A stretch of 64,000 nucleotides of DNA from Peredibacter starrii (GTDB taxonomy: Bacteria > Bdellovibrionota > Bacteriovoracia > Bacteriovoracales > Bacteriovoracaceae): assembly GCF_034259205.1 (NCBI RefSeq), contig NZ_CP139487.1:3596001-3660000 (forward strand). Direction: 5' to 3'. Below, one piece after another: positions 1-64,000 of this stretch (within the stretch, counting starts at the first letter, position 1; each line of letters begins with the position of its first letter). The notes beneath the pieces were generated by a model, which made no database searches, was not told the DNA's origin, and saw only the letters and a list, made by a program, of their open reading frames with translations. Position numbers and translations under genes: made by a program.

Positions 1-1
1 T

Positions 2-568
2 AATCATAAAGGCTGGTCCCCTGCTACTTCTACGAACTATTCAGCTCGTGCTGAAAACAAATCGGAATATATTATTTCGCGTTCTGGAGTTGATAAAAGT
101 AAGTTCTGCAGTTCTGATCTGATTTTGATCAATGCAAAAGGTGAAGTGCTTCCTCCTTTCAATCAACCAGGAATTAAATCATCAGCTGAAACTGAAATTC
201 ATACTGCTTTGTATGACATGTTCCCGGAAGTGAACTGCGTTCTTCATACCCATTCTGTTCTTGGCACGGTTCTTTCTCACTCTTTAGTGAAAGAGAAACA
301 AATTCGATTCGAAGGATTCGAGATTCTGAAAGGTCTTGAAGGAAATAAAACTCACGAGCTCGTTGAGACACTTCCGATTGTTCCTAACTCTCAGGTCATG
401 TCTGAAATTCTAAATAATATTAAAGGTCGCCTCGATAAAAATGTTCACGGTTTCCTAATTGCAGGACATGGACTTTATACATGGGGCAAAGACATCGCGA
501 CAGCGAAACGCCACGTTGAGACTTACGAATTTTTATTTGAGTGTTACCACACGATGAGGAGAATCTAA
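2..568 (+). CDS. mtnB: Methylthioribulose-1-phosphate dehydratase, 5' end missing
   Basis: MtnB dehydrates 5-methylthioribulose-1-phosphate in the cytoplasmic methionine salvage pathway. It is a zinc-dependent class II aldolase-fold enzyme. The reading frame is open from the first base of the window, so the N-terminus lies upstream; the TTG at 125 is internal. Visible motifs are GWSPATS near the start, the metal-ligand pair HTHS and a later AGHGLYTWG histidine, all typical of MtnB. Its TAA stop overlaps the ATG of mtnD (TAATG), so the two genes are translationally coupled. The neighbours mtnD and mtnC make the assignment secure. Confidence 0.93.
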   Translation, partial: NHKGWSPATSTNYSARAENKSEYIISRSGVDKSKFCSSDLILINAKGEVLPPFNQPGIKSSAETEIHTALYDMFPEVNCVLHTHSVLGTVLSHSLVKEKQIRFEGFEILKGLEGNKTHELVETLPIVPNSQVMSEILNNIKGRLDKNVHGFLIAGHGLYTWGKDIATAKRHVETYEFLFECYHTMRRI

Positions 569-1095
569 TGGCCGTTCTAACTCTCCTGGATCCGGAAAGA
601 AAAGAAATCCGTGACCCAAAAGACATTAAAACTTTCATGAATGATCGCGGAATCATTTTTGAGCAGTGGCAAGCATCACTGCCTCTTAAGGACTCTGATT
701 CTCAGGAAACGATCCTTAAGGCCTATGAGCATGAGCTTGGCCCTTATATGAAAAAGCATGGCTACCAGAGTGCTGACGTGATTAACGTGCACAAAGATAC
801 TCCAAATGTAGAGGCCATTCGCGCAAAGTTTTTGAATGAGCACACTCACTCAGAAGACGAAGTGAGATTCTTCGTGGATGGTGAAGGACAGTTTTTCTTT
901 CACTTAGCTGATCGTCAGGAAGTGTTTAAACTTCTTTGTGAGAAGGGTGACTTTATCTCTGTTCCAAAGGGCTACACTCACTGGTTCGATCTAGCTCCTA
1001 AGTATCATGTGAAGGCCATCCGCGTTTTCCAAACTCCGGAAGGATGGGTAGCAAGCTATACAAATAGCGGCAAAGAACAAAAGTATAACCAATGA
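568..1095 (+). CDS. mtnD: Acireductone dioxygenase
   Basis: MtnD is a cupin metalloenzyme that oxidises acireductone to the 2-oxo acid precursor of methionine plus formate when it carries Fe2+. The predicted protein has 175 residues, normal for the family. It holds the cupin metal motif NEHTHSEDEVRFFVDG (two His and a Glu) and a later His in YTHWFD. The ATG at 568 overlaps the mtnB stop and has AGGAG about 7 nt upstream; an in-frame ATG at 541 lies inside mtnB and was not used. Its stop overlaps the mtnC start by 4 nt. Confidence 0.94.
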   Translation: MAVLTLLDPERKEIRDPKDIKTFMNDRGIIFEQWQASLPLKDSDSQETILKAYEHELGPYMKKHGYQSADVINVHKDTPNVEAIRAKFLNEHTHSEDEVRFFVDGEGQFFFHLADRQEVFKLLCEKGDFISVPKGYTHWFDLAPKYHVKAIRVFQTPEGWVASYTNSGKEQKYNQ

Positions 1096-1778
1096 TCAAA
1101 TTATTCTTATTCGATATTGAAGGAACTACGACAGACATTAACTTTGTTCACAAAGTACTTTTTCCTTACTCGGCAAAATGCATGCAGGACTATGTTCTTC
1201 ATCATCAGACTCACCCACTTGTTGTAGACGCGATTCAAGAAGTGAGAGACACGGTTTGGAAGGAAGAAAAACGCCAACTTGGTCTTTATGAAGTTATTGA
1301 TAAGCTTCTTGAGTGGATCAAGGCCGATCGTAAACACCGCGCTCTTAAAACGATTCAAGGTCTTATTTGGGACGTAGGTTACTCAAAGAATGATTTCAAA
1401 GGTCACGTTTACCCTGACACCAAACCATTCTTTAAAACGATTCTCGATAAAGGTTCAAAAGTCGGCATCTACTCTTCTGGATCAGTTCATGCGCAGAAGC
1501 TAATCTTCGGCTACTCTGTTGAAGGTGATATGACTCCGATGATCTCTTATTACTTCGACACTAATGTTGGAGGAAAAAGAGAAGTGTCTTCTTACCAGAA
1601 AATCGCGCAGGAAGTTGGACTTAGGCCTCAGGAGATTCACTTCTTCTCTGATATCGCTGAAGAACTTGCAGCAGCAGAAGCGGCCGGCATGGGTGTGACT
1701 CAACTTCTTCGTCCTGGAACAAAGTCTTCTCGCTTTGAATCCATCACGTCATTCGATACCTTTAAAAATTATCTATAA
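1092..1778 (+). CDS. mtnC: Enolase-phosphatase E1
   Basis: MtnC is a HAD-superfamily bifunctional enzyme that enolises and dephosphorylates 2,3-diketo-5-methylthiopentyl-1-phosphate to acireductone, the MtnD substrate. The 228-residue protein opens with the HAD nucleophile motif FDIEGTTT, in which Asp-Ile-Glu replaces the common DxD, as is characteristic of E1 enzymes. Further motifs are YSSGS in the middle and the acidic FFSDIAEE near the C-terminus. It overlaps mtnD by ATGA. A terminator follows directly, so mtnC ends the operon. Confidence 0.94.
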   Translation: MIKLFLFDIEGTTTDINFVHKVLFPYSAKCMQDYVLHHQTHPLVVDAIQEVRDTVWKEEKRQLGLYEVIDKLLEWIKADRKHRALKTIQGLIWDVGYSKNDFKGHVYPDTKPFFKTILDKGSKVGIYSSGSVHAQKLIFGYSVEGDMTPMISYYFDTNVGGKREVSSYQKIAQEVGLRPQEIHFFSDIAEELAAAEAAGMGVTQLLRPGTKSSRFESITSFDTFKNYL

Positions 1779-1780
1779 TT

Positions 1781-1804
1781 AAGAGCGCCTACGGGCGCTT
1801 TTAG
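1781..1804. terminator. Bidirectional intrinsic terminator
   Basis: The arms AGCGCC (1784-1789) and GGCGCT (1794-1799) close on a TACG loop, a UNCG-type tetraloop, flanked by an A run on the left and a T run on the right. It lies between the converging ends of mtnC and the minus-strand gene ending at 1801 and could serve both. Confidence 0.85.
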
Positions 1805-2775
1805 AATCTCCAGAAAGCATCAAAGACATAGTAATAGCCCTCTGGCCCAAAGGTCAGATTGGTAAAGTCTTTTGTCGCAAGTCCTAGGCTGATATGGAAG
1901 GTCGACCAGATCCACATATAAGATACGGTTCCTCCAAAAGTTTGAAGTTCAACGTTATACACCGGACCATAAAGAATACGGTCCCAATCATCCGTGATGT
2001 ATTCGGTGATGCTTCTGATATCTGAATAAGTGAAAAGCCCCAGATCTTTCGTGGCCCTTGAATCATTGTATTGAGGATCGAAGGTCGCGGTGAACATGAA
2101 GTGATTTTGAAACTTCGAGTTAGAAGGAACTGTAATCACTCCCCCAAATTGTCCGATCCAGTCTTGTTGCTGAACTTTGTAAGCACCAAGAGTGTTTAAA
2201 GTGATCTTGGCATATTTATTCGAGAGTGCGCGGTACTTAAGTCCTAAGTTCGCGTAGCCATCAAACCAGAGAGCGTTGACGACTTTGACTCCGAAATCAT
2301 TCGTCACACCATACTGAACCTGAAATGGACTAATGAGTACCTCATGTTTTTCCAGAGTGTGCCCTTCTGAAGTGAAAACACCAAAATAAGCGAGTTCCTG
2401 GAATTCGGCCGGAGTACTTTTTCCATCAGCAAGAGTCAGGGAGTTAAAACCTGGAACGTTCATGTCTCTCAAGGTCTTATAATTGACGACTTCAACAACG
2501 TCCCCAACCAGTACTAAATGATTATCAAAAAGTTCTTCGATCCTGACTTTAAAGATGCCGGGATTGTAGGGGTCAATCTCACTACGAATTGTCCCCAAAG
2601 CAACAAGCTTTTTATTGGCCTGCCCCGTAATTAAAACTTTCTGGTCTTTCTTAAATTCGGTCGGAAGAACAATCTCAATAAAGACTTCATTGGACGAGTG
2701 AATCTCTTTCACTACACCTTGAGCAAAGACCGTAAATGGAAATAGAACGAGAAACAGGACAAAGAATCGAAGCAC
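1801..2775 (-). CDS. Secreted protein, probable outer-membrane beta structure, unknown function
   Basis: I do not recognise the family. The 324-residue product starts with a clear signal peptide ending near VFAQG. Residues 20-110 look like a small beta domain concerned with values such as KVLITGQANKKLVALGT. The rest alternates aromatic and polar residues in strands (LWFDGYANLGLKY, HFMFTATF) and ends in WRF, suggesting a membrane-inserted barrel with a terminal Phe; that is inference. The start codon is GTG, three bases after the stop of the upstream lipoprotein gene, so the two are probably cotranscribed. The gene ends at the terminator shared with mtnC. Confidence 0.7.
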   Translation of the reverse strand: MLRFFVLFLVLFPFTVFAQGVVKEIHSSNEVFIEIVLPTEFKKDQKVLITGQANKKLVALGTIRSEIDPYNPGIFKVRIEELFDNHLVLVGDVVEVVNYKTLRDMNVPGFNSLTLADGKSTPAEFQELAYFGVFTSEGHTLEKHEVLISPFQVQYGVTNDFGVKVVNALWFDGYANLGLKYRALSNKYAKITLNTLGAYKVQQQDWIGQFGGVITVPSNSKFQNHFMFTATFDPQYNDSRATKDLGLFTYSDIRSITEYITDDWDRILYGPVYNVELQTFGGTVSYMWIWSTFHISLGLATKDFTNLTFGPEGYYYVFDAFWRF

Positions 2776-2778
2776 GAA

Positions 2779-3135
2779 TTAGTTACCTTTTCTTGCCTCA
2801 GCACACTTCGTTTCAACGTTTACACATGAACGAGTGAAGATGATGGTGGTCCACCACTGCTCTGTCATTTCGGCCTGTAAAAGATAGTCCTTACCAGGAC
2901 AAAGGCTTCTTACTAGAAATGGGATCGCAGAATCTTTTTCTTTTTCAGCATTCGAGAAGAAGAGCCACTGATTGAAACAGGCCTCTAGCTGATCGTTGCC
3001 TACAGGCACAATCTTAGTCAGAGTAATAGGTCTCTCATAGCTTTCTTTATTGAAGTCCACTTTACGAATGAGATCGTAGTCAGCGTACTTTTTGGTACAG
3101 CCCACCAGGGCGAGAAGGATTAAAAGATTTTTCAT
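2779..3135 (-). CDS. Small lipoprotein, unknown function
   Basis: The product is 118 residues with a lipoprotein signal: MKNLLILLALVGC puts a lipobox LVGC at Cys13, followed by TKK. The mature part contains three more cysteines (ACF, LCPG, SCVN and CAEA regions), which could form disulfides in the periplasm. No domain is recognisable. It precedes the putative outer-membrane protein gene by 3 nt and probably shares its transcript and compartment. Confidence 0.72.
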   Translation of the reverse strand: MKNLLILLALVGCTKKYADYDLIRKVDFNKESYERPITLTKIVPVGNDQLEACFNQWLFFSNAEKEKDSAIPFLVRSLCPGKDYLLQAEMTEQWWTTIIFTRSCVNVETKCAEARKGN

Positions 3136-3306
3136 GCCACGGATTTACCACATCGAAAACCATTGGGCGACGACAAATTTTCCATAAATTTCAACGACTT
3201 CCAGTGGTGTCACTTTGGGGTCTGTAAATCTTCATAGCTTCTTGATAAATCAAAGAAGAACCAAGTTTTATGGGATATGGTCCATTCACTTTCAGGAGTC
3301 GTTCAT

Positions 3307-3981
3307 ATGAAGTTTCTTATTCTTTCTTCGCTCTTAGTAAGCACAACAACATTTGCTCAAAGCATCGACGTAAAGGCCTTCAAAACACTTCTTACTCAGA
3401 AACAAGCCGTTCTGGAAAAAGCAACTCCAGGAATGTCTAAGAAAGTGGTGACGACTGCCAAAGTTGAAACTGAAGCGGGAGCTTGCGAGTATTCGCAAAC
3501 GGCCATTCAGACCATCCTTCGCATTGAAGGTGCGAAGATGATCGTTCATTCAAAAGAATCTCTTACACTTGTACCGAGTTCTGGATGTATCAATGCCGGT
3601 TATGAAAATTACGATGAAACAGTAGTTTTCTATGCTGAGAAACCTTCTCTTGCCGCAGATCTGGCGACCCTAGATGCTTCTGCGGCCAATATTAAATCTC
3701 TTGTGAAGTCTGGAGAACAAGTCACTCTTCTTATGGATGTGGAACTTGCCGATGAAGAAGGCCATACCGCTAAAGAGAGCATGACTTTCAAATATGATCT
3801 AACAAAACCTTCATTCAGAAATCTTGTCTTAACTGAAGGCGAAGGCTTTAAGACAGTTGTGACAGATGAAAAAGATGTAGATCTAAATACAGTGGATCTT
3901 CGTAACGTTACTTTCTGTGCCAATGACGACGCCGACAGCAGCGACTGTGTTCAGGGCGACTTTTCGGACATTCTATTCTAA
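3307..3981 (+). CDS. Secreted protein, unknown function
   Basis: The 224-residue product has a signal peptide (MKFLILSSLLVSTTTFAQ) and no domain I can name. The ATG at 3307 is preferred over an in-frame ATG at 3277 because AGGAG lies 8 nt upstream and the signal peptide begins there. The mature part has paired cysteines (GACEYS, SGCINAG, FCANDD, DCVQG) spaced as if for disulfides, and an acidic C-terminus. It is a single-gene unit ending at its own terminator. Confidence 0.72.
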   Translation: MKFLILSSLLVSTTTFAQSIDVKAFKTLLTQKQAVLEKATPGMSKKVVTTAKVETEAGACEYSQTAIQTILRIEGAKMIVHSKESLTLVPSSGCINAGYENYDETVVFYAEKPSLAADLATLDASAANIKSLVKSGEQVTLLMDVELADEEGHTAKESMTFKYDLTKPSFRNLVLTEGEGFKTVVTDEKDVDLNTVDLRNVTFCANDDADSSDCVQGDFSDILF

Positions 3982-3986
3982 AAAAT

Positions 3987-4014
3987 AAAAAGGCTCCATC
4001 CGGAGCCTTTTTTT
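3987..4014. terminator. Bidirectional intrinsic terminator
   Basis: Arms AGGCTCC (3991-3997) and GGAGCCT (4002-4008) enclose a 4-nt loop, with an A run before and seven T after. It separates the converging secreted-protein gene and guaA, whose stop codon lies inside its right edge, so it can act in both directions. Confidence 0.88.
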
Positions 4015-5560
4015 ATTCCCACTCGATAGTGCCTGGTGGCTTGGAAGTACAATCGTAAACGACCCTTGTGATCCCCTTCACTTCATTACAAATGCGCGAA
4101 GAGACCCGATTTAAAAAGCTCCATGGCACTTCTGTCAAGGAGGCCGTCATACCGTCCTGTGAATTAACCATGCGAACAGCAATGACCTCTTCATAAACGC
4201 GACCATCACCTTTTACTCCCACGGTTTTTACCGGAAGAAGCACCGTGAATGCCTGCCAGGTCGAATCATAAAGCTTATGACTTTTAAGTTCTTCAAAAAG
4301 AATCTGGTCAGACTCTTGAACTTTACGAATTGAATCTTTGTGAAGCTCTCCAAGAACACGCACACCAATACCCGGACCCGGGAAAGGATGACGATAGACC
4401 CATTCGTGCTGAAGTCCAAGCTCAAGTCCCATTGCTCTGACTTCATCTTTGAATAAGAAGCGAAGTGGTTCCAAAAGTTTCAGATGCATTCTTTCTGGTA
4501 GCCCACCTACATTGTGGTGTGACTTAATTGTGACGGATTTACCGCCCTTTTTATGAGGGGAAATGGACTCAATCACATCTGGATATAAAGTTCCCTGAAG
4601 AAGATAATCAAATTTTACATTGTGACTCTTCTCGTATTCATGAACTTTCTTTTCGAACACATCGATAAAAGTCTTCCCGATGATTTTGCGTTTACTCTCC
4701 GGATCCTTGTGTCCATGAAGAGCATTTAGAAACATATCCGTGGCATCGATGATTTCAATTTTAAGTGAGGTCTTTTCCTGGAGGAGCTTGATGTGATGAA
4801 TGTCTTGCGGACGAAGGAGACCATGATCCACAAAGAAACAATGGAGGTCATCGCCGATCACTCTTTGAGTCAGGGTCGCGGCCACAAGTGAATCCACTCC
4901 TCCTGAAAATGCGCAAAGAACTTTTGATCCTTTAATCGCCTTCACTTCTTCAAGTGAAGTTTCAAGCATGGTCTTTGATGACCAATCCGTTTTAAGTTTC
5001 GCGACTTCATTTAAAAAGTAACCAAGAACATCTTTACCATGAACCGTGTGGTGAACTTCCGGGTGAAACTGAAGCCCTAAGATGGGAAGCAGTTCATGCT
5101 TAATTCCGGCAGTAAGACCATTTTCACTCTGAAAAATAAGTTTAAAGTCTTTAGGAAGCACACTCACGTGATCCGAGTGACTCATCCATACGTCACTCTC
5201 CGCCGGCATGCCCGGAACATTAAATCCCGGAACCGTACGAAGTTTCGCCAGGCCATATTCACCTTGCACACCCTTCTCTACTTTCCCGCCAAAGTATTGA
5301 CCAAGGATTTGCATCCCATAACAAATGCCCAAGATAGGAAGCTTAGGACGAGAAAAGAACGGAGAATAATCAGTCGTATCTTCGAAGACACTCTGAGGTC
5401 CGCCGGATAAAACCAGGGCCTTCGGCTCTTCGCCTTTTAATTTTTCCAGGGCATCTTCCAGAGTCATAATCTCTGAAGTAAATCCCAACTCACGAAACTT
5501 TCTCGTGATGAGTTGAGTATATTGAGAACCAAAATCAACGATCCAAATAGAGCTTTTCAT
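4013..5560 (-). CDS. guaA: GMP synthase (glutamine-hydrolysing)
   Basis: GuaA converts XMP to GMP using ATP and glutamine, the last step of GMP synthesis. The 515-residue length is normal. Domains in order: a class I glutamine amidotransferase with nucleophile Cys80 in GICYGMQ and the His-Glu of QFHPEVHHT, an ATP-pyrophosphatase domain with the P-loop FSGGVDS near residue 220, and a C-terminal dimerisation domain ending PPGTIEWE. It lies 2 nt after guaB, so both purine steps from IMP share one transcript. Confidence 0.97.
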   Translation of the reverse strand: MKSSIWIVDFGSQYTQLITRKFRELGFTSEIMTLEDALEKLKGEEPKALVLSGGPQSVFEDTTDYSPFFSRPKLPILGICYGMQILGQYFGGKVEKGVQGEYGLAKLRTVPGFNVPGMPAESDVWMSHSDHVSVLPKDFKLIFQSENGLTAGIKHELLPILGLQFHPEVHHTVHGKDVLGYFLNEVAKLKTDWSSKTMLETSLEEVKAIKGSKVLCAFSGGVDSLVAATLTQRVIGDDLHCFFVDHGLLRPQDIHHIKLLQEKTSLKIEIIDATDMFLNALHGHKDPESKRKIIGKTFIDVFEKKVHEYEKSHNVKFDYLLQGTLYPDVIESISPHKKGGKSVTIKSHHNVGGLPERMHLKLLEPLRFLFKDEVRAMGLELGLQHEWVYRHPFPGPGIGVRVLGELHKDSIRKVQESDQILFEELKSHKLYDSTWQAFTVLLPVKTVGVKGDGRVYEEVIAVRMVNSQDGMTASLTEVPWSFLNRVSSRICNEVKGITRVVYDCTSKPPGTIEWE

Positions 5561-5562
5561 GA

Positions 5563-7026
5563 TTAAACCTGGCGATAGTTAGGAGCTTCTTTAGTAATGA
5601 TCACATCATGAGGATGAGATTCTTTCAGAGAGGCAGCGGTGATTTTAATGAACTTTGCCTTCTTGTGAAGCTCAGTCATATTCGGAGCGCCCACATAGCC
5701 CATTCCAGATCGAACACCACCAACCAGGTGGAAAAGATTTGTTGAAAGCGAACCACGATAAGGCACTTGTCCTTCAATTCCTTCTGGAACAAGTTTTGAC
5801 ATCTCTTCTACTGCACTCTGGCCGTAACGGTCTTTTGACCCTTTCTCCATCGCACCCAGAGAACCCATGCCTCGATACATTTTGTAGGCCCGCCCTTGGT
5901 ACAGCACCATTTCACCTGGAGCTTCATCAGTTCCCGCGAATAGTGAACCAATCATCACTGTCGAAGCACCACCAGCGAGGGCCTTAAAAATATCGCCTGA
6001 GTATTTAATCCCACCATCAGCGATGAATGGAATGCCTGCTTTTTCACAGACTGGCTTGCAATCAAAGATCGCCTGCATCTGAGGAACACCAATTCCCGCG
6101 ATGATTCGAGTCGTACAAATTGAACCTGGCCCGATCCCTACTTTAATTCCATCAACTCCAGCAGCGATCAGATCTTCGCAAGCTTTTGCAGTTGCTACGT
6201 TTCCGGCCACCACATCAACGCTCGCGTTCATTTTTTTGATGGCCTTCACCATCTCGATAACGCCCTTTGAGTGACCATGGGCCGTGTCCACTACGATCGC
6301 ATCCACATGGGCCTTAATTAGGGTCTCAACGCGTTTTAATTCCTTCTCCCCTACACCACAAGCCGCCGCCACACGCAAGCGGCCAAACTGATCCTTGTTA
6401 GCATTAGGGAAGGCAATGGTTTTCTCAATGTCCTTAATGGTAATTAGGCCACGAAGTTTTCCTTCGGCGTTCACGACTGGAAGTTTTTCTACGCGGTGAT
6501 TTTGAAGAATGCCTTTTGCCTTCTCAAAACTAGTTCCTTCAGGAGCTGTCACAAGGTTCTTTGAAGTCATGATGTCTTTAACTTTCTTTGAAGTGTCAGA
6601 CACAAAACGAAGATCACGGTTGGTGATCATTCCCACTAAGGTTTTATCTTTCTCCACAACCGGGAAACCTGAAATTTTATATTTCTTCATCAGGTCGAAG
6701 AGATCAGAAATTTTTTGATCAGGTGTGACAGTGAAAGGATCAAGAATCATTCCTGATTCATACTTCTTTACCTTCTCCACTTCGAAGGCCTGCTCTTCTG
6801 GAGTCATGTTCTTATGGATAACACCAATCCCACCTTCCTGGGCCATCACAATCGCCGTACGCGATTCAGTTACCGTATCCATCGCACTGGAAACGATCGG
6901 AATATTCATGGTGATGTTTTTTGAGAATTTGGTTTTTAATTCGACTTCAGTGGGAAGAACTTCTGAGTAATTTGGAACGATGAGAACATCGTCATAGGTC
7001 AAAGCTGAATCTTCGGTATAAAACAT
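5563..7026 (-). CDS. guaB: Inosine-5'-monophosphate dehydrogenase
   Basis: GuaB oxidises IMP to XMP with NAD+, the entry to GMP synthesis. The 487-residue protein has an IMPDH barrel interrupted by two CBS domains (about residues 90-205), the catalytic Cys in GPGSICTTR near residue 300, and the flap with RYGQS. The start [16 protein letters not shown] matches the family. The ribosome binding site AAAGGA lies inside the 3' arm of a perfect 12-bp hairpin ending 2 nt before ATG, suggesting translational control. guaA follows after 2 nt. Confidence 0.97.
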
Positions 7027-7028
7027 AA

Positions 7029-7057
7029 AGCTATCCTTTGATTACCAAAGGATAGCT
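7029..7057 (-). promoter_or_regulatory. Hairpin hiding the guaB ribosome binding site
   Basis: In mRNA sense the arms are AGCTATCCTTTG and CAAAGGATAGCT with a 5-nt loop, a perfect 12-bp stem. The 3' arm contains AAAGGA and ends 2 nt before the guaB ATG, so the folded form should block ribosome access. No U run follows, which argues against a terminator of the upstream regulator gene. The trigger that would open it is unknown. Confidence 0.7.
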
Positions 7058-7085
7058 CATTTAAAGTAGATTTCTAGGGTGGGAA

Positions 7086-7763
7086 CTATATGCGCAGTAC
7101 GTAGCCCAAGTTCTTGAGCGTTTTGATGTGAGTTGAGAATGGCTTCAACTTTCTGCGAAGATTTGAGAAGTGCGTATCAAGGTTGTTCACTTCAACGTGA
7201 ACGTCCTTCCAAAGCATATGAATCAAATCATCCTTATGGATCACGCGATTTGGGTTCTGTGAAAGCACAAGAAGAAGTTGATACTCTTTAGGAGTAAGAC
7301 GCACAGCTTGGTTATTAAGAATGACTTGATGACCATCAAGATCAATAACCAAGTCTTTAAACTTAATCACTTTATTGTTCTGAAGATTTCTCTTCGAGAG
7401 GGCAATACGGTTACGGATACGTGCAACAAGCTCTTCAGTTTGAACTGGTTTCAAAAGGAAGTCGTCCGCTCCAATCTCAAGCCCTTTTACTCGTGCACCC
7501 ATATCTGAGTCACCAGTTAAGAACAGCACTGGAAGGTTTTGCTTTGCGCGTTTTACCTCTTCATAAACCTGGAAACCATCTTTCCCTGGGATGTGAAGAT
7601 CGAGAAGAATTGCGTCCGTGTGGTTGTTACGGATGAAATCCAAGCCCTTATCCGGCTCAGTAAAAGACTCAATTGTGAATTGGTCTGATAGCGAACTAGA
7701 GAGAACCTCTAAAAGATCTTTATTGTCATCAATGATCGTTACATGCATTCGGTTTTTTTCCAT
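7086..7763 (-). CDS. OmpR/PhoB-family response regulator
   Basis: This 225-residue regulator has an N-terminal receiver with the acidic pair IIDD, phospho-acceptor Asp near residue 55 (LLDLHIPGKDGF), and the conserved Lys in LLKPV near residue 105. A C-terminal winged-helix DNA-binding domain follows (RLTPKEYQLL, then LDTHFSNLRRKL and GYVLRI). The ATG at 7763 is chosen because GGAG lies 6 nt upstream; in-frame ATGs exist at 7784, 7775 and 7748. No histidine kinase is adjacent, so it is an orphan regulator in this window. Confidence 0.9.
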   Translation of the reverse strand: MEKNRMHVTIIDDNKDLLEVLSSSLSDQFTIESFTEPDKGLDFIRNNHTDAILLDLHIPGKDGFQVYEEVKRAKQNLPVLFLTGDSDMGARVKGLEIGADDFLLKPVQTEELVARIRNRIALSKRNLQNNKVIKFKDLVIDLDGHQVILNNQAVRLTPKEYQLLLVLSQNPNRVIHKDDLIHMLWKDVHVEVNNLDTHFSNLRRKLKPFSTHIKTLKNLGYVLRI

Positions 7764-7850
7764 AAGATGCTCCATTGAATGCATATTAAGGCATGTTTAG
7801 ATCGAACTAAAACTCAAGATATCTTAAATATTTTGTGTGTAATTCCAAAT

Positions 7851-7876
7851 CCCCCAAATGGCTGAAATTTTAGGGG
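7851..7876 (-). terminator. Possible weak terminator after the FecR gene
   Basis: In the minus-strand transcript CCCCTAAA pairs with TTTGGGGG (one G-U pair) around a 10-nt loop, 43 nt past the FecR-like stop. The following run is only mildly U-rich, so this could be a weak terminator or just an RNA 3' structure. Confidence 0.35.
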
Positions 7877-7918
7877 ATGTTAAGGAGCTTCTAACATATT
7901 GAAAAAGCGTTCTAAGTC

Positions 7919-8947
7919 CTAGTAACTCTTCAGGTCGTCGATGAGCTTTTCTAATTCTTTCGAATACTTAGGCTGTTCTGCAGTGTGCTTCTTTAGAGAG
8001 TCCCCAAACTCTTGATTTAAAACGCTCGTTTGAGGCATTTTTTTGCTAGTTTCGGGCCCAACAGATTGAATTGATGCTGGCTGTCTAGGAGCCTCAGTTG
8101 GTGCTACATACGGTTCAGTTTTCTGATAACTCGTTCCAAAAATGCGAATTGGTACAGGAGCAGCATCAACAACTACTTTCTTAGTTGTGACCTTCTGCTT
8201 GTAGTATTTGTGAGCGCTGCCTGAAACCGAGGCAGGAAGACGATTAGTAGAGATAAAAATGATCTCTCCCTTCTTCACTGGAGCAGGTGCTTTTTCCTCT
8301 ACTGAAGCAATTGAGCGGGCCTGGGGCTCCTCTGCTTTAATCTTCTCTGGAAGCTGCTTAAACTCAGATAGTGCCTTATTGAGAGAGGCCAGACCTACCT
8401 TCGTAGGAGTGCGAGGAATACCATTTTCTACTTCCGGATCAATAAGTGAAAAAGTACCTGCGGCCACAGTGTACTTCATGTTCTTATCCAGAACGTTAGA
8501 TACTTCTACTTCACCATTCACAACCAGAACTTGTGAGCGAGAGGTAGCTTGATCAAAAGTCGTAATGAATTCACCTTTCCAGAAATCAACAGCTGCATTG
8601 GCAGTTGTAAGAGCTAGAGGATGACGAGCATTCACAGATTGAATCCAGGTCTTCCCTTTCTTCAACTGAACTGACTTATTAAAGAACTTCAGATGCGAGC
8701 CACCAGTCATGTGATAAGTAGCATCGAAGTAATCATTCAATGTAACTGAAGCACCCTCTTCAACCATCACCTCAGATTTCTCTTCAATGTGTTGGTTTAC
8801 TTTAAGCGCACTGGTTTTTCCCTCGGGAGTTACCACGAAAACGGTTCCGTTTAACTCTGTCACTTGAGCAACAGGTTTGGCATAAACGGCCAGAGAAAAA
8901 GAAAGAAGTAAAAAGCTACTGCTTAATTTTGTAAGAGATGTCTTCAT
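7919..8947 (-). CDS. FecR-domain periplasmic protein
   Basis: The 342-residue protein has a signal peptide ending near VYAKPVAQV and a FecR-like domain at about residues 28-170: VTELNGTVFVV, a VTLNDYF strand, and the signature run FFNKSVQLKKGKTWIQ followed by a second repeat with VNGEVEVSN. FecR domains occur in periplasmic sensors and in cell-surface scaffold proteins. There is no adjacent sigma factor or TonB receptor, and no inner-membrane helix beyond the signal, so this is not a classical FecIR sensor. The C-terminal 170 residues are Pro/Lys-rich linker. It overlaps the upstream TPR gene by 32 nt. Confidence 0.75.
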   Translation of the reverse strand: MKTSLTKLSSSFLLLSFSLAVYAKPVAQVTELNGTVFVVTPEGKTSALKVNQHIEEKSEVMVEEGASVTLNDYFDATYHMTGGSHLKFFNKSVQLKKGKTWIQSVNARHPLALTTANAAVDFWKGEFITTFDQATSRSQVLVVNGEVEVSNVLDKNMKYTVAAGTFSLIDPEVENGIPRTPTKVGLASLNKALSEFKQLPEKIKAEEPQARSIASVEEKAPAPVKKGEIIFISTNRLPASVSGSAHKYYKQKVTTKKVVVDAAPVPIRIFGTSYQKTEPYVAPTEAPRQPASIQSVGPETSKKMPQTSVLNQEFGDSLKKHTAEQPKYSKELEKLIDDLKSY

Positions 8948-9632
8948 AGTACCTACTTAGGATTTTCCACTCTTCAGTGTTTCTGTATTTAAGGCGAAAT
9001 TCTTCTACGGTTTTAAGAAACTTCTGATGCTCACCCTGATTGTACTGAGCAAGTGCAAGCCATAGCTTGGCACCACGATAGAACTCAGACTTAGGATAAT
9101 TCTTCACCAGACGTTCAAGATGTTGTTCAGACCAGTCATAACGTTTACCAGTCTCAAAAGCGGCCACACCTGCTCCGAAAAGCACGCGGTCACTAACGAT
9201 TTCATGCTTAGGATGGCGAACGATCAGCTCATTATAAAACTGTGCTGACTTCTCATAATTTTTGAAGTGAAGTTCTTTCTCACCAATGGCCAGAAGCTTC
9301 TCTGGAGTCCATTTATAGATCTCGTAATTCACAAGATCGTTCGTGTCCATTTTGGGAACGCTGGCGATTTTTCTCACAGGAGTAGTGGCCGCGGGGGCCT
9401 TTGCTTGAGAAGCAAAATACTTATTCTTTGATTCAAGTTGTGAGATCTGATATTTGAGATCTGAGATCTGCACCTGGAGAAGACGATTCTCTTTGGCGAG
9501 AGCGAGTGCTTTCTTTTCGTACTGTAATTGGGCATCTAATTTCGCCATCACAGTTTTATCCATTCCTCCGAATTTCCAGAGAGAAAAGACATAGCCAAAT
9601 GCCAGAAGTAGAAACACAAAAAATAGCTTCAT
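8916..9632 (-). CDS. Membrane-anchored coiled-coil/TPR protein
   Basis: The 238-residue product has one N-terminal membrane helix (residues 3-17), a coiled coil around residues 30-75 (LAKENRLLQVQISDLKYQI), and C-terminal TPR-like helices (LLAIGEKELHFKNYEKSAQFYNEL onward), a layout like CpoB/YbgF proteins that work at the periplasmic face. No Tol-Pal genes are nearby. A GAGGG site precedes the ATG. Its last 32 nt overlap the start of the FecR-like gene, so both proteins are likely made together and may share an envelope task. Confidence 0.72.
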   Translation of the reverse strand: MKLFFVFLLLAFGYVFSLWKFGGMDKTVMAKLDAQLQYEKKALALAKENRLLQVQISDLKYQISQLESKNKYFASQAKAPAATTPVRKIASVPKMDTNDLVNYEIYKWTPEKLLAIGEKELHFKNYEKSAQFYNELIVRHPKHEIVSDRVLFGAGVAAFETGKRYDWSEQHLERLVKNYPKSEFYRGAKLWLALAQYNQGEHQKFLKTVEEFRLKYRNTEEWKILSRYYEDISYKIKQ

Positions 9633-9743
9633 AATTGACCCTCAGGGCTCCATTAAACTCGTTTATTTATCGGTAAATTGACTGAAATCTTTAGTTAAAG
9701 AATTTGGAAGAAAATGCCGATATCTGCAGCAGGAGTAATCAAT

Positions 9744-10163
9744 ATGGCTTTTCGCACACTTGGACTTTGTCTACTTTTCCTCTCAATTTCAGTAGTTGCC
9801 CATGCTAACCGTAGCCCGGCCGTAGAGGATTTCGTAGGGATCGAGATAGATCAGCCAGAAGCAACTCCACACGCCAGCGACACTCTCTTCAATCTTGAAC
9901 AAGACATGACTAAGCTTGAAGAATCGAGAACAAATCCACCTAAGCCTGAACTTGTAGAACCAAGTAAACCATGGAGTGCTTTCTCTATGCTTGCAGTGGT
10001 TTTAGGAGTTGGTTTACCGACTTTTGTATGGCTCACAATCATGGGTCACCTTCGTAAAAAGGCCACACTTGAAAGTGCTTCTAATCTGGAAGTGCTGGAG
10101 AAGTATCGTAAAGAAAGAGAACTGGCGAAACAAAGCGAAGAGTCTACTCGTAAAGCGTCTTAG
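9744..10163 (+). CDS. Secreted or membrane protein with one helix, unknown function
   Basis: The 139-residue product has a signal peptide (MAFRTLGLCLLFLSISVVAHA), a Pro/Glu-rich periplasmic stretch, a membrane helix at about residues 76-97 (MLAVVLGVGLPTFVWLTIMG), and a charged cytoplasmic tail. The ATG at 9744 is used because AGGAG lies 8 nt upstream; an earlier ATG at 9714 would put 10 extra residues before the signal. No family is recognised. It converges with the next gene, overlapping it by 4 nt at the stop codons. Confidence 0.65.
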   Translation: MAFRTLGLCLLFLSISVVAHANRSPAVEDFVGIEIDQPEATPHASDTLFNLEQDMTKLEESRTNPPKPELVEPSKPWSAFSMLAVVLGVGLPTFVWLTIMGHLRKKATLESASNLEVLEKYRKERELAKQSEESTRKAS

Positions 10164-10801
10164 AAGCGCTCCCACTCTCCCCGACTTTTGTATTTCATGA
10201 TTCGTTGAATGTGATTGTACATCACGGCGATTTCGCGCACGCCATCTCCATCAACATCGTAAACGTTCACGTTATAATCGCGACGCCAGTACTGCTCCCG
10301 CTGGGCCTCTTTTTCGTGATAAAAATGTGGCCCTTCAGTCATTGAAATGTTGTTGAGATCATTGTCCTCAAAGGAAAGAACATAGATTCTGCCAGTTGAT
10401 TCAAAACGCTTTCCCTTGGTACTTCCTTCATCCAGGAAAACAATCGCGACCTTGACCTTTTGGGAAATATTCACGAGTTTGATTTTATAAATAGCACTCT
10501 CGGACCCCATTGCGAGCATCTTACCCTCAAAGATTTTTCTCTGAGAAGGATCGCGGATTTCGAGCCAATCTACCCCGTCCCTTTTTTGAGGGATGATAGA
10601 TTCCTCAAAACCGTCGCCGTTTAAATCGTAACGATAAGAAGATCCCTGGACATTGAATTGGGGAAGGAAGGTCTCTTTGTGTTCTTCACCCAATTTTGGG
10701 AGTTCCCCAGTGAGAATCTGGCGAAAATAGCGTTCATCCTGAGAAAAACCCAGTCCGGAATAAACCAGCAGAACTAACAAAAAGAGCCAATGATGCACCA
10801 T
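10160..10801 (-). CDS. Secreted protein with two DxDGDG calcium-binding-type motifs
   Basis: From ATG 10801 the product is 213 residues with a signal peptide (MVHHWLFLLVLLVYSGLGFS). Two motifs, DLNGDGFEE and DVDGDGVRE, resemble the calcium loops of FG-GAP/VCBS or EF-hand-like repeats, one near each end of the mature protein. A longer frame reaches 10912 but would run into the divergent gene at 10863 and put 37 residues before the signal peptide, so the shorter start is preferred. No catalytic motif is visible. Confidence 0.66.
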   Translation of the reverse strand: MVHHWLFLLVLLVYSGLGFSQDERYFRQILTGELPKLGEEHKETFLPQFNVQGSSYRYDLNGDGFEESIIPQKRDGVDWLEIRDPSQRKIFEGKMLAMGSESAIYKIKLVNISQKVKVAIVFLDEGSTKGKRFESTGRIYVLSFEDNDLNNISMTEGPHFYHEKEAQREQYWRRDYNVNVYDVDGDGVREIAVMYNHIQRIMKYKSRGEWERF

Positions 10802-10862
10802 GAGTCCATTGTAACTTAAAGTTCCGTTTGTTAGTATCTTCTGGTTTAAAGGAAGGTTTTGC

Positions 10863-11633
10863 ATGATTATTTCGCTCGGTTTTATCCGTTCTTCTAGCCA
10901 AGTGCTGATCAAGGAACTTAATTGGCTTCAAAATAGCCTTGAGACTCGAATTATCGACGTTACTGATCTTGCTGATCAAAACCTCCAGGCTTTATTTATC
11001 CACGATAATGAGCACTACAGCTCGCTAGTGAGCCTTCTTGAAAAAGAAAAGGCCTTCTACCCTATCCTGGACGCTAATGACGAAAACCTAACCCTATCTT
11101 CTTTTGAATCAATGCCTGCTCAGCAGTTCCGCGATATTTACCTGAAGGTACTTAACCGCTGGACCATGCACCAGAACTTCAGCTCTATTGAGAATGTTTG
11201 GAAAATCACGAATCACTTCCGTGAACTTTGGAAAAAAGACCGTATCACGTTCTTTGAAGAGTTCTGGTACTGGATGAAGAGAAACATCGGTGCAACTGAA
11301 ATGACGATGCTTTTCAACGATGTGATTTCGACTGAAGAGAAAGATGAGAACAACGAGAAGAAAGAACGTCCAAAACTTACTACCTCTCTTCTTTCTGGTA
11401 CTAAGAAATGTAATTTCCAACAAGGTGCCGCCAAAGAAAGAGAACTTATGGCGAGCTACATTGATAAATTCCATGATGTATTCGAAGTAACTGAATTCAA
11501 TCCATCGAAAGGTCAGTTCGTAGCAACTGCTCAGATTGAAAGAAGCCCGATTATGTTTATGGCGAGAACTGCTCAGTTGAATCAGTTGCAGAGAACTGTT
11601 TTAGCGGCGGTGTTTAACGGACTGCAAGTTTAA
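10863..11633 (+). CDS. Protein of unknown function, cytoplasmic
   Basis: I do not recognise this 256-residue protein. It has no signal peptide or membrane helix. The first 75 residues alternate beta and helix (MIISLGFIRSS, ALFIHDNEHYSSLVSLLE) somewhat like a receiver domain but without the phosphorylation residues. The middle is helical and Trp-rich (LNRWTMHQNF, FFEEFWYWMKRN), followed by an EKKE-rich linker and a final domain that begins with KFHDVFEV and could be PilZ-like (EFNPSKGQFVA); that is a weak guess. GGAAGG precedes the ATG, and a strong terminator follows. Confidence 0.68.
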   Translation: MIISLGFIRSSSQVLIKELNWLQNSLETRIIDVTDLADQNLQALFIHDNEHYSSLVSLLEKEKAFYPILDANDENLTLSSFESMPAQQFRDIYLKVLNRWTMHQNFSSIENVWKITNHFRELWKKDRITFFEEFWYWMKRNIGATEMTMLFNDVISTEEKDENNEKKERPKLTTSLLSGTKKCNFQQGAAKERELMASYIDKFHDVFEVTEFNPSKGQFVATAQIERSPIMFMARTAQLNQLQRTVLAAVFNGLQV

Positions 11634-11645
11634 TCCAAAATAAAA

Positions 11646-11673
11646 AAGGCCACGAAAGTGGCCTTTTTTTTTG
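11646..11673 (+). terminator. Intrinsic terminator
   Basis: GGCCAC (11648-11653) and GTGGCC (11658-11663) close on a GAAA tetraloop followed by nine T residues, 12 nt after the preceding stop codon. The A run on the left may let it act weakly on the opposite strand too. Confidence 0.9.
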
Positions 11674-11890
11674 TAATTCATTTTCATTTCAAATAGTTTC
11701 ATTTTTAGAAAATCATTAAATTCAGACTTCAATCAACTACTTCTTGGCAATCAAACTTGATATTCCAATTTGGAAGATCAAAAAGGTGATATCAATTATT
11801 TAAAATAGTTTTCGAGAGATTAGATAGTCTTGAAGCAGAAACACCAATCCTTCCACATAAGCGCAAAAGGATTGGACTAAAAAATAAGGA
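11674..11890. other. AT-rich intergenic stretch with one inverted repeat
   Basis: No coding frame or tRNA is visible. A 9-bp inverted repeat, CCAATCCTT (11844-11852) and AAGGATTGG (11867-11875), stands just past the end of the minus-strand HIT gene. It has no T run on either side, so it is at most an RNA 3'-end structure. Confidence 0.4.
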
Positions 11891-12235
11891 CTAACTTCCA
11901 AAATGCCCTAACGGCTCCCCAGCAAGAACATGAAAGTGAGTATGAAAAACTGTCTGGCCCGCATTCGGTCCAAGGTTTGTCACAACTCTGAATCCGCCTT
12001 TTTCAAGACCTTCGTTCATGGTGTAAGTGCGAATAGCATTAAACACATCTGAAAGCTCTTTAGGATCGTTTTTAGCGAGATCATTAATGTCTTTAGTGTG
12101 CGACTTATGAATAAAGAGCTGATGAATCTTCGCCTGAGGACGCAGGTCCTTAAAGCCAATCACGGTTTCATTTTCAAAAATCTTAGTTGAAGGAATTTCA
12201 CCCTTAACAATTTTACAGAAAATGCAGTCGCTCAT
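11891..12235 (-). CDS. HIT-family nucleotide hydrolase (HinT type)
   Basis: HIT proteins hydrolyse AMP-linked phosphoramidates and related nucleotides. The 114-residue product opens with CIFCKIVKGEIP, typical of the HinT branch, and carries the histidine triad in VFHTHFHVLAG near its C-terminus, complete with all three His. It starts 1 nt after the murA stop and is therefore in the murA transcript. The physiological substrate is not known for most bacterial members. Confidence 0.93.
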   Translation of the reverse strand: MSDCIFCKIVKGEIPSTKIFENETVIGFKDLRPQAKIHQLFIHKSHTKDINDLAKNDPKELSDVFNAIRTYTMNEGLEKGGFRVVTNLGPNAGQTVFHTHFHVLAGEPLGHFGS

Positions 12236-12236
12236 A

Positions 12237-13502
12237 TTACCCCTTCACGCGCTCGATTTTGGCACCGAGCCCAGTTAGTTTCTCGTCGATTTTCTCATAA
12301 CCACGATCCAGATGGTAGACACGCTGAATTTCACTCTGACCTTGGGCCACAAGTGCGCAAAGAATAAGTGCAGCAGATGCTCTTAAGTCCGTACACATTA
12401 CTGGTGCAGCACTTAAAGATTCCACGCCTTCAATCGTCGCAGAGTTACCTTTAATCGTTACCTTTGTACCCATACGTGCCATCTCCGGAACGTGCATGAA
12501 ACGGTTTTCAAAAATTGTTTCAGTCACAACCGAATTACCATCAACCACACTCATGAGCGCCATCATCTGGGCCTGAACGTCAGTTGGAAAACCTGGATAA
12601 GGAGCAGTATCAATGATGGCACCTTTTAGACGGTTTGATTTTTTCACATGAACAAAATCATTTCCAAGTTCAAGGTTCGCACCCATCTTCGTCAGAGTAT
12701 CTAAAACGTTTGTTAAGTGCTTCGGATTGAAGCCTTCAACTTTCACATCTCCACCACTCATAATACCTGCGATGATAAATGTGGCGGCCTCAATACGGTC
12801 ACCAATCACGCGGTATGGTTTAGCAGGAGCTTTTAGTTTTTTGATGTCCATTCCATGAATGGTGATGCGAGATGTTCCAGCACCTTCAATATTTACACCT
12901 TGAGCGATTAAGAAATCAGCAAGGTCATCAATCTCTGGCTCCATTGCTGCGTTCTCAATAACTGTTTCACCTTCGGCAAGAACTGCGGCCATCATGATGT
13001 TCTCAGTGGCACCAACACTTGGGAAAGGAAGAGTAACAACAGCACCTTTAAGCTTGTCGCATTTCGCTTTGATGTAACCATTCTCAATTTGAATTTCAGC
13101 GCCAAGTTTTTCCATTCCCATCAAGTGAATATCAACTGGACGAGCACCAATGGCACAACCTCCAGGAAGAGAAACCGAAGCAACACCATAACGAGCAAGA
13201 AGAGGTCCAAGTACCAGAACCGAAGCTCTCATGGTTTTTACCAGTGAGTAGTCTGCGTGTTGATTTTCTAAGTGTGAAGCATCAAGCACAATTTCGTCAC
13301 CTGACTTCGAAACTTTCACACCCATGCTCTGAAGTAGTTTTACAATCGTTCCAACGTCCATGAGATCAGGAATCTTTGTGAACGTTACTGGATATGGACA
13401 CAGAAGTGTTGCCGCTAGAATTGGTAGAGTTGCGTTTTTAGCTGAAGATATATGAACAGATCCCTTTAATTGACATGGGCCCGTTACGAGTAGTTTATCC
13501 AT
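12237..13502 (-). CDS. murA: UDP-N-acetylglucosamine 1-carboxyvinyltransferase
   Basis: MurA transfers enolpyruvate from PEP to UDP-GlcNAc, the first committed step of peptidoglycan synthesis in the cytoplasm. The start at 13502 gives 421 residues, the usual length; the longer frame to 13532 adds 10 unconserved residues. The catalytic Cys at position 116 lies in LPGGCAIGARPVD, so the enzyme should be of the fosfomycin-sensitive type. KNATLPILAA near the N-terminus is the conserved substrate-binding stretch. The HIT gene follows. Confidence 0.96.
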   Translation of the reverse strand: MDKLLVTGPCQLKGSVHISSAKNATLPILAATLLCPYPVTFTKIPDLMDVGTIVKLLQSMGVKVSKSGDEIVLDASHLENQHADYSLVKTMRASVLVLGPLLARYGVASVSLPGGCAIGARPVDIHLMGMEKLGAEIQIENGYIKAKCDKLKGAVVTLPFPSVGATENIMMAAVLAEGETVIENAAMEPEIDDLADFLIAQGVNIEGAGTSRITIHGMDIKKLKAPAKPYRVIGDRIEAATFIIAGIMSGGDVKVEGFNPKHLTNVLDTLTKMGANLELGNDFVHVKKSNRLKGAIIDTAPYPGFPTDVQAQMMALMSVVDGNSVVTETIFENRFMHVPEMARMGTKVTIKGNSATIEGVESLSAAPVMCTDLRASAALILCALVAQGQSEIQRVYHLDRGYEKIDEKLTGLGAKIERVKG

Positions 13503-13691
13503 TGATTTCCGCCTTGAAGTAGGATGAATCAATTTTATGAGGAAAGTAAGATAGAGAAAAGCGGTAATTCATTTCAAGTAAGGCGTCATATTTCTTTTAG
13601 ATCCAAGGATCTGGCCCTAGGAAATTGTGGCATGACTCTTGGACTAAAGGTCATCTTTAAGACCCCCTGTCCAAAAGGTGCCAGGTTGAAG

Positions 13692-13892
13692 ATGGATAAG
13701 TTATTGGAAGAGCTGATTAGGAAGTACGAAGTTCACCTTCAAGATGGGCTGGATTGTCTTGCAGACATGAGAAAAGGGTCTACGAATTACCAAACTCAAT
13801 TCAGCATTAATTCCATTTGGAGAATGCTATTAAAAGATTTAAGAGAATTATCCGATAAGGTCCAACATGATAGTCATAAAAAAGGACAGTGA
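13692..13892 (+). CDS. Small helical protein, unknown function
   Basis: From ATG 13692 the product is 66 residues, mostly amphipathic helix (MDKLLEELIRKYEVHLQDGL, then INSIWRMLLKDLRELS). The frame is open to an ATG at 13524, giving 122 residues, but the extra part overlaps the murA leader and looks less protein-like. AGG lies about 7 nt upstream of the shorter start. It overlaps the next gene by 26 nt in another frame, so the pair is probably one unit. No family is recognised. Confidence 0.5.
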   Translation: MDKLLEELIRKYEVHLQDGLDCLADMRKGSTNYQTQFSINSIWRMLLKDLRELSDKVQHDSHKKGQ

Positions 13893-14205
13893 AGATTTCA
13901 AACGATTAAGCTTAGAAGTGCTTGATGCGTGTCCAGTGAATACTTCAAAAGAGTTTATGGATGGATACATCGATTTCGTTGATGCAATCTTCGAGGAACT
14001 AGAAGGTTTTTCTAATATCTTTTGGAATTACAGAGCAGGAACCTGTGAGATTGACTTCGAGTTAATCTTTGATAGTGCCAATAAAACCGTTACCAAAAGA
14101 TCTTCCTCAATCGAATTCCTGAGAGGCGCCAGACTCGCTGAAAAAGAAACCCTCGCCGCAATGATCTTCGCCTTTAAGTTCGAACCCAAGCACCAAGAAG
14201 CTTAG
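13867..14205 (+). CDS. Small acidic protein, unknown function
   Basis: The 112-residue product is cytoplasmic, acidic, and has no domain I can name. Its middle is aromatic-rich (DGYIDFVDAIFEEL, NIFWNYRAG) and its C-terminus is helical. It starts inside the end of the preceding small gene and ends 4 nt into the end of prmC on the other strand. The two small genes may act together, but nothing in sequence shows how. Confidence 0.6.
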   Translation: MIVIKKDSEDFKRLSLEVLDACPVNTSKEFMDGYIDFVDAIFEELEGFSNIFWNYRAGTCEIDFELIFDSANKTVTKRSSSIEFLRGARLAEKETLAAMIFAFKFEPKHQEA

Positions 14206-15059
14206 GCTTTCTTCCCTCTCAAGAAGCGGTTACTTCCACCAAAATCTTTTATCACGATGACTTCCTGAAAACTAAGCTCTTTCAAAATCTTTGCTTGTGC
14301 TTCAAGCTCCAGCTCATGCCCTTCCATCATGAAGACTCCACCAGGCAGCAAGTGATCGCGAACCTGAGTAAAGAAGGTTGTAAACCAGGCATTATAGTTT
14401 TGGTCATCTAAGAAAAGCGCCATATGTGGTTCATGCATATCAACTTGTTGGTGAACTAAGTCACGGTGACTCTTAGACTTGATGTATGGAGGATTAGAGA
14501 CAATCAGTTCAAAGGACTCATGCACCTCTTTCAATCTATCTGACTTTAGAAACTCACAACGATCTAAAAGGCGAAGCCTTCTGGCATTGGTTTGTGCCAC
14601 TTTTAAAGCGTCTGGAGAAAGATCAACTCCAAGACCAGTCAAGGCCACATTTTTTAAAAGAAGCGAGAGAAGAATCACTCCACTTCCTGTCCCTACATCC
14701 AGCACATTGGAGTAAGACTTTTTCTCTCTCACGAGAATATCCACGAACTCTTCAGTTTCAGGTCTTGGAATAAGAACTCGAGAATTCACATAAAAAACAT
14801 TCTCGTAGAATTCGGCCTTCTCCAGCAGATAAGCAAAGGGAATGCCTTTCAAAAAATCGTTTTCTAATTCTTTTGTGGTTTTAACTGAGACCGAACAACT
14901 CGCCTGATCAAGGGCGAGCTTGGGATGAGTTAAGCGGTGTTTTAAAATGTCCTGAACTTCTCGCAAAAAGCGCTGAAGATTTAAACCAGGATAATGATGA
15001 CCTAACTCAGTTTCACGCTGATAAAAGAAGGAACTCCAGGATTCTCTGAGAGTTTCTAT
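14202..15059 (-). CDS. prmC: Release factor glutamine methyltransferase, probable ATA start
   Basis: PrmC (HemK) methylates the Gln of the GGQ motif in release factors RF1 and RF2. Visible motifs are VLDVGTGSGVILLSLL for S-adenosylmethionine binding and the substrate-binding NPPY. The frame has a TTG at 14966, but starting there would lose about 31 residues that align well with the N-terminal helices of PrmC (LRES... then the helix ahead of FLREVQDIL). In-frame, the only plausible start is ATA at 15057-15059, which overlaps the prfA stop TAG and has AAGGGA about 7 nt upstream. With it the protein is 285 residues, normal for PrmC. The prfA-prmC order is widely conserved. Function is firm, start less so. 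Confidence 0.88.
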   Translation of the reverse strand: METLRESWSSFFYQRETELGHHYPGLNLQRFLREVQDILKHRLTHPKLALDQASCSVSVKTTKELENDFLKGIPFAYLLEKAEFYENVFYVNSRVLIPRPETEEFVDILVREKKSYSNVLDVGTGSGVILLSLLLKNVALTGLGVDLSPDALKVAQTNARRLRLLDRCEFLKSDRLKEVHESFELIVSNPPYIKSKSHRDLVHQQVDMHEPHMALFLDDQNYNAWFTTFFTQVRDHLLPGGVFMMEGHELELEAQAKILKELSFQEVIVIKDFGGSNRFLRGKKA

Positions 15060-16126
15060 TCTTCTGTCCCTTGAAGAAGGATCGCCTGGTTGTGAGCAAT
15101 CAAAGCGTCGATTACTTCATCAACGTCGCCGTTCATGAAGGCAGGAAGGTTATAAATCGTATAGTTGATTCGGTGATCTGAAATACGACCCTGAGGATAG
15201 TTATATGTTCTGATACGTTCAGAACGGTCACCCGTACCTACGAGACCTTTTCTCATAGAAGCTTCCTTGTTGGCCGCTTCCTGAACTTTTAAGTCATAGA
15301 GTTTTGTTTTTAAAATTTTGAACGCTTTCTCTTTGTTCTTCAACTGAGAACGCTCATCCTGCATGGCAATTACGATACCAGTAGGAATGTGAGTAAGACG
15401 AACCGCTGAATCGGTGGTGTTTACTGACTGACCACCCGAACCTGATGAACGGTAAACGTCCACGCGGATTTCGTTCATATCAAGCACGATGTCCCCTACT
15501 TCGTCTGCTTCAGGCATTACGGCCACTGTAATCGTTGAAGTATGGATACGGCCCTGAGCTTCGGTATCAGGAACACGTTGAACACGGTGTACACCCGATT
15601 CATATTTCATCTTCGAGTAAACTTTTTCACCCGAAACGTTCACGATGATCTCTTTAAGACCTCTGTCACCTTCTGAAATTGATACAACTTCAGAGCGCCA
15701 GCCTTTACCGTTGAAATAGTTTTTATACATACGCCAAACATCTGCCACGAAGATAGAAGCTTCGTCACCGCCGGCACCAGCACGAATCTCAAGGATTACG
15801 TTACGATCGTCGTTTGGATCTTTTGGAAGAAGAAGAAGTTTAAGCTCGTGCTCTACTGTTGGTAGGCCCTTTTCAAGCTCGGCGAGTTCTTCCTTCGCCA
15901 TTTCACGCATCTCTTCATCTTTTTCATTATGAATGATGTCTTTGTTGCCTTCGATATCAGCAACCATCTTTTTATATTCTTTGTATTTGATAACGATAGG
16001 TTCAAGGTTCGCGCGTTCTGCGTTTGTCTCTCTTAATTCTTGAGCACGATCATAAAGTGAGGGATCGGCCAATCTTTCAGTTAGAATTTCAAAACGTCTG
16101 ACAACAGCATCTAATTTATCGAACAC
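15056..16126 (-). CDS. prfA: Peptide chain release factor 1
   Basis: RF1 reads UAA and UAG stop codons and triggers peptide release on the ribosome. The 356-residue protein carries the GGQ motif in SSGSGGQSVN near residue 230 and the codon-reading PxT motif as PDT in RVPDTEAQGRIHTS, the RF1 rather than RF2 type. RAGAGGDEA is also conserved. It lies between yqhQ and prmC, whose product modifies the GGQ glutamine, and its TAG stop overlaps the presumed prmC start. Confidence 0.97.
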   Translation of the reverse strand: MFDKLDAVVRRFEILTERLADPSLYDRAQELRETNAERANLEPIVIKYKEYKKMVADIEGNKDIIHNEKDEEMREMAKEELAELEKGLPTVEHELKLLLLPKDPNDDRNVILEIRAGAGGDEASIFVADVWRMYKNYFNGKGWRSEVVSISEGDRGLKEIIVNVSGEKVYSKMKYESGVHRVQRVPDTEAQGRIHTSTITVAVMPEADEVGDIVLDMNEIRVDVYRSSGSGGQSVNTTDSAVRLTHIPTGIVIAMQDERSQLKNKEKAFKILKTKLYDLKVQEAANKEASMRKGLVGTGDRSERIRTYNYPQGRISDHRINYTIYNLPAFMNGDVDEVIDALIAHNQAILLQGTEE

Positions 16127-16148
16127 GGGAATTTTCCTTCAGGGATTA

Positions 16149-17273
16149 CTACTCTAAGAATTCTTTCAGAGTCGAATTGGTAGTTTCAATTTCGGTGATG
16201 TTCTGGATATCAATTTCTTCCAGGTTCAACACTTTGCTTTTAGCATCTTTAAGATTGTATTTGTCCTCTAGAAACAACACGGCCTTGATCGAAGAAAGAG
16301 CAACTTCAAGTTGCTGATCATCCGGCTCTTTAGTCGTTAATTTCTGAAGAAGCATACCCGGAGCACTCATTGCTCTTGCCCACCATTGATCAGAACACTT
16401 ACCAGCAGTTTTAATAAGCTCATAGCTGATACCAGCAACTGGTAACATCAATGCCACTTTAAACAACACGGCCACAACGTGACGAAGAATTGGTGGAAGA
16501 TTTGTTCCGATCGGTACCAGAGTGAATACCGCAGAGAACATGATGATCGAAATCAGAATTAAAAAGAAGATGAAACTTGTACCGCAACGTGGGTGAAGAG
16601 TTGTGAACTTACGAGCATTATCAACCGTAAGATCCATTCCTGCTTCAAATGTCGCAATCGATTTATGTTCGGCCCCGTGATATTGAAACACGCGATAAAC
16701 GTCTTTCATAAACGAGATACCCCAAATGTAACTGACGAAGATAATTGCTTTCACGACACCGTCGACAGCATGGAAGGCAAAACTATCAAGTGTCCAGCTC
16801 TGACCGAACAAGTCACCGATAGCAAACGCAATCATATGAGGAGCAAATACGAATAAACCGATACCAAAAGAAAAAGACACGGCCATTGTTAGGAAAGTGG
16901 CGATATCAACTTTCTCTTTCTTCTTTTGAGAAGCCTCGAACTCCTCAATCGTTTTACCCTTTTTAAGGGCCTTTTCTCTTTCTTCTTCTGCCATAGCAAT
17001 GTTGGCAGAATAATTTAGTGACACCAGACCATTGGCCATAGTTTCAACTAACATCAGAACACCACGCAGACCTGGCTTCTTTAAGAAATCGAGTTTTTTC
17101 GAGAGACCATACCATTGGTCGCGACGAAGACGAATGCTTCCATCCGGCTTTCTAACCGCAACAACAAATGCGTTTGGAGATCTCATCATCACTCCCTCAA
17201 TAACGGCCTGTCCACCGATAGAGGTATATTGCTTCGTCGTGAGAAGAATGATGCGTTTTAAGGTCTTAATCAT
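16149..17273 (-). CDS. DUF1385 (YqhQ-like) membrane protein
   Basis: The 374-residue protein belongs to DUF1385, a family of integral membrane proteins with conserved His/Glu/Cys motifs and no settled function. Visible family motifs are [14 protein letters not shown] near residue 20, YHGAEHKSI, and [10 protein letters not shown]. At least four hydrophobic segments are evident (about residues 130-155, 170-190, 235-260, 275-300). The C-terminus has an acidic extension of about 60 residues. It overlaps the rho stop by 4 nt and precedes prfA by 22 nt, a position shared by many DUF1385 genes. Confidence 0.88.
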
Positions 17274-18844
17274 CCGTTCATTTTATCCAAGAAAGCGATG
17301 TTGGTCTTCGTATCTCTCATACGTTCAAGGATAAATTCCATAGAATCCATAGTATTCATAGGGTTAAGTACTCGACGAAGGACGAACACTCTCTGAAGAT
17401 CTTTGTCGGCCATAAGGAGATCTTCCTTACGAGTAGACGATTTGTTGATATCCAGACACGGGAATACACGCTTCTCCATAAGTTTACGGTCAAGCTGGAT
17501 TTCCGAGTTACCTGTACCTTTGAATTCCTCGAAGATAACTTCATCCATACGCGAACCAGTATCGATAAGCGCAGTTGCGATGATTGTAAGGGATCCACCA
17601 TTCTCGATGTTACGAGCGGCACCGAAGAAACGCTTAGGCTTGTGAAGGGCGTTCGAATCCACACCACCCGAAAGGATCTTACCAGACGGTGGAACAACTG
17701 TGTTGTAAGCACGAGCAAGACGAGTGATTGAATCCAGAAGGATCACTACGTGTTGTTTAGCTTCAACCAGACGTTTAGCTTTTTCAATTACCATTTCAGC
17801 AACCTGTACGTGACGAGTAGCAGGTTCATCGAATGTCGAAGAAACTACTTCTGCGCGTACGTTACGCTTCATATCTGTTACTTCTTCCGGACGTTCATCG
17901 ATCAGAAGAACGATAAGTTTTGCTTCCGGATGATTATCAGAGATTGAGTTAGCAATGTCCTGCATAAGCATGGTTTTACCAGCTTTAGGAGGAGCAACGA
18001 TCAAACAACGCTGACCAAAACCTTGTGGAACGAAAAGATCGATCACACGAGTTGAATAGTTAGTTGGTTTTGATTCAAGTTGGATTTTCTTATTCGGATA
18101 AAGCGGAGTTAAGTTATCGAATAGAACCGTTGAACGGTGAGCTTCCGGATCACGGAAGTTAATGTGATTTACTTTTAGAAGTGCGAAGTAACGCTCGCCT
18201 TCTTTCGGAGTACGGATCTGACCTTCAATTGTGTCACCAGTACGAAGACCGAAACGACGGATTTGAGAAGGAGAAACGTAGATATCATCCGCACCTGGTA
18301 GGTAGTTATAAGATGGAGAACGAAGGAAACCGAAACCATCTGGAAGAATTTCTAGAACACCATCACCGAAGATCTCTTCATTATCTTTTGATTTTTTAGT
18401 GAGGAGCGAGAAGATAAGTTCGTGCTTCTTTAAACCGGCCGCGTTTTCAATCTGGGCCTCTTCCGCCATTCTGGTTAGTTCTTCGATGTCTTTTTCACGT
18501 AGTGCACTTAAATGCATTCTGTCTCCAGGATTAGATGGAACTCTATTTGTTTGTTCAGTTGGTGATGAATGTCTTGGCTGATCGTCTTGGAAACGTTGAC
18601 GAGGTTCGCCACGGTGTTCTCCACGATCTCCACCGCGATTTTGCGGATGACGACCACGAGGGCCTTGATCACGATCACCACGATCTTGGCGTGGTGGTCT
18701 CTGCTCACGCGGTTCACGTTGTTCACGTGGCTCGCGAGCTGGTGCTGCTTCTTTTGCTTCAACTTCTGGAGTTGTTTCAGCTTCAGCACTCACGGTTTCG
18801 GTTTGATCATCTTGAACGGATTTTCTTGGTTTTTTGGTTGTCAT
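17270..18844 (-). CDS. rho: Transcription termination factor Rho with long disordered N-terminus
   Basis: Rho is the hexameric RNA helicase that ends transcription. Residues from about 110 on are standard: the Rho N-terminal and cold-shock RNA-binding domains ([16 protein letters not shown]), Walker [10 protein letters not shown], Walker [12 protein letters not shown], and the Q- and R-loop regions. The first 108 residues are extra: low-complexity, acidic then Arg/Gly/Gln-rich (repeated [18 protein letters not shown]), very likely disordered. No good ribosome binding site precedes the ATG. A TTGACA-16-TAAGAT promoter lies upstream. Confidence 0.97.
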
Positions 18845-18914
18845 GAAATTTTTTGTTTGGGAATTTGGCCGTCGATTAAGATGGCCGGTCGATATAACTG
18901 TCTGATTCCTGACT

Positions 18915-18942
18915 ATCTTAACCCGAAATGCACCAATGTCAA
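18915..18942 (-). promoter_or_regulatory. Sigma-70-type promoter for rho
   Basis: On the minus strand TTGACA (18937-18942) and TAAGAT (18915-18920) are separated by 16 nt. Transcription would start near 18908, giving a leader of about 64 nt before the rho ATG. The -35 is perfect and the -10 matches four of six positions. Confidence 0.55.
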
Positions 18943-19030
18943 TTTCTTGTTTTAGCTCCCTGTATAATCTCTGGATTTCAACGGGTTACAAAAATTTAAC
19001 TACCTACTGGATTAGTCCGTAAATTTTCCG

Positions 19031-19042
19031 TAAAATGAGCGC
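19031..19042 (+). promoter_or_regulatory. -10 box placed for leaderless dinB transcription
   Basis: TAAAAT (19031-19036) is followed by six bases and then the dinB ATG, with no ribosome binding site between. A transcript starting 6-7 nt after the -10 would begin at the ATG itself. No clear -35 is visible. Confidence 0.35.
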
Positions 19043-20113
19043 ATGCGAAAAATCATTCACATTGATATGGACGCGTTCTTTGCGGCAGTCGAAATGCGGG
19101 ACAACCCTGCCCTTCGAAATGTTCCAATGGCCGTGGGAGGATCGTCGGATCGACGTGGAGTGATTTCAACTTCCAACTATGAGGCCCGAAAGTATGGCGT
19201 TCGTTCGGCCATGCCGACCAAGACTGCGCTTAAACTCTGCCCTCACCTGGTTCTGGTCCGCGGAAGAATGTCTAAATATAAAGAGGCCTCCGACATCGTG
19301 TTCGAAATTTTTCATGAGTATACGGACCTCGTTCAAGGTCTATCACTGGATGAGGCCTATCTTGATGTCACGGACTGCGATATGTTTCAAAACTCGGCCA
19401 CCTGGATTGCTCAGGACATCCGTAAAAAAATTTATGAGAGAACCGGAGGGCTCACAGCTTCCGCGGGAATTGCTCCTAATAAGTTGATCGCTAAAATCGC
19501 AAGTGATTATAGAAAGCCGAATGGCCAATTCACTGTCGCGCCCAAAGACATTGAAGACTTTATGAAAACCATTCCGATTGAACGCATTCACGGGATCGGT
19601 AAAGTGACGGCCAAACATATGCATGAGATGGGAATTAAAACTTGTCTTGATATGCAGGGCTACACTCGCAGTGAACTTATTTATCACTTTGGCAAATTCG
19701 GAGACGCGCTTTTTGATTATTGCCGTGGTCACGATGAGCGAGAAGTTGAGACGGAATATGAAAGAAAGTCTCTAGGGACTGAGGAAACTTTTTCTAAGGA
19801 CATTTCCAATTTTGATGAGATGAAAATTCATTTGGTCCGCATGGTGGAAGAAGTTAAAAACGATCTTGCTCACTATGAAGATCGAACTGTAAAAAATCTT
19901 CACGTGAAAATTAAGTATTTCGACTTCAAGCAAACCACCATCGAAAGACAGATGCCTTTTAATGAAGAAAGTTTTGTCTATCTATTAGAAGAACGTTGGG
20001 CCCAGGATCCCCGACCGGTTCGTCTCTTAGGAGTGGGAGTAAAATTTGAAGAGGAAAAGGTCATGGATGAGAACAACTATCAACTCTCGCTTTTGACGGA
20101 ACCAAAGCTTTAA
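19043..20113 (+). CDS. dinB: DNA polymerase IV (Y-family)
   Basis: DinB is an error-prone polymerase used for translesion synthesis. The 356-residue protein has the catalytic motifs IHIDMDAFFAAVE at the N-terminus and SLDEAYLDVT near residue 100, the helix-hairpin-helix IHGIGKVTAKHM, and a C-terminal little-finger domain. It ends LSLLTEPKL; the short QLSLL is a plausible beta-clamp-binding motif. No LexA-like operator is obvious upstream. ruvX follows after 15 nt. Confidence 0.96.
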   Translation: MRKIIHIDMDAFFAAVEMRDNPALRNVPMAVGGSSDRRGVISTSNYEARKYGVRSAMPTKTALKLCPHLVLVRGRMSKYKEASDIVFEIFHEYTDLVQGLSLDEAYLDVTDCDMFQNSATWIAQDIRKKIYERTGGLTASAGIAPNKLIAKIASDYRKPNGQFTVAPKDIEDFMKTIPIERIHGIGKVTAKHMHEMGIKTCLDMQGYTRSELIYHFGKFGDALFDYCRGHDEREVETEYERKSLGTEETFSKDISNFDEMKIHLVRMVEEVKNDLAHYEDRTVKNLHVKIKYFDFKQTTIERQMPFNEESFVYLLEERWAQDPRPVRLLGVGVKFEEEKVMDENNYQLSLLTEPKL

Positions 20114-20128
20114 GCTACAACGAACATC

Positions 20129-20602
20129 ATGTCAGAATTTGCACTACCAACCGATCATCCTCTTCATTTAAAGACCGTTCTTGCGATGGATTTCGGGGAG
20201 AAGTTTATTGGAGTTGCCACTTTTTGCGTGAATCGTGATCCCTTTCCTACCCCATACGGCAGAATTCAAAACACAGGTCCGGATGCCGTCATCAAAGAAC
20301 TCAAACGAATTATTGATGATGAATTTGTGGATCTGATCGTCATTGGCCTTCCGCATTTGACCGATGGGCAAAAGACAAGCACCACTACTAAGGCGCAAAA
20401 TTTTGTGAACTTTATACGGGAGCATTTTACTCTCCCTATTGAGGAGCAAGATGAGACTCTGTCGACTTTTGAGGCCGAATCTCGAATGAAAAATTCCCCA
20501 CGCTATAATTTCCAAGTGGATCTGAAGCAAATTGATGCGGTCGCGGCCAGTGTGATTTTGGAAGATTTTATCCGCCGCACAAAGCATCGTCCTGGTTTAT
20601 AA
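20129..20602 (+). CDS. ruvX: YqgF/RuvX-family RNase H-fold nuclease
   Basis: RuvX/YqgF proteins act in 16S rRNA 5'-end maturation or as Holliday-junction resolvase-like nucleases. The 157-residue product keeps the acidic active-site positions: LAMDFGEKFIGVA near the N-terminus, the Glu of DETLST, and the Asp of KQIDAVAASVILEDF. The first 15 residues are an extra N-terminal tail. It sits between dinB and mltG; the ruvX-mltG neighbourhood is common in bacteria. Confidence 0.88.
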   Translation: MSEFALPTDHPLHLKTVLAMDFGEKFIGVATFCVNRDPFPTPYGRIQNTGPDAVIKELKRIIDDEFVDLIVIGLPHLTDGQKTSTTTKAQNFVNFIREHFTLPIEEQDETLSTFEAESRMKNSPRYNFQVDLKQIDAVAASVILEDFIRRTKHRPGL

Positions 20603-20624
20603 TCTATTGATATAACTCTATCGG

Positions 20625-21662
20625 ATGGATTCGATGCTAAAGAAAACTCTATTCGCAACATTGGTTGCGGCCCCTTTACTTGCACTTATTATGCTTTCAG
20701 TAGTAGTGGCGTTCATCTTTAATCAAAGCTACACAGGCCCGGACAAAACCTTCACTGTAAAAAGTGGAGAAACTTTCGGGAGAATTAACCGTCGTCTTTA
20801 TGATGAAGGTCTTATTCCGAATACTCGTGTGTTCCACTACTACGCTAAATATAAAGGTCTTATGTCGAAGTTTCGTGCCGGTAACTTTACCATCACGACT
20901 GGCTCAAACATGGGGCAAGTATTAGATACATTAGTTTATGGTCAGCCAAATCTTACGAGTGTCACAATTCCGGAAGGAAAAAACATGTACGAGATCGCGA
21001 GGATTTTCGCGAACGCCGGCATCACGACTGAAACGGAATTTCTGGATGCTGTTAAACATCCAGGTCTGATCACCCAATTAAGTGCCCAGGCGCAGAACCT
21101 AGAGGGTTATCTTTATCCTGAGACTTATCGATTCGCTCCTAACACTTCTGCTAAAACAGTTGTGAAGGCCATGATTGATTTATTTAATGAGAGAACTAAA
21201 AACATTGATTTCAATCACCCGTTCTTAAATAAACATCAGGTGATCACTCTTGCCTCAGTGGTTGAAAAAGAAACAGGTGCCAAAGTAGAACGTCCGGCCA
21301 TTGCAGGTGTTTTCACGAATCGTTTGAAAAAGCGCATGCGCCTTCAATCAGATCCCACAACTATCTACGGTATCTGGTCTCGCTATCAAGGTAACATCAA
21401 GAAGGCCGACCTTCTGGAAATGACTCCTTATAATACATATAAAATTCCAGCATTACCTCAAGGCCCGATTTCAAACCCCAGTCTAGAGGCGATCCAAGCT
21501 GTGCTTAATCCTGCTCAACATGATTTCCTTTATTTTGTTAGTAAGAACGATGGAACGCACGTTTTCTCTAAGACCTATCAGGACCATGAGAAAGCAGTTC
21601 AAAGTTTTCAGAGGAATTCAAAGGCAAGAGAAGGAAAGAGCTGGAGAAATCTTAAGCAGTAA
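20625..21662 (+). CDS. mltG: Endolytic murein transglycosylase
   Basis: MltG (YceG) is an inner-membrane lytic transglycosylase that cleaves nascent glycan strands and sets their length. The 345-residue protein has an N-terminal membrane helix (residues 10-30), a LysM-like region (TFTVKSGETFGRI) and the YceG domain with the catalytic Glu in LASVVEKETG and the SDPTTIYG motif. The start could be ATG 20625 or ATG 20634. TATAAC lies 8 nt before 20625, while GGATG lies 8 nt before 20634. It ends exactly where the next minus-strand gene ends. Confidence 0.95.
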   Translation: MDSMLKKTLFATLVAAPLLALIMLSVVVAFIFNQSYTGPDKTFTVKSGETFGRINRRLYDEGLIPNTRVFHYYAKYKGLMSKFRAGNFTITTGSNMGQVLDTLVYGQPNLTSVTIPEGKNMYEIARIFANAGITTETEFLDAVKHPGLITQLSAQAQNLEGYLYPETYRFAPNTSAKTVVKAMIDLFNERTKNIDFNHPFLNKHQVITLASVVEKETGAKVERPAIAGVFTNRLKKRMRLQSDPTTIYGIWSRYQGNIKKADLLEMTPYNTYKIPALPQGPISNPSLEAIQAVLNPAQHDFLYFVSKNDGTHVFSKTYQDHEKAVQSFQRNSKAREGKSWRNLKQ

Positions 21663-23003
21663 TTATTCTTCGATGAAAGATTCTTCGCAGGTCTCGGACA
21701 TTTCCGGGAAGGTCTTATTTACAGCATCATTCCACATGTAAACTGTAGATGACTTCATACTGCGAAGACTCTTTAGTGAGAATTGCAGGAAGAACTTTTC
21801 ATTCTTCGTATCCACCGCCGCTCCGTAAATTCGACCATACTCATCCATTGCACGTTTAAATGTACTATTTGGAAGGGCCATTTCCATCACATAATTATTG
21901 CGAGTGTTATTCAGAGTTGCGATCCAGCTAGCAAGAGGCTTGAAGCACTTTGGATAAACTTCTGCGCGCTGATAATCACCATTCGGAATGAGTTTTACTC
22001 CGAAACTGATGTATTTGCTGGCCGATTCAAGTGAAGCTTCAAGTTTTTTCTTAAGATCAGCAAAGCAGTTACTGTTTGAAAGCATTTCAGAGCGAAGGCG
22101 ATCGACCTTGTTATAGTTCAGGTCTTTTGTACATTCTTTCTCATCCAGCATTTCACTGTTATCGATAGTTGGAGCACAAGCAAAACTTGTGGCATGAAAC
22201 ATCTGTCTTAGCGAAGTTGTAAGAAGGCCGGTCGACTCTAAGTAAGTTCTTAGTTTCGCATCCATATTCGAAGACACGACGGCACGGACTTTACCTTTTG
22301 AATCGAGAATTGGAGCGCCGGTATTTCCATTCTTCATTTCACAGTTGTTGAAAACCATACTTGGTGAAGAGATGTTTGAAGCAAGCGGGTTGATGTAAGT
22401 ATTGTAAGCGGCCTCACAGTACTCACGACGAATAATGGCGGTATAGTCATCTTGTTGGTCCACAAACCATGTTTGATATTCTTTCGCATTGGCCAGACCA
22501 TCACGACTAATACTTGCCTGACGACGATTAGATAAAGGAGTAGAAAGTTCAAGGAAGCTCACATCATCACGCCAAAGAATAGGATCATTGCCGTCTAATT
22601 GAGAAACTTGAAGAACTTGCTTACAGCCCACTCTTTCGGCCGGACGATTCGAAGTTTTTGGAAAAAAGAAGAAAATATCACGACTACAGTCCTGTCCTAC
22701 TAATCTCAAAAGATTTGGTAAACAGCTTGAACTTGTGGCCACTGTATTTTCATTAACCAGAAAACCGGTACAGAAGTTTAGTTTGTTATTGTTAACAACT
22801 GCGATCTTAGTCAGATAGTTAGGGCAGGCCTGATTTCCGTCACACGCAACTTCCTGACGAGAAAGAAGCATGTCCATTTCAGACGGCTCTAGATTTGGAC
22901 GAGAAGCCACGAATTCATTATCGTTCTTGGCCTTCTTCCCGCATCCAACGAAGACACCCATCCCCAACAGCAATGTAGTGGTTAACAAGAAACGCAATGA
23001 CAT
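21663..23003 (-). CDS. Trypsin-like lipoprotein with a degenerate active site
   Basis: The 446-residue product has a lipobox (FVGC, Cys21). Residues about 60-260 look like a chymotrypsin-fold serine protease: an insertion strand FCTGFLVNENTVATSSSCL where TAAHC is expected, WRDDVSFLEL at the Asp site, and KNGNTGAPILDSKG where GDSGGP is expected. The His is replaced by Ser and the nucleophile Ser by Thr, so it is probably an inactive protease-fold protein. The C-terminal 180 residues are unassigned, with more cysteines. It follows the flavin-reductase gene, with stop and start overlapping (TGATG). Confidence 0.75.
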   Translation of the reverse strand: MSLRFLLTTTLLLGMGVFVGCGKKAKNDNEFVASRPNLEPSEMDMLLSRQEVACDGNQACPNYLTKIAVVNNNKLNFCTGFLVNENTVATSSSCLPNLLRLVGQDCSRDIFFFFPKTSNRPAERVGCKQVLQVSQLDGNDPILWRDDVSFLELSTPLSNRRQASISRDGLANAKEYQTWFVDQQDDYTAIIRREYCEAAYNTYINPLASNISSPSMVFNNCEMKNGNTGAPILDSKGKVRAVVSSNMDAKLRTYLESTGLLTTSLRQMFHATSFACAPTIDNSEMLDEKECTKDLNYNKVDRLRSEMLSNSNCFADLKKKLEASLESASKYISFGVKLIPNGDYQRAEVYPKCFKPLASWIATLNNTRNNYVMEMALPNSTFKRAMDEYGRIYGAAVDTKNEKFFLQFSLKSLRSMKSSTVYMWNDAVNKTFPEMSETCEESFIEE

Positions 23004-23485
23004 CAGTAGTCAGCTCCTGACTTACGGATGTGGACCATTGGTTTAGATTCCTCACTCATTTTATAAGAAGAGAGAACTTTGGCGTAAACGATGTCGTGAT
23101 CACCCGGTTTAACCGAATCGATCATCTGACACTCGATAGCAGATTTCGCCTGATTCAAAATGACGCCGCCATTGGCACCAATCTGATGAGGCAACTCGCT
23201 AAACGGATTACTGGCCGGGTCATACCCTTTCCAGAAATGTTTAAGGTAAGACTTGTCGTGGTCGCCGACAATGTTAATCGCAAAAGGTTTACCAGATTTG
23301 ATCAGGTCGTAAGCTGGGCGGCCCGGCTTGATGGCAAGAGAAACGATCATTGGACTAAAAGACGCCTGCTGAACCCAGCTGGCCAGATAGCCATCGATCA
23401 CACCTGTAGCAGTATCTTGTACGGCCACAATAAACAGACCCGAAGGAATATGCCCAACAGAGGTAGCAATATCGCTAAGCAGCAT
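23003..23485 (-). CDS. Flavin reductase-like FMN-binding protein
   Basis: The 160-residue protein matches the flavin reductase-like split-barrel family. Visible are the N-terminal GHIPSGLFIVAVQD, the substrate-site strand FSPMIVSLAIKPGRPAYDLI, and FAINIVGDHDKSYLKHFWKG, with a C-terminal GDHDIVYAKVL. Members reduce free flavin with NAD(P)H or bind FMN in other redox enzymes; the partner here is unknown. GAGGA precedes the ATG. Its stop overlaps the start of the protease-like lipoprotein gene, which may be coincidental to function. Confidence 0.85.
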   Translation of the reverse strand: MLLSDIATSVGHIPSGLFIVAVQDTATGVIDGYLASWVQQASFSPMIVSLAIKPGRPAYDLIKSGKPFAINIVGDHDKSYLKHFWKGYDPASNPFSELPHQIGANGGVILNQAKSAIECQMIDSVKPGDHDIVYAKVLSSYKMSEESKPMVHIRKSGADY

Positions 23486-23707
23486 AAATCCTCGTTTTCA
23501 TTAATGTCATAATTAACCTTAGCGAGCCAAAAGCAGATTTGTCAAATTTGACCTTAAGAAAACCTTAACGCAGAGCTTTTTATTCAATTTTTGGTAAATT
23601 ATTGCCGATAAGATGTGTCACTTGAGTCGTGCCCCCTATACCTTTAAAATAGAGGGAAGTGGGTCGTTTTCAAGGCTCGTTTATTATCGGACTCCAGGGA
23701 GGATCCT

Positions 23708-24079
23708 GTGGATAAAAAGAAATTGGAACATTTCAAAGAGTTGCTGCTGAAACAACGTCAGCAAATCTTGAATGTAGGCCTTCTTAACAAATCTGAGGAC
23801 TTGCATGTTGCGGAAGAGGATCTTTCGGACGAAACAGACCTTGCTTCTTCACTTATTCAACAACAATTGAACTGCACGATCCGTGATCGCGAATATGCAA
23901 AACTACGCCGTATCGATGCTGCTCTTGATAGAATCGCAGAAGGTACTTACGGCCACTGTGAAGAGTGTGACGAAGAAATCGGTATGAAACGTCTGGAAAA
24001 CCAGCCATGGGCCGAACTTTGTATTACTCACGCTGAAGAAAAAGAGCGTGAAGAATCGCAGGTTTGGAAACAGGCCTAG
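23708..24079 (+). CDS. DksA/TraR-family regulator with CCCH zinc site
   Basis: DksA-type proteins enter the RNA polymerase secondary channel and adjust transcription, often with ppGpp. The 123-residue product has an N-terminal coiled coil (LEHFKELLLKQRQQIL, then LSDETDLAS with acidic tip residues) and a zinc ribbon CEECDEEIG...CITH. The last ligand is His, so the site is Cys3His rather than the usual Cys4. It starts with GTG, supported by GGAGG 6-10 nt upstream. A strong terminator follows, so it is a single-gene unit. Confidence 0.9.
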   Translation: MDKKKLEHFKELLLKQRQQILNVGLLNKSEDLHVAEEDLSDETDLASSLIQQQLNCTIRDREYAKLRRIDAALDRIAEGTYGHCEECDEEIGMKRLENQPWAELCITHAEEKEREESQVWKQA

Positions 24080-24100
24080 TCCTAAATTCAGTCCTAATCA

Positions 24101-24127
24101 AAAGGACCCTTCAAGGGTCCTTTTTTT
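24101..24127 (+). terminator. Intrinsic terminator after the DksA-type gene
   Basis: GGACCC (24104-24109) and GGGTCC (24115-24120) are separated by TTCAA and followed by eight T. The stem can be extended by A-T pairs. Confidence 0.9.
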
Positions 24128-24142
24128 ATGCCCAAAAGTTAG

Positions 24143-24159
24143 TGTCTATATATTAGACA
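24143..24159. promoter_or_regulatory. Inverted repeat, possible operator
   Basis: TGTCTA and TAGACA are separated by 5 nt, a spacing that fits one turn of DNA and a dimeric regulator. It lies 140 nt before the subtilase start. Nothing else identifies a binding protein. Confidence 0.25.
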
Positions 24160-24247
24160 ACTCTCACAAATCAGACACCCAAACCCACCTAACCCCTGAA
24201 TACCCTATCCCCAAACTTGGCAAACGGCTTGCTTTACATAATTACAC

Positions 24248-24265
24248 GGAAGCTTGAACGCTTCC
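24248..24265 (+). promoter_or_regulatory. Short hairpin in the subtilase leader
   Basis: GGAAGC and GCTTCC form a perfect 6-bp stem with a 6-nt loop, 33 nt before the protease ATG and upstream of its ribosome binding site. It may stabilise the mRNA 5' end; no terminator-like T run follows. Confidence 0.3.
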
Positions 24266-24298
24266 CCTTTTGAACTTTAACCGTGGTAAGGATTGGGA

Positions 24299-25339
24299 AT
24301 GAAAAAAGCTGTTAAAACACTCTTCGTAGTAGCCCTCAGCTTAAAGCTTTCAGTAGCAGCAGCTGCCGGTCTAGCTTACAACCCAGAACTTCTTATCTCT
24401 CGTTACGCTTCATGGGGTATCGATCCAGATAAACACCTGGCCTCTATCAATCTGAAAGAATCTTGGAACAACTTCAAAAAGAACAAAGATATCGTAGTTG
24501 CCGTAGTTGATACTGGTATCCAGGGTGACCACGCTTTCCTAATCAATAATATCTACGTTCCACACGGGAAAGTTTCATCAACAAATTTTGGTGTAGATTT
24601 CTCTGGCGAGAAAGTAACAAATGCTCCAACAGATGCTCACGGTCACGGAACTCACGTTGCCGGTATCGTGAAGTCGATCTTCCCAGAAGTTAAAATCCTG
24701 GCCCTTAAATATTACAATCCAAAAGCTTCTGGTCAGGCGAACCTAGATGCAACTATCAAAGCTCTTAAATATGCTGTTGATAATAACGTTGATGTCATCA
24801 ACTACTCTGGCGGCGGTCCTGAAGCTTCAGTAGAAGAACTTCGCGTTCTTAAAGAAGCTGAAAAGAAAGGTATCCTTGTTATCGCAGCAGCTGGTAACGA
24901 GCGTTCAAACATTGACGACAAGCGCCACGCTTACTACCCGGCTTCATACGGTCTATCTAATATCATTACTGTTGGTGCTCACGATGATGGTCTTAACATA
25001 ATCCCTTCTTCTAACTACGGTAAGAACTCAGTTGATATCGCAGCTCCTGGTCACCGCATCCGTTCAGCGATTCCAAATAACGGTGCTGGTTATATGACTG
25101 GTACATCTCAAGCGACTGCTTTCGTAACTGGTGTTGCTGCTATGATTAAGTCAAAGCACCCATCTCTTAAATACGATCAAATCAAGAACATCATCCTTTC
25201 GTCTTCTCTTAAAGTGAAAAACTTTGATGGTAAGATCCTTGGTGCTGGTAAACTTGATGCTGGTCGCGCAATCGAACTAGCTGATCAAGTGAACAATAAA
25301 CTTGGTACTCCAGCTGCTCGCGCTGTAGCTAACCGTTAA
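24299..25339 (+). CDS. Secreted subtilisin-family serine protease
   Basis: The 346-residue protein is an S8 peptidase with an intact triad: Asp in VVDTGIQGDH (about residue 75), His in HGHGTHVAGI (about 115), and Ser in GTSQATAFVTG (about 270), plus the oxyanion Asn in AAAGNE. A signal peptide (VALSLKLSVAAAAG) exports it. A short region between signal and catalytic domain might be a vestigial propeptide, much shorter than usual. ATG 24299 is chosen because AAGGA lies 6 nt upstream; a TTG two codons earlier is less likely. It may act in prey or nutrient digestion, which is inference. Confidence 0.93.
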   Translation: MKKAVKTLFVVALSLKLSVAAAAGLAYNPELLISRYASWGIDPDKHLASINLKESWNNFKKNKDIVVAVVDTGIQGDHAFLINNIYVPHGKVSSTNFGVDFSGEKVTNAPTDAHGHGTHVAGIVKSIFPEVKILALKYYNPKASGQANLDATIKALKYAVDNNVDVINYSGGGPEASVEELRVLKEAEKKGILVIAAAGNERSNIDDKRHAYYPASYGLSNIITVGAHDDGLNIIPSSNYGKNSVDIAAPGHRIRSAIPNNGAGYMTGTSQATAFVTGVAAMIKSKHPSLKYDQIKNIILSSSLKVKNFDGKILGAGKLDAGRAIELADQVNNKLGTPAARAVANR

Positions 25340-25348
25340 TAATTACCC

Positions 25349-25360
25349 TACAATGAAGGG
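25349..25360 (+). promoter_or_regulatory. -10 box six bases before the lnt ATG
   Basis: TACAAT (25349-25354) is followed by GAAGGG and then the lnt ATG. The six bases could serve as a very close ribosome binding site, or the transcript may be leaderless. No good -35 is visible. Confidence 0.35.
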
Positions 25361-26905
25361 ATGAAGTTAAAGTCCCTTATTCTCTCCCTATCTCTTACTG
25401 TAGTTGCGGGCGGACTCTATGCCCTTTGTTATCCCTCAATTTTCGGCGATGGCTGGTTTCCACTATTATTTTTGGCTTTGCCTTTTTTCCTGTGGCGCCT
25501 GGAAGTTGCTCCTAATGTGAAGAGCACTTTGCTGCATATTCTCGCCTACAATCTTGGTTTAAATCTCGTTGGCTATTATTGGATCCCTCATACACTTCGT
25601 GAGTTTGGGCAACTGCCTTGGATCATCTCTGTTTTATTGGGGCTCTTGTTCTCACTCATTCTTCAACCTCACTGGTGGTTGTACGCGGTCTGGAAAAGAT
25701 GGCGTCCGGACTTTCAGTGGTACTCGCAGAAAGGGATTCTCATCACGGCGTTTGTGATGACGATTATGGAGAGATATTTTCCACAGCAGTTTCCTTCTTA
25801 TGCGGGAAGCCCTTGGCTGAATTTGGCGCCTTACTTGGGGCTTGCTCCGATTTTAGGTGTGGTGGCCTTTAGTTTTATGACTTATTGGGTCTCCCTTGAA
25901 ACCTTCACTCAACTCGCATTGAAGAAGTTCCGTCCGCAAGTGTGGATCGCACTCGTGGCCTTTGTTGCTCTGAATGCGATTTCTCCTCTGAAAGACACAC
26001 TTTCTGATAAGACACTTCCGGTTCGTGTGGTTCAGGCGAACATCGGAAACTTTTTGAAAGTTTCTTCTGAAAAGGGTGACGAAAATTCTTATCAGTCGAT
26101 CAATAAGAAATATCTGGATCTCTCGACAGTTCAGAATGGCTTCAATCCTGAACTCATCGTGTGGCCAGAGACCGCTTATCCCAACGCCTTCGTGGGTGAA
26201 CGCACTCGTTTAGATTTTATTTTCCAGGACATCATGAACATCACCAAAGCAGAGATGCTGGTGGGTGGGTATGATCAGGATCCAACGAAGTCACCTTTTG
26301 ATTTTATGGAAACTGTTTTCAACTCTTCAGTTCTTATGAGTGATAACAAATTTAAAGTCGCTTATCACAAGAACATCTTGATTCCATTTGGTGAGACCCT
26401 TCCTTTTGGGCCGTTTAATCGCCAGATCATTTCGATTGTTCCGGCCGTTTCACTTTTCGCTCGCGGTGAAGGCACTCCTTTGATGGAAACGAGAACTGGT
26501 TATCGCTTCGTTACTCCGATTTGTTACGAGATCCTAGAGAGTAACTACATGAGGGGCCTTCTTAATCAGTGGAAGGAAACGCGCTTCATTGTGAATCACA
26601 CAAACGATTCTTGGTATGGCGATACTGCCGAACCTTATCAGCATTTGTTTCTCTCAAAATGGCGTGCCCTTGAGTTTCAACTTCCGATTGTGAGAAGTAC
26701 GAATACTGGTATTACCTCGGTGATTTTTCCGGATGGTTCTGAGTCGAAGAGACTTGAGATTGGGACTGAGGGAACTCTAGATGTGAATGTTCCCATGGGA
26801 ACTGGTCTGAGTACTCCGTATCAAGAATATGGAGTGTTTCCAGTTGTGGGCATTTTCTTAGTTCTGATGCTGGTGACTTGGTTTCTCGAGAGAAGAAAAG
26901 ATTAA
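25361..26905 (+). CDS. lnt: Apolipoprotein N-acyltransferase
   Basis: Lnt adds the third acyl chain to lipoproteins at the inner membrane, needed for Lol-dependent transport to the outer membrane. The 514-residue protein has about six hydrophobic N-terminal segments, then a periplasmic nitrilase domain with the catalytic Glu in VWPETAYP, Lys in YHKNILIPFGE, and Cys in TPICYEIL, and a last membrane helix before ERRKD. Length and motifs are normal. The many lipoproteins in this window would be its substrates. Its final 48 nt overlap the end of the opposite-strand gene. Confidence 0.96.
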   Translation: MKLKSLILSLSLTVVAGGLYALCYPSIFGDGWFPLLFLALPFFLWRLEVAPNVKSTLLHILAYNLGLNLVGYYWIPHTLREFGQLPWIISVLLGLLFSLILQPHWWLYAVWKRWRPDFQWYSQKGILITAFVMTIMERYFPQQFPSYAGSPWLNLAPYLGLAPILGVVAFSFMTYWVSLETFTQLALKKFRPQVWIALVAFVALNAISPLKDTLSDKTLPVRVVQANIGNFLKVSSEKGDENSYQSINKKYLDLSTVQNGFNPELIVWPETAYPNAFVGERTRLDFIFQDIMNITKAEMLVGGYDQDPTKSPFDFMETVFNSSVLMSDNKFKVAYHKNILIPFGETLPFGPFNRQIISIVPAVSLFARGEGTPLMETRTGYRFVTPICYEILESNYMRGLLNQWKETRFIVNHTNDSWYGDTAEPYQHLFLSKWRALEFQLPIVRSTNTGITSVIFPDGSESKRLEIGTEGTLDVNVPMGTGLSTPYQEYGVFPVVGIFLVLMLVTWFLERRKD

Positions 26906-27442
26906 TCCAAAATTTTTTAGATCTGTTTTGTAGAGATGTAGGTCTGTGCCTCTGAAATTGTATGAGTGGTACAGACGAAGTCCCAATTTCTCACTCAAGC
27001 GAACTCCTTCAGGACTTACGCATTCAGCGAAAATAAATGAAGAGCTAGAGACTTCTTTCTCATAACTTTTTACGCCAAAACACATTTGCTTAATCATGTG
27101 AGTAGAAGCGTGAATGTTCTTACCATAAATCGAATAGACAAAGAAATAGACTGGAGATTCTGGATTGCGGTCTAGGTTGAAGTCAGTGAGTTCAAAGTCA
27201 CCTTCATCATTTTCATCATCCGTAATTTTGTGAAGTCCTACTTCATTAAAAGGAAGCACGATTAAGTGGCCGACAAGTTCTTTATTTGAATAGATGACCT
27301 GAAAAAGTTCCGGATATTTATGAGAGAGAATTTTTAAGATGTGATCAGGAATGTGTTCTTGTTCCCCATAAATGTCATCCATTTGTTTCGTGACTTCACG
27401 AAAGTTCTGAGTTTCATTCAGGGAAACAAGTTTGTATTTCAT
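26858..27442 (-). CDS. Possible GNAT-like acetyltransferase
   Basis: The 194-residue product is cytoplasmic and not clearly assigned. Its order of strands and helices resembles a GNAT fold: FQVIYSNKELVGHLIVLPF, then SPVYFFVYSIYGK, then a helix, FIFAECVSPEGVRLSEKLGLRLYHS near the end. The last stretch is like the GNAT motif B, where a residue after the acetyl-CoA site reads SEKLGLRLY. The acetyl-CoA loop is not clear. It overlaps kdsD by 4 nt and likely shares its transcript. Confidence 0.5.
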   Translation of the reverse strand: MKYKLVSLNETQNFREVTKQMDDIYGEQEHIPDHILKILSHKYPELFQVIYSNKELVGHLIVLPFNEVGLHKITDDENDEGDFELTDFNLDRNPESPVYFFVYSIYGKNIHASTHMIKQMCFGVKSYEKEVSSSSFIFAECVSPEGVRLSEKLGLRLYHSYNFRGTDLHLYKTDLKNFGLIFSSLEKPSHQHQN

Positions 27443-28428
27443 TTGCTAAGTGATGAATTAAATCCCGCTTTGAAGAGATCATGGAGTCTTAGAACACCTT
27501 TGAACTCACCTTCATCAACAACCGGAGAGACGTTCAATGGGCGTGACGGATTTTCCATGATTTTGAGAGCATCAAAAGCAAGTGTCGTTGAAGCGACCGT
27601 CGTCGGCTTTGCTGTCATAATGTCTTTCACAGGTGTTTTGATGGCGTCAGCTGATTTAGCAAAAGCACGTCTGATATCACCTTCAACCAAAATTCCCAGC
27701 ATTTTTGAACCTGAGATAATCGCACACATGCCGACTGGTTTTTGAGTCATGGCAAGAATGGCGTCCTGAAGAGTGGCATTATCAGCAACAGTTGGACAAT
27801 CACTTGCTTTAATCATTAAGCGATCAACTGTTAATGAAAGAGATTTACCAAGAAGACCCGCTGGATGGTTGACCGCAAATTTTTCTTTCGAAACACCCAT
27901 CACATTTTCATATAGCACGGCCATGGCATCACCCATCGCAAGGGCAAGTGTTGTACTTGTAGTCGGAGCAAGATCATTGATACAAGCTTCTTTTTCTACT
28001 GAAGCATCCAAAACAAGACCTGACTTATGAGAAATAGGAGAATCAACCTTCCCTACCAATGCCACAATTCTTTCTTTCGGAATCTGCACGTAAGGGATCA
28101 TATTAAGTAGTTCTTCAGTCGTACCGGATTTACTAATAAGCACTATGGCATCAAGTTTTGTCACTCGACCTAGATCACCGTGCATGGCCTCGGTTGGGTG
28201 AAGGAAGAAAGAAGGAAGTCCCAGTGATGAGAAAGTGGCCGCGATCTTTGTTCCAATGTGCCCTGACTTCCCTACCCCTGAAATAATCAAGCTTCCGCCG
28301 GTGTTTACCAGCTGCTCGTAAAGGGCAACAAGCTTTTGGGCCTGTTCTTCCGTAAAACGAGAGGCCGCAAGCTCCAGTGCCTGAGCTTCAGTTTTTAGTA
28401 CTTGGGTAAAGATGTTTTTGTGGTCCAT
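27439..28428 (-). CDS. kdsD: Arabinose-5-phosphate isomerase (KpsF/GutQ family)
   Basis: KdsD interconverts ribulose-5-phosphate and arabinose-5-phosphate, the precursor of KDO in the LPS core. The 329-residue protein has an N-terminal SIS domain (IISGVGKSGHIGTKIAATF, SKSGTTEELL) and two C-terminal CBS domains. The ATG at 28428 is preferred, since the longer frame to 28506 would overlap the divergent lipoprotein gene and adds unconserved residues; GGA lies 8 nt upstream of 28428. Its stop overlaps the start of the GNAT-like gene. Confidence 0.94.
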   Translation of the reverse strand: MDHKNIFTQVLKTEAQALELAASRFTEEQAQKLVALYEQLVNTGGSLIISGVGKSGHIGTKIAATFSSLGLPSFFLHPTEAMHGDLGRVTKLDAIVLISKSGTTEELLNMIPYVQIPKERIVALVGKVDSPISHKSGLVLDASVEKEACINDLAPTTSTTLALAMGDAMAVLYENVMGVSKEKFAVNHPAGLLGKSLSLTVDRLMIKASDCPTVADNATLQDAILAMTQKPVGMCAIISGSKMLGILVEGDIRRAFAKSADAIKTPVKDIMTAKPTTVASTTLAFDALKIMENPSRPLNVSPVVDEGEFKGVLRLHDLFKAGFNSSLSK

Positions 28429-28480
28429 GTGCGTTCCAAAAGAATTTCTTTTTATCTGATTCGTTGATAACATGATTCTT

Positions 28481-29005
28481 ATGAAATTTATTCTTTTAGT
28501 CACCATGATTTTAGGTTTGAGCGGATGCGCTAGCTATGAAAAGTTCCGTCAGATTACGGAAGAGCTAGAAATTCCGACAAAAATCTACAAGGCCGATTAC
28601 AACCAAACTTGGCAGGCCGTGATCCAGGTGATGAGAAAATATGACATCGCACAACAGAACCAAGAAGCTGGTTTTATTAAGACCCGCTGGATGGATAACA
28701 CTCTGGAAGTGAATTTCGCCGATTCATTCGGTTCCGCCGATGCTGTGAAGGCCGCAAAGTATAAGCTTGTGGTTAACGTGGTTAAAGGTTTCCGTGGTGG
28801 ACGTGAAGTAAGTAAAGTCACGATCTATAAGCGCCAGCTTATGGAGCAAGATTTCCTTCAAGGTTGGAAAGAAGTTTCAACTGATGGAATAGCCGAGAAG
28901 ACCCTTCTCTATAGAATTGAACGTCTCGTGGCCATCGATAACAGGCTTAAAGAAATCGATAAGGCCCGCGAGAAAGAGCAGTTAGAAAACAGCGGTATTC
29001 AATAA
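28481..29005 (+). CDS. Lipoprotein, possibly BamC-like
   Basis: The 174-residue product has a lipoprotein signal (MKFILLVTMILGLSGC, Cys16) and a mature domain whose opening resembles the helix-grip repeats of BamC/NlpB-type proteins: YNQTWQAVIQVMRKYDI, GFIKTRWMD, YKLVVNVVKG, and a long C-terminal helix. The resemblance is by pattern only. An earlier ATG at 28472 adds three residues. It diverges from kdsD with about 50 nt between. Confidence 0.65.
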   Translation: MKFILLVTMILGLSGCASYEKFRQITEELEIPTKIYKADYNQTWQAVIQVMRKYDIAQQNQEAGFIKTRWMDNTLEVNFADSFGSADAVKAAKYKLVVNVVKGFRGGREVSKVTIYKRQLMEQDFLQGWKEVSTDGIAEKTLLYRIERLVAIDNRLKEIDKAREKEQLENSGIQ

Positions 29006-29014
29006 TTTTTTAAA

Positions 29015-29821
29015 CTAGATCGTCTTACCATTCGTCAAAGCGACCTTTGACCAGAACTTACGACGTTGTTCTACCGAGTTCGGTGAAACTTCCCCAGTGA
29101 TTTTTTCCAGAGAATAATCCAGATCATCCATGAGGTCTTGATACTTAGGTTTCTGAATAAGTTTTGCGAGAGGCTTCTGTGCCTTCTCAAACTTCACATC
29201 CCCTACAGTGCGAATGATACTTTTTACGATTGAAGTTCTCTTGCGAGCGCCCTTCTCTCCAGTGTAGTTACTTTGGTCATACATCATGCTCCAAACATTT
29301 GGACCAAGTGACGTAATCTTGAGTTGAGAAATATTATCCAGGGCCTGCACTCTCACGATGAGAGAAGGGTCTTTAAGTGCTTTAGCGTAAACTGCGTGGT
29401 ACTCTGCCTGACGAAGACCAAGAAGGGCCTTCAAAGCAGCCACTCTCATCATCCAGTGCGGATGATCAGCAAATTTAGCAATAAATGGAGCAGATTTCGT
29501 TCCCATCACTTGCGCCAGTAGCATGGTTGCATGCCAACGGTTTTGTTCAGGGTACTTACTCTCTTTCATGACTTTGATAAGAACTGGCACTGCTTTCTGA
29601 CGGTGCTTAAAAGTATGCCGCTTCAACATGGCATGAAGACCCGGAGTACGAGCGTCCATCATGAACATATTTTGAAGTCTATCCAGGGTCACCACATCTT
29701 CTTTTACAAGAGGCATGGTTCTGCCGTTTGGGTCCTTTAATAATTGGATTTTTTTCTCAGTTGCCGCAGCAAATGAGAGCGAAGAAATCCCCATGAGACA
29801 CACAAGAGCGGCCAGTTTCAT
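29015..29821 (-). CDS. Secreted HEAT-repeat protein
   Basis: The 268-residue protein has a signal peptide ending near LSFAAA and alpha-helical HEAT-like repeats in the middle: RWHATMLLAQVMGTKSAPFI, PHWMMRVAALKALLGL, SLIVRVQALDNISQL. Such repeats usually bind other proteins. It begins 2 nt after the coiled-coil gene and likely belongs to the same transcript. Its partner is unknown. Confidence 0.78.
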   Translation of the reverse strand: MKLAALVCLMGISSLSFAAATEKKIQLLKDPNGRTMPLVKEDVVTLDRLQNMFMMDARTPGLHAMLKRHTFKHRQKAVPVLIKVMKESKYPEQNRWHATMLLAQVMGTKSAPFIAKFADHPHWMMRVAALKALLGLRQAEYHAVYAKALKDPSLIVRVQALDNISQLKITSLGPNVWSMMYDQSNYTGEKGARKRTSIVKSIIRTVGDVKFEKAQKPLAKLIQKPKYQDLMDDLDYSLEKITGEVSPNSVEQRRKFWSKVALTNGKTI

Positions 29822-29823
29822 TT

Positions 29824-30834
29824 TTACCCCAGCATTTTTTCAAATTCAGATAGAAGATCTTCAGGAGTCTTATCTGATTTGGATTTGTCGTCTGATTTTT
29901 GTTCATTCATGGCGGCCAGCATATCGGCCTCAGAAGTATCTTCTTCAGGAGCTGCCTCAGCGGCCGGTTCTTCAGAAGCAAGGAAATCTTCCAGTGCATT
30001 TGTATCAGTGGTGCTTTCAGCAGGAGTCGAATTTCCTAAATCAGCAAGTAGGTCTGAAACATCAGCAGTTGAAAGGATGTTATTTGGATCGATGGCCTTG
30101 GCCGGTTCAGGAGTTGGGGCCGGTGCTGGAGCTGCTCCACCTTGGGCCGCAAGTGAACGCTTAAGTTGTTCGTTCTCTTGTTGAAGGCGTTTTAAATTCG
30201 CAAGATCATCTGAGATGATTTCAAACTCTTTCAAGCGATCGCGAATTTCATCGCGCTCTCTTGTTACCATATCTAGTTCTTTCTTAAGACCAGCGTCCCC
30301 TGCTCCACCGCCAGCTGCTGCACCTGCATTATTGCGAGCATCGGCCAGAAGCTTTTCAAGTTCTTTGATTTTGCCTTCAGCAGAATTCAAATTACCTTGA
30401 GACTGATTTAGTTTTGTTTCAATTTCTCTTTGAGAACCTTGAGTTGAAGAAAGTTGTGATTCAAGTGAAGCGATATAGGCTTTCTTTTGATTGATCTCTT
30501 CTAGTAATGCCGTTGATGGCGCACCAGAGACAGCAAGTCCATCACCACCACCAAGATTTTGAAGAGGCATTACTGAAGGAACACTTCCACCTGTAACATC
30601 TAATCCGCCCCCTCTGAAAAGAGACGATTTAAGTGCGGTTGAATTTTGGATGATTGAATCTAAATAGCTTTTAACAACCGTTGCTGGAATAGCATGTTTT
30701 AGATTGTGGTATTTACGACGGTTCGAAAACCATAACCATAAGAACAGAGTTGAAAGGATAATAAGAAAACCGAACTGAATGACCAATAGTTCAGGCCCAA
30801 ATTTATCCATGTAATTAATGACAGAATCGAACAC
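29824..30834 (-). CDS. Membrane-anchored coiled-coil protein with acidic tail
   Basis: The 336-residue product has one membrane helix at about residues 16-36 (LLVIQFGFLIILSTLFLWLWF), a Gly-rich linker, a coiled coil at about 105-225 broken by a GAAAGGGAG stretch, then Pro/Ala linker and a highly acidic tail with repeated helix motifs (DVSDLLADLG, DALEDFLASE, DLLSEFEKML) that could be short binding motifs. The GTG start has GGAGGGG 4 nt upstream. A strong promoter lies at 30888-30916. The HEAT-repeat gene follows. Confidence 0.78.
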   Translation of the reverse strand: MFDSVINYMDKFGPELLVIQFGFLIILSTLFLWLWFSNRRKYHNLKHAIPATVVKSYLDSIIQNSTALKSSLFRGGGLDVTGGSVPSVMPLQNLGGGDGLAVSGAPSTALLEEINQKKAYIASLESQLSSTQGSQREIETKLNQSQGNLNSAEGKIKELEKLLADARNNAGAAAGGGAGDAGLKKELDMVTRERDEIRDRLKEFEIISDDLANLKRLQQENEQLKRSLAAQGGAAPAPAPTPEPAKAIDPNNILSTADVSDLLADLGNSTPAESTTDTNALEDFLASEEPAAEAAPEEDTSEADMLAAMNEQKSDDKSKSDKTPEDLLSEFEKMLG

Positions 30835-30854
30835 AACCCCTCCGTGGATATAGT

Positions 30855-30886
30855 TCGCTAGCGATAAACACGCTGCTTAGTGTTTA
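30855..30886 (-). promoter_or_regulatory. Two palindromes in the coiled-coil gene leader
   Basis: TAAACAC (30865-30871) and GTGTTTA (30880-30886) form an inverted repeat covering the expected transcription start, and TCGCTAGCGA (30855-30864) is a perfect 10-bp palindrome right beside it. They may fold the mRNA 5' end or bind a repressor. Confidence 0.4.
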
Positions 30887-30887
30887 C

Positions 30888-30916
30888 ATTATCTAACCCA
30901 TCAGAATTCTTGTCAA
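30888..30916 (-). promoter_or_regulatory. Sigma-70-type promoter
   Basis: On the minus strand TTGACA (30911-30916) and GATAAT (30888-30893) are spaced by exactly 17 nt, the best promoter match in the window. The start would be near 30881, about 47 nt before the GTG of the coiled-coil gene. Confidence 0.75.
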
Positions 30917-30929
30917 AGTAAAGAATTTT

Positions 30930-31784
30930 CTACTTGTTAAGGATCTTCTTCAAAGGGGCATAGAGAGCGGGATCTGCAGCAAGAACAGATACCCCGAATG
31001 GATGGTACTTTTCGCCCTTGATGGTTGAGATTTTTACTCCGGCTTCCTCGCAAATTAAACCAGCTGCGCCCATGTCCCAGGGCTGCAGACGATATTCCCA
31101 GTAAGCATCGAGCATTCCGGCGGCCACATAACTAAGTTCAAGGGCCGCACTTCCCAAACGTCTCATGGCACGAACTTCAGGAAAACTTTTCAGTAAATCT
31201 TTTTCAACGCGCTTACTTGTGAGATTGGCCGACAAAAGTGCTTCTTTAAAAACCTTCTTGGACTTGGTGGCCTTAAGACGAATTTTGATTTCCTTGTCCC
31301 CTACTAAGCGCATGAGATAAGCACCACCGCCGCGAACTGCATAGAAAAGTTCGCAGGTCACAGGATTGTAAACCACACCAACAAGAGTTTCGCTTCCTTT
31401 ATTAAGGGCGAGACTGACGCAAAAAAATGGAACTTTATTGAAGAAATTATTCGTTCCATCAAGCGGATCGATTAACCAAAGATACTGATCTTCATCCACG
31501 CCTTCCATCTTAAGCTCACGTGAAAAGGCGTCTTCTTCCGAAAGAATTTTATGATCAGGAAAATGTGCATGAATTTGCTTCATGACATAGGCCTCAGATA
31601 AAAGATCGGCCTCAGTCGCCAGACCTTGCTTACCTTTATCAAGAAGTTTTAGTGGCTCATTATATGAACGGATTAAATGAGAATTGAGAATTCCACCGCA
31701 TTCAAAGGACCACTCAATCATGAGCTCCAGAACTTTGGATAGATCAATGGTGGTGCTTTTTTTCTTCTTCAGCGTTTTTTTCAT
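30930..31784 (-). CDS. suhB: Inositol monophosphatase-family phosphatase
   Basis: This 284-residue enzyme belongs to the Mg-dependent IMPase/SuhB family. It has the metal-site Glu in ILSEEDAF, the signature WLIDPLDGTNNF, and the C-terminal QPWDMGAAGLICEEAG. In bacteria members hydrolyse inositol phosphates or act as SuhB in rRNA antitermination; which applies here is not shown. The Lys-rich N-terminus (MKKTLKKKKSTT) overlaps the yacG end by 41 nt, so it is translated from the same message. Confidence 0.88.
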   Translation of the reverse strand: MKKTLKKKKSTTIDLSKVLELMIEWSFECGGILNSHLIRSYNEPLKLLDKGKQGLATEADLLSEAYVMKQIHAHFPDHKILSEEDAFSRELKMEGVDEDQYLWLIDPLDGTNNFFNKVPFFCVSLALNKGSETLVGVVYNPVTCELFYAVRGGGAYLMRLVGDKEIKIRLKATKSKKVFKEALLSANLTSKRVEKDLLKSFPEVRAMRRLGSAALELSYVAAGMLDAYWEYRLQPWDMGAAGLICEEAGVKISTIKGEKYHPFGVSVLAADPALYAPLKKILNK

Positions 31785-31971
31785 GAACGAGCTCTTCCAG
31801 AGTTTGGATTTCTTCTTCAGTAAGTTTTTCTACCGGCACAGTATAAGATTCAGTCAGCCACTGACCCAGATCAATCAGACGACATTTTTCCGAACAGAAA
31901 GGACGAAACTCCGAAGAGTAGTAATTAAATTTTTTCTTACAGTTTGGGCAAGTCACTGCCAATTGTTTCAT
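31744..31971 (-). CDS. yacG: DNA gyrase inhibitor YacG family
   Basis: YacG is a small zinc protein that binds GyrB and inhibits DNA gyrase. The 75-residue product has the zinc site CPNCKK...FCSEKCRLIDLGQWL (CxxC and CxxxC) typical of the family, then an acidic helix and a C-terminal run of His. It overlaps the aminotransferase gene by 4 nt and suhB by 41 nt, a tightly packed three-gene operon. Confidence 0.92.
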   Translation of the reverse strand: MKQLAVTCPNCKKKFNYYSSEFRPFCSEKCRLIDLGQWLTESYTVPVEKLTEEEIQTLEELVHEKNAEEEKKHHH

Positions 31972-32768
31972 CTTAAGACTCTTACCTTTAACATTTCAAA
32001 TTTTGCCAACATTTCCTGAGTATACTTTAATTCGTTGCCGTCGATGTGGTCCACTAAAAACAAACCGCGAACAGAATTGGTACCAAAAATCAAATCGGCC
32101 TTCAAAACTTGATCAATATTTGAGGCGACTTCCTCCGTCTCTTCAAAAAATTCTTTTGAAACATCCAGGACCTTTCTTCGCATCACACCTTCCAGAACAT
32201 TGGGCCCAGCAGGTGGAGTATAGAGTTTGCCTCGTCTCACCACGAAGATGTTCGCCACAGATGATTCCAAAATCGTATCATCAGGAGCCAGAAACAAAAG
32301 ATCGTCATCAATGTCTTTTAGATAAATTTTTTGTGCCAAGATGGTTTCAAGATAATTCCCGGCCTTCAAGAAAGAGGGCCACCATCTCGGACGCATAATC
32401 GCCGGACATGTTCGGAGCTTAAACACTCCATCAGTTCTTACTTTATCAAAATGAGTAGATGATAAGTGGAGCTTTAAATCAGTTACTGAAATCAAACCAC
32501 TGCGAATGAGACCTCGCCCCTGCTGCTCGCGATAGACCGTGATACGAAGAACGCGGTCGCCATTTTCCATGAGCATGCGAGTCTCTAGCATGTTCTTGAA
32601 AATCCCGACCCACTCATCTGCGTCAGTGAAAGGTCCATAGAGAAATTCAGTGCCTTTTCGAAGGCGATCGAAGTGATATTCCCAATCTTGTAATACCCCA
32701 TCGAACATTCGCACAGTGGTAAAAACTGATTCTCCATACATAAATGCTCTATTATGAGTTTCTGACAC
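31968..32768 (-). CDS. Class IV PLP aminotransferase (PabC/IlvE-like)
   Basis: Fold-type IV PLP enzymes include aminodeoxychorismate lyase (PabC), branched-chain aminotransferase and D-amino acid transaminase. The 266-residue protein has the probable PLP Lys in FLKAGNYLETILAQ, the SSVANIFVV cofactor strand, and GPNVLEGVMRR, typical of this class. The length fits PabC best, but substrate cannot be read off. The start is GTG, with AGAGG 5 nt upstream. It diverges from the CoA operon and heads the yacG-suhB operon. Confidence 0.8.
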   Translation of the reverse strand: MSETHNRAFMYGESVFTTVRMFDGVLQDWEYHFDRLRKGTEFLYGPFTDADEWVGIFKNMLETRMLMENGDRVLRITVYREQQGRGLIRSGLISVTDLKLHLSSTHFDKVRTDGVFKLRTCPAIMRPRWWPSFLKAGNYLETILAQKIYLKDIDDDLLFLAPDDTILESSVANIFVVRRGKLYTPPAGPNVLEGVMRRKVLDVSKEFFEETEEVASNIDQVLKADLIFGTNSVRGLFLVDHIDGNELKYTQEMLAKFEMLKVRVLR

Positions 32769-32844
32769 TTTTACCTCTTAAAACTTGGCCAACGTTCGAA
32801 TACTCATGATAGCTTTGATGAGGAGTTTCAAACTAGTCATTTTT

Positions 32845-33777
32845 ATGATGCGACTAACCATCATTGGCTTTGGAAATCAGGCTCGTGCCTGGTCACAAAA
32901 CCTCAAAGATTCAGGATTCCCAGTCAGAGTGGCGCTGAAGCCAGAGAGCCCTTCCATTGAGATTGCAACTAAACTTGGTTTCGACGTTGTTGAAATTGGT
33001 AGTTCCGATTTTTATTCTGGTGAGGCCTTTGCACTTCTCACTCCGGATCTGACTCACCAGGAACTCATGACTGCTCACGGTGACAAATTTCACAAAGGCA
33101 GCGTGATTCTTTACGCTCATGGGTTCTCACTGTTAAAGCATAATTTCCATACTCGCTTCCCTCATCTGCAACACGTGCTTTATGCGCCTAAATCAATTGG
33201 CTCAGAACTTCGTCGTCAGTATGAACTTAAAGGAAAACTAGGTGCAGTTTACTCACTCGAGTTTTACCAGGGGGAAACTCTCGCCATTGAAAAATGGTTA
33301 ATGAACCTGGCCAAGGCCATGGGAATTAACATGGGCCCCTATATGACAAGTTTTGAGCGTGAGACCCAAGCGGATCTCTATTCAGAACAAGGGCTTCTTT
33401 GTTCGCTTGTTCCCTACGCTGCTGGTGAAATGTTTCGCCACTTAGTGGAAGCAGGAATTGAACCAGAACTTGCTTACTTTGAATGTTGGCACGAACTGAA
33501 ACTTATTGTGAACGCCATGGTTGATAAAGGACCGGAAGGTTTCTTTGATCTTATCAGTCCTAATGCCCTGATCGGTGCAGAGAAAGGATATCACAAACTA
33601 TTTACCCCAGAATTTCATTCAAACCTTCGATCTCTTTTTACTGAGATCCAGAACGGTAAATTTGATCAAGAGCTAGATGCTGCCAATGTTGAAGAGACGA
33701 GAAAAATCATTCGCGAACGTTGGGCAAAATCTCCTCTCATGAAAACTTTTCATAAAATTCATCAGGACTCTCCATGA
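32845..33777 (+). CDS. Ketol-acid reductoisomerase-like enzyme, candidate ketopantoate reductase
   Basis: The 310-residue protein matches class I ketol-acid reductoisomerase (IlvC) throughout. It has the NADPH loop IGFGNQARAW (usually GYGSQGHA), AHGF, APKSIGSELRRQY, and the metal ligands QADLYSEQ (Asp and Glu) and ECWHELKLI (both Glu). It heads an operon with panB, coaX, coaBC and panC, which otherwise lacks a panE. IlvC is known to reduce ketopantoate in some bacteria, so that role here is a reasonable inference. The start is uncertain: ATGATG at 32845 has no good ribosome binding site; an AGGAG at 32821 is 19 nt away. Confidence 0.82.
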   Translation: MMRLTIIGFGNQARAWSQNLKDSGFPVRVALKPESPSIEIATKLGFDVVEIGSSDFYSGEAFALLTPDLTHQELMTAHGDKFHKGSVILYAHGFSLLKHNFHTRFPHLQHVLYAPKSIGSELRRQYELKGKLGAVYSLEFYQGETLAIEKWLMNLAKAMGINMGPYMTSFERETQADLYSEQGLLCSLVPYAAGEMFRHLVEAGIEPELAYFECWHELKLIVNAMVDKGPEGFFDLISPNALIGAEKGYHKLFTPEFHSNLRSLFTEIQNGKFDQELDAANVEETRKIIRERWAKSPLMKTFHKIHQDSP

Positions 33778-34535
33778 AAAAATTAAATCTTCGTGACATC
33801 AAAAAGGCCAAAGGACAAAAACTTCAGGTCCTGACTTGTTACGATTTTCAAATGGCCCAACTTTTTAACGAAACTGATCTGGACATGATCCTGGTTGGCG
33901 ACTCAGTTGGAAATGTGGTGCTGGGATATGAAACAACAGTTGAAGTGACACTGACTGAGATGGAAATTTTCGGCAAGGCAGTCCGAAGAGGTGCTCCTGA
34001 TAAATTTCTTATCGTCGACCTTCCATTTGGAAGTTATTCAACGGTCACTCAAGGTGTACATTCCGCCACGAAACTTTTTCAGGCGACTCGTTGTGAGGCC
34101 ATCAAACTTGAAGGTGCTTTTCCCTATCAATTGAAACTGATTGAACGTCTGACTCAAACTGGTATTCCAGTTATGGGCCATATTGGTCTTACTCCGCAAT
34201 CGGTTCATCAACTGGGTGGATATTTCACGCATGGTAAAACTGAAGACGATGGTGAACGTCTCTTGCGAGAGGCCCGTGCCCTTCAAGCGGCAGGTTGTTT
34301 TTCTATCGTGCTTGAAATGGTGGAAGAAGGTGTCGCGACTCGTATTACTGAAGAACTTAAAATCCCGACTATCGGGATTGGTGCCGGAAGAAAAACTGAT
34401 GGCCAGGTTCTTGTGATCAACGATCTTTTAAAAATGGGAGCAAGAACTCCACCTAAGTTCTGCCCACCAATCGCAGATCACTATCAAGAAAGAAAAAATC
34501 TTATTACTCAATATCTCATCGACCAGAGAAAATAA
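33774..34535 (+). CDS. panB: 3-methyl-2-oxobutanoate hydroxymethyltransferase
   Basis: PanB makes ketopantoate from alpha-ketoisovalerate and methylene-THF, the first step of pantothenate synthesis. The 253-residue protein has TCYDFQMAQL, the metal site VGDSVGNVVLGYE, MGHIGLTPQSVHQLGG, and GIGAGRKTDGQVLV. It overlaps the IlvC-like gene by 4 nt (ATGA) and coaX by 1 nt, indicating translational coupling. Confidence 0.97.
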   Translation: MKKLNLRDIKKAKGQKLQVLTCYDFQMAQLFNETDLDMILVGDSVGNVVLGYETTVEVTLTEMEIFGKAVRRGAPDKFLIVDLPFGSYSTVTQGVHSATKLFQATRCEAIKLEGAFPYQLKLIERLTQTGIPVMGHIGLTPQSVHQLGGYFTHGKTEDDGERLLREARALQAAGCFSIVLEMVEEGVATRITEELKIPTIGIGAGRKTDGQVLVINDLLKMGARTPPKFCPPIADHYQERKNLITQYLIDQRK

Positions 34536-35278
34536 TGCAAGGACTGATTACACTCGATTTCGGCAACTCTAACCCTCACGCAGGACTCTTCCAGAAAGTA
34601 GACGGTAAATGGGACCTCATCAAAGTGGTTCCTTTCAACGAACTTCAAATCTACACCAACCAATTAGGCATGAGTGCTAACAACTCTAGTGTGGTGTTGT
34701 GTGAAGTGAAGTCCCGTGAAGAAGAGCTCGCTCCCCTAGCGGAACAAGGCTATCTCATCACTCGAGTGAAAGAATATTGGCGTGGAACTCGCTTTGCGGG
34801 CATGCCGGTGAATTATGCCAAGACTCTCGGTGAAGACCGATTAATTGAGGCCTTCTATTGTTATAAAAAAGAAAAGATTCCAACTCTCCTTATCGATGCC
34901 GGAACTTTCGTCACGATGGATGTGATAACTGAAAACGGTTTCATGGGTGGTTATATCATTCCAGGAACTGAGGCCTACTTCTCGACCTATGGAAAAGGCG
35001 AACAACTTAAAGACGTTCCCCTGACTTTGAATTTTAAACACCAACTTCCCCAGGAAACCGCTGACGCCATTACTGAGAGTTATTCCGCCTTTGCCGCGCT
35101 GGCCAAAAGCCTCATTTCAGAGCATAAAATCCAAAAAATCGTCCTTACGGGCGGTTTAACGACCCTTTGGGAAGGATTTTTTACGACTGAGAAAACCGGC
35201 CTAGTTGTGGAGGGACATCCCCATTTGATACACTGGGCCCTCCAATATTGGATGACTACTCAGATTGAGCCACTATGA
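34535..35278 (+). CDS. coaX: Type III pantothenate kinase
   Basis: CoaX phosphorylates pantothenate, the first step from vitamin B5 to CoA, and is insensitive to CoA feedback. The 247-residue protein has the ATP-binding LDFGNSN at the N-terminus, LGEDRLIEA (family GxDR), IDAGTFVTMD and GGYIIPG. Motifs are a little looser than in the canonical family, but the operon position between panB and coaBC supports the call. It overlaps coaBC by 4 nt. Confidence 0.9.
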   Translation: MQGLITLDFGNSNPHAGLFQKVDGKWDLIKVVPFNELQIYTNQLGMSANNSSVVLCEVKSREEELAPLAEQGYLITRVKEYWRGTRFAGMPVNYAKTLGEDRLIEAFYCYKKEKIPTLLIDAGTFVTMDVITENGFMGGYIIPGTEAYFSTYGKGEQLKDVPLTLNFKHQLPQETADAITESYSAFAALAKSLISEHKIQKIVLTGGLTTLWEGFFTTEKTGLVVEGHPHLIHWALQYWMTTQIEPL

Positions 35279-36504
35279 ACATTCTCTTAGGTATCTCTGG
35301 ATCTATCGCCAGTTTTAAAAGTTACGACGTCGCCAGACAACTGGTGAAAAATGGTCATTCCGTAAAAGTCATTTTAACTGCTGGGGCCCTGGAATTCATC
35401 AAACCAGAAACATTTCGTTATCTAGGTATCGAAGCAGTTTATTTACCGACTGATGATTTCGTTCCGGGCAATCTAGCAAAGACTTCAACTGTGCTTCATA
35501 TCGAACTGGTAAAGTGGGCCGATAAATTAATCATCGCACCTGCCAGTGCGAATACAATTTCTCGTCTTGCGATGGGAATCACCAATGATCTTCTCTCGAG
35601 TGTATACCTGGCCTATGGTTCCAAACCGGTACTGATGTTTCCGGCGATGAACACTCAAATGTGGCAGAACACACGCATTCAAGATCATATTAAAAATCTT
35701 CAAGCACTTCCGCAGATCGGAATCATTAATCCAGTGGCAGGACTTCTCGCTTGTGGAGATATCGGTAGTGGGAAATTTCCCGAAGTCTCAGCAGTAGTTG
35801 ATCTGATTGAAACATTTGATCCGACTCTTCCTAAAAAAGAAAAGGTTGTGATCACAGCGGGTGCCACCGCCTCTCCGCTTGATCCAGTAAGATACATCAC
35901 GAATCCTTCAAGTGGAGCGATGGGCATGTCAGTGGCAAAGGCCTTTCTTATGTCAGGCTACGAAGTGACAGTTCTTGCTGGTCATCAATGCACACCTGCG
36001 ATTGATAACCTTTTGGGACATCCAAACTTCAAACTTCTAAAAACGCCGACCACTGAGCTGATGAAACAAGCAGCGGTTAAAGTGTTTCCAGAATCTGATC
36101 TTTATATTTCAACAGGCGCCATTGCTGATATCGAATTTGATACCGCGACGATCAAGCTTAAGAAAGAAGCGATGGGAACTTCCCTTCCCTTCAGACAGGC
36201 GGCCGACATTCTGAAAGAAATTCTTTCCATCAGAAAGAAACAAAAGATCGTGAGCTTCGCCGCTGAGACAGAAACAACGAAAGAAGTTTTTCAGGAAAAA
36301 ATGAATCGCAAGCCGGTCGATCTTATGATCGGAAATAAAGTGGCCAATGGCCTCATCGGTAGTCCTGAAGTTCAAGGATTTCAAAAGGCCGAAGGCGAAT
36401 ACTTTTTCGTTGGGCCGGAGACAATTAAAGGTCCACTCAAACTAAGCAAACTCGAACTGGGAAAAAAACTTGTTGCCTGGTTTGAAGGCAAGATCACATG
36501 GTAA
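35275..36504 (+). CDS. coaBC: Phosphopantothenoylcysteine synthetase/decarboxylase
   Basis: CoaBC is bifunctional: CoaB joins Cys to 4'-phosphopantothenate with CTP, and CoaC decarboxylates it using FMN. The 409-residue protein has the CoaC part first (GISGSIASFKS, LIIAPASANTISRLAMG, FPAMNTQMW, and the Cys of GLLACGDIGSG), then CoaB (TAGATASPLDPVRYITNPSSG). Order and length are standard. It is coupled to coaX and panC. Confidence 0.96.
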   Translation: MNILLGISGSIASFKSYDVARQLVKNGHSVKVILTAGALEFIKPETFRYLGIEAVYLPTDDFVPGNLAKTSTVLHIELVKWADKLIIAPASANTISRLAMGITNDLLSSVYLAYGSKPVLMFPAMNTQMWQNTRIQDHIKNLQALPQIGIINPVAGLLACGDIGSGKFPEVSAVVDLIETFDPTLPKKEKVVITAGATASPLDPVRYITNPSSGAMGMSVAKAFLMSGYEVTVLAGHQCTPAIDNLLGHPNFKLLKTPTTELMKQAAVKVFPESDLYISTGAIADIEFDTATIKLKKEAMGTSLPFRQAADILKEILSIRKKQKIVSFAAETETTKEVFQEKMNRKPVDLMIGNKVANGLIGSPEVQGFQKAEGEYFFVGPETIKGPLKLSKLELGKKLVAWFEGKITW

Positions 36505-37352
36505 CTCTCGTTCGCACGACTCAAGAACTTAATGACATTCGCTCCAAAGAAACAAGACCAGTTGGATTCGTTCCTACCATGGGAAATCTCCATCAAGGGC
36601 ACATTTCTTTACTCGAGCGCGCATTAACGGAATACGAGGTAGTTTACTTCTCTATTTTCGTCAATCCTAAGCAGTTTGGGCCAAATGAGGATTTCAACCG
36701 TTACCCTCGCACACTTGAGCAGGACATAAATCTCATTGAAGAACTCACGAAGCGTTTTCCCAAGAAAGAGGTTGTCGTTTATTCTCCTAAAGACCCACAG
36801 GAAGTTTTTCCTGAGTCTAAGAATCAGAATGTTTCAGTCCTTGGATTGAGCACCATGCTGGAAGGCAAGATCCGTCCAGGGCATTTTGATGGAGTGGCAA
36901 CGGTGGTATACCGCTTATTTGAATTAATGAAACCGACATCGGCCTATTTTGGCCTGAAAGATTTTCAGCAATACCTCGTCATTCGCCAGATGGTGAAAGA
37001 CCTGCAGATGCCTATCAAAATTGTTGGTATGCCGATTATTCGCGAAGCTGAGGGGCTGGCCCTTTCTAGCCGTAATCAATACCTGTCTCCAGAGCAGAAA
37101 TCGACTTCGCTCTTGATTTCAAGAACACTCAAAGAAATTACAAAAACGATTAATAATAAACGAGCAAATCTTTCTCAAGCGCAGACCTTTATCTCTACCC
37201 TTCTCAAGGATCCAAACTGGAACTACCTTGAAATGAGAGACGCTGAAACGCTTTCAGAAGATATTTCTCATTCTAAACAAATTACAATTCTTGCGGTTTA
37301 TCAGATGGGCACAACTCGCCTGCTGGACAACACGCAAGTGGAGATTGAATGA
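36498..37352 (+). CDS. panC: Pantothenate synthetase
   Basis: PanC ligates pantoate and beta-alanine using ATP. The 284-residue protein has the HIGH-like PTMGNLHQGHISLL, the phosphate site VNPKQFGPNEDFNRYPRT, FGLKDFQQYLVIRQM and LALSSRNQYLS. It overlaps coaBC by 7 nt and hflX by 4 nt. No panD for beta-alanine is in the window. Confidence 0.97.
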   Translation: MVTLVRTTQELNDIRSKETRPVGFVPTMGNLHQGHISLLERALTEYEVVYFSIFVNPKQFGPNEDFNRYPRTLEQDINLIEELTKRFPKKEVVVYSPKDPQEVFPESKNQNVSVLGLSTMLEGKIRPGHFDGVATVVYRLFELMKPTSAYFGLKDFQQYLVIRQMVKDLQMPIKIVGMPIIREAEGLALSSRNQYLSPEQKSTSLLISRTLKEITKTINNKRANLSQAQTFISTLLKDPNWNYLEMRDAETLSEDISHSKQITILAVYQMGTTRLLDNTQVEIE

Positions 37353-38680
37353 ATCACGAAGAGTTTAAACTTCCACTCGGCCAGAAGGCCTCACTTGTTT
37401 CACTGGTATGTGATAAATTTGAAAGTCATTCTACGGTTCTTGAAACAAATAATTCTCTTCGTGAATTGCGTGAACTCCTTAAAACTCTGGGCCTCATCGA
37501 TGGTGAAGAATACGTCCAAAATCGTAAGCACCTGGATCCGGCAACTATGCTGGGCGAAGGTAAATTAAGCGAAATTGCGGACGCTGCCCGTGAAGAAGGC
37601 TCTTCTGTCCTGGTTTTTGACTTTGAATTAACTGCCTCTCAGGTTCGTAACATCAAGGCCATCACCAAGATGGAAGTGGTAGACCGAAATACCGTTATCC
37701 TGGAGATCTTCGCCCACCACGCACGTACAAAAGAAGCAAAAATCCAGATTGAGATCTCTCGCCTGCAATATCTTCTTCCTCGATTGACTGCCATGTGGGG
37801 TCACTTCTCTAAACAAAGAGCATCTGGTGCCGCGATCGGTGGTGAGGGTGAACAACAACTCGAGCTTGACCGTCGTATGGTGCGTGAACGTATTGAGTTC
37901 TACAAAAAGCAACTTGATGAAGTTCAAAAATCCCGCGAACAACAAAGAAAAAAGCGTCAGAACCAGGCGGTTACTGCTGCTCTGGTTGGTTACACCAACG
38001 CTGGTAAATCTTCTCTCATGAACCGCCTGTGTAAGGTGAATGTACTGGAAGAGAACAAGCTCTTCGCAACTCTTGATTCAACTTTCCGCACACTCAACCC
38101 GGATTCTAAGCCGCCGATGATTATGATTGATACGGTGGGATTTATTTCAAACCTTCCGAACACACTCATCCAAGGTTTCAAAACAACTCTTGAATCTGCT
38201 CTTGAGGCCGACCTGCTTGTCATCACTTGTGACATTTCAGATCCAAATTACCAAAAACATCTGCGCGTTACTCAAGAAGTTTTGAAAGAGCTTAAGATTG
38301 AAGAAAAGCAACAGATCATTGTCTTCAATAAAAAAGATCTATTAAATGATCCAGTTCGTGCTCGGATCATCATGAGAAACTATCCAAATTCATTTTTAGT
38401 TTCTTCTTATGATGAAGAAGATATGAAGAATCTTCGCGAGTACATCATCAATTTCTTCCTCTCAAAACAGGATCATTACGATCTATTTGTTCCTTATGAA
38501 GCGGGTGAAGCTCACTCGAGAATCAGAGGAAATGCGAACATCATTAATTCTGTTTCACATGAGCAGGGAATTTTTTATCGCATTCGAATTCCAGATTTTA
38601 TTTTCCAACAACTCGGCCTCAATAATTTTATTTTGGCTCCGTCGGAAGCTAAAGACTGGGAAAATCCAACTTCAATTTAG
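37349..38680 (+). CDS. hflX: Ribosome-associated GTPase HflX
   Basis: HflX is a GTPase that splits stalled or hibernating 70S ribosomes. The 443-residue protein has the N-terminal HflX domain (LDPATMLGEGKL, the conserved IEIFAHHARTKEAKIQ), a helical linker, and a G domain with GYTNAGKSSLMN, DTVGFISNLPNTL, and FNKKD. The length is normal. It is the last gene of the CoA operon, overlapping panC by 4 nt, an unusual partnership. Confidence 0.95.
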   Translation: MNHEEFKLPLGQKASLVSLVCDKFESHSTVLETNNSLRELRELLKTLGLIDGEEYVQNRKHLDPATMLGEGKLSEIADAAREEGSSVLVFDFELTASQVRNIKAITKMEVVDRNTVILEIFAHHARTKEAKIQIEISRLQYLLPRLTAMWGHFSKQRASGAAIGGEGEQQLELDRRMVRERIEFYKKQLDEVQKSREQQRKKRQNQAVTAALVGYTNAGKSSLMNRLCKVNVLEENKLFATLDSTFRTLNPDSKPPMIMIDTVGFISNLPNTLIQGFKTTLESALEADLLVITCDISDPNYQKHLRVTQEVLKELKIEEKQQIIVFNKKDLLNDPVRARIIMRNYPNSFLVSSYDEEDMKNLREYIINFFLSKQDHYDLFVPYEAGEAHSRIRGNANIINSVSHEQGIFYRIRIPDFIFQQLGLNNFILAPSEAKDWENPTSI

Positions 38681-38730
38681 AAAAAATTTACTTGAGTAAG
38701 TGAGCGTAATCAGATTACTCTTTTGCGCTC

Positions 38731-39150
38731 ATGAAAAAAACACGAAACACGCTTAAACGACGATGGACTGAACGTCAGGCGAGATTGAAAGAGAAATCTT
38801 TGAACCTGGCACATCCAGTTGTGAAAGCTTCATATACTTGGTCAATTCTTTCTGAACAACTTTGTGATGTACTCGGACCCGAAGTTCATCATCAATGGTT
38901 CAAGCAAGTAAAACCTCTGGTGATCAGTCACAACGTTCTGATCCTGGAAGTTCCAAATCATTTTTCAGCACAATGGATTCACACTCACTATCATGAGCTG
39001 GTTGATGTACTACTTTCTGTGATGGATAAAAAATTAACGTCGTTTTTTATTTCTCAATCTGAACGTCATCATGCACCTCAGATCGCGACAGGGCTAACTT
39101 TAGCGGAAGGCCCCGCTACGGAAGTAAAGCGTCAATCCGAAGACGAGTAA
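38731..39150 (+). CDS. Stand-alone DnaA domain I-like protein
   Basis: The 139-residue product matches only the N-terminal domain of the replication initiator DnaA (about residues 36-100: YTWSILSEQLCDVLGPEVHHQWF, LVISHNVLILEVPNHFSAQWI, THYHELVDVL). There is no AAA+ ATPase domain and no DNA-binding helix-turn-helix. The first 25 residues are Lys/Arg-rich and the tail is low-complexity. DnaA domain I normally mediates DnaA self-association and binding of DnaB, DiaA or HU-type partners, so a solo domain might modulate initiation; that is inference. It starts 50 nt after hflX. No clear ribosome binding site is visible; TGAGCG and CGCTCA bracket the leader. Confidence 0.7.
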   Translation: MKKTRNTLKRRWTERQARLKEKSLNLAHPVVKASYTWSILSEQLCDVLGPEVHHQWFKQVKPLVISHNVLILEVPNHFSAQWIHTHYHELVDVLLSVMDKKLTSFFISQSERHHAPQIATGLTLAEGPATEVKRQSEDE

Positions 39151-39201
39151 AGTCAGGACGATCCCAACCGTAACAATGAGCTTGTCTTTATTGTTGTTCA
39201 T
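39100..39201 (-). CDS. Putative 33-residue membrane protein
   Basis: An ATG at 39201 opens a 33-codon frame (TAA at 39100-39102). The start is polar and basic (MNNNKDK), followed by one membrane helix (LIVTVGIVLTLLVFGLTLYF) and a short basic tail (RSGAFR), the usual layout of a small inner-membrane protein. It starts 20 nt after the stop of the pseudo-receiver gene and so may be cotranscribed, or expressed from a TATAAT that lies exactly 6 nt upstream. Its 3' half overlaps the end of the DnaA-like gene on the other strand. No ribosome binding site is obvious. Confidence 0.42.
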   Translation of the reverse strand: MNNNKDKLIVTVGIVLTLLVFGLTLYFRSGAFR

Positions 39202-39207
39202 GCACCG

Positions 39208-39213
39208 ATTATA
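39208..39213 (-). promoter_or_regulatory. TATAAT six bases before the 33-codon frame
   Basis: On the minus strand TATAAT is followed by CGGTGC and ATG, a spacing suited to a leaderless transcript. No convincing -35 is present. Confidence 0.3.
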
Positions 39214-39221
39214 CAGGAAAT

Positions 39222-39575
39222 TTAATTAAGCTTTAAAAATTTTCCAAGAAGATCCGGAATTTGGAAGGGATCAAACGGGCGCTGAATTTGCCCTATAATG
39301 TTCTTAATAAAGCTCAGCTCCTCTCCCGCCTCAATCAGGACAAAGGGAAGATTCTGCATATTTTCTGAGCTCTCATACTGCTTTTTAAAGGCCTCGCCAT
39401 GAGTGGCGGCGGTCTTTCCGTCCAGAATAATCATGACCGGTTTCAGATCATCCACCAGGTAGCTGAAATTCTCAGCACTTGGAAGCGTATAAAAAGGCAA
39501 ATCCTTCTTCTTGAAGACTTTTTCAAGAAGACCGGTTGCGAATGTATTTTGATCGATCCAGAGGATTAAACCCAC
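39222..39575 (-). CDS. Receiver-like (CheY-fold) protein, partly degenerate
   Basis: The 117-residue product has receiver-domain order: ILWIDQN at the first strand (one acidic residue instead of two), IILDGKT with an Asp at the phospho-acceptor site, FVLIEAG, and QRPFDPFQI at the switch-lysine site, where Arg replaces the usual Lys. It has no output domain. Loss of these residues suggests a pseudo-receiver. It diverges from the next gene. Confidence 0.6.
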   Translation of the reverse strand: MGLILWIDQNTFATGLLEKVFKKKDLPFYTLPSAENFSYLVDDLKPVMIILDGKTAATHGEAFKKQYESSENMQNLPFVLIEAGEELSFIKNIIGQIQRPFDPFQIPDLLGKFLKLN

Positions 39576-39624
39576 GAGCTTGTATCCTTTGACAAAGGGG
39601 GCCAGTGATTACTACCATTGGGCC

Positions 39625-39915
39625 ATGGAAAAAGAAAAGTCAAAAATCCTCGTGAGAGACGTGCAAACTCAGCAAGTTCTGTTTGAATGTGCCATCACTG
39701 AATCAGAAAAGGCCTATCAATTTGCCGCTGAGATGGAGGAGATGGGACTAGACATCGAAGTGGTTGTACCTACTCTCGGTGAAACTCTTTCCAACTCATT
39801 AGGTCTGTCTCGCGAAGATCTTGAGAAATACAAAGAGAGCCTCGAAGAAGAAATGGATTCTCACGAAGGCTCATGCTGTTTCACAGAACCTGAAGACGAT
39901 AAAATCATCCACTAA
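39625..39915 (+). CDS. Small acidic protein, unknown function
   Basis: From ATG 39625 the product is 96 residues, cytoplasmic and acidic. The open frame reaches a TTG at 39580, but that part looks unlike protein. The opening reads like a small beta-alpha-beta unit (KILVRDVQTQQVLFECAITES, then a helix and LDIEVVVPTLGETL), followed by a charged helix and a C-terminal SCCFTEPEDD with a Cys pair. No family is recognised. Its stop overlaps the btuB-like stop by 4 nt. Confidence 0.6.
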   Translation: MEKEKSKILVRDVQTQQVLFECAITESEKAYQFAAEMEEMGLDIEVVVPTLGETLSNSLGLSREDLEKYKESLEEEMDSHEGSCCFTEPEDDKIIH

Positions 39916-41681
39916 AATTTGTGTCCATAGTGAACGAACACCGAAAACGGCAGGACTGAGTAGCCGTAGAGTTCTTCGTATTCACGATCCAAAACGTTTT
40001 TAACCTGAACGCCGACCTCGTCCCTGATCCACGTTTTTTTCGCCCCAATATCTAAAACCGAATAACCGTTAAGTTTCACAGTTTGAAAATTCTCGTCTAT
40101 ATCCTTTCTTGATGAAAACCAGCGGCCGGTGGCATTGAGTTCAATGGTCTCAACCGGGAAATACGAAAAGCTCAGCTGGGCCATATTGTATGGGCGACGA
40201 AGGACGGGTTCTTCATTTTCACGGAATTTTTGATGAGTAAAAGTCGGAACCACTTCAAACCTGTCTGACTTCCAGCCGGCCGAAAGCTCGACCCCTTCAG
40301 CAATGAACTTGCCTTGGTTGAAATAAGCATTATCAACAAAAGAGTAATTGATAAGATTTGAAAGACGATTTTGGAAGAAGGTAATCCCCCCACTCCATTC
40401 ATCGACACTTTTTCTCCAGGAAACTTCCCAGGAGTGATTTCTTTCCGGAACCAGATCCTTGTTTCCAAACACTGGAGCATATAACTGATAAAGCGAAGGT
40501 GCTTTAAATCCCTGCGAGTATTGAACTGAAAAATCTTTGTAGGCCACTCCACCAGAGCCAGTAACAAACTCTCCGTATTGAGAATGATGATCAGCGCGAC
40601 CACCGGCCTGCAATTTAAAATCATTTGATTTGAAGGCACTTTGAAGAAAAAAAGAATTTAAATCAAAGCTTTTATCCACACTGGTAGTTGAACTGGTTTC
40701 GTGCTCATTAGAAACCCCAGTGAGAAATCCCCATTGAGGCAGCTCAAGGCGGTGAACAAGTTCATTCTGGTAGAGATTACCCTCGAAAGGTAGCGGTCCG
40801 GTTGATTCCATGCGGATGAAGCGTTGATTTCGATTAAGACCGTTTCTGAGTAGCAGCACGGATTGATCATTCAGTTCATAACTCGTTTTTTGCTGTACTA
40901 AATACTGATCATTAATGCTGTGATCATTTTTAGTATCAGTGGTTGCACCATCGAGTTCATTTTTCCCGTGAAGATAAGAGAATAAAAAATCAGTCTGCCA
41001 TTTCTTCGCCCATTTGTGTTCCGAAGAAGAAGTGGCCTGAGTAATATCCGCACTATCTGCTTCAGTGGCATTGAAGCGTTTTTCATTCAGGCGAGAAATC
41101 CCATCTGTATGAAAACGAGTGAGAGTCACAGTTCCATTATGATCCTTTTTCTTCCAGTCTGAAGAGACCGTACCATCAATGGTTCCAAAACTTCCGCCAT
41201 TAATCAGCACTCTCGTTTCAGGAGCATTTTCGCCTTTGCGGGATTTAAGTTCCACCACTCCACCCATGGCGTCTGATCCAAACAAGACCGCTTGAGGTCC
41301 TTTATGAACTGTTACATCACGAAGAAACGGTGACGTCATAAAAGCAGCATCGAACAAACGTCCCGTATTGGAACTATCATTGAGCTTTAATCCATCAAGA
41401 GTAAATCCAACATGACGGCCTTCAGTGCCTCGAATGAAAAAAGAAACTGTTCCTCCTGGCCCACCATTTTGTGTGGTCACAATTCCGGGAGTTTTTTCAA
41501 TCGCAGGAGCAATCAGCGCAGTTGAAGCTGTCTCAATATCACGTTCAGGGATTTCATTGGCATCACCAAAAGTAAAGCGGTCGATGTCTTTGACGGTTTC
41601 GACTTCAATGACTTCAAGTTCTTCTTGAGCGAATACAGGAAGAGATAACAGAAAAATAAGAATCCAGAGCCTAGACATCAT
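39912..41681 (-). CDS. btuB: TonB-dependent outer-membrane receptor, likely for cobalamin
   Basis: The 589-residue product has a signal peptide (LLSLPVFAQ), a TonB-box-like EVIEVETV, a plug domain (FFIRGTEGRHVGFTLDGLKLND, VLFGSDAMGGVV) and a 22-strand-type barrel ending in Phe (YGHKF). Length and architecture fit BtuB. A cobalamin riboswitch precedes it directly, which makes a corrinoid the most likely substrate. The strong ribosome binding site GAGGAGG lies 3 nt before the first of two adjacent ATG codons. Confidence 0.92.
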   Translation of the reverse strand: MMSRLWILIFLLSLPVFAQEELEVIEVETVKDIDRFTFGDANEIPERDIETASTALIAPAIEKTPGIVTTQNGGPGGTVSFFIRGTEGRHVGFTLDGLKLNDSSNTGRLFDAAFMTSPFLRDVTVHKGPQAVLFGSDAMGGVVELKSRKGENAPETRVLINGGSFGTIDGTVSSDWKKKDHNGTVTLTRFHTDGISRLNEKRFNATEADSADITQATSSSEHKWAKKWQTDFLFSYLHGKNELDGATTDTKNDHSINDQYLVQQKTSYELNDQSVLLLRNGLNRNQRFIRMESTGPLPFEGNLYQNELVHRLELPQWGFLTGVSNEHETSSTTSVDKSFDLNSFFLQSAFKSNDFKLQAGGRADHHSQYGEFVTGSGGVAYKDFSVQYSQGFKAPSLYQLYAPVFGNKDLVPERNHSWEVSWRKSVDEWSGGITFFQNRLSNLINYSFVDNAYFNQGKFIAEGVELSAGWKSDRFEVVPTFTHQKFRENEEPVLRRPYNMAQLSFSYFPVETIELNATGRWFSSRKDIDENFQTVKLNGYSVLDIGAKKTWIRDEVGVQVKNVLDREYEELYGYSVLPFSVFVHYGHKF

Positions 41682-41690
41682 TTCCTCCTC

Positions 41691-41793
41691 GGGAATGTCT
41701 GATCTCCTGGACCGTATCTGACTTATCTCTTATGAGCTTACAGTTGCGGGACAGTGCTGGATTTTCACCGGCTTCCGGTTTGGCAGGAGTTAA
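41691..41793 (-). ncRNA. Cobalamin (B12) riboswitch
   Basis: In mRNA sense the region contains the conserved core GGTGAAAATCC, then GCACTGTCCCGCAACTGTAA, which match the cobalamin riboswitch family, followed by a B12-box-like stretch AAGTCAGATACGGTCC near 41715. It fills the space between the patatin gene stop and the ribosome binding site of btuB. Binding of adenosyl- or methylcobalamin should hide the GAGGAGG site and switch off receptor synthesis. Confidence 0.93.
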
Positions 41794-41794
41794 C

Positions 41795-43780
41795 TCACTT
41801 TAGCATAGAACCATCAAACTGGAATCCTATTTGTAACATGAGTTCAGGGCTGGGATTGAAGGCAAGCTGATCGACAACTAGTGGAACATAGAGAACTTGA
41901 AGTCTCACGAGTTCAAAAAAACTCACGGCGGCGGTTAATTGTACAGTCACTCCCGAGCAGGCGGCCGAAGAGACTTCCGCTAAATCAGCATCACAAGGTT
42001 TAGTCCCCAAGTTATCTCGATCGGCCAGGATGTAGCCTAAGCGTGAACCGATATGCCACTGAATCACCGCTGTATTGAGGTTCACAGGCTCATATTCAAT
42101 CCCAACAAGTGGAGTTACTGCCCAGATGTCTTGTGCCCGATTAAAGAAGCTCGACATGCCGTTAAACATCAAGTGATAGGTATGCCGATAAGAGGCCGTT
42201 CGAAAAGAATCGGTAGGAATCACACGTGAGTACCCGACTTCAGGTGAACTGGCGTAAAGGGCCGACCAATAATCTTTAGGAGGAGTGTAACGAAGAAAAT
42301 TCAGGGCCGGTCTGGTGATAAATGTGAGCTTTTGGTGTTGGGCCTCTGGCTGCTTTCTCACCAGAGTATTGAGCATCTTATTCAAACGTTCTTTCAAGTA
42401 GACTTTTCCATAATGGGACTGATCCTTATCCAGGCCAAGGTCTTTAAATTCAAAATCATGATTTTCCAGATAATCAAAAACAACATCAAAATCAGGTTTA
42501 TCAGTGATGGGAGTGTTCTTTCGATAAACTGCAAGATCACTTAAAATTTTTAAATTAGAAGATAGTTTGCACTCCTGCTCTTTATGAAGATGCCGCTTGA
42601 AACATTGAAAGGCCTGATCTTCTGTATCCACTTTTCCAGGATTGATGGAATCAGCATCATTCATTCCCAGATAAAAATCGGAGATACGAAAATCCTCTTC
42701 AACAAAACCGAGAAAGGCATAAAGAGGTTCACTTACCAGAGGGTAATTTTTTGGATTAGTCTTAATGTGTTTTCCAAGTCCAGGTTTTGCTTCGAGACTT
42801 TTTGAAAGTTCAAATTTTCGGGCCTGCACCGTGAAATCAACTAACAGATGATAAAAGTCTTGAATGACTCCCTCATCTTTTCTCTTCACTTGTTCCACAT
42901 TTTTCTTACTCACCAAGGGCGCAGAAGCATTTAAGTAATAAACCGTGTACTCCTTCCCAGGAGTCAATTTGTCCAGAACTTCGTAGGCATAACCCACGGG
43001 ACCATTGTGATAAATGCCACCATCAATAAAGAGTTCGGTTTGAGTATTTGAAGAATCACATTTCTTAAAAACTTCACCAGGCCGGAGTAAACAAAACTCA
43101 ACCGGATAAGGGGTGAAGGCACCGGGAAAAGCTGAAGAGGCCTGGATCAAATCAAGGAGAATGTTGATGTCACTCTGAGGAGAAGCACCCAAAGGTAAAT
43201 AAGTACGAAACTGCTGCAGGCCCTCGGTTTGATAATTTTCAACAAAAGGATACTGTCCCTTGCCTCTTCCCTTAATTCGCACCATGAAGAATTCTGGTTG
43301 GCGAACGATTTCAAGACCGGGCTTAAACTCTTCCACGAGAGGTGTTCGCCTCGTGACCGCTGCACCGAAAATGATATCGCATTCTTCCCGTAGTCCTTCT
43401 CTCCATCGTTCTCTTGTTTCTGCAAAAAGTGGTTTAATTGCTTTTCTTTCTAAGAGTGAAAAGACTTTTTCATCCTTTGATTCCAACTGATCGAGTCCAA
43501 TAGGAATCCACATCTTCCACAGTAAACTTTTCTCACGGTCAGTGTCGCGAAAGCCGCACATATCAAGAATGCCGAAGAGACCATTGATACTTCCCGCGGA
43601 GGCACCGAAGACCACTTTTGTATTTCGAGTAAGAGATGCTTTATCTTTTTGCAGAAGCTGATAGAAAACACCGGCCTCATAGCTACCAAGCGAAACACCT
43701 CCACTAAGAGTGAAAGCGAGCTTTTCTTCCGCCCGGATTGAAAATGAAAAGATTAGAGCGAGAAGGATTAAACACTTCAT
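41795..43780 (-). CDS. Patatin-like phospholipase with C-terminal beta region
   Basis: The 661-residue protein has a signal peptide (LILLALIFSFSIRAEE) and a patatin domain at about residues 20-300: oxyanion loop LSGGVSLGSYEAG, nucleophile Ser in GASAGSIN, and catalytic Asp in FIDGGIYHNGP, so it should be an active lipid acyl hydrolase. From about residue 480 on, alternating strands (YRHTYHLMFNGMS, VIQWHIGSRLGYILA, LMLQIGFQF) suggest an outer-membrane barrel, loosely like PlpD-type patatin autotransporters but shorter. No POTRA repeat is clear. It may damage host or prey membranes, which is inference. Confidence 0.88.
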   Translation of the reverse strand: MKCLILLALIFSFSIRAEEKLAFTLSGGVSLGSYEAGVFYQLLQKDKASLTRNTKVVFGASAGSINGLFGILDMCGFRDTDREKSLLWKMWIPIGLDQLESKDEKVFSLLERKAIKPLFAETRERWREGLREECDIIFGAAVTRRTPLVEEFKPGLEIVRQPEFFMVRIKGRGKGQYPFVENYQTEGLQQFRTYLPLGASPQSDINILLDLIQASSAFPGAFTPYPVEFCLLRPGEVFKKCDSSNTQTELFIDGGIYHNGPVGYAYEVLDKLTPGKEYTVYYLNASAPLVSKKNVEQVKRKDEGVIQDFYHLLVDFTVQARKFELSKSLEAKPGLGKHIKTNPKNYPLVSEPLYAFLGFVEEDFRISDFYLGMNDADSINPGKVDTEDQAFQCFKRHLHKEQECKLSSNLKILSDLAVYRKNTPITDKPDFDVVFDYLENHDFEFKDLGLDKDQSHYGKVYLKERLNKMLNTLVRKQPEAQHQKLTFITRPALNFLRYTPPKDYWSALYASSPEVGYSRVIPTDSFRTASYRHTYHLMFNGMSSFFNRAQDIWAVTPLVGIEYEPVNLNTAVIQWHIGSRLGYILADRDNLGTKPCDADLAEVSSAACSGVTVQLTAAVSFFELVRLQVLYVPLVVDQLAFNPSPELMLQIGFQFDGSMLK

Positions 43781-43928
43781 CGCGAATGAGATTAGATTAC
43801 TTAATGAATTTAATCATGACGCATTTTCACTTCGACGTCGAAGTGGATTTGCGTCAACGCCGACTCCTTCGCATCGTGCGACCGTCGGCATACCGGTCTC
43901 GTTCGCTACGCTCACTTCCTGACCATAA
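43781..43928. other. GC-richer intergenic stretch with an 18-bp palindrome
   Basis: No coding frame fits. CACTTCGACGTCGAAGTG at 43828-43845 is a perfect 18-bp palindrome. The following 70 nt are richer in C and G than nearby intergenic DNA (clusters of CGTCGG, CGACC and CGCTACG) and end next to the hpf terminator. It could be an operator, a repeat unit or the remains of an RNA gene. Confidence 0.35.
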
Positions 43929-43953
43929 AAAAGGGCCCGGAACCGGGCCCTTC
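43926..43953 (-). terminator. Intrinsic terminator of the lptCA-lptB-rpoN-hpf unit
   Basis: GGGCCCGG (43933-43940) and CCGGGCCC (43943-43950) form a strong stem with a very short loop. Read on the minus strand it is followed by six T, 15 nt past the hpf stop. Confidence 0.88.
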
Positions 43954-43968
43954 GGAGGGGTATATATT

Positions 43969-44358
43969 TTAAGCGGATTTTTCTTCCAAATATTTTTCGT
44001 AATATTCTTCTTCGTCATCAATACATCTTTGGATCTCCTGATACTTCGGAGTCTCGTATGGATGAGAATGCATTTTGTTACGTTTTTGATCTTTTTGTTT
44101 TTCTACCTGGCGTTCCATTTTATCAACCACCAGATCAAGTGACTTGTACATGTTGTCAGCACAAGCTTTGGCGAAGAAATCAAACTTCGGCCCATGAACT
44201 TTAATCTCTGCCCAGTGTTCATCATTATGAACCCAGCAGAACCATTGTACGGTCGTGTTACCTTGGAAATACTTTTCAAATTTTTCTGATTTTTCGCGGA
44301 TGCGCTCGTCAAGTGCGGGAGTGTGGTCTAGGTGCTTAAAAGTAATTTTTAATTTCAT
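43969..44358 (-). CDS. hpf: Ribosome hibernation-promoting factor (short type)
   Basis: HPF/RaiA proteins bind the 30S decoding region and inactivate or dimerise ribosomes in starvation. The 129-residue protein has the family start MKLKITFKHLDHTPALDERI and a beta-alpha-beta fold with WAEIKVHGPKFDFFAKACADNMYKSLDLVVDKMERQ. It lacks the C-terminal dimerisation domain of long HPF but has an acidic tail, as RaiA/YfiA does. ATG 44358 is chosen for AGAGG 8 nt upstream and for homology; the longer frame adds 17 residues. It follows rpoN, a common order. Confidence 0.93.
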   Translation of the reverse strand: MKLKITFKHLDHTPALDERIREKSEKFEKYFQGNTTVQWFCWVHNDEHWAEIKVHGPKFDFFAKACADNMYKSLDLVVDKMERQVEKQKDQKRNKMHSHPYETPKYQEIQRCIDDEEEYYEKYLEEKSA

Positions 44359-44439
44359 AAAACGTGCCTCTAAAAAATTTTGTAATCGCACACCATAAAA
44401 ACTAACCAAAATTTATGTCATTATCACCTCCAGGTTTGA

Positions 44440-45894
44440 TTACTTCTTGCGCTTCGACGAAGGAGCGATGCCCATCATCTCACGATACTTAGCAACGGTT
44501 CGGCGAGCTACTACGATATCTTTAGTACTTAAAAGTTCAGAAATTTTCTGATCTGAGAGCGGACGCTTAGGGTCTTCATTCCCGATCATTTCTTTGATTT
44601 TAAGTTTCAAGCTTTCGCCTGCGATATCAATACCGCCGTTCTTACCGCCAATACCGGCGTTAAAGAAGTATTTAAGTTCGAATGTCCCGATCGGCGTGTG
44701 CATAAACTTATTGGTCGTCACACGTGATACAGTTGATTCGTGCATGCCAATCTCGTTGGCGATGTCTTTCAGAATCATTGGTTTTAAGAAGGCAGGACCT
44801 TTTTTGAAGAACTCTTGCTGAGTGCGAACGATTGAGTTCGCCACTTTATAAATCGTCTTCTGACGGTTCTCAATGGACTTAATAAGCCACATTGCCGCAC
44901 GAAGTTTGTCTTGAACGAATTCTTTTGCTTCCGCATCCGATTGCCCGCTCTTGATCAGTGATTTATAAAGATTCGAAATTCGCAGACGAGGAACACCTTC
45001 ATCGTTTACCTGCACAACAAATTCGCCACCGACTTCGGCCACGAAAATATCAGGTACCACATACTGAGTTTCCTCAGAGGAGATGAGGCGTCCTGGTTTA
45101 GGATTCAGACCCATGATGATGAGTTCAGCGTCCTTCACCTTGTCTTTCGAAACTCCAAAATCTTTTGCGATTTTGGCGTAATCTTTTTTCTCGAGGTCTT
45201 TTAGATTTCTTTCAATGATAAGCTCTACCAGAGGAGAGCGCTCCTCAAGCATGCGCGCCTGAATCCCCAGACACTCTTCCAGGTTCTGAGCACCACATCC
45301 AACCGGGTCCAGGTGTTGAACCAGACCAAGCATACCAAGTGCCTCGTCACGGTCGGTGATATTTGAACGGGCAACGATTTCATCAAATGGCACTTCTAAG
45401 TAACCATCATCATCAATGTTACCAATCAAATCGAGACAGAAATTCAGATAATCTGTATCAAGGCTTTCCATACGAAGCTGCCACTCAAGGTGTTCCTGAA
45501 GTGACTGGCCTTTTGAGACCATGTTTTCGTAGCTTGGTAGATCATCCGGAGAAGTTGCTTCTTTCATGTTCGGAGAAGATGAAGAAGAACTATTAAATGA
45601 TTCTGAGTAGGACTCCCAATCGAAAGTGTCTTTCGAGCCTTCGATCAGTTCAGGGCCAGAGAAGTTTTCTGCAGTGGCCTCTTGTGTTTCCATTTCTTCG
45701 CGGGTGTCTTCGGCCGGACCTGCATCCATTTCACCGTCAACTTCTTCCAGCATTGGGTTCTCAACCATTTCCTGTGAAATGAGTGTAGTCATTTCAAGGT
45801 GGGTAAGAGTCAGAAGCTTAATCGCTTGCTGAAGCTGAGGCGTGATCATTAGGCTTTGCGTTTGCTTGAGCCCTTGATGCATTTTAATCGCCAT
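44440..45894 (-). CDS. rpoN: RNA polymerase sigma-54 factor
   Basis: RpoN directs polymerase to -24/-12 promoters and needs AAA+ activators. The 484-residue protein opens with the activator-interacting region (MHQGLKQTQSLMITPQLQQAIKLL), then an acidic region, the core-binding domain, a helix-turn-helix, and the RpoN box VVARRTVAKYREMMGI near the C-terminus. Two in-frame ATGs (45894 and 45882) are possible; GGGG lies upstream of the first. It stands between lptB and hpf. Confidence 0.97.
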   Translation of the reverse strand: MAIKMHQGLKQTQSLMITPQLQQAIKLLTLTHLEMTTLISQEMVENPMLEEVDGEMDAGPAEDTREEMETQEATAENFSGPELIEGSKDTFDWESYSESFNSSSSSSPNMKEATSPDDLPSYENMVSKGQSLQEHLEWQLRMESLDTDYLNFCLDLIGNIDDDGYLEVPFDEIVARSNITDRDEALGMLGLVQHLDPVGCGAQNLEECLGIQARMLEERSPLVELIIERNLKDLEKKDYAKIAKDFGVSKDKVKDAELIIMGLNPKPGRLISSEETQYVVPDIFVAEVGGEFVVQVNDEGVPRLRISNLYKSLIKSGQSDAEAKEFVQDKLRAAMWLIKSIENRQKTIYKVANSIVRTQQEFFKKGPAFLKPMILKDIANEIGMHESTVSRVTTNKFMHTPIGTFELKYFFNAGIGGKNGGIDIAGESLKLKIKEMIGNEDPKRPLSDQKISELLSTKDIVVARRTVAKYREMMGIAPSSKRKK

Positions 45895-45904
45895 TTGAAA
45901 TCCC

Positions 45905-46630
45905 CTACATCTTAAATTCTTCCCCTAAGTAAAACTTACGGGCAATTTCATTATTTATGATCTCGTCCGGTGTTCCGCTTACAAGTAGTTCACCGCGACT
46001 CATAATGTATGCTCGATCTACAATTCCCAGGGTTTCTCTTACGTTGTGGTCCGTAATCAAAACTCCGATGTTCTTCTGCTTCAAGCGTTTGATGATCGAC
46101 TGGATGTCATGCACTGCCAGTGGATCAACTCCCGCGAATGGTTCGTCCAGAAGAACAAACTTCGGATTAAGTGCCAGCGATCTCGCAATCTCAACCCTTC
46201 TTCGCTCACCACCGGATAACTCTCGTCCTTTCGATTTACGGATGTGATCCAAACCAAAATCGCGAATAAGATCATCCAGGGCGTTCTGTCTTTCCTTATC
46301 GGAAAGATCTCTCACTTCCAACACCGAAAAAATGTTCTCTTCTACCGAAAGTTCTCTAAAAACAGAGGCTTCCTGAGGAAGATAACCGATTCCTTTTCGG
46401 GCCCTTACGTGAAGCGGTAGTGAAGTGATGTCATCACCGTCTAAGTTAATCTGACCTCTATCAGTTTTAACCAGACCTACCATCATATAAAACGATGTTG
46501 TTTTACCGGCACCGTTGGGACCTAAAAGTCCTACAACCTCGCCTCTTTCAACATCTATGCTCACACTTTTTACGACCTCACGGCCATTATATGTTTTCTT
46601 AAGATCTCGAGCGTGAAAGCTTGCATTCAT
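45905..46630 (-). CDS. lptB: LPS export ABC transporter ATPase
   Basis: LptB powers extraction of lipopolysaccharide from the inner membrane with LptF and LptG. The 241-residue protein has Walker A GPNGAGKTT, the LptB-typical GLGYLPQEASVF, signature LSGGERRRVEIAR, Walker B FVLLDEPFAGVD, and the H-loop LITDHNVRETL. It lies 5 nt after the fused lptCA gene and 10 nt before rpoN, the usual order. lptFG are elsewhere. Confidence 0.97.
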   Translation of the reverse strand: MNASFHARDLKKTYNGREVVKSVSIDVERGEVVGLLGPNGAGKTTSFYMMVGLVKTDRGQINLDGDDITSLPLHVRARKGIGYLPQEASVFRELSVEENIFSVLEVRDLSDKERQNALDDLIRDFGLDHIRKSKGRELSGGERRRVEIARSLALNPKFVLLDEPFAGVDPLAVHDIQSIIKRLKQKNIGVLITDHNVRETLGIVDRAYIMSRGELLVSGTPDEIINNEIARKFYLGEEFKM

Positions 46631-46635
46631 AAAAA

Positions 46636-47637
46636 CTATTCCTTTAGTTTCTTTTCGCGTTTAATTTGCATATCAGACATCGCATCATCTACTTCGACCA
46701 GCTCAGTATTCTCGCGGATCGTAATGCGGTAGCCTTTGATGACATCCTTGCCCATCTCAACTCTTGGTGCACCTGAGAGCACCATTTTTTCTTCGCGTCC
46801 AAAACCTTCCAGTCTTTCCGCGTATGCTTTGCGCTCAGTAACTCCCTCAGGAGTTTCCAATCTTTCCGTCACCTTCACATCGTCATTCAGGACGAAATAC
46901 TTGAGACTTTTATTATAGTTTTCAAGGAAGACATCGGCTTTTCCGGCAGTTATGAGGTATCCATCACGCTTCATCATCACATCCCCACGAAGCTCAGCGA
47001 GAGATTTATTCCCATCCATCTGAAGTTCTTGTGATGCAAAAGTAAGACGACCTTCGTATTTTTTCTTTCGGGCCATGAAACCCTTCACATTGCCTTTGAA
47101 GGTTGAAAGTTGCGATTGAGGATTGGCACGCATTTGCAGTGAAGTGATTTCTACATGATCTTTCGATTTCAAATCATCGCCAAAAAACTTCACGTCCCCT
47201 GTTCCGATGATGAGATCTTTTTTAAAGTAGTATTTGACCTTGTCCGCGAAATACTGTGCTTCATCAGAGAGGACTTCCACTTTTCCATCGAGATTCAGAA
47301 GATCTTTTTTCTTTTTATAAAGACCGAAGTCTGCACTGTAGCGAATGGTTTTATTTTTTGCCTGGTAGTTATAAACACCCTTGGGAAATTCAAACTCTGC
47401 CATCTCCTCGCCTTGCGAGCGCATTTTATCTGCAGCAAGTGACATCTGAGGCACGCCTTCTTTTAAGTGAAAGTAATCGAGCTTTTCAATTTCAGTAAAC
47501 TCCGGGGCCACGGACTTCGCCACTCGGTTTGCATCCACTGCTTCTTCATCTTCTAAAAATGAACTCGCTACAATGAATCCATTGAGGGCAAGATAAACTA
47601 AAATAATTATTATTGATTTAGGATCTCGTATCTTCAT
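46636..47637 (-). CDS. Fused LptC-LptA lipopolysaccharide transport protein
   Basis: The 333-residue product spans two normally separate proteins. Residues about 1-195 resemble LptC: a membrane helix (IIIILVYLALNGFIVASSF), then beta-jellyroll strands. Residues about 196-325 resemble LptA/OstA: LRGDVMMKRDGYLITAGKADVFLE, then MVLSGAPRVEMGKDVIKGYRITI, the typical repeated motif. In E. coli lptC and lptA are adjacent separate genes right before lptB-rpoN. Here one chain would form the inner-membrane foot and first bridge unit of the Lpt export path. TATAAT lies 6 nt before the ATG. Confidence 0.85.
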   Translation of the reverse strand: MKIRDPKSIIIILVYLALNGFIVASSFLEDEEAVDANRVAKSVAPEFTEIEKLDYFHLKEGVPQMSLAADKMRSQGEEMAEFEFPKGVYNYQAKNKTIRYSADFGLYKKKKDLLNLDGKVEVLSDEAQYFADKVKYYFKKDLIIGTGDVKFFGDDLKSKDHVEITSLQMRANPQSQLSTFKGNVKGFMARKKKYEGRLTFASQELQMDGNKSLAELRGDVMMKRDGYLITAGKADVFLENYNKSLKYFVLNDDVKVTERLETPEGVTERKAYAERLEGFGREEKMVLSGAPRVEMGKDVIKGYRITIRENTELVEVDDAMSDMQIKREKKLKE

Positions 47638-47643
47638 TCTTAC

Positions 47644-47649
47644 ATTATA
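47644..47649 (-). promoter_or_regulatory. TATAAT six bases before the lptCA ATG
   Basis: On the minus strand TATAAT is followed by GTAAGA and then ATG. The transcript would start at or next to the ATG, so it should be leaderless or nearly so. No good -35 was found 16-18 nt upstream. Confidence 0.45.
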
Positions 47650-47747
47650 CTCTTTTCATTAATTCCAGATAGTTAAAGAAGCTATTTGCCTAGCTTTGTA
47701 AGGGGAAAACAGGTGACGTTTTTCCTCGGTTTTTGTAGCTTATTCGC

Positions 47748-50417
47748 ATGCAAAATCAATCAGTTCAAGAAGGCCACACATTGGCCGATCTAGTTGCCTC
47801 TGGCGTTAAGTTAACTCCGATGATGGAGCAGTACTATCAGGTCAAAAAACAATATCCTGATATTCTGCTGATGTTCCGCATGGGGGATTTCTACGAAATG
47901 TTTTTTGAAGATGCTCGCGAGGCCGCGCGTATTCTCAATATCTCCCTCACTGTTCGCGGTAAGCTTGGTGAAACGCCCATTCCAATGGCCGGCATTCCTC
48001 ATCATGCTGCTGCTACATATGTAGACCGTATTTCCCAGCAAGGAAAGAAAGTTGTTATTTGTGAGCAACTGGAAGATCCAAAATCTGTGAAAGGAATTGT
48101 GAAGCGTGGTGTGACTCAGATTGTGAGTCCAGGCATGCCTTACGATCTGGATAAAACAACTTCGACTGAGAACAAGTTTCTTGCCGCTGGTTTTAAGAAT
48201 GGTACTTCATTCATCCTGGTCCTTTTAGATTTCACCACAGGTGACTTCTACGGAGTGACTTTCAAAACGATTGAAGAGTTCTGTGAAAGACTTCTCATGG
48301 TTCGTCCGAAAGAATTCATTTCTTATATGGGCCAATGGGAAAATTATCCGATGGTGGATGACTATCTTCACTCAATCGATGCACTTAAAACTCATCTTTC
48401 TGAAGAGTATTTTGAAGAGAAGCATACTGGTTTCTACATTCAGAAACTTATTCCAACGTATCAGCGTGACGGTATCATCGCTCAACTGCCAGCGGTGCTC
48501 TCGCCTCTTGGTGCTTTAAGTTACTATGTGACTTCAACGCAGACTCTGGAAAAGATCAGTCACCTTCGTCCTTTTAAAATTGTGAATAACGAAGAGACCA
48601 TGAAAGTGACCTACGCGACACTTTCAGGACTTGAGATTTTCCCACGTTCTCGTGAAACAGAAATGAATTCACTCCTGGGCTTCATGGATAAAACGAAAAC
48701 GTCGATGGGTACTCGTTACCTTCGCCAGTTTTTCCAGTCTCCCCTTTGTGAAGCTGCACCAATTCAAAAACGTTTGGATCTCATTGAAGGCCTGATCAAG
48801 AAGCCGGACTTCATTAAGTCTCTTCGCACTCACCTGCAAGACGTGCGTGATATGGACCGTATCATGGCGAAAGTTTCAACTAAGAAAGTGAATGCAGGAG
48901 ATGTTCTGAATCTTGCTCACGCTTTTGAAACGTTCCTAGCGGTTGAAAAAGAAATGGACGCAGCTGGCTTCAGCTTCTTCCAGAAACTTCCTAAAAAAGA
49001 CATGGAATTCCTCCAGAAGCTTGCTAAGGACATCCGCATTTTCATCAATGATGAAATGGGTGCTCATGCCGACAAAGGTAACCTAATCCGTCCAGGTGCC
49101 TCAGCAGAAAGAGATCGTCTGGCGAATCTTTCTAATTCAGCGGCTGATGAGATTTTAAAAGTAGAAGCGAAGTACCGTGCAGAAACTGGCATTGGTAACC
49201 TTAAAATTAAACACAATAATATCTCTGGCTACTTCATCGAAGTATCAAACTCTCACCTCTCAAAAGTTCCTAAGAGCTTCATGAGAAGACAAACGCTGGT
49301 AAATAACGAGCGCTATGTAACTGCTGAACTTGAAGCTTTTGAAAAAGAAGTGACTTCAGCTCTTGATAAACTTGTTCGTCTTGAAAAAGAAATTTTCGAA
49401 GGCTTCAGTAACAGAATTGAAGAACAATCTCACCTGATCCTGGACGTTGCTAAACGCATGGCCCAGATCGATGTGTTCCAGTCCCTGGCGTGGATTTCAC
49501 TTCAAGAGAACTTCGTACGTCCTACTCTTCACGCTGATCGCAGAATGGTGAAGATCACAGGAGCATGGCACCCACTTATTAAACGAAATATTAAAGATAG
49601 TTTCGTCACACACAACGTGACTCTGGATGAGAGCTGCTATTTTGGTCTTATCACAGGACCCAACATGGCCGGTAAAACAACGGTTATGCGTGAAGTGGCG
49701 ATCATTCAGTATCTAGCGCAGATGGGCTGTTTTGTTCCTGCTCACTCGGTGGAACTGGGAATTTGTGATTACCTCTTCTCTCGTTTAGGCGCTTCGGATG
49801 ACATCATCAAGGGTCAATCGACTTTCATGGTGGAGATGGCAGAGACGGCAGAAATCCTTCGTCACGCTACCGATCGTTCACTTATCATCCTGGATGAAAT
49901 TGGCCGTGGAACTTCAACTTATGATGGTCTTTCAATTGCGTGGGCGCTGGTTGAACACTTTGTAAAAAAACTAAAACCAATCACTCTTTTTGCGACTCAC
50001 TATCATGAGCTGATTGAACTGGCAGAAACTCTTCCGGAAGCGAAAAACTTCACTGTTCGCACTGAACAGAAAAACGGCAAGGTTCAATTCCTGTATGAAC
50101 TTATTGAAGAAGGTGCGACTCAGAGTTTCGGTATCCACGTGGCCGAACTTGCGGGACTTCCGCGTGATGTGCTTAAACGCTCACGTGAGATCCTAAAAGA
50201 GCTTGAACAAAACCATAGCTCAACTCCAAAAGAGATCGTTAACAGCAATCAATTAACTTTCTTTGGTGCTCCTCAAGAGGCCCCAGAAGTTGAGGTAATT
50301 CCGGATTATTTAAGTACCCTGGAAAGTGATTTAAAGGCCTTAGACGTAATGAACCTTACTCCTATGCAGGCCCTTCAAAAGCTACACGATCTTAAGAGTC
50401 AGATGTTGAACCATTAA
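47748..50417 (+). CDS. mutS: DNA mismatch repair protein MutS
   Basis: MutS recognises mismatches and starts repair with MutL. The 889-residue protein has the mismatch-reading motif FRMGDFYEMF (Phe and Glu) near residue 40, connector, lever and clamp domains, and the ATPase with Walker A GPNMAGKTT and Walker B LIILDEIGRGTSTYDG. The C-terminal tail is normal. There is no clear ribosome binding site before the ATG at 47748. The upstream gene is divergent. Confidence 0.97.
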   Translation: MQNQSVQEGHTLADLVASGVKLTPMMEQYYQVKKQYPDILLMFRMGDFYEMFFEDAREAARILNISLTVRGKLGETPIPMAGIPHHAAATYVDRISQQGKKVVICEQLEDPKSVKGIVKRGVTQIVSPGMPYDLDKTTSTENKFLAAGFKNGTSFILVLLDFTTGDFYGVTFKTIEEFCERLLMVRPKEFISYMGQWENYPMVDDYLHSIDALKTHLSEEYFEEKHTGFYIQKLIPTYQRDGIIAQLPAVLSPLGALSYYVTSTQTLEKISHLRPFKIVNNEETMKVTYATLSGLEIFPRSRETEMNSLLGFMDKTKTSMGTRYLRQFFQSPLCEAAPIQKRLDLIEGLIKKPDFIKSLRTHLQDVRDMDRIMAKVSTKKVNAGDVLNLAHAFETFLAVEKEMDAAGFSFFQKLPKKDMEFLQKLAKDIRIFINDEMGAHADKGNLIRPGASAERDRLANLSNSAADEILKVEAKYRAETGIGNLKIKHNNISGYFIEVSNSHLSKVPKSFMRRQTLVNNERYVTAELEAFEKEVTSALDKLVRLEKEIFEGFSNRIEEQSHLILDVAKRMAQIDVFQSLAWISLQENFVRPTLHADRRMVKITGAWHPLIKRNIKDSFVTHNVTLDESCYFGLITGPNMAGKTTVMREVAIIQYLAQMGCFVPAHSVELGICDYLFSRLGASDDIIKGQSTFMVEMAETAEILRHATDRSLIILDEIGRGTSTYDGLSIAWALVEHFVKKLKPITLFATHYHELIELAETLPEAKNFTVRTEQKNGKVQFLYELIEEGATQSFGIHVAELAGLPRDVLKRSREILKELEQNHSSTPKEIVNSNQLTFFGAPQEAPEVEVIPDYLSTLESDLKALDVMNLTPMQALQKLHDLKSQMLNH

Positions 50418-50425
50418 ACTAAACT

Positions 50426-50461
50426 TTTACCTCTAAAAACCGAAAGGTTTTTAGAGGTAAA
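50426..50461 (+). promoter_or_regulatory. Long hairpin covering the RDD-gene ribosome binding site
   Basis: The arms TTTACCTCTAAAAACC (50426-50441) and GGTTTTTAGAGGTAAA (50446-50461) form a perfect 16-bp stem closed by a GAAA tetraloop. AGAGGTAA in the 3' arm is the only ribosome binding site for the ATG at 50463, 1 nt further on. No U run follows, so it is not a normal terminator for mutS. Confidence 0.7.
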
Positions 50462-50462
50462 T

Positions 50463-51038
50463 ATGGGTCAAATCGATTTAACTGAATTCGCACTTCGAGA
50501 ACAAAAACTTCCAAAAAAACTATTGGTCCCTGGAAAAGAAGACCCTACTCCGACCTGGAAAATCCTGGCCGCTCATTACCTCGATTTTATGGCCGTAGCC
50601 ATATTTACTTCGTTCAGTGCTGTCATGTTCAATCAATCGATCAAGCTCTTCATGACAACTAAAAGTCTTCGTCTTGCTTTTGATGAACAGGCCATTATTT
50701 CGCTCGCAAGTTCCCTTTTGCCAATGATGCTCTTTTCGTACTTCTTTTTAAGCTATTTCCTGAATCAGGGTCAAACCTGGGGCATGTTCACTTTCAAGAA
50801 GCGCATGAAAATGCCTTCTCAGAGCTTTAAATCTGCCTTCTACTGGGCCGCTCATTCCCTCTTCATGTGCATAACCGGGGGCCTCTTTTACCTCGCTAAA
50901 AGAGAAGAGTGGCAAAACCTTCAAAAGCACGACTACCTCTATCACGAGATGCTTCTTCACAAGGAAGACTACAGCATTGATCTTTTAAAACGGATTGATG
51001 AACAAGAAGTGGTCTACGAGTACGCCGAGGCCGCTTAA
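50463..51038 (+). CDS. RDD-like membrane protein
   Basis: The 191-residue protein resembles RDD-family membrane proteins: a first hydrophobic segment starting with an Asp (YLDFMAVAIFTSFSAVMF), a second (LASSLLPMMLFSYFFLSYFL) followed by GQTWGMFTFKKRM, which matches the G(x)SxGK region of that family, and a third. The function of RDD proteins is not settled, though some exchange ions. The next upstream ATG would be far inside, so 50463 is the start. Its ribosome binding site lies in a strong hairpin. Confidence 0.75.
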   Translation: MGQIDLTEFALREQKLPKKLLVPGKEDPTPTWKILAAHYLDFMAVAIFTSFSAVMFNQSIKLFMTTKSLRLAFDEQAIISLASSLLPMMLFSYFFLSYFLNQGQTWGMFTFKKRMKMPSQSFKSAFYWAAHSLFMCITGGLFYLAKREEWQNLQKHDYLYHEMLLHKEDYSIDLLKRIDEQEVVYEYAEAA

Positions 51039-52363
51039 CCTTTGAGCTTTTCTTCGAAAGCAGTAAAGATCTTTTTGAAGTGACCGTTGTCATAGTACTC
51101 ACGTCCCCACGTGATAAAGTCTGTGATACTGGTCTCGATGTTTTCACCATCATCAATAAAGTCCACCAGGTCTTCCACAATGATAAATAGCGCCGGTAAA
51201 TGACCGATGCGTGCGGCATCCATAGCACGAGGGAAACCACTACCATCTTTTATTTCATGATGCTGGAGAATGATTTGATCCACGTCAGGCGAAAACGAAT
51301 CCAGAGTCTTCACTAATTTTGAGGCCTCAAAAGGGTGCATACGATAACGAATGGTCTCTGGTGATTTGTCACTTGTATTAGTCGCCTTCCTGTCCCACTC
51401 GCGAAGATTTTCATAAATTGATTCATCAACTGCCACGTCGTGAAGTAAAGCGGCCATCGCAAGTTTCACCTGCCCACTTTCTCCAATCCAGCCGATTGAT
51501 GAGCCAAAAGCACATACCATATAAGTGAGAAGCCCCACATGACGGGAATAGGCCGAAGTTGGGTTAGCAAGTCTGCGCTTGAGCACACTTACGATATTAT
51601 CGTTCTTGGAAAGAATTTTTACCGCTTGAGACACACTCTTCTGGGCAGCAACTAAAACTGACGGGGACCAATTCATCGCCTTGGCGATTTGTTCAATAGA
51701 TTCGACGTTTTCAATCGCAAATGAAATTCCGTCAACTGTGTCGCCATTCTCGACATTGATTTCTTTTTCAAGAAACTTCAGGAACTCTTTACTGTCTTCA
51801 TGCCTAATAAAAAGCTCTTTAATTCCCTTTGCCAGAAGTTTATTGGCATCAGAATCAAAGAAGGGCTCTCCTTTATGAATGATTTTCACGAAGTTTTTAT
51901 CAGATAATTTCAGATACAAATCAAAATGTCCCATTCCTAGACGAAGCAACGTCGGGATCTTAATCGGAACATGGGTCGGCTGTAGTGATTGAAGTGTAGA
52001 AATGCTTTTCACTAAGTAAGTAAAAGAACTCACACTCATCGGCTTTTCAATCAACGCTGTTACCAGCGGGTAGAAGCTCATGAATTTGTCCTGGCTTGAA
52101 TCTTCAGAACAAACGATCAGAGGAGTTGAGAATTTTTCTACATCCAGATGGCGATAGAACAATGAATCTTCTTCAGTGAGATTTCGATGATCCATGATGA
52201 TCATCTCAGGGGTGCCTCTTTTTTGGATAATTTCCAGCCCACGTAGAGAATCTTCGAAGGCAAAGATCTCTCCGCCATAAAAGCAGCTCAAAGCTGTTTC
52301 TTGAAGATTCAAAATCTCCGGATTAGGATCCATGAGAAGGATGTACTTTGAAGAATTATTCAC
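51035..52363 (-). CDS. Receiver plus HD-GYP-like protein, GFP variant
   Basis: The 442-residue protein has an N-terminal receiver (LLMDPNP, Asp in IIMDHRN, Lys in LIEKPMS), an unassigned middle domain (about residues 130-210) and a C-terminal HD domain of the HD-GYP class with LLHDVAVDE, the HP pair, and QHHEIKDGSGFPRA. The third letter of GYP is intact but the Tyr is Phe. Such domains usually degrade cyclic di-GMP; Bdellovibrio Bd1817 is a studied variant without that Tyr. The start codon is GTG. It is 28 nt short of being adjacent to its paralogue downstream-to-upstream, and the two look like a tandem duplication. Confidence 0.85.
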   Translation of the reverse strand: MNNSSKYILLMDPNPEILNLQETALSCFYGGEIFAFEDSLRGLEIIQKRGTPEMIIMDHRNLTEEDSLFYRHLDVEKFSTPLIVCSEDSSQDKFMSFYPLVTALIEKPMSVSSFTYLVKSISTLQSLQPTHVPIKIPTLLRLGMGHFDLYLKLSDKNFVKIIHKGEPFFDSDANKLLAKGIKELFIRHEDSKEFLKFLEKEINVENGDTVDGISFAIENVESIEQIAKAMNWSPSVLVAAQKSVSQAVKILSKNDNIVSVLKRRLANPTSAYSRHVGLLTYMVCAFGSSIGWIGESGQVKLAMAALLHDVAVDESIYENLREWDRKATNTSDKSPETIRYRMHPFEASKLVKTLDSFSPDVDQIILQHHEIKDGSGFPRAMDAARIGHLPALFIIVEDLVDFIDDGENIETSITDFITWGREYYDNGHFKKIFTAFEEKLKG

Positions 52364-52470
52364 CCATCTATAGTACCACTCTCCTGCCCCCGTGATGACG
52401 AGGCAAGAGTTGCTTAAAATTCAGTGGTTTGAGGATGATTTTATTAGGCCGAACTTAACTACCTAAAGAC

Positions 52471-53802
52471 TTAGTGCCTAGCATTTTCGACACTTGCTTT
52501 AAGTGCCTCAAACACCTTCTTAAAATTCCCTGAGTTATAGCGGCTTTCTTTGTCTTTCAGAAATTGCAGAACTTTAGAATCAATCTCTTTGGATCCCTCA
52601 ATATAAGAGAGAAGATCCTCAGTGATAATAAAGACAGATGCCATCGGACTAATACGACTTGAAGTAAGCCCTCTTGGAAAGCCTTGTCCGTCCTTCGTCT
52701 CATGATGCTGAAGAATAATTTGATCAACGTCAGGTGGAAGACCTTTCATTGTTAATAACAAATTAGCAGCGTCCCCTGGATGATTGCGATACTTCACAAC
52801 TTCAGGAGTTTTATCTGCTGGATCAGAGGCCGCTTGGTTCCACATGATAGGATCTTTATAAACTTCTTCATCAATCGTGAGGTCATGCATAAGTGAAGCA
52901 AGACCAAGTTTCATTTGAGTCGATTCACTCGTCCAACCTAATTGATAACAAAAGCCACAGGTAAGAAGAGACATCATCCCAACATGACTGCAATACGAAG
53001 AAGAAGAATTTTTCAGTTTGTTTTTCAGAAGCTTAAGAATGCTCGGTTCTGTACTCACTGCTTTCACAGCAAGATCCACACCACGTTTGGCGGCACTCAA
53101 CACTTCTGGGGTCCATCCTAAAGAAGCAGCAAGTCTCTCAATAGATTCGAGCGACTCTAAGGTCAACACCGTTAAATCCAGTGGAGTGTCCTGCGATTTA
53201 AGAAGTGAGGTCATATTCTGTTCAATGTTCTTTAAGTAACCTTCGGCATCTTCATAAGTCACATATAGGTGATGAAGACCTTTAGAAGAAAAACGTGTGG
53301 CATCTTCAGACATAAAAGCCTCTCCAGCATTGATGACCTTGATGTACTTTCCTTCTGATAACTTCATATAGAGGTTGCAGCTACTTGAGCCCCAACGCAT
53401 AAGAAGTGAAATTCGGACCGGTACAAAATTTGGAGGAGTATCTTGATGTCCGATAATGGCATCAACTGTATCAATCAACGGTCTGAAAATTCTCGGCTTT
53501 TCGATATAACCCTGAAGACCCGGCATGCGGGCCTCCAGAACACTTTTTGGATCAGAAGAACAAATAACGAAAGGAATTTTCCACTGACGCTCAACCAGAG
53601 ACTGATGAAGAAACTGGCCGTCTCCATCCGGCATCCTTAGATCCGAAATGATAAGAACTGGTTTGCCTTTCTCTTTCATCACCTGCAAAGCATGGTGGCC
53701 CGAACTAGCTGTTGCTACATCTAAAGGAAATGATCTTTTAAGAAGCATCTCACAGATGTCACGAATATCGGCCTCATCATCCACTACAAGGATGTAACTC
53801 AT
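52471..53802 (-). CDS. Receiver plus HD-GYP-like protein, paralogue
   Basis: The 443-residue protein shares the whole architecture of its neighbour at 51035-52363. The receiver is more canonical (VVDDEAD, Asp in IISDLRMPDGDG, IEKP). The same middle domain follows (LYMKLSEGKYIKVINAGE), and then the HD part with LMHDLTIDE and QHHETKDGQGFPRG, again GFP instead of GYP. It begins 7 nt after aspS, so it may be in its transcript. The pair likely arose by duplication and may read different inputs. Whether either cleaves cyclic di-GMP cannot be told from sequence. Confidence 0.86.
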   Translation of the reverse strand: MSYILVVDDEADIRDICEMLLKRSFPLDVATASSGHHALQVMKEKGKPVLIISDLRMPDGDGQFLHQSLVERQWKIPFVICSSDPKSVLEARMPGLQGYIEKPRIFRPLIDTVDAIIGHQDTPPNFVPVRISLLMRWGSSSCNLYMKLSEGKYIKVINAGEAFMSEDATRFSSKGLHHLYVTYEDAEGYLKNIEQNMTSLLKSQDTPLDLTVLTLESLESIERLAASLGWTPEVLSAAKRGVDLAVKAVSTEPSILKLLKNKLKNSSSSYCSHVGMMSLLTCGFCYQLGWTSESTQMKLGLASLMHDLTIDEEVYKDPIMWNQAASDPADKTPEVVKYRNHPGDAANLLLTMKGLPPDVDQIILQHHETKDGQGFPRGLTSSRISPMASVFIITEDLLSYIEGSKEIDSKVLQFLKDKESRYNSGNFKKVFEALKASVENARH

Positions 53803-53809
53803 TATATCC

Positions 53810-55594
53810 CTATTCCTCTAGCCATTTGAATCCAAGCTCTTTGGTTTGAGCTGGATTTGGTTTTGAAGGTGAACTTGCCATAAGGTCCGTCGCAGAAGCT
53901 GTTTTAGGAAACGCGATTACGTCACGGATTGAATCCGTTCTTGCAAGTTGCATGATCAAACGGTCCATACCAAACGCCATACCTGCGTGTGGAGGTGTTC
54001 CGAATTTAAGCGCTTCAATGAAGAATCCAAACTGATGTTGAGCATCTTCTGGTGTGAAACCAAGAAGTTCGAACATACGCGACTGTTGTTTGTTATCGAA
54101 AATACGCATTGAACCACCGCCAAGCTCGTAACCGTTACAAACAATATCGTAAGCGTAGGCCTTAACGTTCTTGATCAATGATTTATCATTTGAGTAATAA
54201 AGCTCCATGTCCTCATCTTTTGGACGAGTGAATGGGTGGTGTTTCGCGTGCAGAGAATTTGTATCAGCATCGTAATCAAAAAGCGGGAAGTCATACACCC
54301 ATAGGAAGGCGTATTCATCTGTCTTAATGAGGTTCAATGTTTTACCAAGGTGGCGTCTTACAGCGTCCGCACAGTCATGAGCAATGTTCTCATTCTTATC
54401 TGCGCAGAATAACCATAGACCATCACCCTTCTCGACTGATTTTTCAGAAAGAGCGTTTAGCATGTTGGCATCAATGAATTTCGAGATACCACCAGAAACA
54501 GCACCATTCTCTACTTTAAACCATGCCACACCCTTACCGCCGTAAGGTTTTACAACTTCTGTTAGGGCATCGATGTCTTTACGAGCAAGAGCACCCATTG
54601 AAACTGGAACGAACATGGCCTTAACCATTCCGTATTTCGCCGTCGCAACGTCAGCGAATGTTGTGAACGCTGAACCTTTGAAAAGATCCGTTACAACCAT
54701 TTGCTTTAGAGCAAAACGAACGTCAGGTTTATCTGAACCGTAGTCACGCATAACTTCATCATACGTGATGCCTTTCATTTCAAAACTCTCAGGGAGATTG
54801 AAAATGTTTCTCATCATGTGAGTCGCGAGGTTCTTCATGTAATCAAGAGTCGGGAAAGAAACTTCAATATCAATCTGAGTAAATTCCGGCTGACGGTCTG
54901 CACGTAGGTCTTCATCACGGAAACAACGACAGATTTGGAAATACTTATCTGTGTTGGCGATCATCAGAAGCTGCTTCAAAGTCTGTGGAGACTGAGGAAG
55001 AGCATAAACTTTACCGGGGTGAACGCGTGATGGAACGATATAGTCACGAGCACCTTCCGGTGTCGTTTTATAAAGGATTGGAGTTTCAACTTCATTGAAA
55101 CCAAGTTCATAAAGCGCCATACGAGCTTTCTTCGTTGTTTCAGAACGAAGAGTAAGAATGTCCTGAAGCTTTTGAGAACGAAGATCAAGGTAACGATAAC
55201 GAAGACGAAGATCTTCTGTCGCAGGAACTGCACCGTGTGGAAGGAATGGAACTTCTTCAGCAAGAGAAAGAAGTCTGATTTCTTCAACCTGAACTTCTAC
55301 AAGACCCGTCGCCATTTTTGCGTTTTTCGCAGCATCCGGACGAGCAACAACTTTACCTTTCGCCAGAAGAACTGACTCAAGAGAAAATTTTCTTAATTCG
55401 TTGATGTCACCTTTGAAGGCCTCAAAGCCAAGTTGAGTAACGCCGTACTTATCACGCAAGTCTATGAAGTGAAGAGCACCAAGGTTACGGTACTTATTCA
55501 TCCATCCACAAAGTGTTACTGTTTTACCGATATCGGACTCCCGCAATTCTCCGCAGTGGTGTGTGCGCATTGAACCGGGTAGATTTTTGGCCAT
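53810..55594 (-). CDS. aspS: Aspartate-tRNA ligase
   Basis: AspRS charges tRNA-Asp, and in many bacteria tRNA-Asn too. The 594-residue bacterial-type protein has the N-terminal OB fold (VTLCGWMNKYRNLG), class II motifs (FRDEDLRADRQPEFTQID), the GAD insertion domain, and motif 3 (GMAFGMDRLIMQL). Length is normal. TTAGGAG lies 7 nt before the ATG. The receiver-HD paralogue follows after 7 nt. Confidence 0.97.
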   Translation of the reverse strand: MAKNLPGSMRTHHCGELRESDIGKTVTLCGWMNKYRNLGALHFIDLRDKYGVTQLGFEAFKGDINELRKFSLESVLLAKGKVVARPDAAKNAKMATGLVEVQVEEIRLLSLAEEVPFLPHGAVPATEDLRLRYRYLDLRSQKLQDILTLRSETTKKARMALYELGFNEVETPILYKTTPEGARDYIVPSRVHPGKVYALPQSPQTLKQLLMIANTDKYFQICRCFRDEDLRADRQPEFTQIDIEVSFPTLDYMKNLATHMMRNIFNLPESFEMKGITYDEVMRDYGSDKPDVRFALKQMVVTDLFKGSAFTTFADVATAKYGMVKAMFVPVSMGALARKDIDALTEVVKPYGGKGVAWFKVENGAVSGGISKFIDANMLNALSEKSVEKGDGLWLFCADKNENIAHDCADAVRRHLGKTLNLIKTDEYAFLWVYDFPLFDYDADTNSLHAKHHPFTRPKDEDMELYYSNDKSLIKNVKAYAYDIVCNGYELGGGSMRIFDNKQQSRMFELLGFTPEDAQHQFGFFIEALKFGTPPHAGMAFGMDRLIMQLARTDSIRDVIAFPKTASATDLMASSPSKPNPAQTKELGFKWLEE

Positions 55595-55658
55595 TTGAAA
55601 ACTCCTAAGGATCGCATAGACTTATGTAGTGATCATACCTGATTCAGGAATAAACTTC

Positions 55659-56159
55659 ATGAGAAAATTTCTTACCTTCGCCCTTCTCTGTACACTCTTT
55701 AGCTGCCAAAGTGTGTCACGAGATCCACTCAAAAAAGTGGAGTTAGTTACGCCAACCGGTGCAAAAGTTGAAACCACTCTCGCCATTTCAGAGGCTGACC
55801 AAAATCAAGGGCTATCTGGAGTTAAAGAAAATGACTTTGATGATGATCAAGGAATGCTCTTCTTCTACGCTGAAGACTTTGAGAAGTATTTCTGGATGCC
55901 GGACACTTATTTTGATCTGGACCTGTTCTACATGGACAAGGACCTTAAGATTCTCGACATTGTTCGTCGTGCTCCCCACTACGTCGGTCGTGCCAATCCT
56001 GAGCTCATCCCACGCATTCGCGGAGTCTGGTGTCGCCACGTATTGGAGATGAAATCTTCCTCAGAAATCGCCAAAGCACTTAAGATTGGTGACAAACTAG
56101 AATGGAAATCAACACTCAGTCTCCAGGAGACCGAGGCCAAAGCTAAAAACGTAAAATAG
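55659..56159 (+). CDS. DUF192 lipoprotein
   Basis: From ATG 55659 the product is 166 residues with a lipoprotein signal (LLCTLFSC, Cys17). The mature domain is DUF192: NQGLSGVKE at the start, GMLFFYAEDFEKYFWMPDTYFDLDLFYMD in the centre, and a C-terminal strand ending in IGDKLEWKS. Function of DUF192 is unknown; members are usually secreted and small. GGA lies 10 nt upstream; an earlier ATG at 55629 would put 10 residues before the signal. Confidence 0.85.
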   Translation: MRKFLTFALLCTLFSCQSVSRDPLKKVELVTPTGAKVETTLAISEADQNQGLSGVKENDFDDDQGMLFFYAEDFEKYFWMPDTYFDLDLFYMDKDLKILDIVRRAPHYVGRANPELIPRIRGVWCRHVLEMKSSSEIAKALKIGDKLEWKSTLSLQETEAKAKNVK

Positions 56160-56162
56160 AAA

Positions 56163-56819
56163 TTACAAATCGCGGTTTGTTTCAGGTGCGTCTGCTGACT
56201 CACCTGCAAACAGAATCAGAAACTCATCCGCCGCGATTACACCCAAGTGCTCTTTCGCAAGCGAGCGCTGAAAGTTACGATCCGTCTGGATTTTCGTAAT
56301 TTCAGTCTTAAGCTCTCTGTTTTCTTTTTGAATTGAAGCATGCTCTTCAAGTTTTTCCTTGATAACACCTTCGGTAGAGAAATAGTCCCACACACCACGA
56401 TCCATACAAATCAGACGCAGAACCAGAAGTCCGATGACTGACCAGCCTATCTTAGTGAGTAAGTTCTTTTTGAGTTTATCTTTCTTTTTGCTGGAAGTGT
56501 TTGTCGAGCGGGCCGGACGTTTTTCAACGACCTCTTCCTCTTCTACTTCTTCTTCCTCATCCAGATATTCAATGGGAGTCTCTGAAAGTTCACTCTTACG
56601 GTGCTCAATCAGATCAGTATTGTCCGCATGGCCAATGGCCTTGCGAGTAGCAGTTGTTTCGAAATAAGTTGGCGCAGTTGTAGAGTCGGCCGCAAAGGGG
56701 CGATTAAATACGTTCTTTCGTGTGCGTAATCGTTCACGGCTCGGTGAGGATTTCTCAGAGGATTTTGACGCGAAAGGTGATTCTACTTCTTCATACTCGT
56801 CGTAGGACGGTCGATTCAT
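56163..56819 (-). CDS. FtsB/DivIC-like septum protein with long N-terminal tail
   Basis: The 218-residue product has a C-terminal FtsB-like unit: a membrane helix at about residues 123-140 (IGWSVIGLLVLRLICM), a coiled coil (KEKLEEHASIQKENRELKTEI), and LAKEHLGVIAADEFLILF, the typical septum-initiator end. FtsB links FtsQ and FtsL in the divisome. Ordinary FtsB has almost no cytoplasmic part, whereas here about 120 residues precede the helix, disordered, with an acidic block (EEEEVEEEE) and then a Lys-rich block. The ATG at 56819 has GGAA 7 nt upstream; a GTG at 56831 is four codons earlier. Confidence 0.8.
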   Translation of the reverse strand: MNRPSYDEYEEVESPFASKSSEKSSPSRERLRTRKNVFNRPFAADSTTAPTYFETTATRKAIGHADNTDLIEHRKSELSETPIEYLDEEEEVEEEEVVEKRPARSTNTSSKKKDKLKKNLLTKIGWSVIGLLVLRLICMDRGVWDYFSTEGVIKEKLEEHASIQKENRELKTEITKIQTDRNFQRSLAKEHLGVIAADEFLILFAGESADAPETNRDL

Positions 56820-56961
56820 TCTTAATTCCACGCAAAATACATCCTGTATTTTTGGACACCAAGCTGCCCATGTTAATTTAGTGTGTTAATTCCAATTTAA
56901 CATGGTCAGCTAAGCGCTACAAGTATTTAAAATAATAGAGGCAGGAATTTCCTAGCCGCGA

Positions 56962-58674
56962 TTAGTAACGGTTCCCGCGGTATCCGCCAGAACGACCGCC
57001 GCGATCGCCCCCACGGTTGCCCCCACGATATCCGCCGCCGCCGAAACCACGACCGCCGCCTCCACCCGCAGGTGCAGTAGCAAGTTCGATAGAAACGCGA
57101 CGATTACCGAACATCTCACCTTTGATGTTCATGATAGCGTCTGTGAATTCCGAAGAAGCTTCAAGGAAAGCAAACTTCTCTTTAGTTTCAATACGACCGA
57201 TGTTACGGCCAGCAACGCCTGATGCACTTGAAACGAACTTAAGAAGCTCGCCTGCATTTGCTCCATCCATTGTTCCAAGGTTGATGAAGAAACGCTGCAT
57301 ACCAGTTTGTACACGGGCACCTTGCTGGCGCTCGCCACCCTGACCGCGTGGAGCTACATCAATTTCCTGTGCCTTCTGGTAACGCTTCAATGTGTTTTCG
57401 AACATGAAACCGTAGATACCCTTGATGATCTCTTCTTTATCAAGCTCATCGAACTTGGCCTTGAAAGCATCGTAATGAAGAACTTCTTCATCATGGAAAG
57501 ATTCAATATGGTCTGTGAAACGCTTCAATGATTTCTCAAGAATTTTCTCGCGAATTTCATTCACTTTCGGAAGGAATACGCGTTCAATTTTTGCTTTTGT
57601 AAGACGCTCGATCTGACCTACGCGACCTTGCTCATTTGGCTCGATGATTGAAAGTGAAACACCTTTCGAACCGCCACGACCTGTACGACCAATACGGTGA
57701 ACGTATGATTCGTTGTCTTGAGGAAGACCGAAGTTAATTACGTGAGTAAGGTTGTTCACATCGATACCGCGAGCAGCAACGTCAGTACAAACTAGAAGGT
57801 TAATTTTCTTCTCTTTGAACTTTTTCATCGTCATATCACGAGCGGCCTGATCCATATCTCCGTGAAGAGCGTCAGTTGGATAACCGCGAGCATTTAATTC
57901 ATCAGTAAGTTCTTTTGCACCGATCTTCGTACGTGTGAAGATGATCGCGTACATATCATCAGAGAAATCCATATAACGGCAAAGTGCTTCAATACCGTTT
58001 TCACGACGAACCACAACTGCTTTTTGTTCTACTGTATCAGCAGTAAGAACTTTCTTCGTTACACGAACAGTTACCGGGTTTGAGAACTCACGGTTAACTA
58101 GATCAGAGATTGGCCCTGGAAGAGTTGCAGAGAACATCCAGATTCTCTTTTCAGGGATTGCATCGATGATCGCTGTAACGTCATCAAAGAAACCCATATC
58201 AAGCATTTCATCTGCTTCATCTAGAATTACGAATTTAGTGGCATCAAATTTAAGAACACCACGATCGATAAGATCCATCACGCGTCCTGGAGTACCAGCA
58301 ACAACCTGAGGTTTTTTCGATTTGAAGTCTTTAATTTGAAGACCAACAGAAGTACCGCCGTAAACAGACATTGAACGGATTGGTTCGAATGCCGAAAGCT
58401 TCTGGATCTCTTCGTTGATTTGGTTAGCAAGCTCACGAGTTGGAGCAAGAATGATGGCCTGAAGTGCCGGCGATTTGAAATCTAATTTTTCAAGTAGTGG
58501 AAGAACGAAAGCAGCTGTTTTACCAGAACCTGTTTGCGCTTGACCGATAAAATCAACATCCCCTTGCATCAGCACAGGGATCGCTTGAGTTTGGATTTCA
58601 GATGGATTTTCGAATCCCATCTTGGCGATAGCTTTGAGTGAAGACTCTTTGAGTCCTAGATCATTAAAAGACAT
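56962..58674 (-). CDS. deaD: DEAD-box RNA helicase (DeaD/CsdA type)
   Basis: DeaD-type helicases unwind RNA during ribosome assembly and cold shock. The 570-residue protein has the Q motif, Walker A AQTGSGKT, DEAD box as DEAD in VILDEADEML, SAT in MFSATLP, and HRIGRTGRGG. A DbpA-type RNA-binding domain lies at about residues 465-545 (RFFINLGTMDGANAGELLKFV), and the tail is Gly/Arg-rich (RGG repeats). A leader of more than 200 nt and a hairpin at the ribosome binding site precede it. Confidence 0.96.
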   Translation of the reverse strand: MSFNDLGLKESSLKAIAKMGFENPSEIQTQAIPVLMQGDVDFIGQAQTGSGKTAAFVLPLLEKLDFKSPALQAIILAPTRELANQINEEIQKLSAFEPIRSMSVYGGTSVGLQIKDFKSKKPQVVAGTPGRVMDLIDRGVLKFDATKFVILDEADEMLDMGFFDDVTAIIDAIPEKRIWMFSATLPGPISDLVNREFSNPVTVRVTKKVLTADTVEQKAVVVRRENGIEALCRYMDFSDDMYAIIFTRTKIGAKELTDELNARGYPTDALHGDMDQAARDMTMKKFKEKKINLLVCTDVAARGIDVNNLTHVINFGLPQDNESYVHRIGRTGRGGSKGVSLSIIEPNEQGRVGQIERLTKAKIERVFLPKVNEIREKILEKSLKRFTDHIESFHDEEVLHYDAFKAKFDELDKEEIIKGIYGFMFENTLKRYQKAQEIDVAPRGQGGERQQGARVQTGMQRFFINLGTMDGANAGELLKFVSSASGVAGRNIGRIETKEKFAFLEASSEFTDAIMNIKGEMFGNRRVSIELATAPAGGGGGRGFGGGGYRGGNRGGDRGGRSGGYRGNRY

Positions 58675-58993
58675 GCGTTTTCTCCTTTCGAGAAAAGATA
58701 AGTATTATGCGCTTTTTGAATGTAGTGAGGCCTGGTCCTATTGGTCTCTAACAACTGCCCTGAGAACCACTTAGACCTAAGAAATAGACGATAGATCCGG
58801 GTGGGAACAAGGTACAAAATAAACGACTGATGACCATTTATCATTAAGTAGTAGCATTTGTAAATAGCGCGTTATGAAACTTAAGAAAAACCTACCTTTT
58901 TAGAGTGATATCCATAAGTTGTATCTTAAGTTTGTATGTCGAATTTACAATATTTCAATTGAACGCCATTCAAAAACACTTACTATAATTTTC
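58675..58993. other. 319-nt intergenic region: long deaD leader, small-gene promoter
   Basis: No gene is visible. Near deaD, a 7-bp hairpin (58678-58696; TTTTCTC and GAGAAAA in mRNA sense, loop GAAAG) contains the AGGAG ribosome binding site and ends 3 nt before the ATG. The rest has short inverted repeats around 58717-58780 but no clear RNA family; a long structured leader would suit a cold-shock helicase. At the other end TATAAT (58984-58989) with a poor TTGAAC 19 nt upstream may drive the small gene and the transporter operon. Confidence 0.45.
58678..58696 (-). promoter_or_regulatory. Hairpin at the deaD ribosome binding site
   Basis: In mRNA sense TTTTCTC and GAGAAAA form a 7-bp stem around GAAAG. 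The AAGGAGA site spans loop and 3' arm, 3 nt before the ATG. The stem is much weaker than those of guaB and the RDD gene. Confidence 0.5.
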
Positions 58994-59293
58994 ATGAGAT
59001 TCATTTTTATCAATTTGCTCGCGTTTGTGATCACACTTACATCAGTGATCATCGACTCTAGTTCAGTTGAATTTCATTCAGAACAACTTTCCGGCATTCA
59101 TCAAGCTTCTTCCTGGCAAACCGACTCACTCCGAAATACAGATCACAAACATTCAGAGCGAACAGTTCATATCGCCCAGGACTTCATTCCAATCGTGGTA
59201 ATCGCCGAATCCGTTTCGGCAGACATCGATTTTCTACACTACCTACCCATTTACGGGCAGGCCCGCCAAAAAGAATATTTCCTTCTGATTTAG
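58994..59293 (+). CDS. Small secreted or membrane protein, unknown function
   Basis: From ATG 58994 the product is 99 residues: an N-terminal hydrophobic segment (IFINLLAFVITLTSVII) as signal or anchor, a His/Ser-rich middle (EFHSEQLSG, DHKHSERTVHI) and a second hydrophobic patch (FIPIVVIAESV). It might bind metal through the histidines, but no family fits. The TATAAT lies only 4 nt before this ATG, so the true start or promoter is uncertain. It precedes the symporter gene by 45 nt and may belong to that operon. Confidence 0.42.
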   Translation: MRFIFINLLAFVITLTSVIIDSSSVEFHSEQLSGIHQASSWQTDSLRNTDHKHSERTVHIAQDFIPIVVIAESVSADIDFLHYLPIYGQARQKEYFLLI

Positions 59294-59338
59294 AGATTCT
59301 CTTCTAAGAATTTTAATAACTGAAATCAAGGAAGATTT

Positions 59339-60844
59339 ATGCAATTAAGTTCACTTGATGTGGCCGTTGTTATGGCCTACATCGTTCTGATCTTCTCTAT
59401 TGCGGTTGGTGCGAATGTGTTCATGAAGAAACATTCACTCGCAAAACGAAGAGGCGGATTAAAACCAATCGAGAATCACTATCTCGCAGGAAGAAGTATT
59501 ACTTTCTGGGAAGCGACTCTATCGATTATTGCGACTGAATTCTCCGCAATGGCATTCCTGATCATTCCGACCTACGTTTATTTCGATAACATGAACTACT
59601 TGAAATTTGTGATTGGCGCTTGCTTAAGTCGCTCTTTCATTTCCTGGTATTTCATTCCTAAAATTTATGGAAAAGGTCTGACGATCTTTGAGGCCCTTGC
59701 TCGTGGGATTCACGGTTATAGCGATATTAGACAAGAAGGTCTTACCGGCAAAAGGACCTTTGCCTTTTTTTATATCTTTACCAAGCTAGTTGGAGTCAGC
59801 GTAAAACTTCTTGGCGGTTCAATTCTTATCTCTGAATTCTTTGGCATTTCCGTTTTCATGGCGATGATCATGATCTCTCTCATGACTTATCTTTACATCA
59901 TGCTTGGTGGTCTCAAGGCGGTGGTGAGAACAGACATGCTTCAGGCCACAATTTTTATTCTTGGCGGTTTCATGGCCCACTACGTGGTGGGAAAAATGAG
60001 TAACCTCACATGGGGAGAACTCGCCATGTTTGGTCTTGAAAATGGAAAGTTTAATCTCTGGATGGACGGCGGCGGTTTCGTGAGCTTCCTCTACGGGATC
60101 ATTGCTGGCGCAATTTACGATGCTGCCACTCACGGAGTGGATCAAGATCTTACTCAAAAATTTCTTGGCGCCAGGGACGTAAAGACCGCCCAGCAAGCAC
60201 TTGCCTGGTCTTCAATTGGATCACTTCTGGTAAATCTCGTGTTCTTGTCCCTGGGAGTTATCATCTGGGCCTATTACACGAAACATGGTCAGACAGTTCC
60301 ACATCCAGAAAAGATTTTTTCTTATTTGATTGAAAACTACTTCCCTACTCCGGTGAAGGGCCTCATGGTGGCCAGTATTCTGGCGGCCAGCATGTCGACT
60401 CTTGATTCATCGATCAATGCCATGAGTGCAGTTTTCTGGAATGACTTGATGGGTGGTGAGAAATCAAAAATGTTCAGAGTGTATATCAATCTGGATAATT
60501 TTATTATCACGGTCGCCATTATCATCGTCGCACATTTAGTGTCCCTCATTCCAGGAGCGGTGAAAATCGGGATGCATTTCGCTTACCTCTCAACAGCACC
60601 TTTATTGGCATTCTTTATCTGTCGTATGATGCTTTCGAAATATATCAAGATGACCTATTCATCTACCCTGATCATTTTAAGTATCTTCACAAGTTTTCTG
60701 GGAATGGGTCTCAACCACTTTCGCTTTGGATTTAATCCACAACTTACAATCATGGTTGGTGTGATCACCACCATCGTCTTCATGTGGGTCTATTCAAAGT
60801 TGATCGACTTTTCAAATACACCAAAAGAGAACACATATGAGTAG
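59339..60844 (+). CDS. Sodium:solute symporter family (SSS) transporter
   Basis: The 501-residue protein has about 13 membrane helices and the SSS-family signatures: ATEFSAMAFLIIPTY near residue 65, GGLKAVVRTDMLQA, HGVDQDLTQKFLGARD, and ASILAASMSTLDSSINAMS, which holds the Ser/Ser of the Na2 sodium site. The symporter therefore looks functional. Substrate is unknown. AGGAAG precedes the ATG. Its stop overlaps the next gene by 8 nt, so it is translated with the ABC/HlyD/TolC genes, which is unusual for an SSS transporter. Confidence 0.9.
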   Translation: MQLSSLDVAVVMAYIVLIFSIAVGANVFMKKHSLAKRRGGLKPIENHYLAGRSITFWEATLSIIATEFSAMAFLIIPTYVYFDNMNYLKFVIGACLSRSFISWYFIPKIYGKGLTIFEALARGIHGYSDIRQEGLTGKRTFAFFYIFTKLVGVSVKLLGGSILISEFFGISVFMAMIMISLMTYLYIMLGGLKAVVRTDMLQATIFILGGFMAHYVVGKMSNLTWGELAMFGLENGKFNLWMDGGGFVSFLYGIIAGAIYDAATHGVDQDLTQKFLGARDVKTAQQALAWSSIGSLLVNLVFLSLGVIIWAYYTKHGQTVPHPEKIFSYLIENYFPTPVKGLMVASILAASMSTLDSSINAMSAVFWNDLMGGEKSKMFRVYINLDNFIITVAIIIVAHLVSLIPGAVKIGMHFAYLSTAPLLAFFICRMMLSKYIKMTYSSTLIILSIFTSFLGMGLNHFRFGFNPQLTIMVGVITTIVFMWVYSKLIDFSNTPKENTYE

Positions 60845-62552
60845 AAAATTACAATTTCATCTTAAAACAGATGATCGGATCAAATCGGGAGAACGCTTCC
60901 GCGATCAGTTGAAATTGATGGCCAAACCAGAGACTGGTTTCATTAAGGCGATTGTCGTCAATACACTTGCCGTAAGTCTGTTAAGCCTTGGTGTTCCTCT
61001 TGCCATTCAGGTAATCATTAACAACATCGGCGTGAGAACCATGACCCAGCCCCTGGTGGTCCTGTGTCTGCTTCTCCTTTTTATTCTTTCTTGTAGCGGA
61101 ACTCTACAAGCGATTCAGACCTATACGGTTGAAATTCTGCAAAGAAGACTTTTTGTAAGATACGGTCTGATTATCTCAGAGCGTTTGACCTGGTATCAGG
61201 ACAAGTACTTTAAAGAAGCAAATTCTCCGGATCTTATTAACCGCTACTTTGACATCATCATTATGCAATCAAGCATGGTGACATTCTTCGTAAGTGGTTT
61301 TGGTTTTATCATTCAGTTTTTAATTGGATTTTCTCTTCTTGCTTTCTATCACCCCTACTTTCTTGGTTTCGCTGGATTCATGACTCAATTTCTGTTCATC
61401 AACTGGATGCTCTTCGGTCCGGATGGTGTCAAGGCCGGCTCTCCTGAAGCAGATGGGAAATATGAAGTTGTCAGTTGGGTAGAAGAACTATCAAGAGTGC
61501 GAAACATCTTCTCCTCTGATAATGGGAAAGACTTTTCTAGCAGCAAAATGACTCACCTGTTTAACCGTTGGTTAGAGGTGAGAAATAATCTTTTCAACTT
61601 TCAGTTCCGCCAGCATATCGGTCTTCAGATCTTTGGTGTCGTGATGAACGTTTTACTTTTAGGAATGGGCGGTTTCCTGGTTCTTAATGGTGAATTATCC
61701 GCCGGCCAGCTTGTTGCTGCCGCACTTGTTGTAAACAGTATTATTGCAAGTCTTCCAAATCTTCAGAATTTTTTCTTCAGTGTATATAACTATTCGACGG
61801 CACTTGATATGACGGCCCGCTTTTACGACTATCCACTGGAAAAAGTAAAAGAAGATGTTCAGTCACCTAAAAGTTATGATTTTTCATTTGAAAACCTTAA
61901 ATTCGAACCAAACTATGAATTCAATTTTAGTTACAAAGAAGGGACTAAAAATTTAATCCTGGTTAAGAGTTTTTCTTCTATTCAACTTTTTTACGAAGCA
62001 TTGATGGGCTTTTCGGAGCATTCGGAAGGAAAGATCAAGTTCGACAATCTCCTGGTGGATGATGTCGATATCGGAGAAGTAAGAAACCACATCATGATCG
62101 TTCGTCATGATCAGTTTTTCGCTGGGACGGTAAAAGAAAATCTCATTGGCCTTGGAAACAAGAAGTTCACAGCGACTGAGATTGATGATGTCCTTGCTCG
62201 AGTGGGACTTACGGAAAATATCGCCAAGTTACCATTAGGCATTGATACCCCTATTCGTCCAAATGGATTTCCATTTTCAAAGTCTCAGCTCCTCGCGATT
62301 CAATTTGCCCGAGCACTTCTTTTGAAACCAAAGATTCTATTGGTGACACCTGACTTTGAGCAGATTTCAACCTTCAAACGTAAACTGGTTTATAAAGAGC
62401 TGGTTGACCGCAAGCATGACTGGACTCTCCTCTTTTTCACTCAGCGTTTTTACAAGGGTGACTTCGATCGCTACACCGTTTTTGAAAGGTCTTCTATGAG
62501 AGACATTAAGGGCGAAAGCGAGCTTCTGAAGGAGATTGAAAACTATGGCTAA
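60837..62552 (+). CDS. ABC exporter-like protein with a degenerate ATPase domain
   Basis: The 571-residue protein has the type I exporter layout: about six membrane helices (residues 37-300) and a C-terminal ATPase-like domain (about 350-570). The fold can be followed (HIMIVRHDQFFAGTVKENLIGL, LPLGIDTPI), but every catalytic motif is lost. The Walker A region reads VKSFSSIQLF with no GKS/T. The signature is FSKSQ for LSGGQ. Walker B is ILLVTPDFE for ILLLDEAT. The H-loop has Gln for His. It should not hydrolyse ATP. No C39 peptidase domain is present. Overlaps of 8 nt at both ends bind it to the symporter and HlyD genes. Confidence 0.85.
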   Translation: MSRKLQFHLKTDDRIKSGERFRDQLKLMAKPETGFIKAIVVNTLAVSLLSLGVPLAIQVIINNIGVRTMTQPLVVLCLLLLFILSCSGTLQAIQTYTVEILQRRLFVRYGLIISERLTWYQDKYFKEANSPDLINRYFDIIIMQSSMVTFFVSGFGFIIQFLIGFSLLAFYHPYFLGFAGFMTQFLFINWMLFGPDGVKAGSPEADGKYEVVSWVEELSRVRNIFSSDNGKDFSSSKMTHLFNRWLEVRNNLFNFQFRQHIGLQIFGVVMNVLLLGMGGFLVLNGELSAGQLVAAALVVNSIIASLPNLQNFFFSVYNYSTALDMTARFYDYPLEKVKEDVQSPKSYDFSFENLKFEPNYEFNFSYKEGTKNLILVKSFSSIQLFYEALMGFSEHSEGKIKFDNLLVDDVDIGEVRNHIMIVRHDQFFAGTVKENLIGLGNKKFTATEIDDVLARVGLTENIAKLPLGIDTPIRPNGFPFSKSQLLAIQFARALLLKPKILLVTPDFEQISTFKRKLVYKELVDRKHDWTLLFFTQRFYKGDFDRYTVFERSSMRDIKGESELLKEIENYG

Positions 62553-63648
62553 ATTAGAAAAGAAAAATACTGATCCGGTCTCGGCATACGCCAATATACC
62601 GGACACGTATGAAGAAATTTATGCTGAAACTCCGAAGAAAATGCTTCAGCTTCATGATTTACCTGAACCCGCAAAACTAGTCACACGTCTGATTGTTGTG
62701 TTCTTTCTGTTCATGATGGTGTTTTTGATCGCCATTCCCTGGCAGCAAACTTCAGATGGCTCAGGCAAGGTGATGGCCTACCTTCCTCAAGACCGTGTTC
62801 AAAACATTCACGCCACAGTAACGGGACGAATTAAAAAGTGGTTTGTGAAAGAAGGTTCATTCGTTAAGCAAGGTGACCCAGTCATGGAACTGGTGGACAT
62901 CGATCCAAACTATATGTCTCGCTTGAAAGTTGAATTTGAGGCCGCGAAAAGTCAGTACGAAGCGGCCCAGGCAGTGGTGAAGACAGCAAAGTTTGATTAT
63001 GACCGACAGACTGATCTTTATAACAAAGGCATCAGTTCACGTAAGGACATGGAACAAGCAATCATTGCTTATAAGACGGCCCAATCTGAAGAGGCCCAGG
63101 CACTTGCTAATTTCACCCAGATGCAATCCCGCTTCTCACGTCAGGAATCGCAGCTTGTTCTGGCACCTACTGACGGAACAATCGTCAGACTCCTAGTCGG
63201 AACCAGCTCAGTGGTAGTCAATCAAGGTCAAGTGGTCGCCATTTTCGTTCCGAAGAGCAGCCAACTTTCTGCTCATATTTTCATCCGCGGTAACGATCTT
63301 CCTCTTGTGTATGAAGGCCGTAAAGTGCGCTTACAGTTTGAAGGATGGCCCGCCATTCAATTCTCCGGCTGGCCTTCGGTGGCAGTTGGAACTTTCGGTG
63401 GTGTTGTGAGTTTTGTGGATCAGACAGCTACTCCAGAAGGACTGTTCCGCGTAATTGTTCTTCCTGAAAAGGGAGAGAAGTGGCCCGAGTCCCGCTTTAT
63501 TCGCCAAGGAACAAGAGTCAATGGCTGGATCCTTCTTAACAACGTAGCTCTAGGTTACGAGTTATGGAGACAGTTCAATGGTTTCCCTCCATCTCTGGAT
63601 GCGGCACCAGGAGCGCTTGAAACCTCGACCCAAGAGATTCCGGAGTAA
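62545..63648 (+). CDS. HlyD-family membrane fusion protein
   Basis: The 367-residue protein is a periplasmic adaptor: one membrane helix at about residues 48-66 (LIVVFFLFMMVFLIAIPW), a split lipoyl-type domain (VQNIHATVTGRIKKWFVKEGSFVKQGDPV and VLAPTDGTIVRLLVG), a helical hairpin of about 75 residues with LYNKGISSRKDMEQA, and a beta-barrel part (ALSAHIFIRGNDLPLVYEGRKV-like). ATG 62545 overlaps the ABC stop by 8 nt; a start three codons earlier is possible. It would join the inner-membrane parts to the TolC-like channel. Confidence 0.92.
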   Translation: MAKLEKKNTDPVSAYANIPDTYEEIYAETPKKMLQLHDLPEPAKLVTRLIVVFFLFMMVFLIAIPWQQTSDGSGKVMAYLPQDRVQNIHATVTGRIKKWFVKEGSFVKQGDPVMELVDIDPNYMSRLKVEFEAAKSQYEAAQAVVKTAKFDYDRQTDLYNKGISSRKDMEQAIIAYKTAQSEEAQALANFTQMQSRFSRQESQLVLAPTDGTIVRLLVGTSSVVVNQGQVVAIFVPKSSQLSAHIFIRGNDLPLVYEGRKVRLQFEGWPAIQFSGWPSVAVGTFGGVVSFVDQTATPEGLFRVIVLPEKGEKWPESRFIRQGTRVNGWILLNNVALGYELWRQFNGFPPSLDAAPGALETSTQEIPE

Positions 63649-63653
63649 GTACC

Positions 63654-64000
63654 ATGAAGTATTTTTTTATTTTGATGATAAGTGTTCCGGCCTTCGGGGC
63701 CATCTCCCCTACTGTAGTTAAAGATAGCGCACTTAAATATCATCCCACAGTTATTGCAGCACTCGAGAAAATGCGTGCAGGAGAAGAGGCCGTCAGAGGT
63801 GCACGTGGTGCCTTCGATACGCGAATTGTTTCAGATTATAGAAGACAAACGAAACATGATTGGAACAGCACCGTCTCGAGAACTTTCCTCGAGAAACCTT
63901 TAAGGGTCGCCAATTCCAAAATCTACGCTGGCTCTGAGCAAATCAGCAATGCCAACGGTAAATTTTCTCCCGTCTACAATACCGGAAACCCGGTCTCTAC
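63654..64000 (+). CDS. TolC-like outer-membrane channel, 3' end missing
   Basis: The first 115 codons are in the window and the frame stays open to its end. A signal peptide (MKYFFILMISVPAFGA) is followed by SPTVVKDSALKYHPTVIAALEKMRAGEEAVRGARGAFD, the usual first helix of outer-membrane efflux proteins (mature start, then ALEKMRAGE and GARGAFDTRI). GGAG overlaps the HlyD stop 6-9 nt before the ATG. It completes a HlyD/TolC type tripartite set. Confidence 0.8.
   Translation, partial: MKYFFILMISVPAFGAISPTVVKDSALKYHPTVIAALEKMRAGEEAVRGARGAFDTRIVSDYRRQTKHDWNSTVSRTFLEKPLRVANSKIYAGSEQISNANGKFSPVYNTGNPVS

Follow-up and report, generated by a model that had tools for sequence, protein, structure and literature searches.

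Does the N-terminal domain of the replication initiator DnaA exist here as a protein of its own and, if so, what could it do when detached from the rest of the initiator? The question is raised by one open reading frame (Table 1; here termed solo) in the window, by which we mean the whole stretch of 64,000 nucleotides that was analysed. The frame runs from an ATG to a stop codon and encodes 139 amino acids, of which residues 36-96 match the Pfam family DnaA_N (PF11638) with 46.2 bits against a cut-off of 24.6; it is the only Pfam family detected in the whole protein at E<=1. At this threshold neither the AAA+ ATPase domain (PF00308), nor the DnaA-box-binding domain (PF08299), nor the DciA family (PF05258) is found, and Pfam likewise reveals no Hda-type AAA+ domain. 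Only the N-terminal 81 positions of the NCBIfam DnaA model (TIGR00362) align with solo, with a score far under the cut-off. Because of this pattern of Pfam and NCBIfam matches, we regard solo as domain I of DnaA without AAA+ or DNA-binding domains. The original prediction of exactly such a protein, separate, small and devoid of ATPase and DNA-binding parts, is thus borne out, and a profile search without any DnaA_N match, named in advance as speaking against it, did not come about.

Table 1. Features of the solo locus (window coordinates) and, in the last row, of the loci of a second family (coordinates within each locus).
Feature	Position	Strand	Basis
hflX, conserved upstream neighbour	37349..38680	+	Pfam GTP-bdg_N/M and MMR_HSR1
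Solo DnaA domain I gene	38731..39150	+	PF11638 E 3.8e-12; 25/26 genus genomes; dN/dS 0.02-0.1
Basic N-terminal tail, ~residues 1-27	38731..38811	+	charge tally, model
Folded core, residues 28-113, a1-a2-b1-b2-a3-b3	38812..39069	+	AlphaFold2 model, PDB matches, residue tally
C-terminal tail, residues 114-139	39070..39147	+	low confidence, pLDDT 37-48; alignments
33-aa ORF, one membrane-like stretch, convergent	39100..39201	-	overlaps the last 51 bases of solo; translation
DnaA_N proteins of f2	L233:2104-2754; L234:1790-2455; L235:3-644; L236:2399-2905	-; +; +; -	

The AlphaFold2 model of solo, based on 23 sequences, has a mean pLDDT of 72.3, with 82-91 per block of ten residues in the core, and the top five Foldseek matches to it are DnaA domain I chains. 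According to VIA-align, the best match in the PDB is DnaA domain I of B. subtilis (4tps; Z 13.6, rmsd 1.7, 83 residues aligned), with further DnaA domain I structures from H. pylori (2wp0, Z 10.6) and E. coli (2e0g, Z 8.9), DciA (8a3v) at Z 8.7, and ribosomal and assembly proteins at Z 7.8 or less. The modelled fold is that of DnaA domain I, well above the unrelated structures. The N-terminal tail is modelled as a helix (pLDDT about 56-62) and carries a net charge of +8 in the window protein; in the other genera it is less basic, from -1 to +8 (charge was scored in 44 of the 46 solos, the remaining two not fitting the pattern). The C-terminal tail, whose DNA overlaps a small antisense frame, is absent or different in the alignments with other genera.

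Solo occupies a fixed place in the genome. The hflX gene lies 5' of it on the same strand in all 22 other loci (20 genomes of other genera, G038 and G039), and in 20 of these solo is followed by a homologue of the ORF at 39580; the neighbours hflX, panC and coaBC are uninformative on replication. A strict promoter scan of the window found no promoter ahead of solo, and a pattern resembling TTGnn-spacer-TAnnnT, picked post hoc, precedes the start by 6-14 nt in 20 of the 25 genus loci. The antisense 33-aa ORF, which ends in YFRSGAF(R), is present in 23 of the 25 genus loci, in 22 of them overlapping solo, and a strict pattern detects it in 11 of the 22 loci L123-L144 as well as in 4 out of 30 loci that lack solo; it is likely an unannotated small membrane protein. 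A small receiver-like protein (39222-39575, minus strand), which matches a DivK-like NCBIfam model below the threshold (E 7e-7), is often retained beside solo.

Conservation of the gene was among the checks suggested in the original prediction. Of the 26 genus genomes, 25 contain an orthologue in a small frame; that of G020 extends to 436 aa because unrelated sequence precedes it in the same frame. The single genome without solo (G002) is probably an assembly gap, since hflX was likewise not found there. G016 has two slightly different copies (L026 and L028) on two contigs, one of them ending at the contig end, which may reflect a strain mixture or a recent duplicate. Across the phylum, a solo-profile search matched 57 of 368 genomes at E<=0.01. 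Those from the window's family (46/129 genomes, 13/48 genera) all had E<1e-27, and the other 11 matches had E>1e-5 and frames of DnaA size (458-549 aa), except two of 223 and 313 aa. The same search gave no match in 83 of the 129 family genomes. In 30 solo-negative hflX regions of the family, the family-wide solo profile detected nothing credible 3' of hflX, the best hit (E 0.025) falling inside the hflX region. Replication therefore has no general need for solo, and the suggested link to filamentous or multi-copy growth is not supported by this distribution. From other genera, 20 of the 21 solos were retrieved, G130 being left out. Where solo is present, purifying selection on it is strong: dN/dS over the whole gene is 0.022-0.097 in the eight of nine close pairs for which it could be computed. 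The named relatives (24 loci in the GTDB contig collection) are mainly Bacteriovoracaceae MAGs, several of them labelled Bacteriovorax stolpii and a few just Proteobacteria, Bdellovibrionales or Halobacteriovorax.

The genome also possesses an intact dnaA, the distance of which from solo had been proposed as informative. It lies at ~254.5 kb of the same contig and solo at 3,634.7 kb, i.e. ~0.77 Mb apart if the 4.15 Mb contig, the only one of this genome, is circular, as we infer. This DnaA (538 aa) contains PF00308, PF08299 and a weaker DnaA_N match (29.1 bits); in one and the same DnaA_N search the resident domain I scored 32.4 bits vs 48.1 for solo. With an intact dnaA elsewhere and orthologues in 25 of 26 genus genomes, solo did not turn out to be a broken dnaA remnant missing in relatives. 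In the alignment of the family's DnaA proteins, the resident domain I has a one-residue insertion after helix 2. These proteins begin with a short conserved FPFxHFL-like motif, followed by a linker and then by domain I (e.g. L145:1309-2925). A strict pattern finds the motif in 35 of 40 family DnaA rows, whether solo is present or absent, in a set that omits 15 rows (7 family, 8 outgroup) lacking the Walker pattern or the letters FIK; these rows are included in the residue tally given below.

In the tree of domain I (87 rows, 80 columns, without the truncated L218, the partial L028 and 12 near-identical solos from the genus) all solos form one clade with support 100/100 and the resident domains another with 99/98. 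The branches are long, and the AU test does not reject a topology in which solos and residents group together (p-AU 0.493). Solo may thus have originated by duplication of an old family dnaA or by gain from elsewhere. On a quick tree of HflX and DnaA domains III-IV (66 rows, with the outgroup row G291 misplaced on a very long branch), the presence of solo requires 5 changes and is clustered far beyond shuffles, a pattern compatible with a single ancient origin and some later losses. A phage source was considered and rejected: there are five Vibrio phage matches with E from 7e-3 to 7e-2, and the one that was inspected (PH669) runs antisense to the annotated gene and is therefore taken as chance. 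No PHROG family matches solo at E<=1, and no relative was found among viral contigs. A plasmid source was likewise rejected, the plasmid matches being weak and alphaproteobacterial. Solo is an old DnaA domain I that stands by itself and has been retained at a single locus within a lineage of Bacteriovoracaceae.

What solo might contact can be judged from the residues studied in other bacteria, in which domain I is established as a point where regulators converge (PMC5448010, PMC6393240). Dimerisation of domain I in E. coli DnaA depends critically on W6; E21 and F46 contact DnaB, and E21, W25, N44, F46 and W50 matter for binding of DiaA (PMC5448010); in B. subtilis, the patch for DnaD includes the a3 face with F49 and W53 (PMC6393240). 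In our own alignment, W37, W56, F78 and W82 of solo occupy the places of E. coli W6, W25, F46 and W50. All 46 solos (45 genomes) have the three tryptophans, and 41 have F at the place of F46, with L, M or A in 5 of the 20 solos from other genera. Of these 20, just 4 retain N44, and the place of E21 is not conserved (V, I and others). The family's resident DnaA proteins were compared in 46 rows, 21 of them from genomes with solo or from G002 and 25 from solo-negative genomes (one truncated); none has the tryptophans of W6, W25 and W50. Because the two tallies are opposite, it is solo rather than the domain attached to DnaA that resembles the textbook domain I. In nine DnaA proteins from other families of the phylum, Trp occupies these places in 9, 6 and 9 cases, respectively, although this sample is biased towards solo-like domains because it was drawn from matches to the solo profile. 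The tryptophans of solo may also serve the fold core, and by themselves do not prove contact.

It is tempting to regard solo as compensation where DnaA has lost its tryptophans. Within the family, this idea is unsupported because the DnaA of solo-negative genera lacks them as well: the 25 aligned proteins (one truncated) have the same altered domain I. Over 20 genomes, solo cores share a mean pairwise identity of 52%, resident domains I one of 39% and DnaA III-IV one of 63%; the solo core is more similar than the resident domain in 181 of 190 genome pairs, and the identity between a solo and domain I of the DnaA in the same genome is no more than about 15-29%. A mirror-tree comparison of solo with the resident domain beyond shared ancestry gave only a weak signal of co-evolution (partial r 0.20, permutation p 0.075, 17 genomes).

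We propose that solo acts in trans, most likely as a protein-docking module that serves replication initiation or helicase loading as an adaptor or regulator; this has about an even chance of being correct. Having no ATPase or DNA-binding part, solo cannot initiate replication itself. It keeps both the tryptophan face of a1, through which E. coli DnaA dimerises, and the face of a2-a3, which in other bacteria binds DnaB, DiaA, DnaD, SirA or HobA. The a2-a3 face would bind a replication partner, e.g. the helicase DnaB, the loader DciA or a domain-I regulator, the a1 face would pair solo with itself or with DnaA, and the result would be an adaptor or regulator, positive or negative, of helicase recruitment. 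This reading is favoured by the DnaA_N match and fold, the retained contact residues, a core better conserved than the resident domain, the purifying selection and the single clade at a fixed locus. Speaking against it are the many family genomes without solo, the weak co-evolution signal, the variable F46, N44 and E21 places and the uninformative neighbours.

An alternative, which takes up the original prediction, is that solo competes with DnaA, pairing with it or occupying its helicase-loading partner, and would thereby lower initiation. A lone domain I whose faces for dimer and partner are both intact would suit this role, and the B. subtilis inhibitor SirA uses a face of domain I with a patch that overlaps that of DnaD (PMC6393240). 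However, competition for the same contacts is weakened by the lack of the three tryptophans in all 46 resident rows: a partner fitted to the face of solo would not be expected to bind DnaA likewise. A plain decoy is less likely, since the resident DnaA no longer shows that face, and we consider it rather improbable.

To the same limited degree we would credit a function alongside HflX that involves RNA or the ribosome. The fold of domain I is of the KH-like type (PMC5448010), solo always adjoins hflX, the lower-scoring fold matches include ribosome assembly factors and ribosomal proteins, and the N-terminal tail is basic in the genus. On the other hand, the basic tail is not common to all genera, hflX occurs without solo in all 30 solo-negative loci read, and both sequence and fold point first to DnaA domain I, the ribosomal proteins reaching no more than 7.8 against its Z of 13.6.

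A bolder reading is a two-piece initiator, in which solo would be the canonical domain I acting in trans to a DnaA that has repurposed its own. We consider this unlikely; if it is true, helicase recruitment would depend on a separate and separately controlled protein. In the four genomes of f2, a second family of the phylum, there is a non-DnaA protein, roughly 216-221 aa long where complete, with a strong C-terminal DnaA_N domain (58-64 bits; the Pfam search was rerun on two of the four). The genes for it lie upstream of lipoprotein, TPR and OmpA-like genes resembling bamD and pal, and the DnaA of f2 (frames of 452-457 aa) has a diverged N-terminal domain, so that f2 would be a parallel case for a two-piece initiator. 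Seven DnaA_N frames below 250 aa were found outside the window's family: the four f2 proteins, G353 (rejected as a solo, being a dnaA interrupted by N), G323 (rejected as well, its frame running off the contig end) and G359, whose frame begins at base 81 of its contig.

It is very unlikely that solo is a second helicase loader of the DciA type. The folds are related and KH-like, and some solos show weak sub-threshold DciA matches (E 0.17-0.6); however, the window protein shows none at E<=1, and a true DciA above the cut-off is encoded in 123 of 129 family genomes including that of the window, which is why solo cannot be its replacement either. Finally, that solo is a decaying dnaA fragment or an annotation artefact, as a short protein with one DnaA domain might suggest, is refuted by its dN/dS of 0.02-0.1, its occurrence in 13 genera at a fixed place after hflX and its own clade (support 100/100) apart from the resident domains.

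Among known systems, solo is most similar to DnaA domain I itself (as in 4tps, 2wp0 and 2e0g) in sequence family, fold and tryptophan faces; it differs in standing alone, with an N-terminal tail of its own and without domains II-IV. Hda, a homologue of DnaA domain III that forms a protein of its own and acts on DnaA (PMC5448010), resembles solo only in logic, in that one domain of the DnaA type has a gene outside dnaA; Hda is an AAA+ domain with a clamp-binding motif, whereas solo is domain I. SirA, DiaA, HobA and DnaD act on or through the a2-a3 face of domain I (PMC5448010, PMC6393240), but as its partners, whereas solo is domain I itself. DciA shares the related fold; the genome has its own in addition to solo. 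By annotation, DnaA_N also occurs outside DnaA in alphaproteobacterial plasmid proteins named "DnaA N-terminal domain-containing protein" (WP_023849329.1, 237 aa; WP_282487301.1, 83 aa); in 11 plasmid matches the local identity to solo is 25-44% over 32-63% of the query. We found no description of a free-standing domain I protein in the open-access PMC literature, in keeping with the original prediction, to which no described regulator of this form was known in this group.

Within a single prey cell, predators of this kind go through several rounds of chromosome replication. According to a 2023 review, no factor that regulates replication initiation had been identified in Bdellovibrio bacteriovorus (PMC11318664), which belongs to a lineage different from that of the window. 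For the Bacteriovorax lineage, the conserved free domain I offers a concrete and easily deleted candidate regulator. Moreover, domain I, normally fixed to DnaA, would here be an independent evolutionary unit, maintained while the DnaA's own domain I changes.
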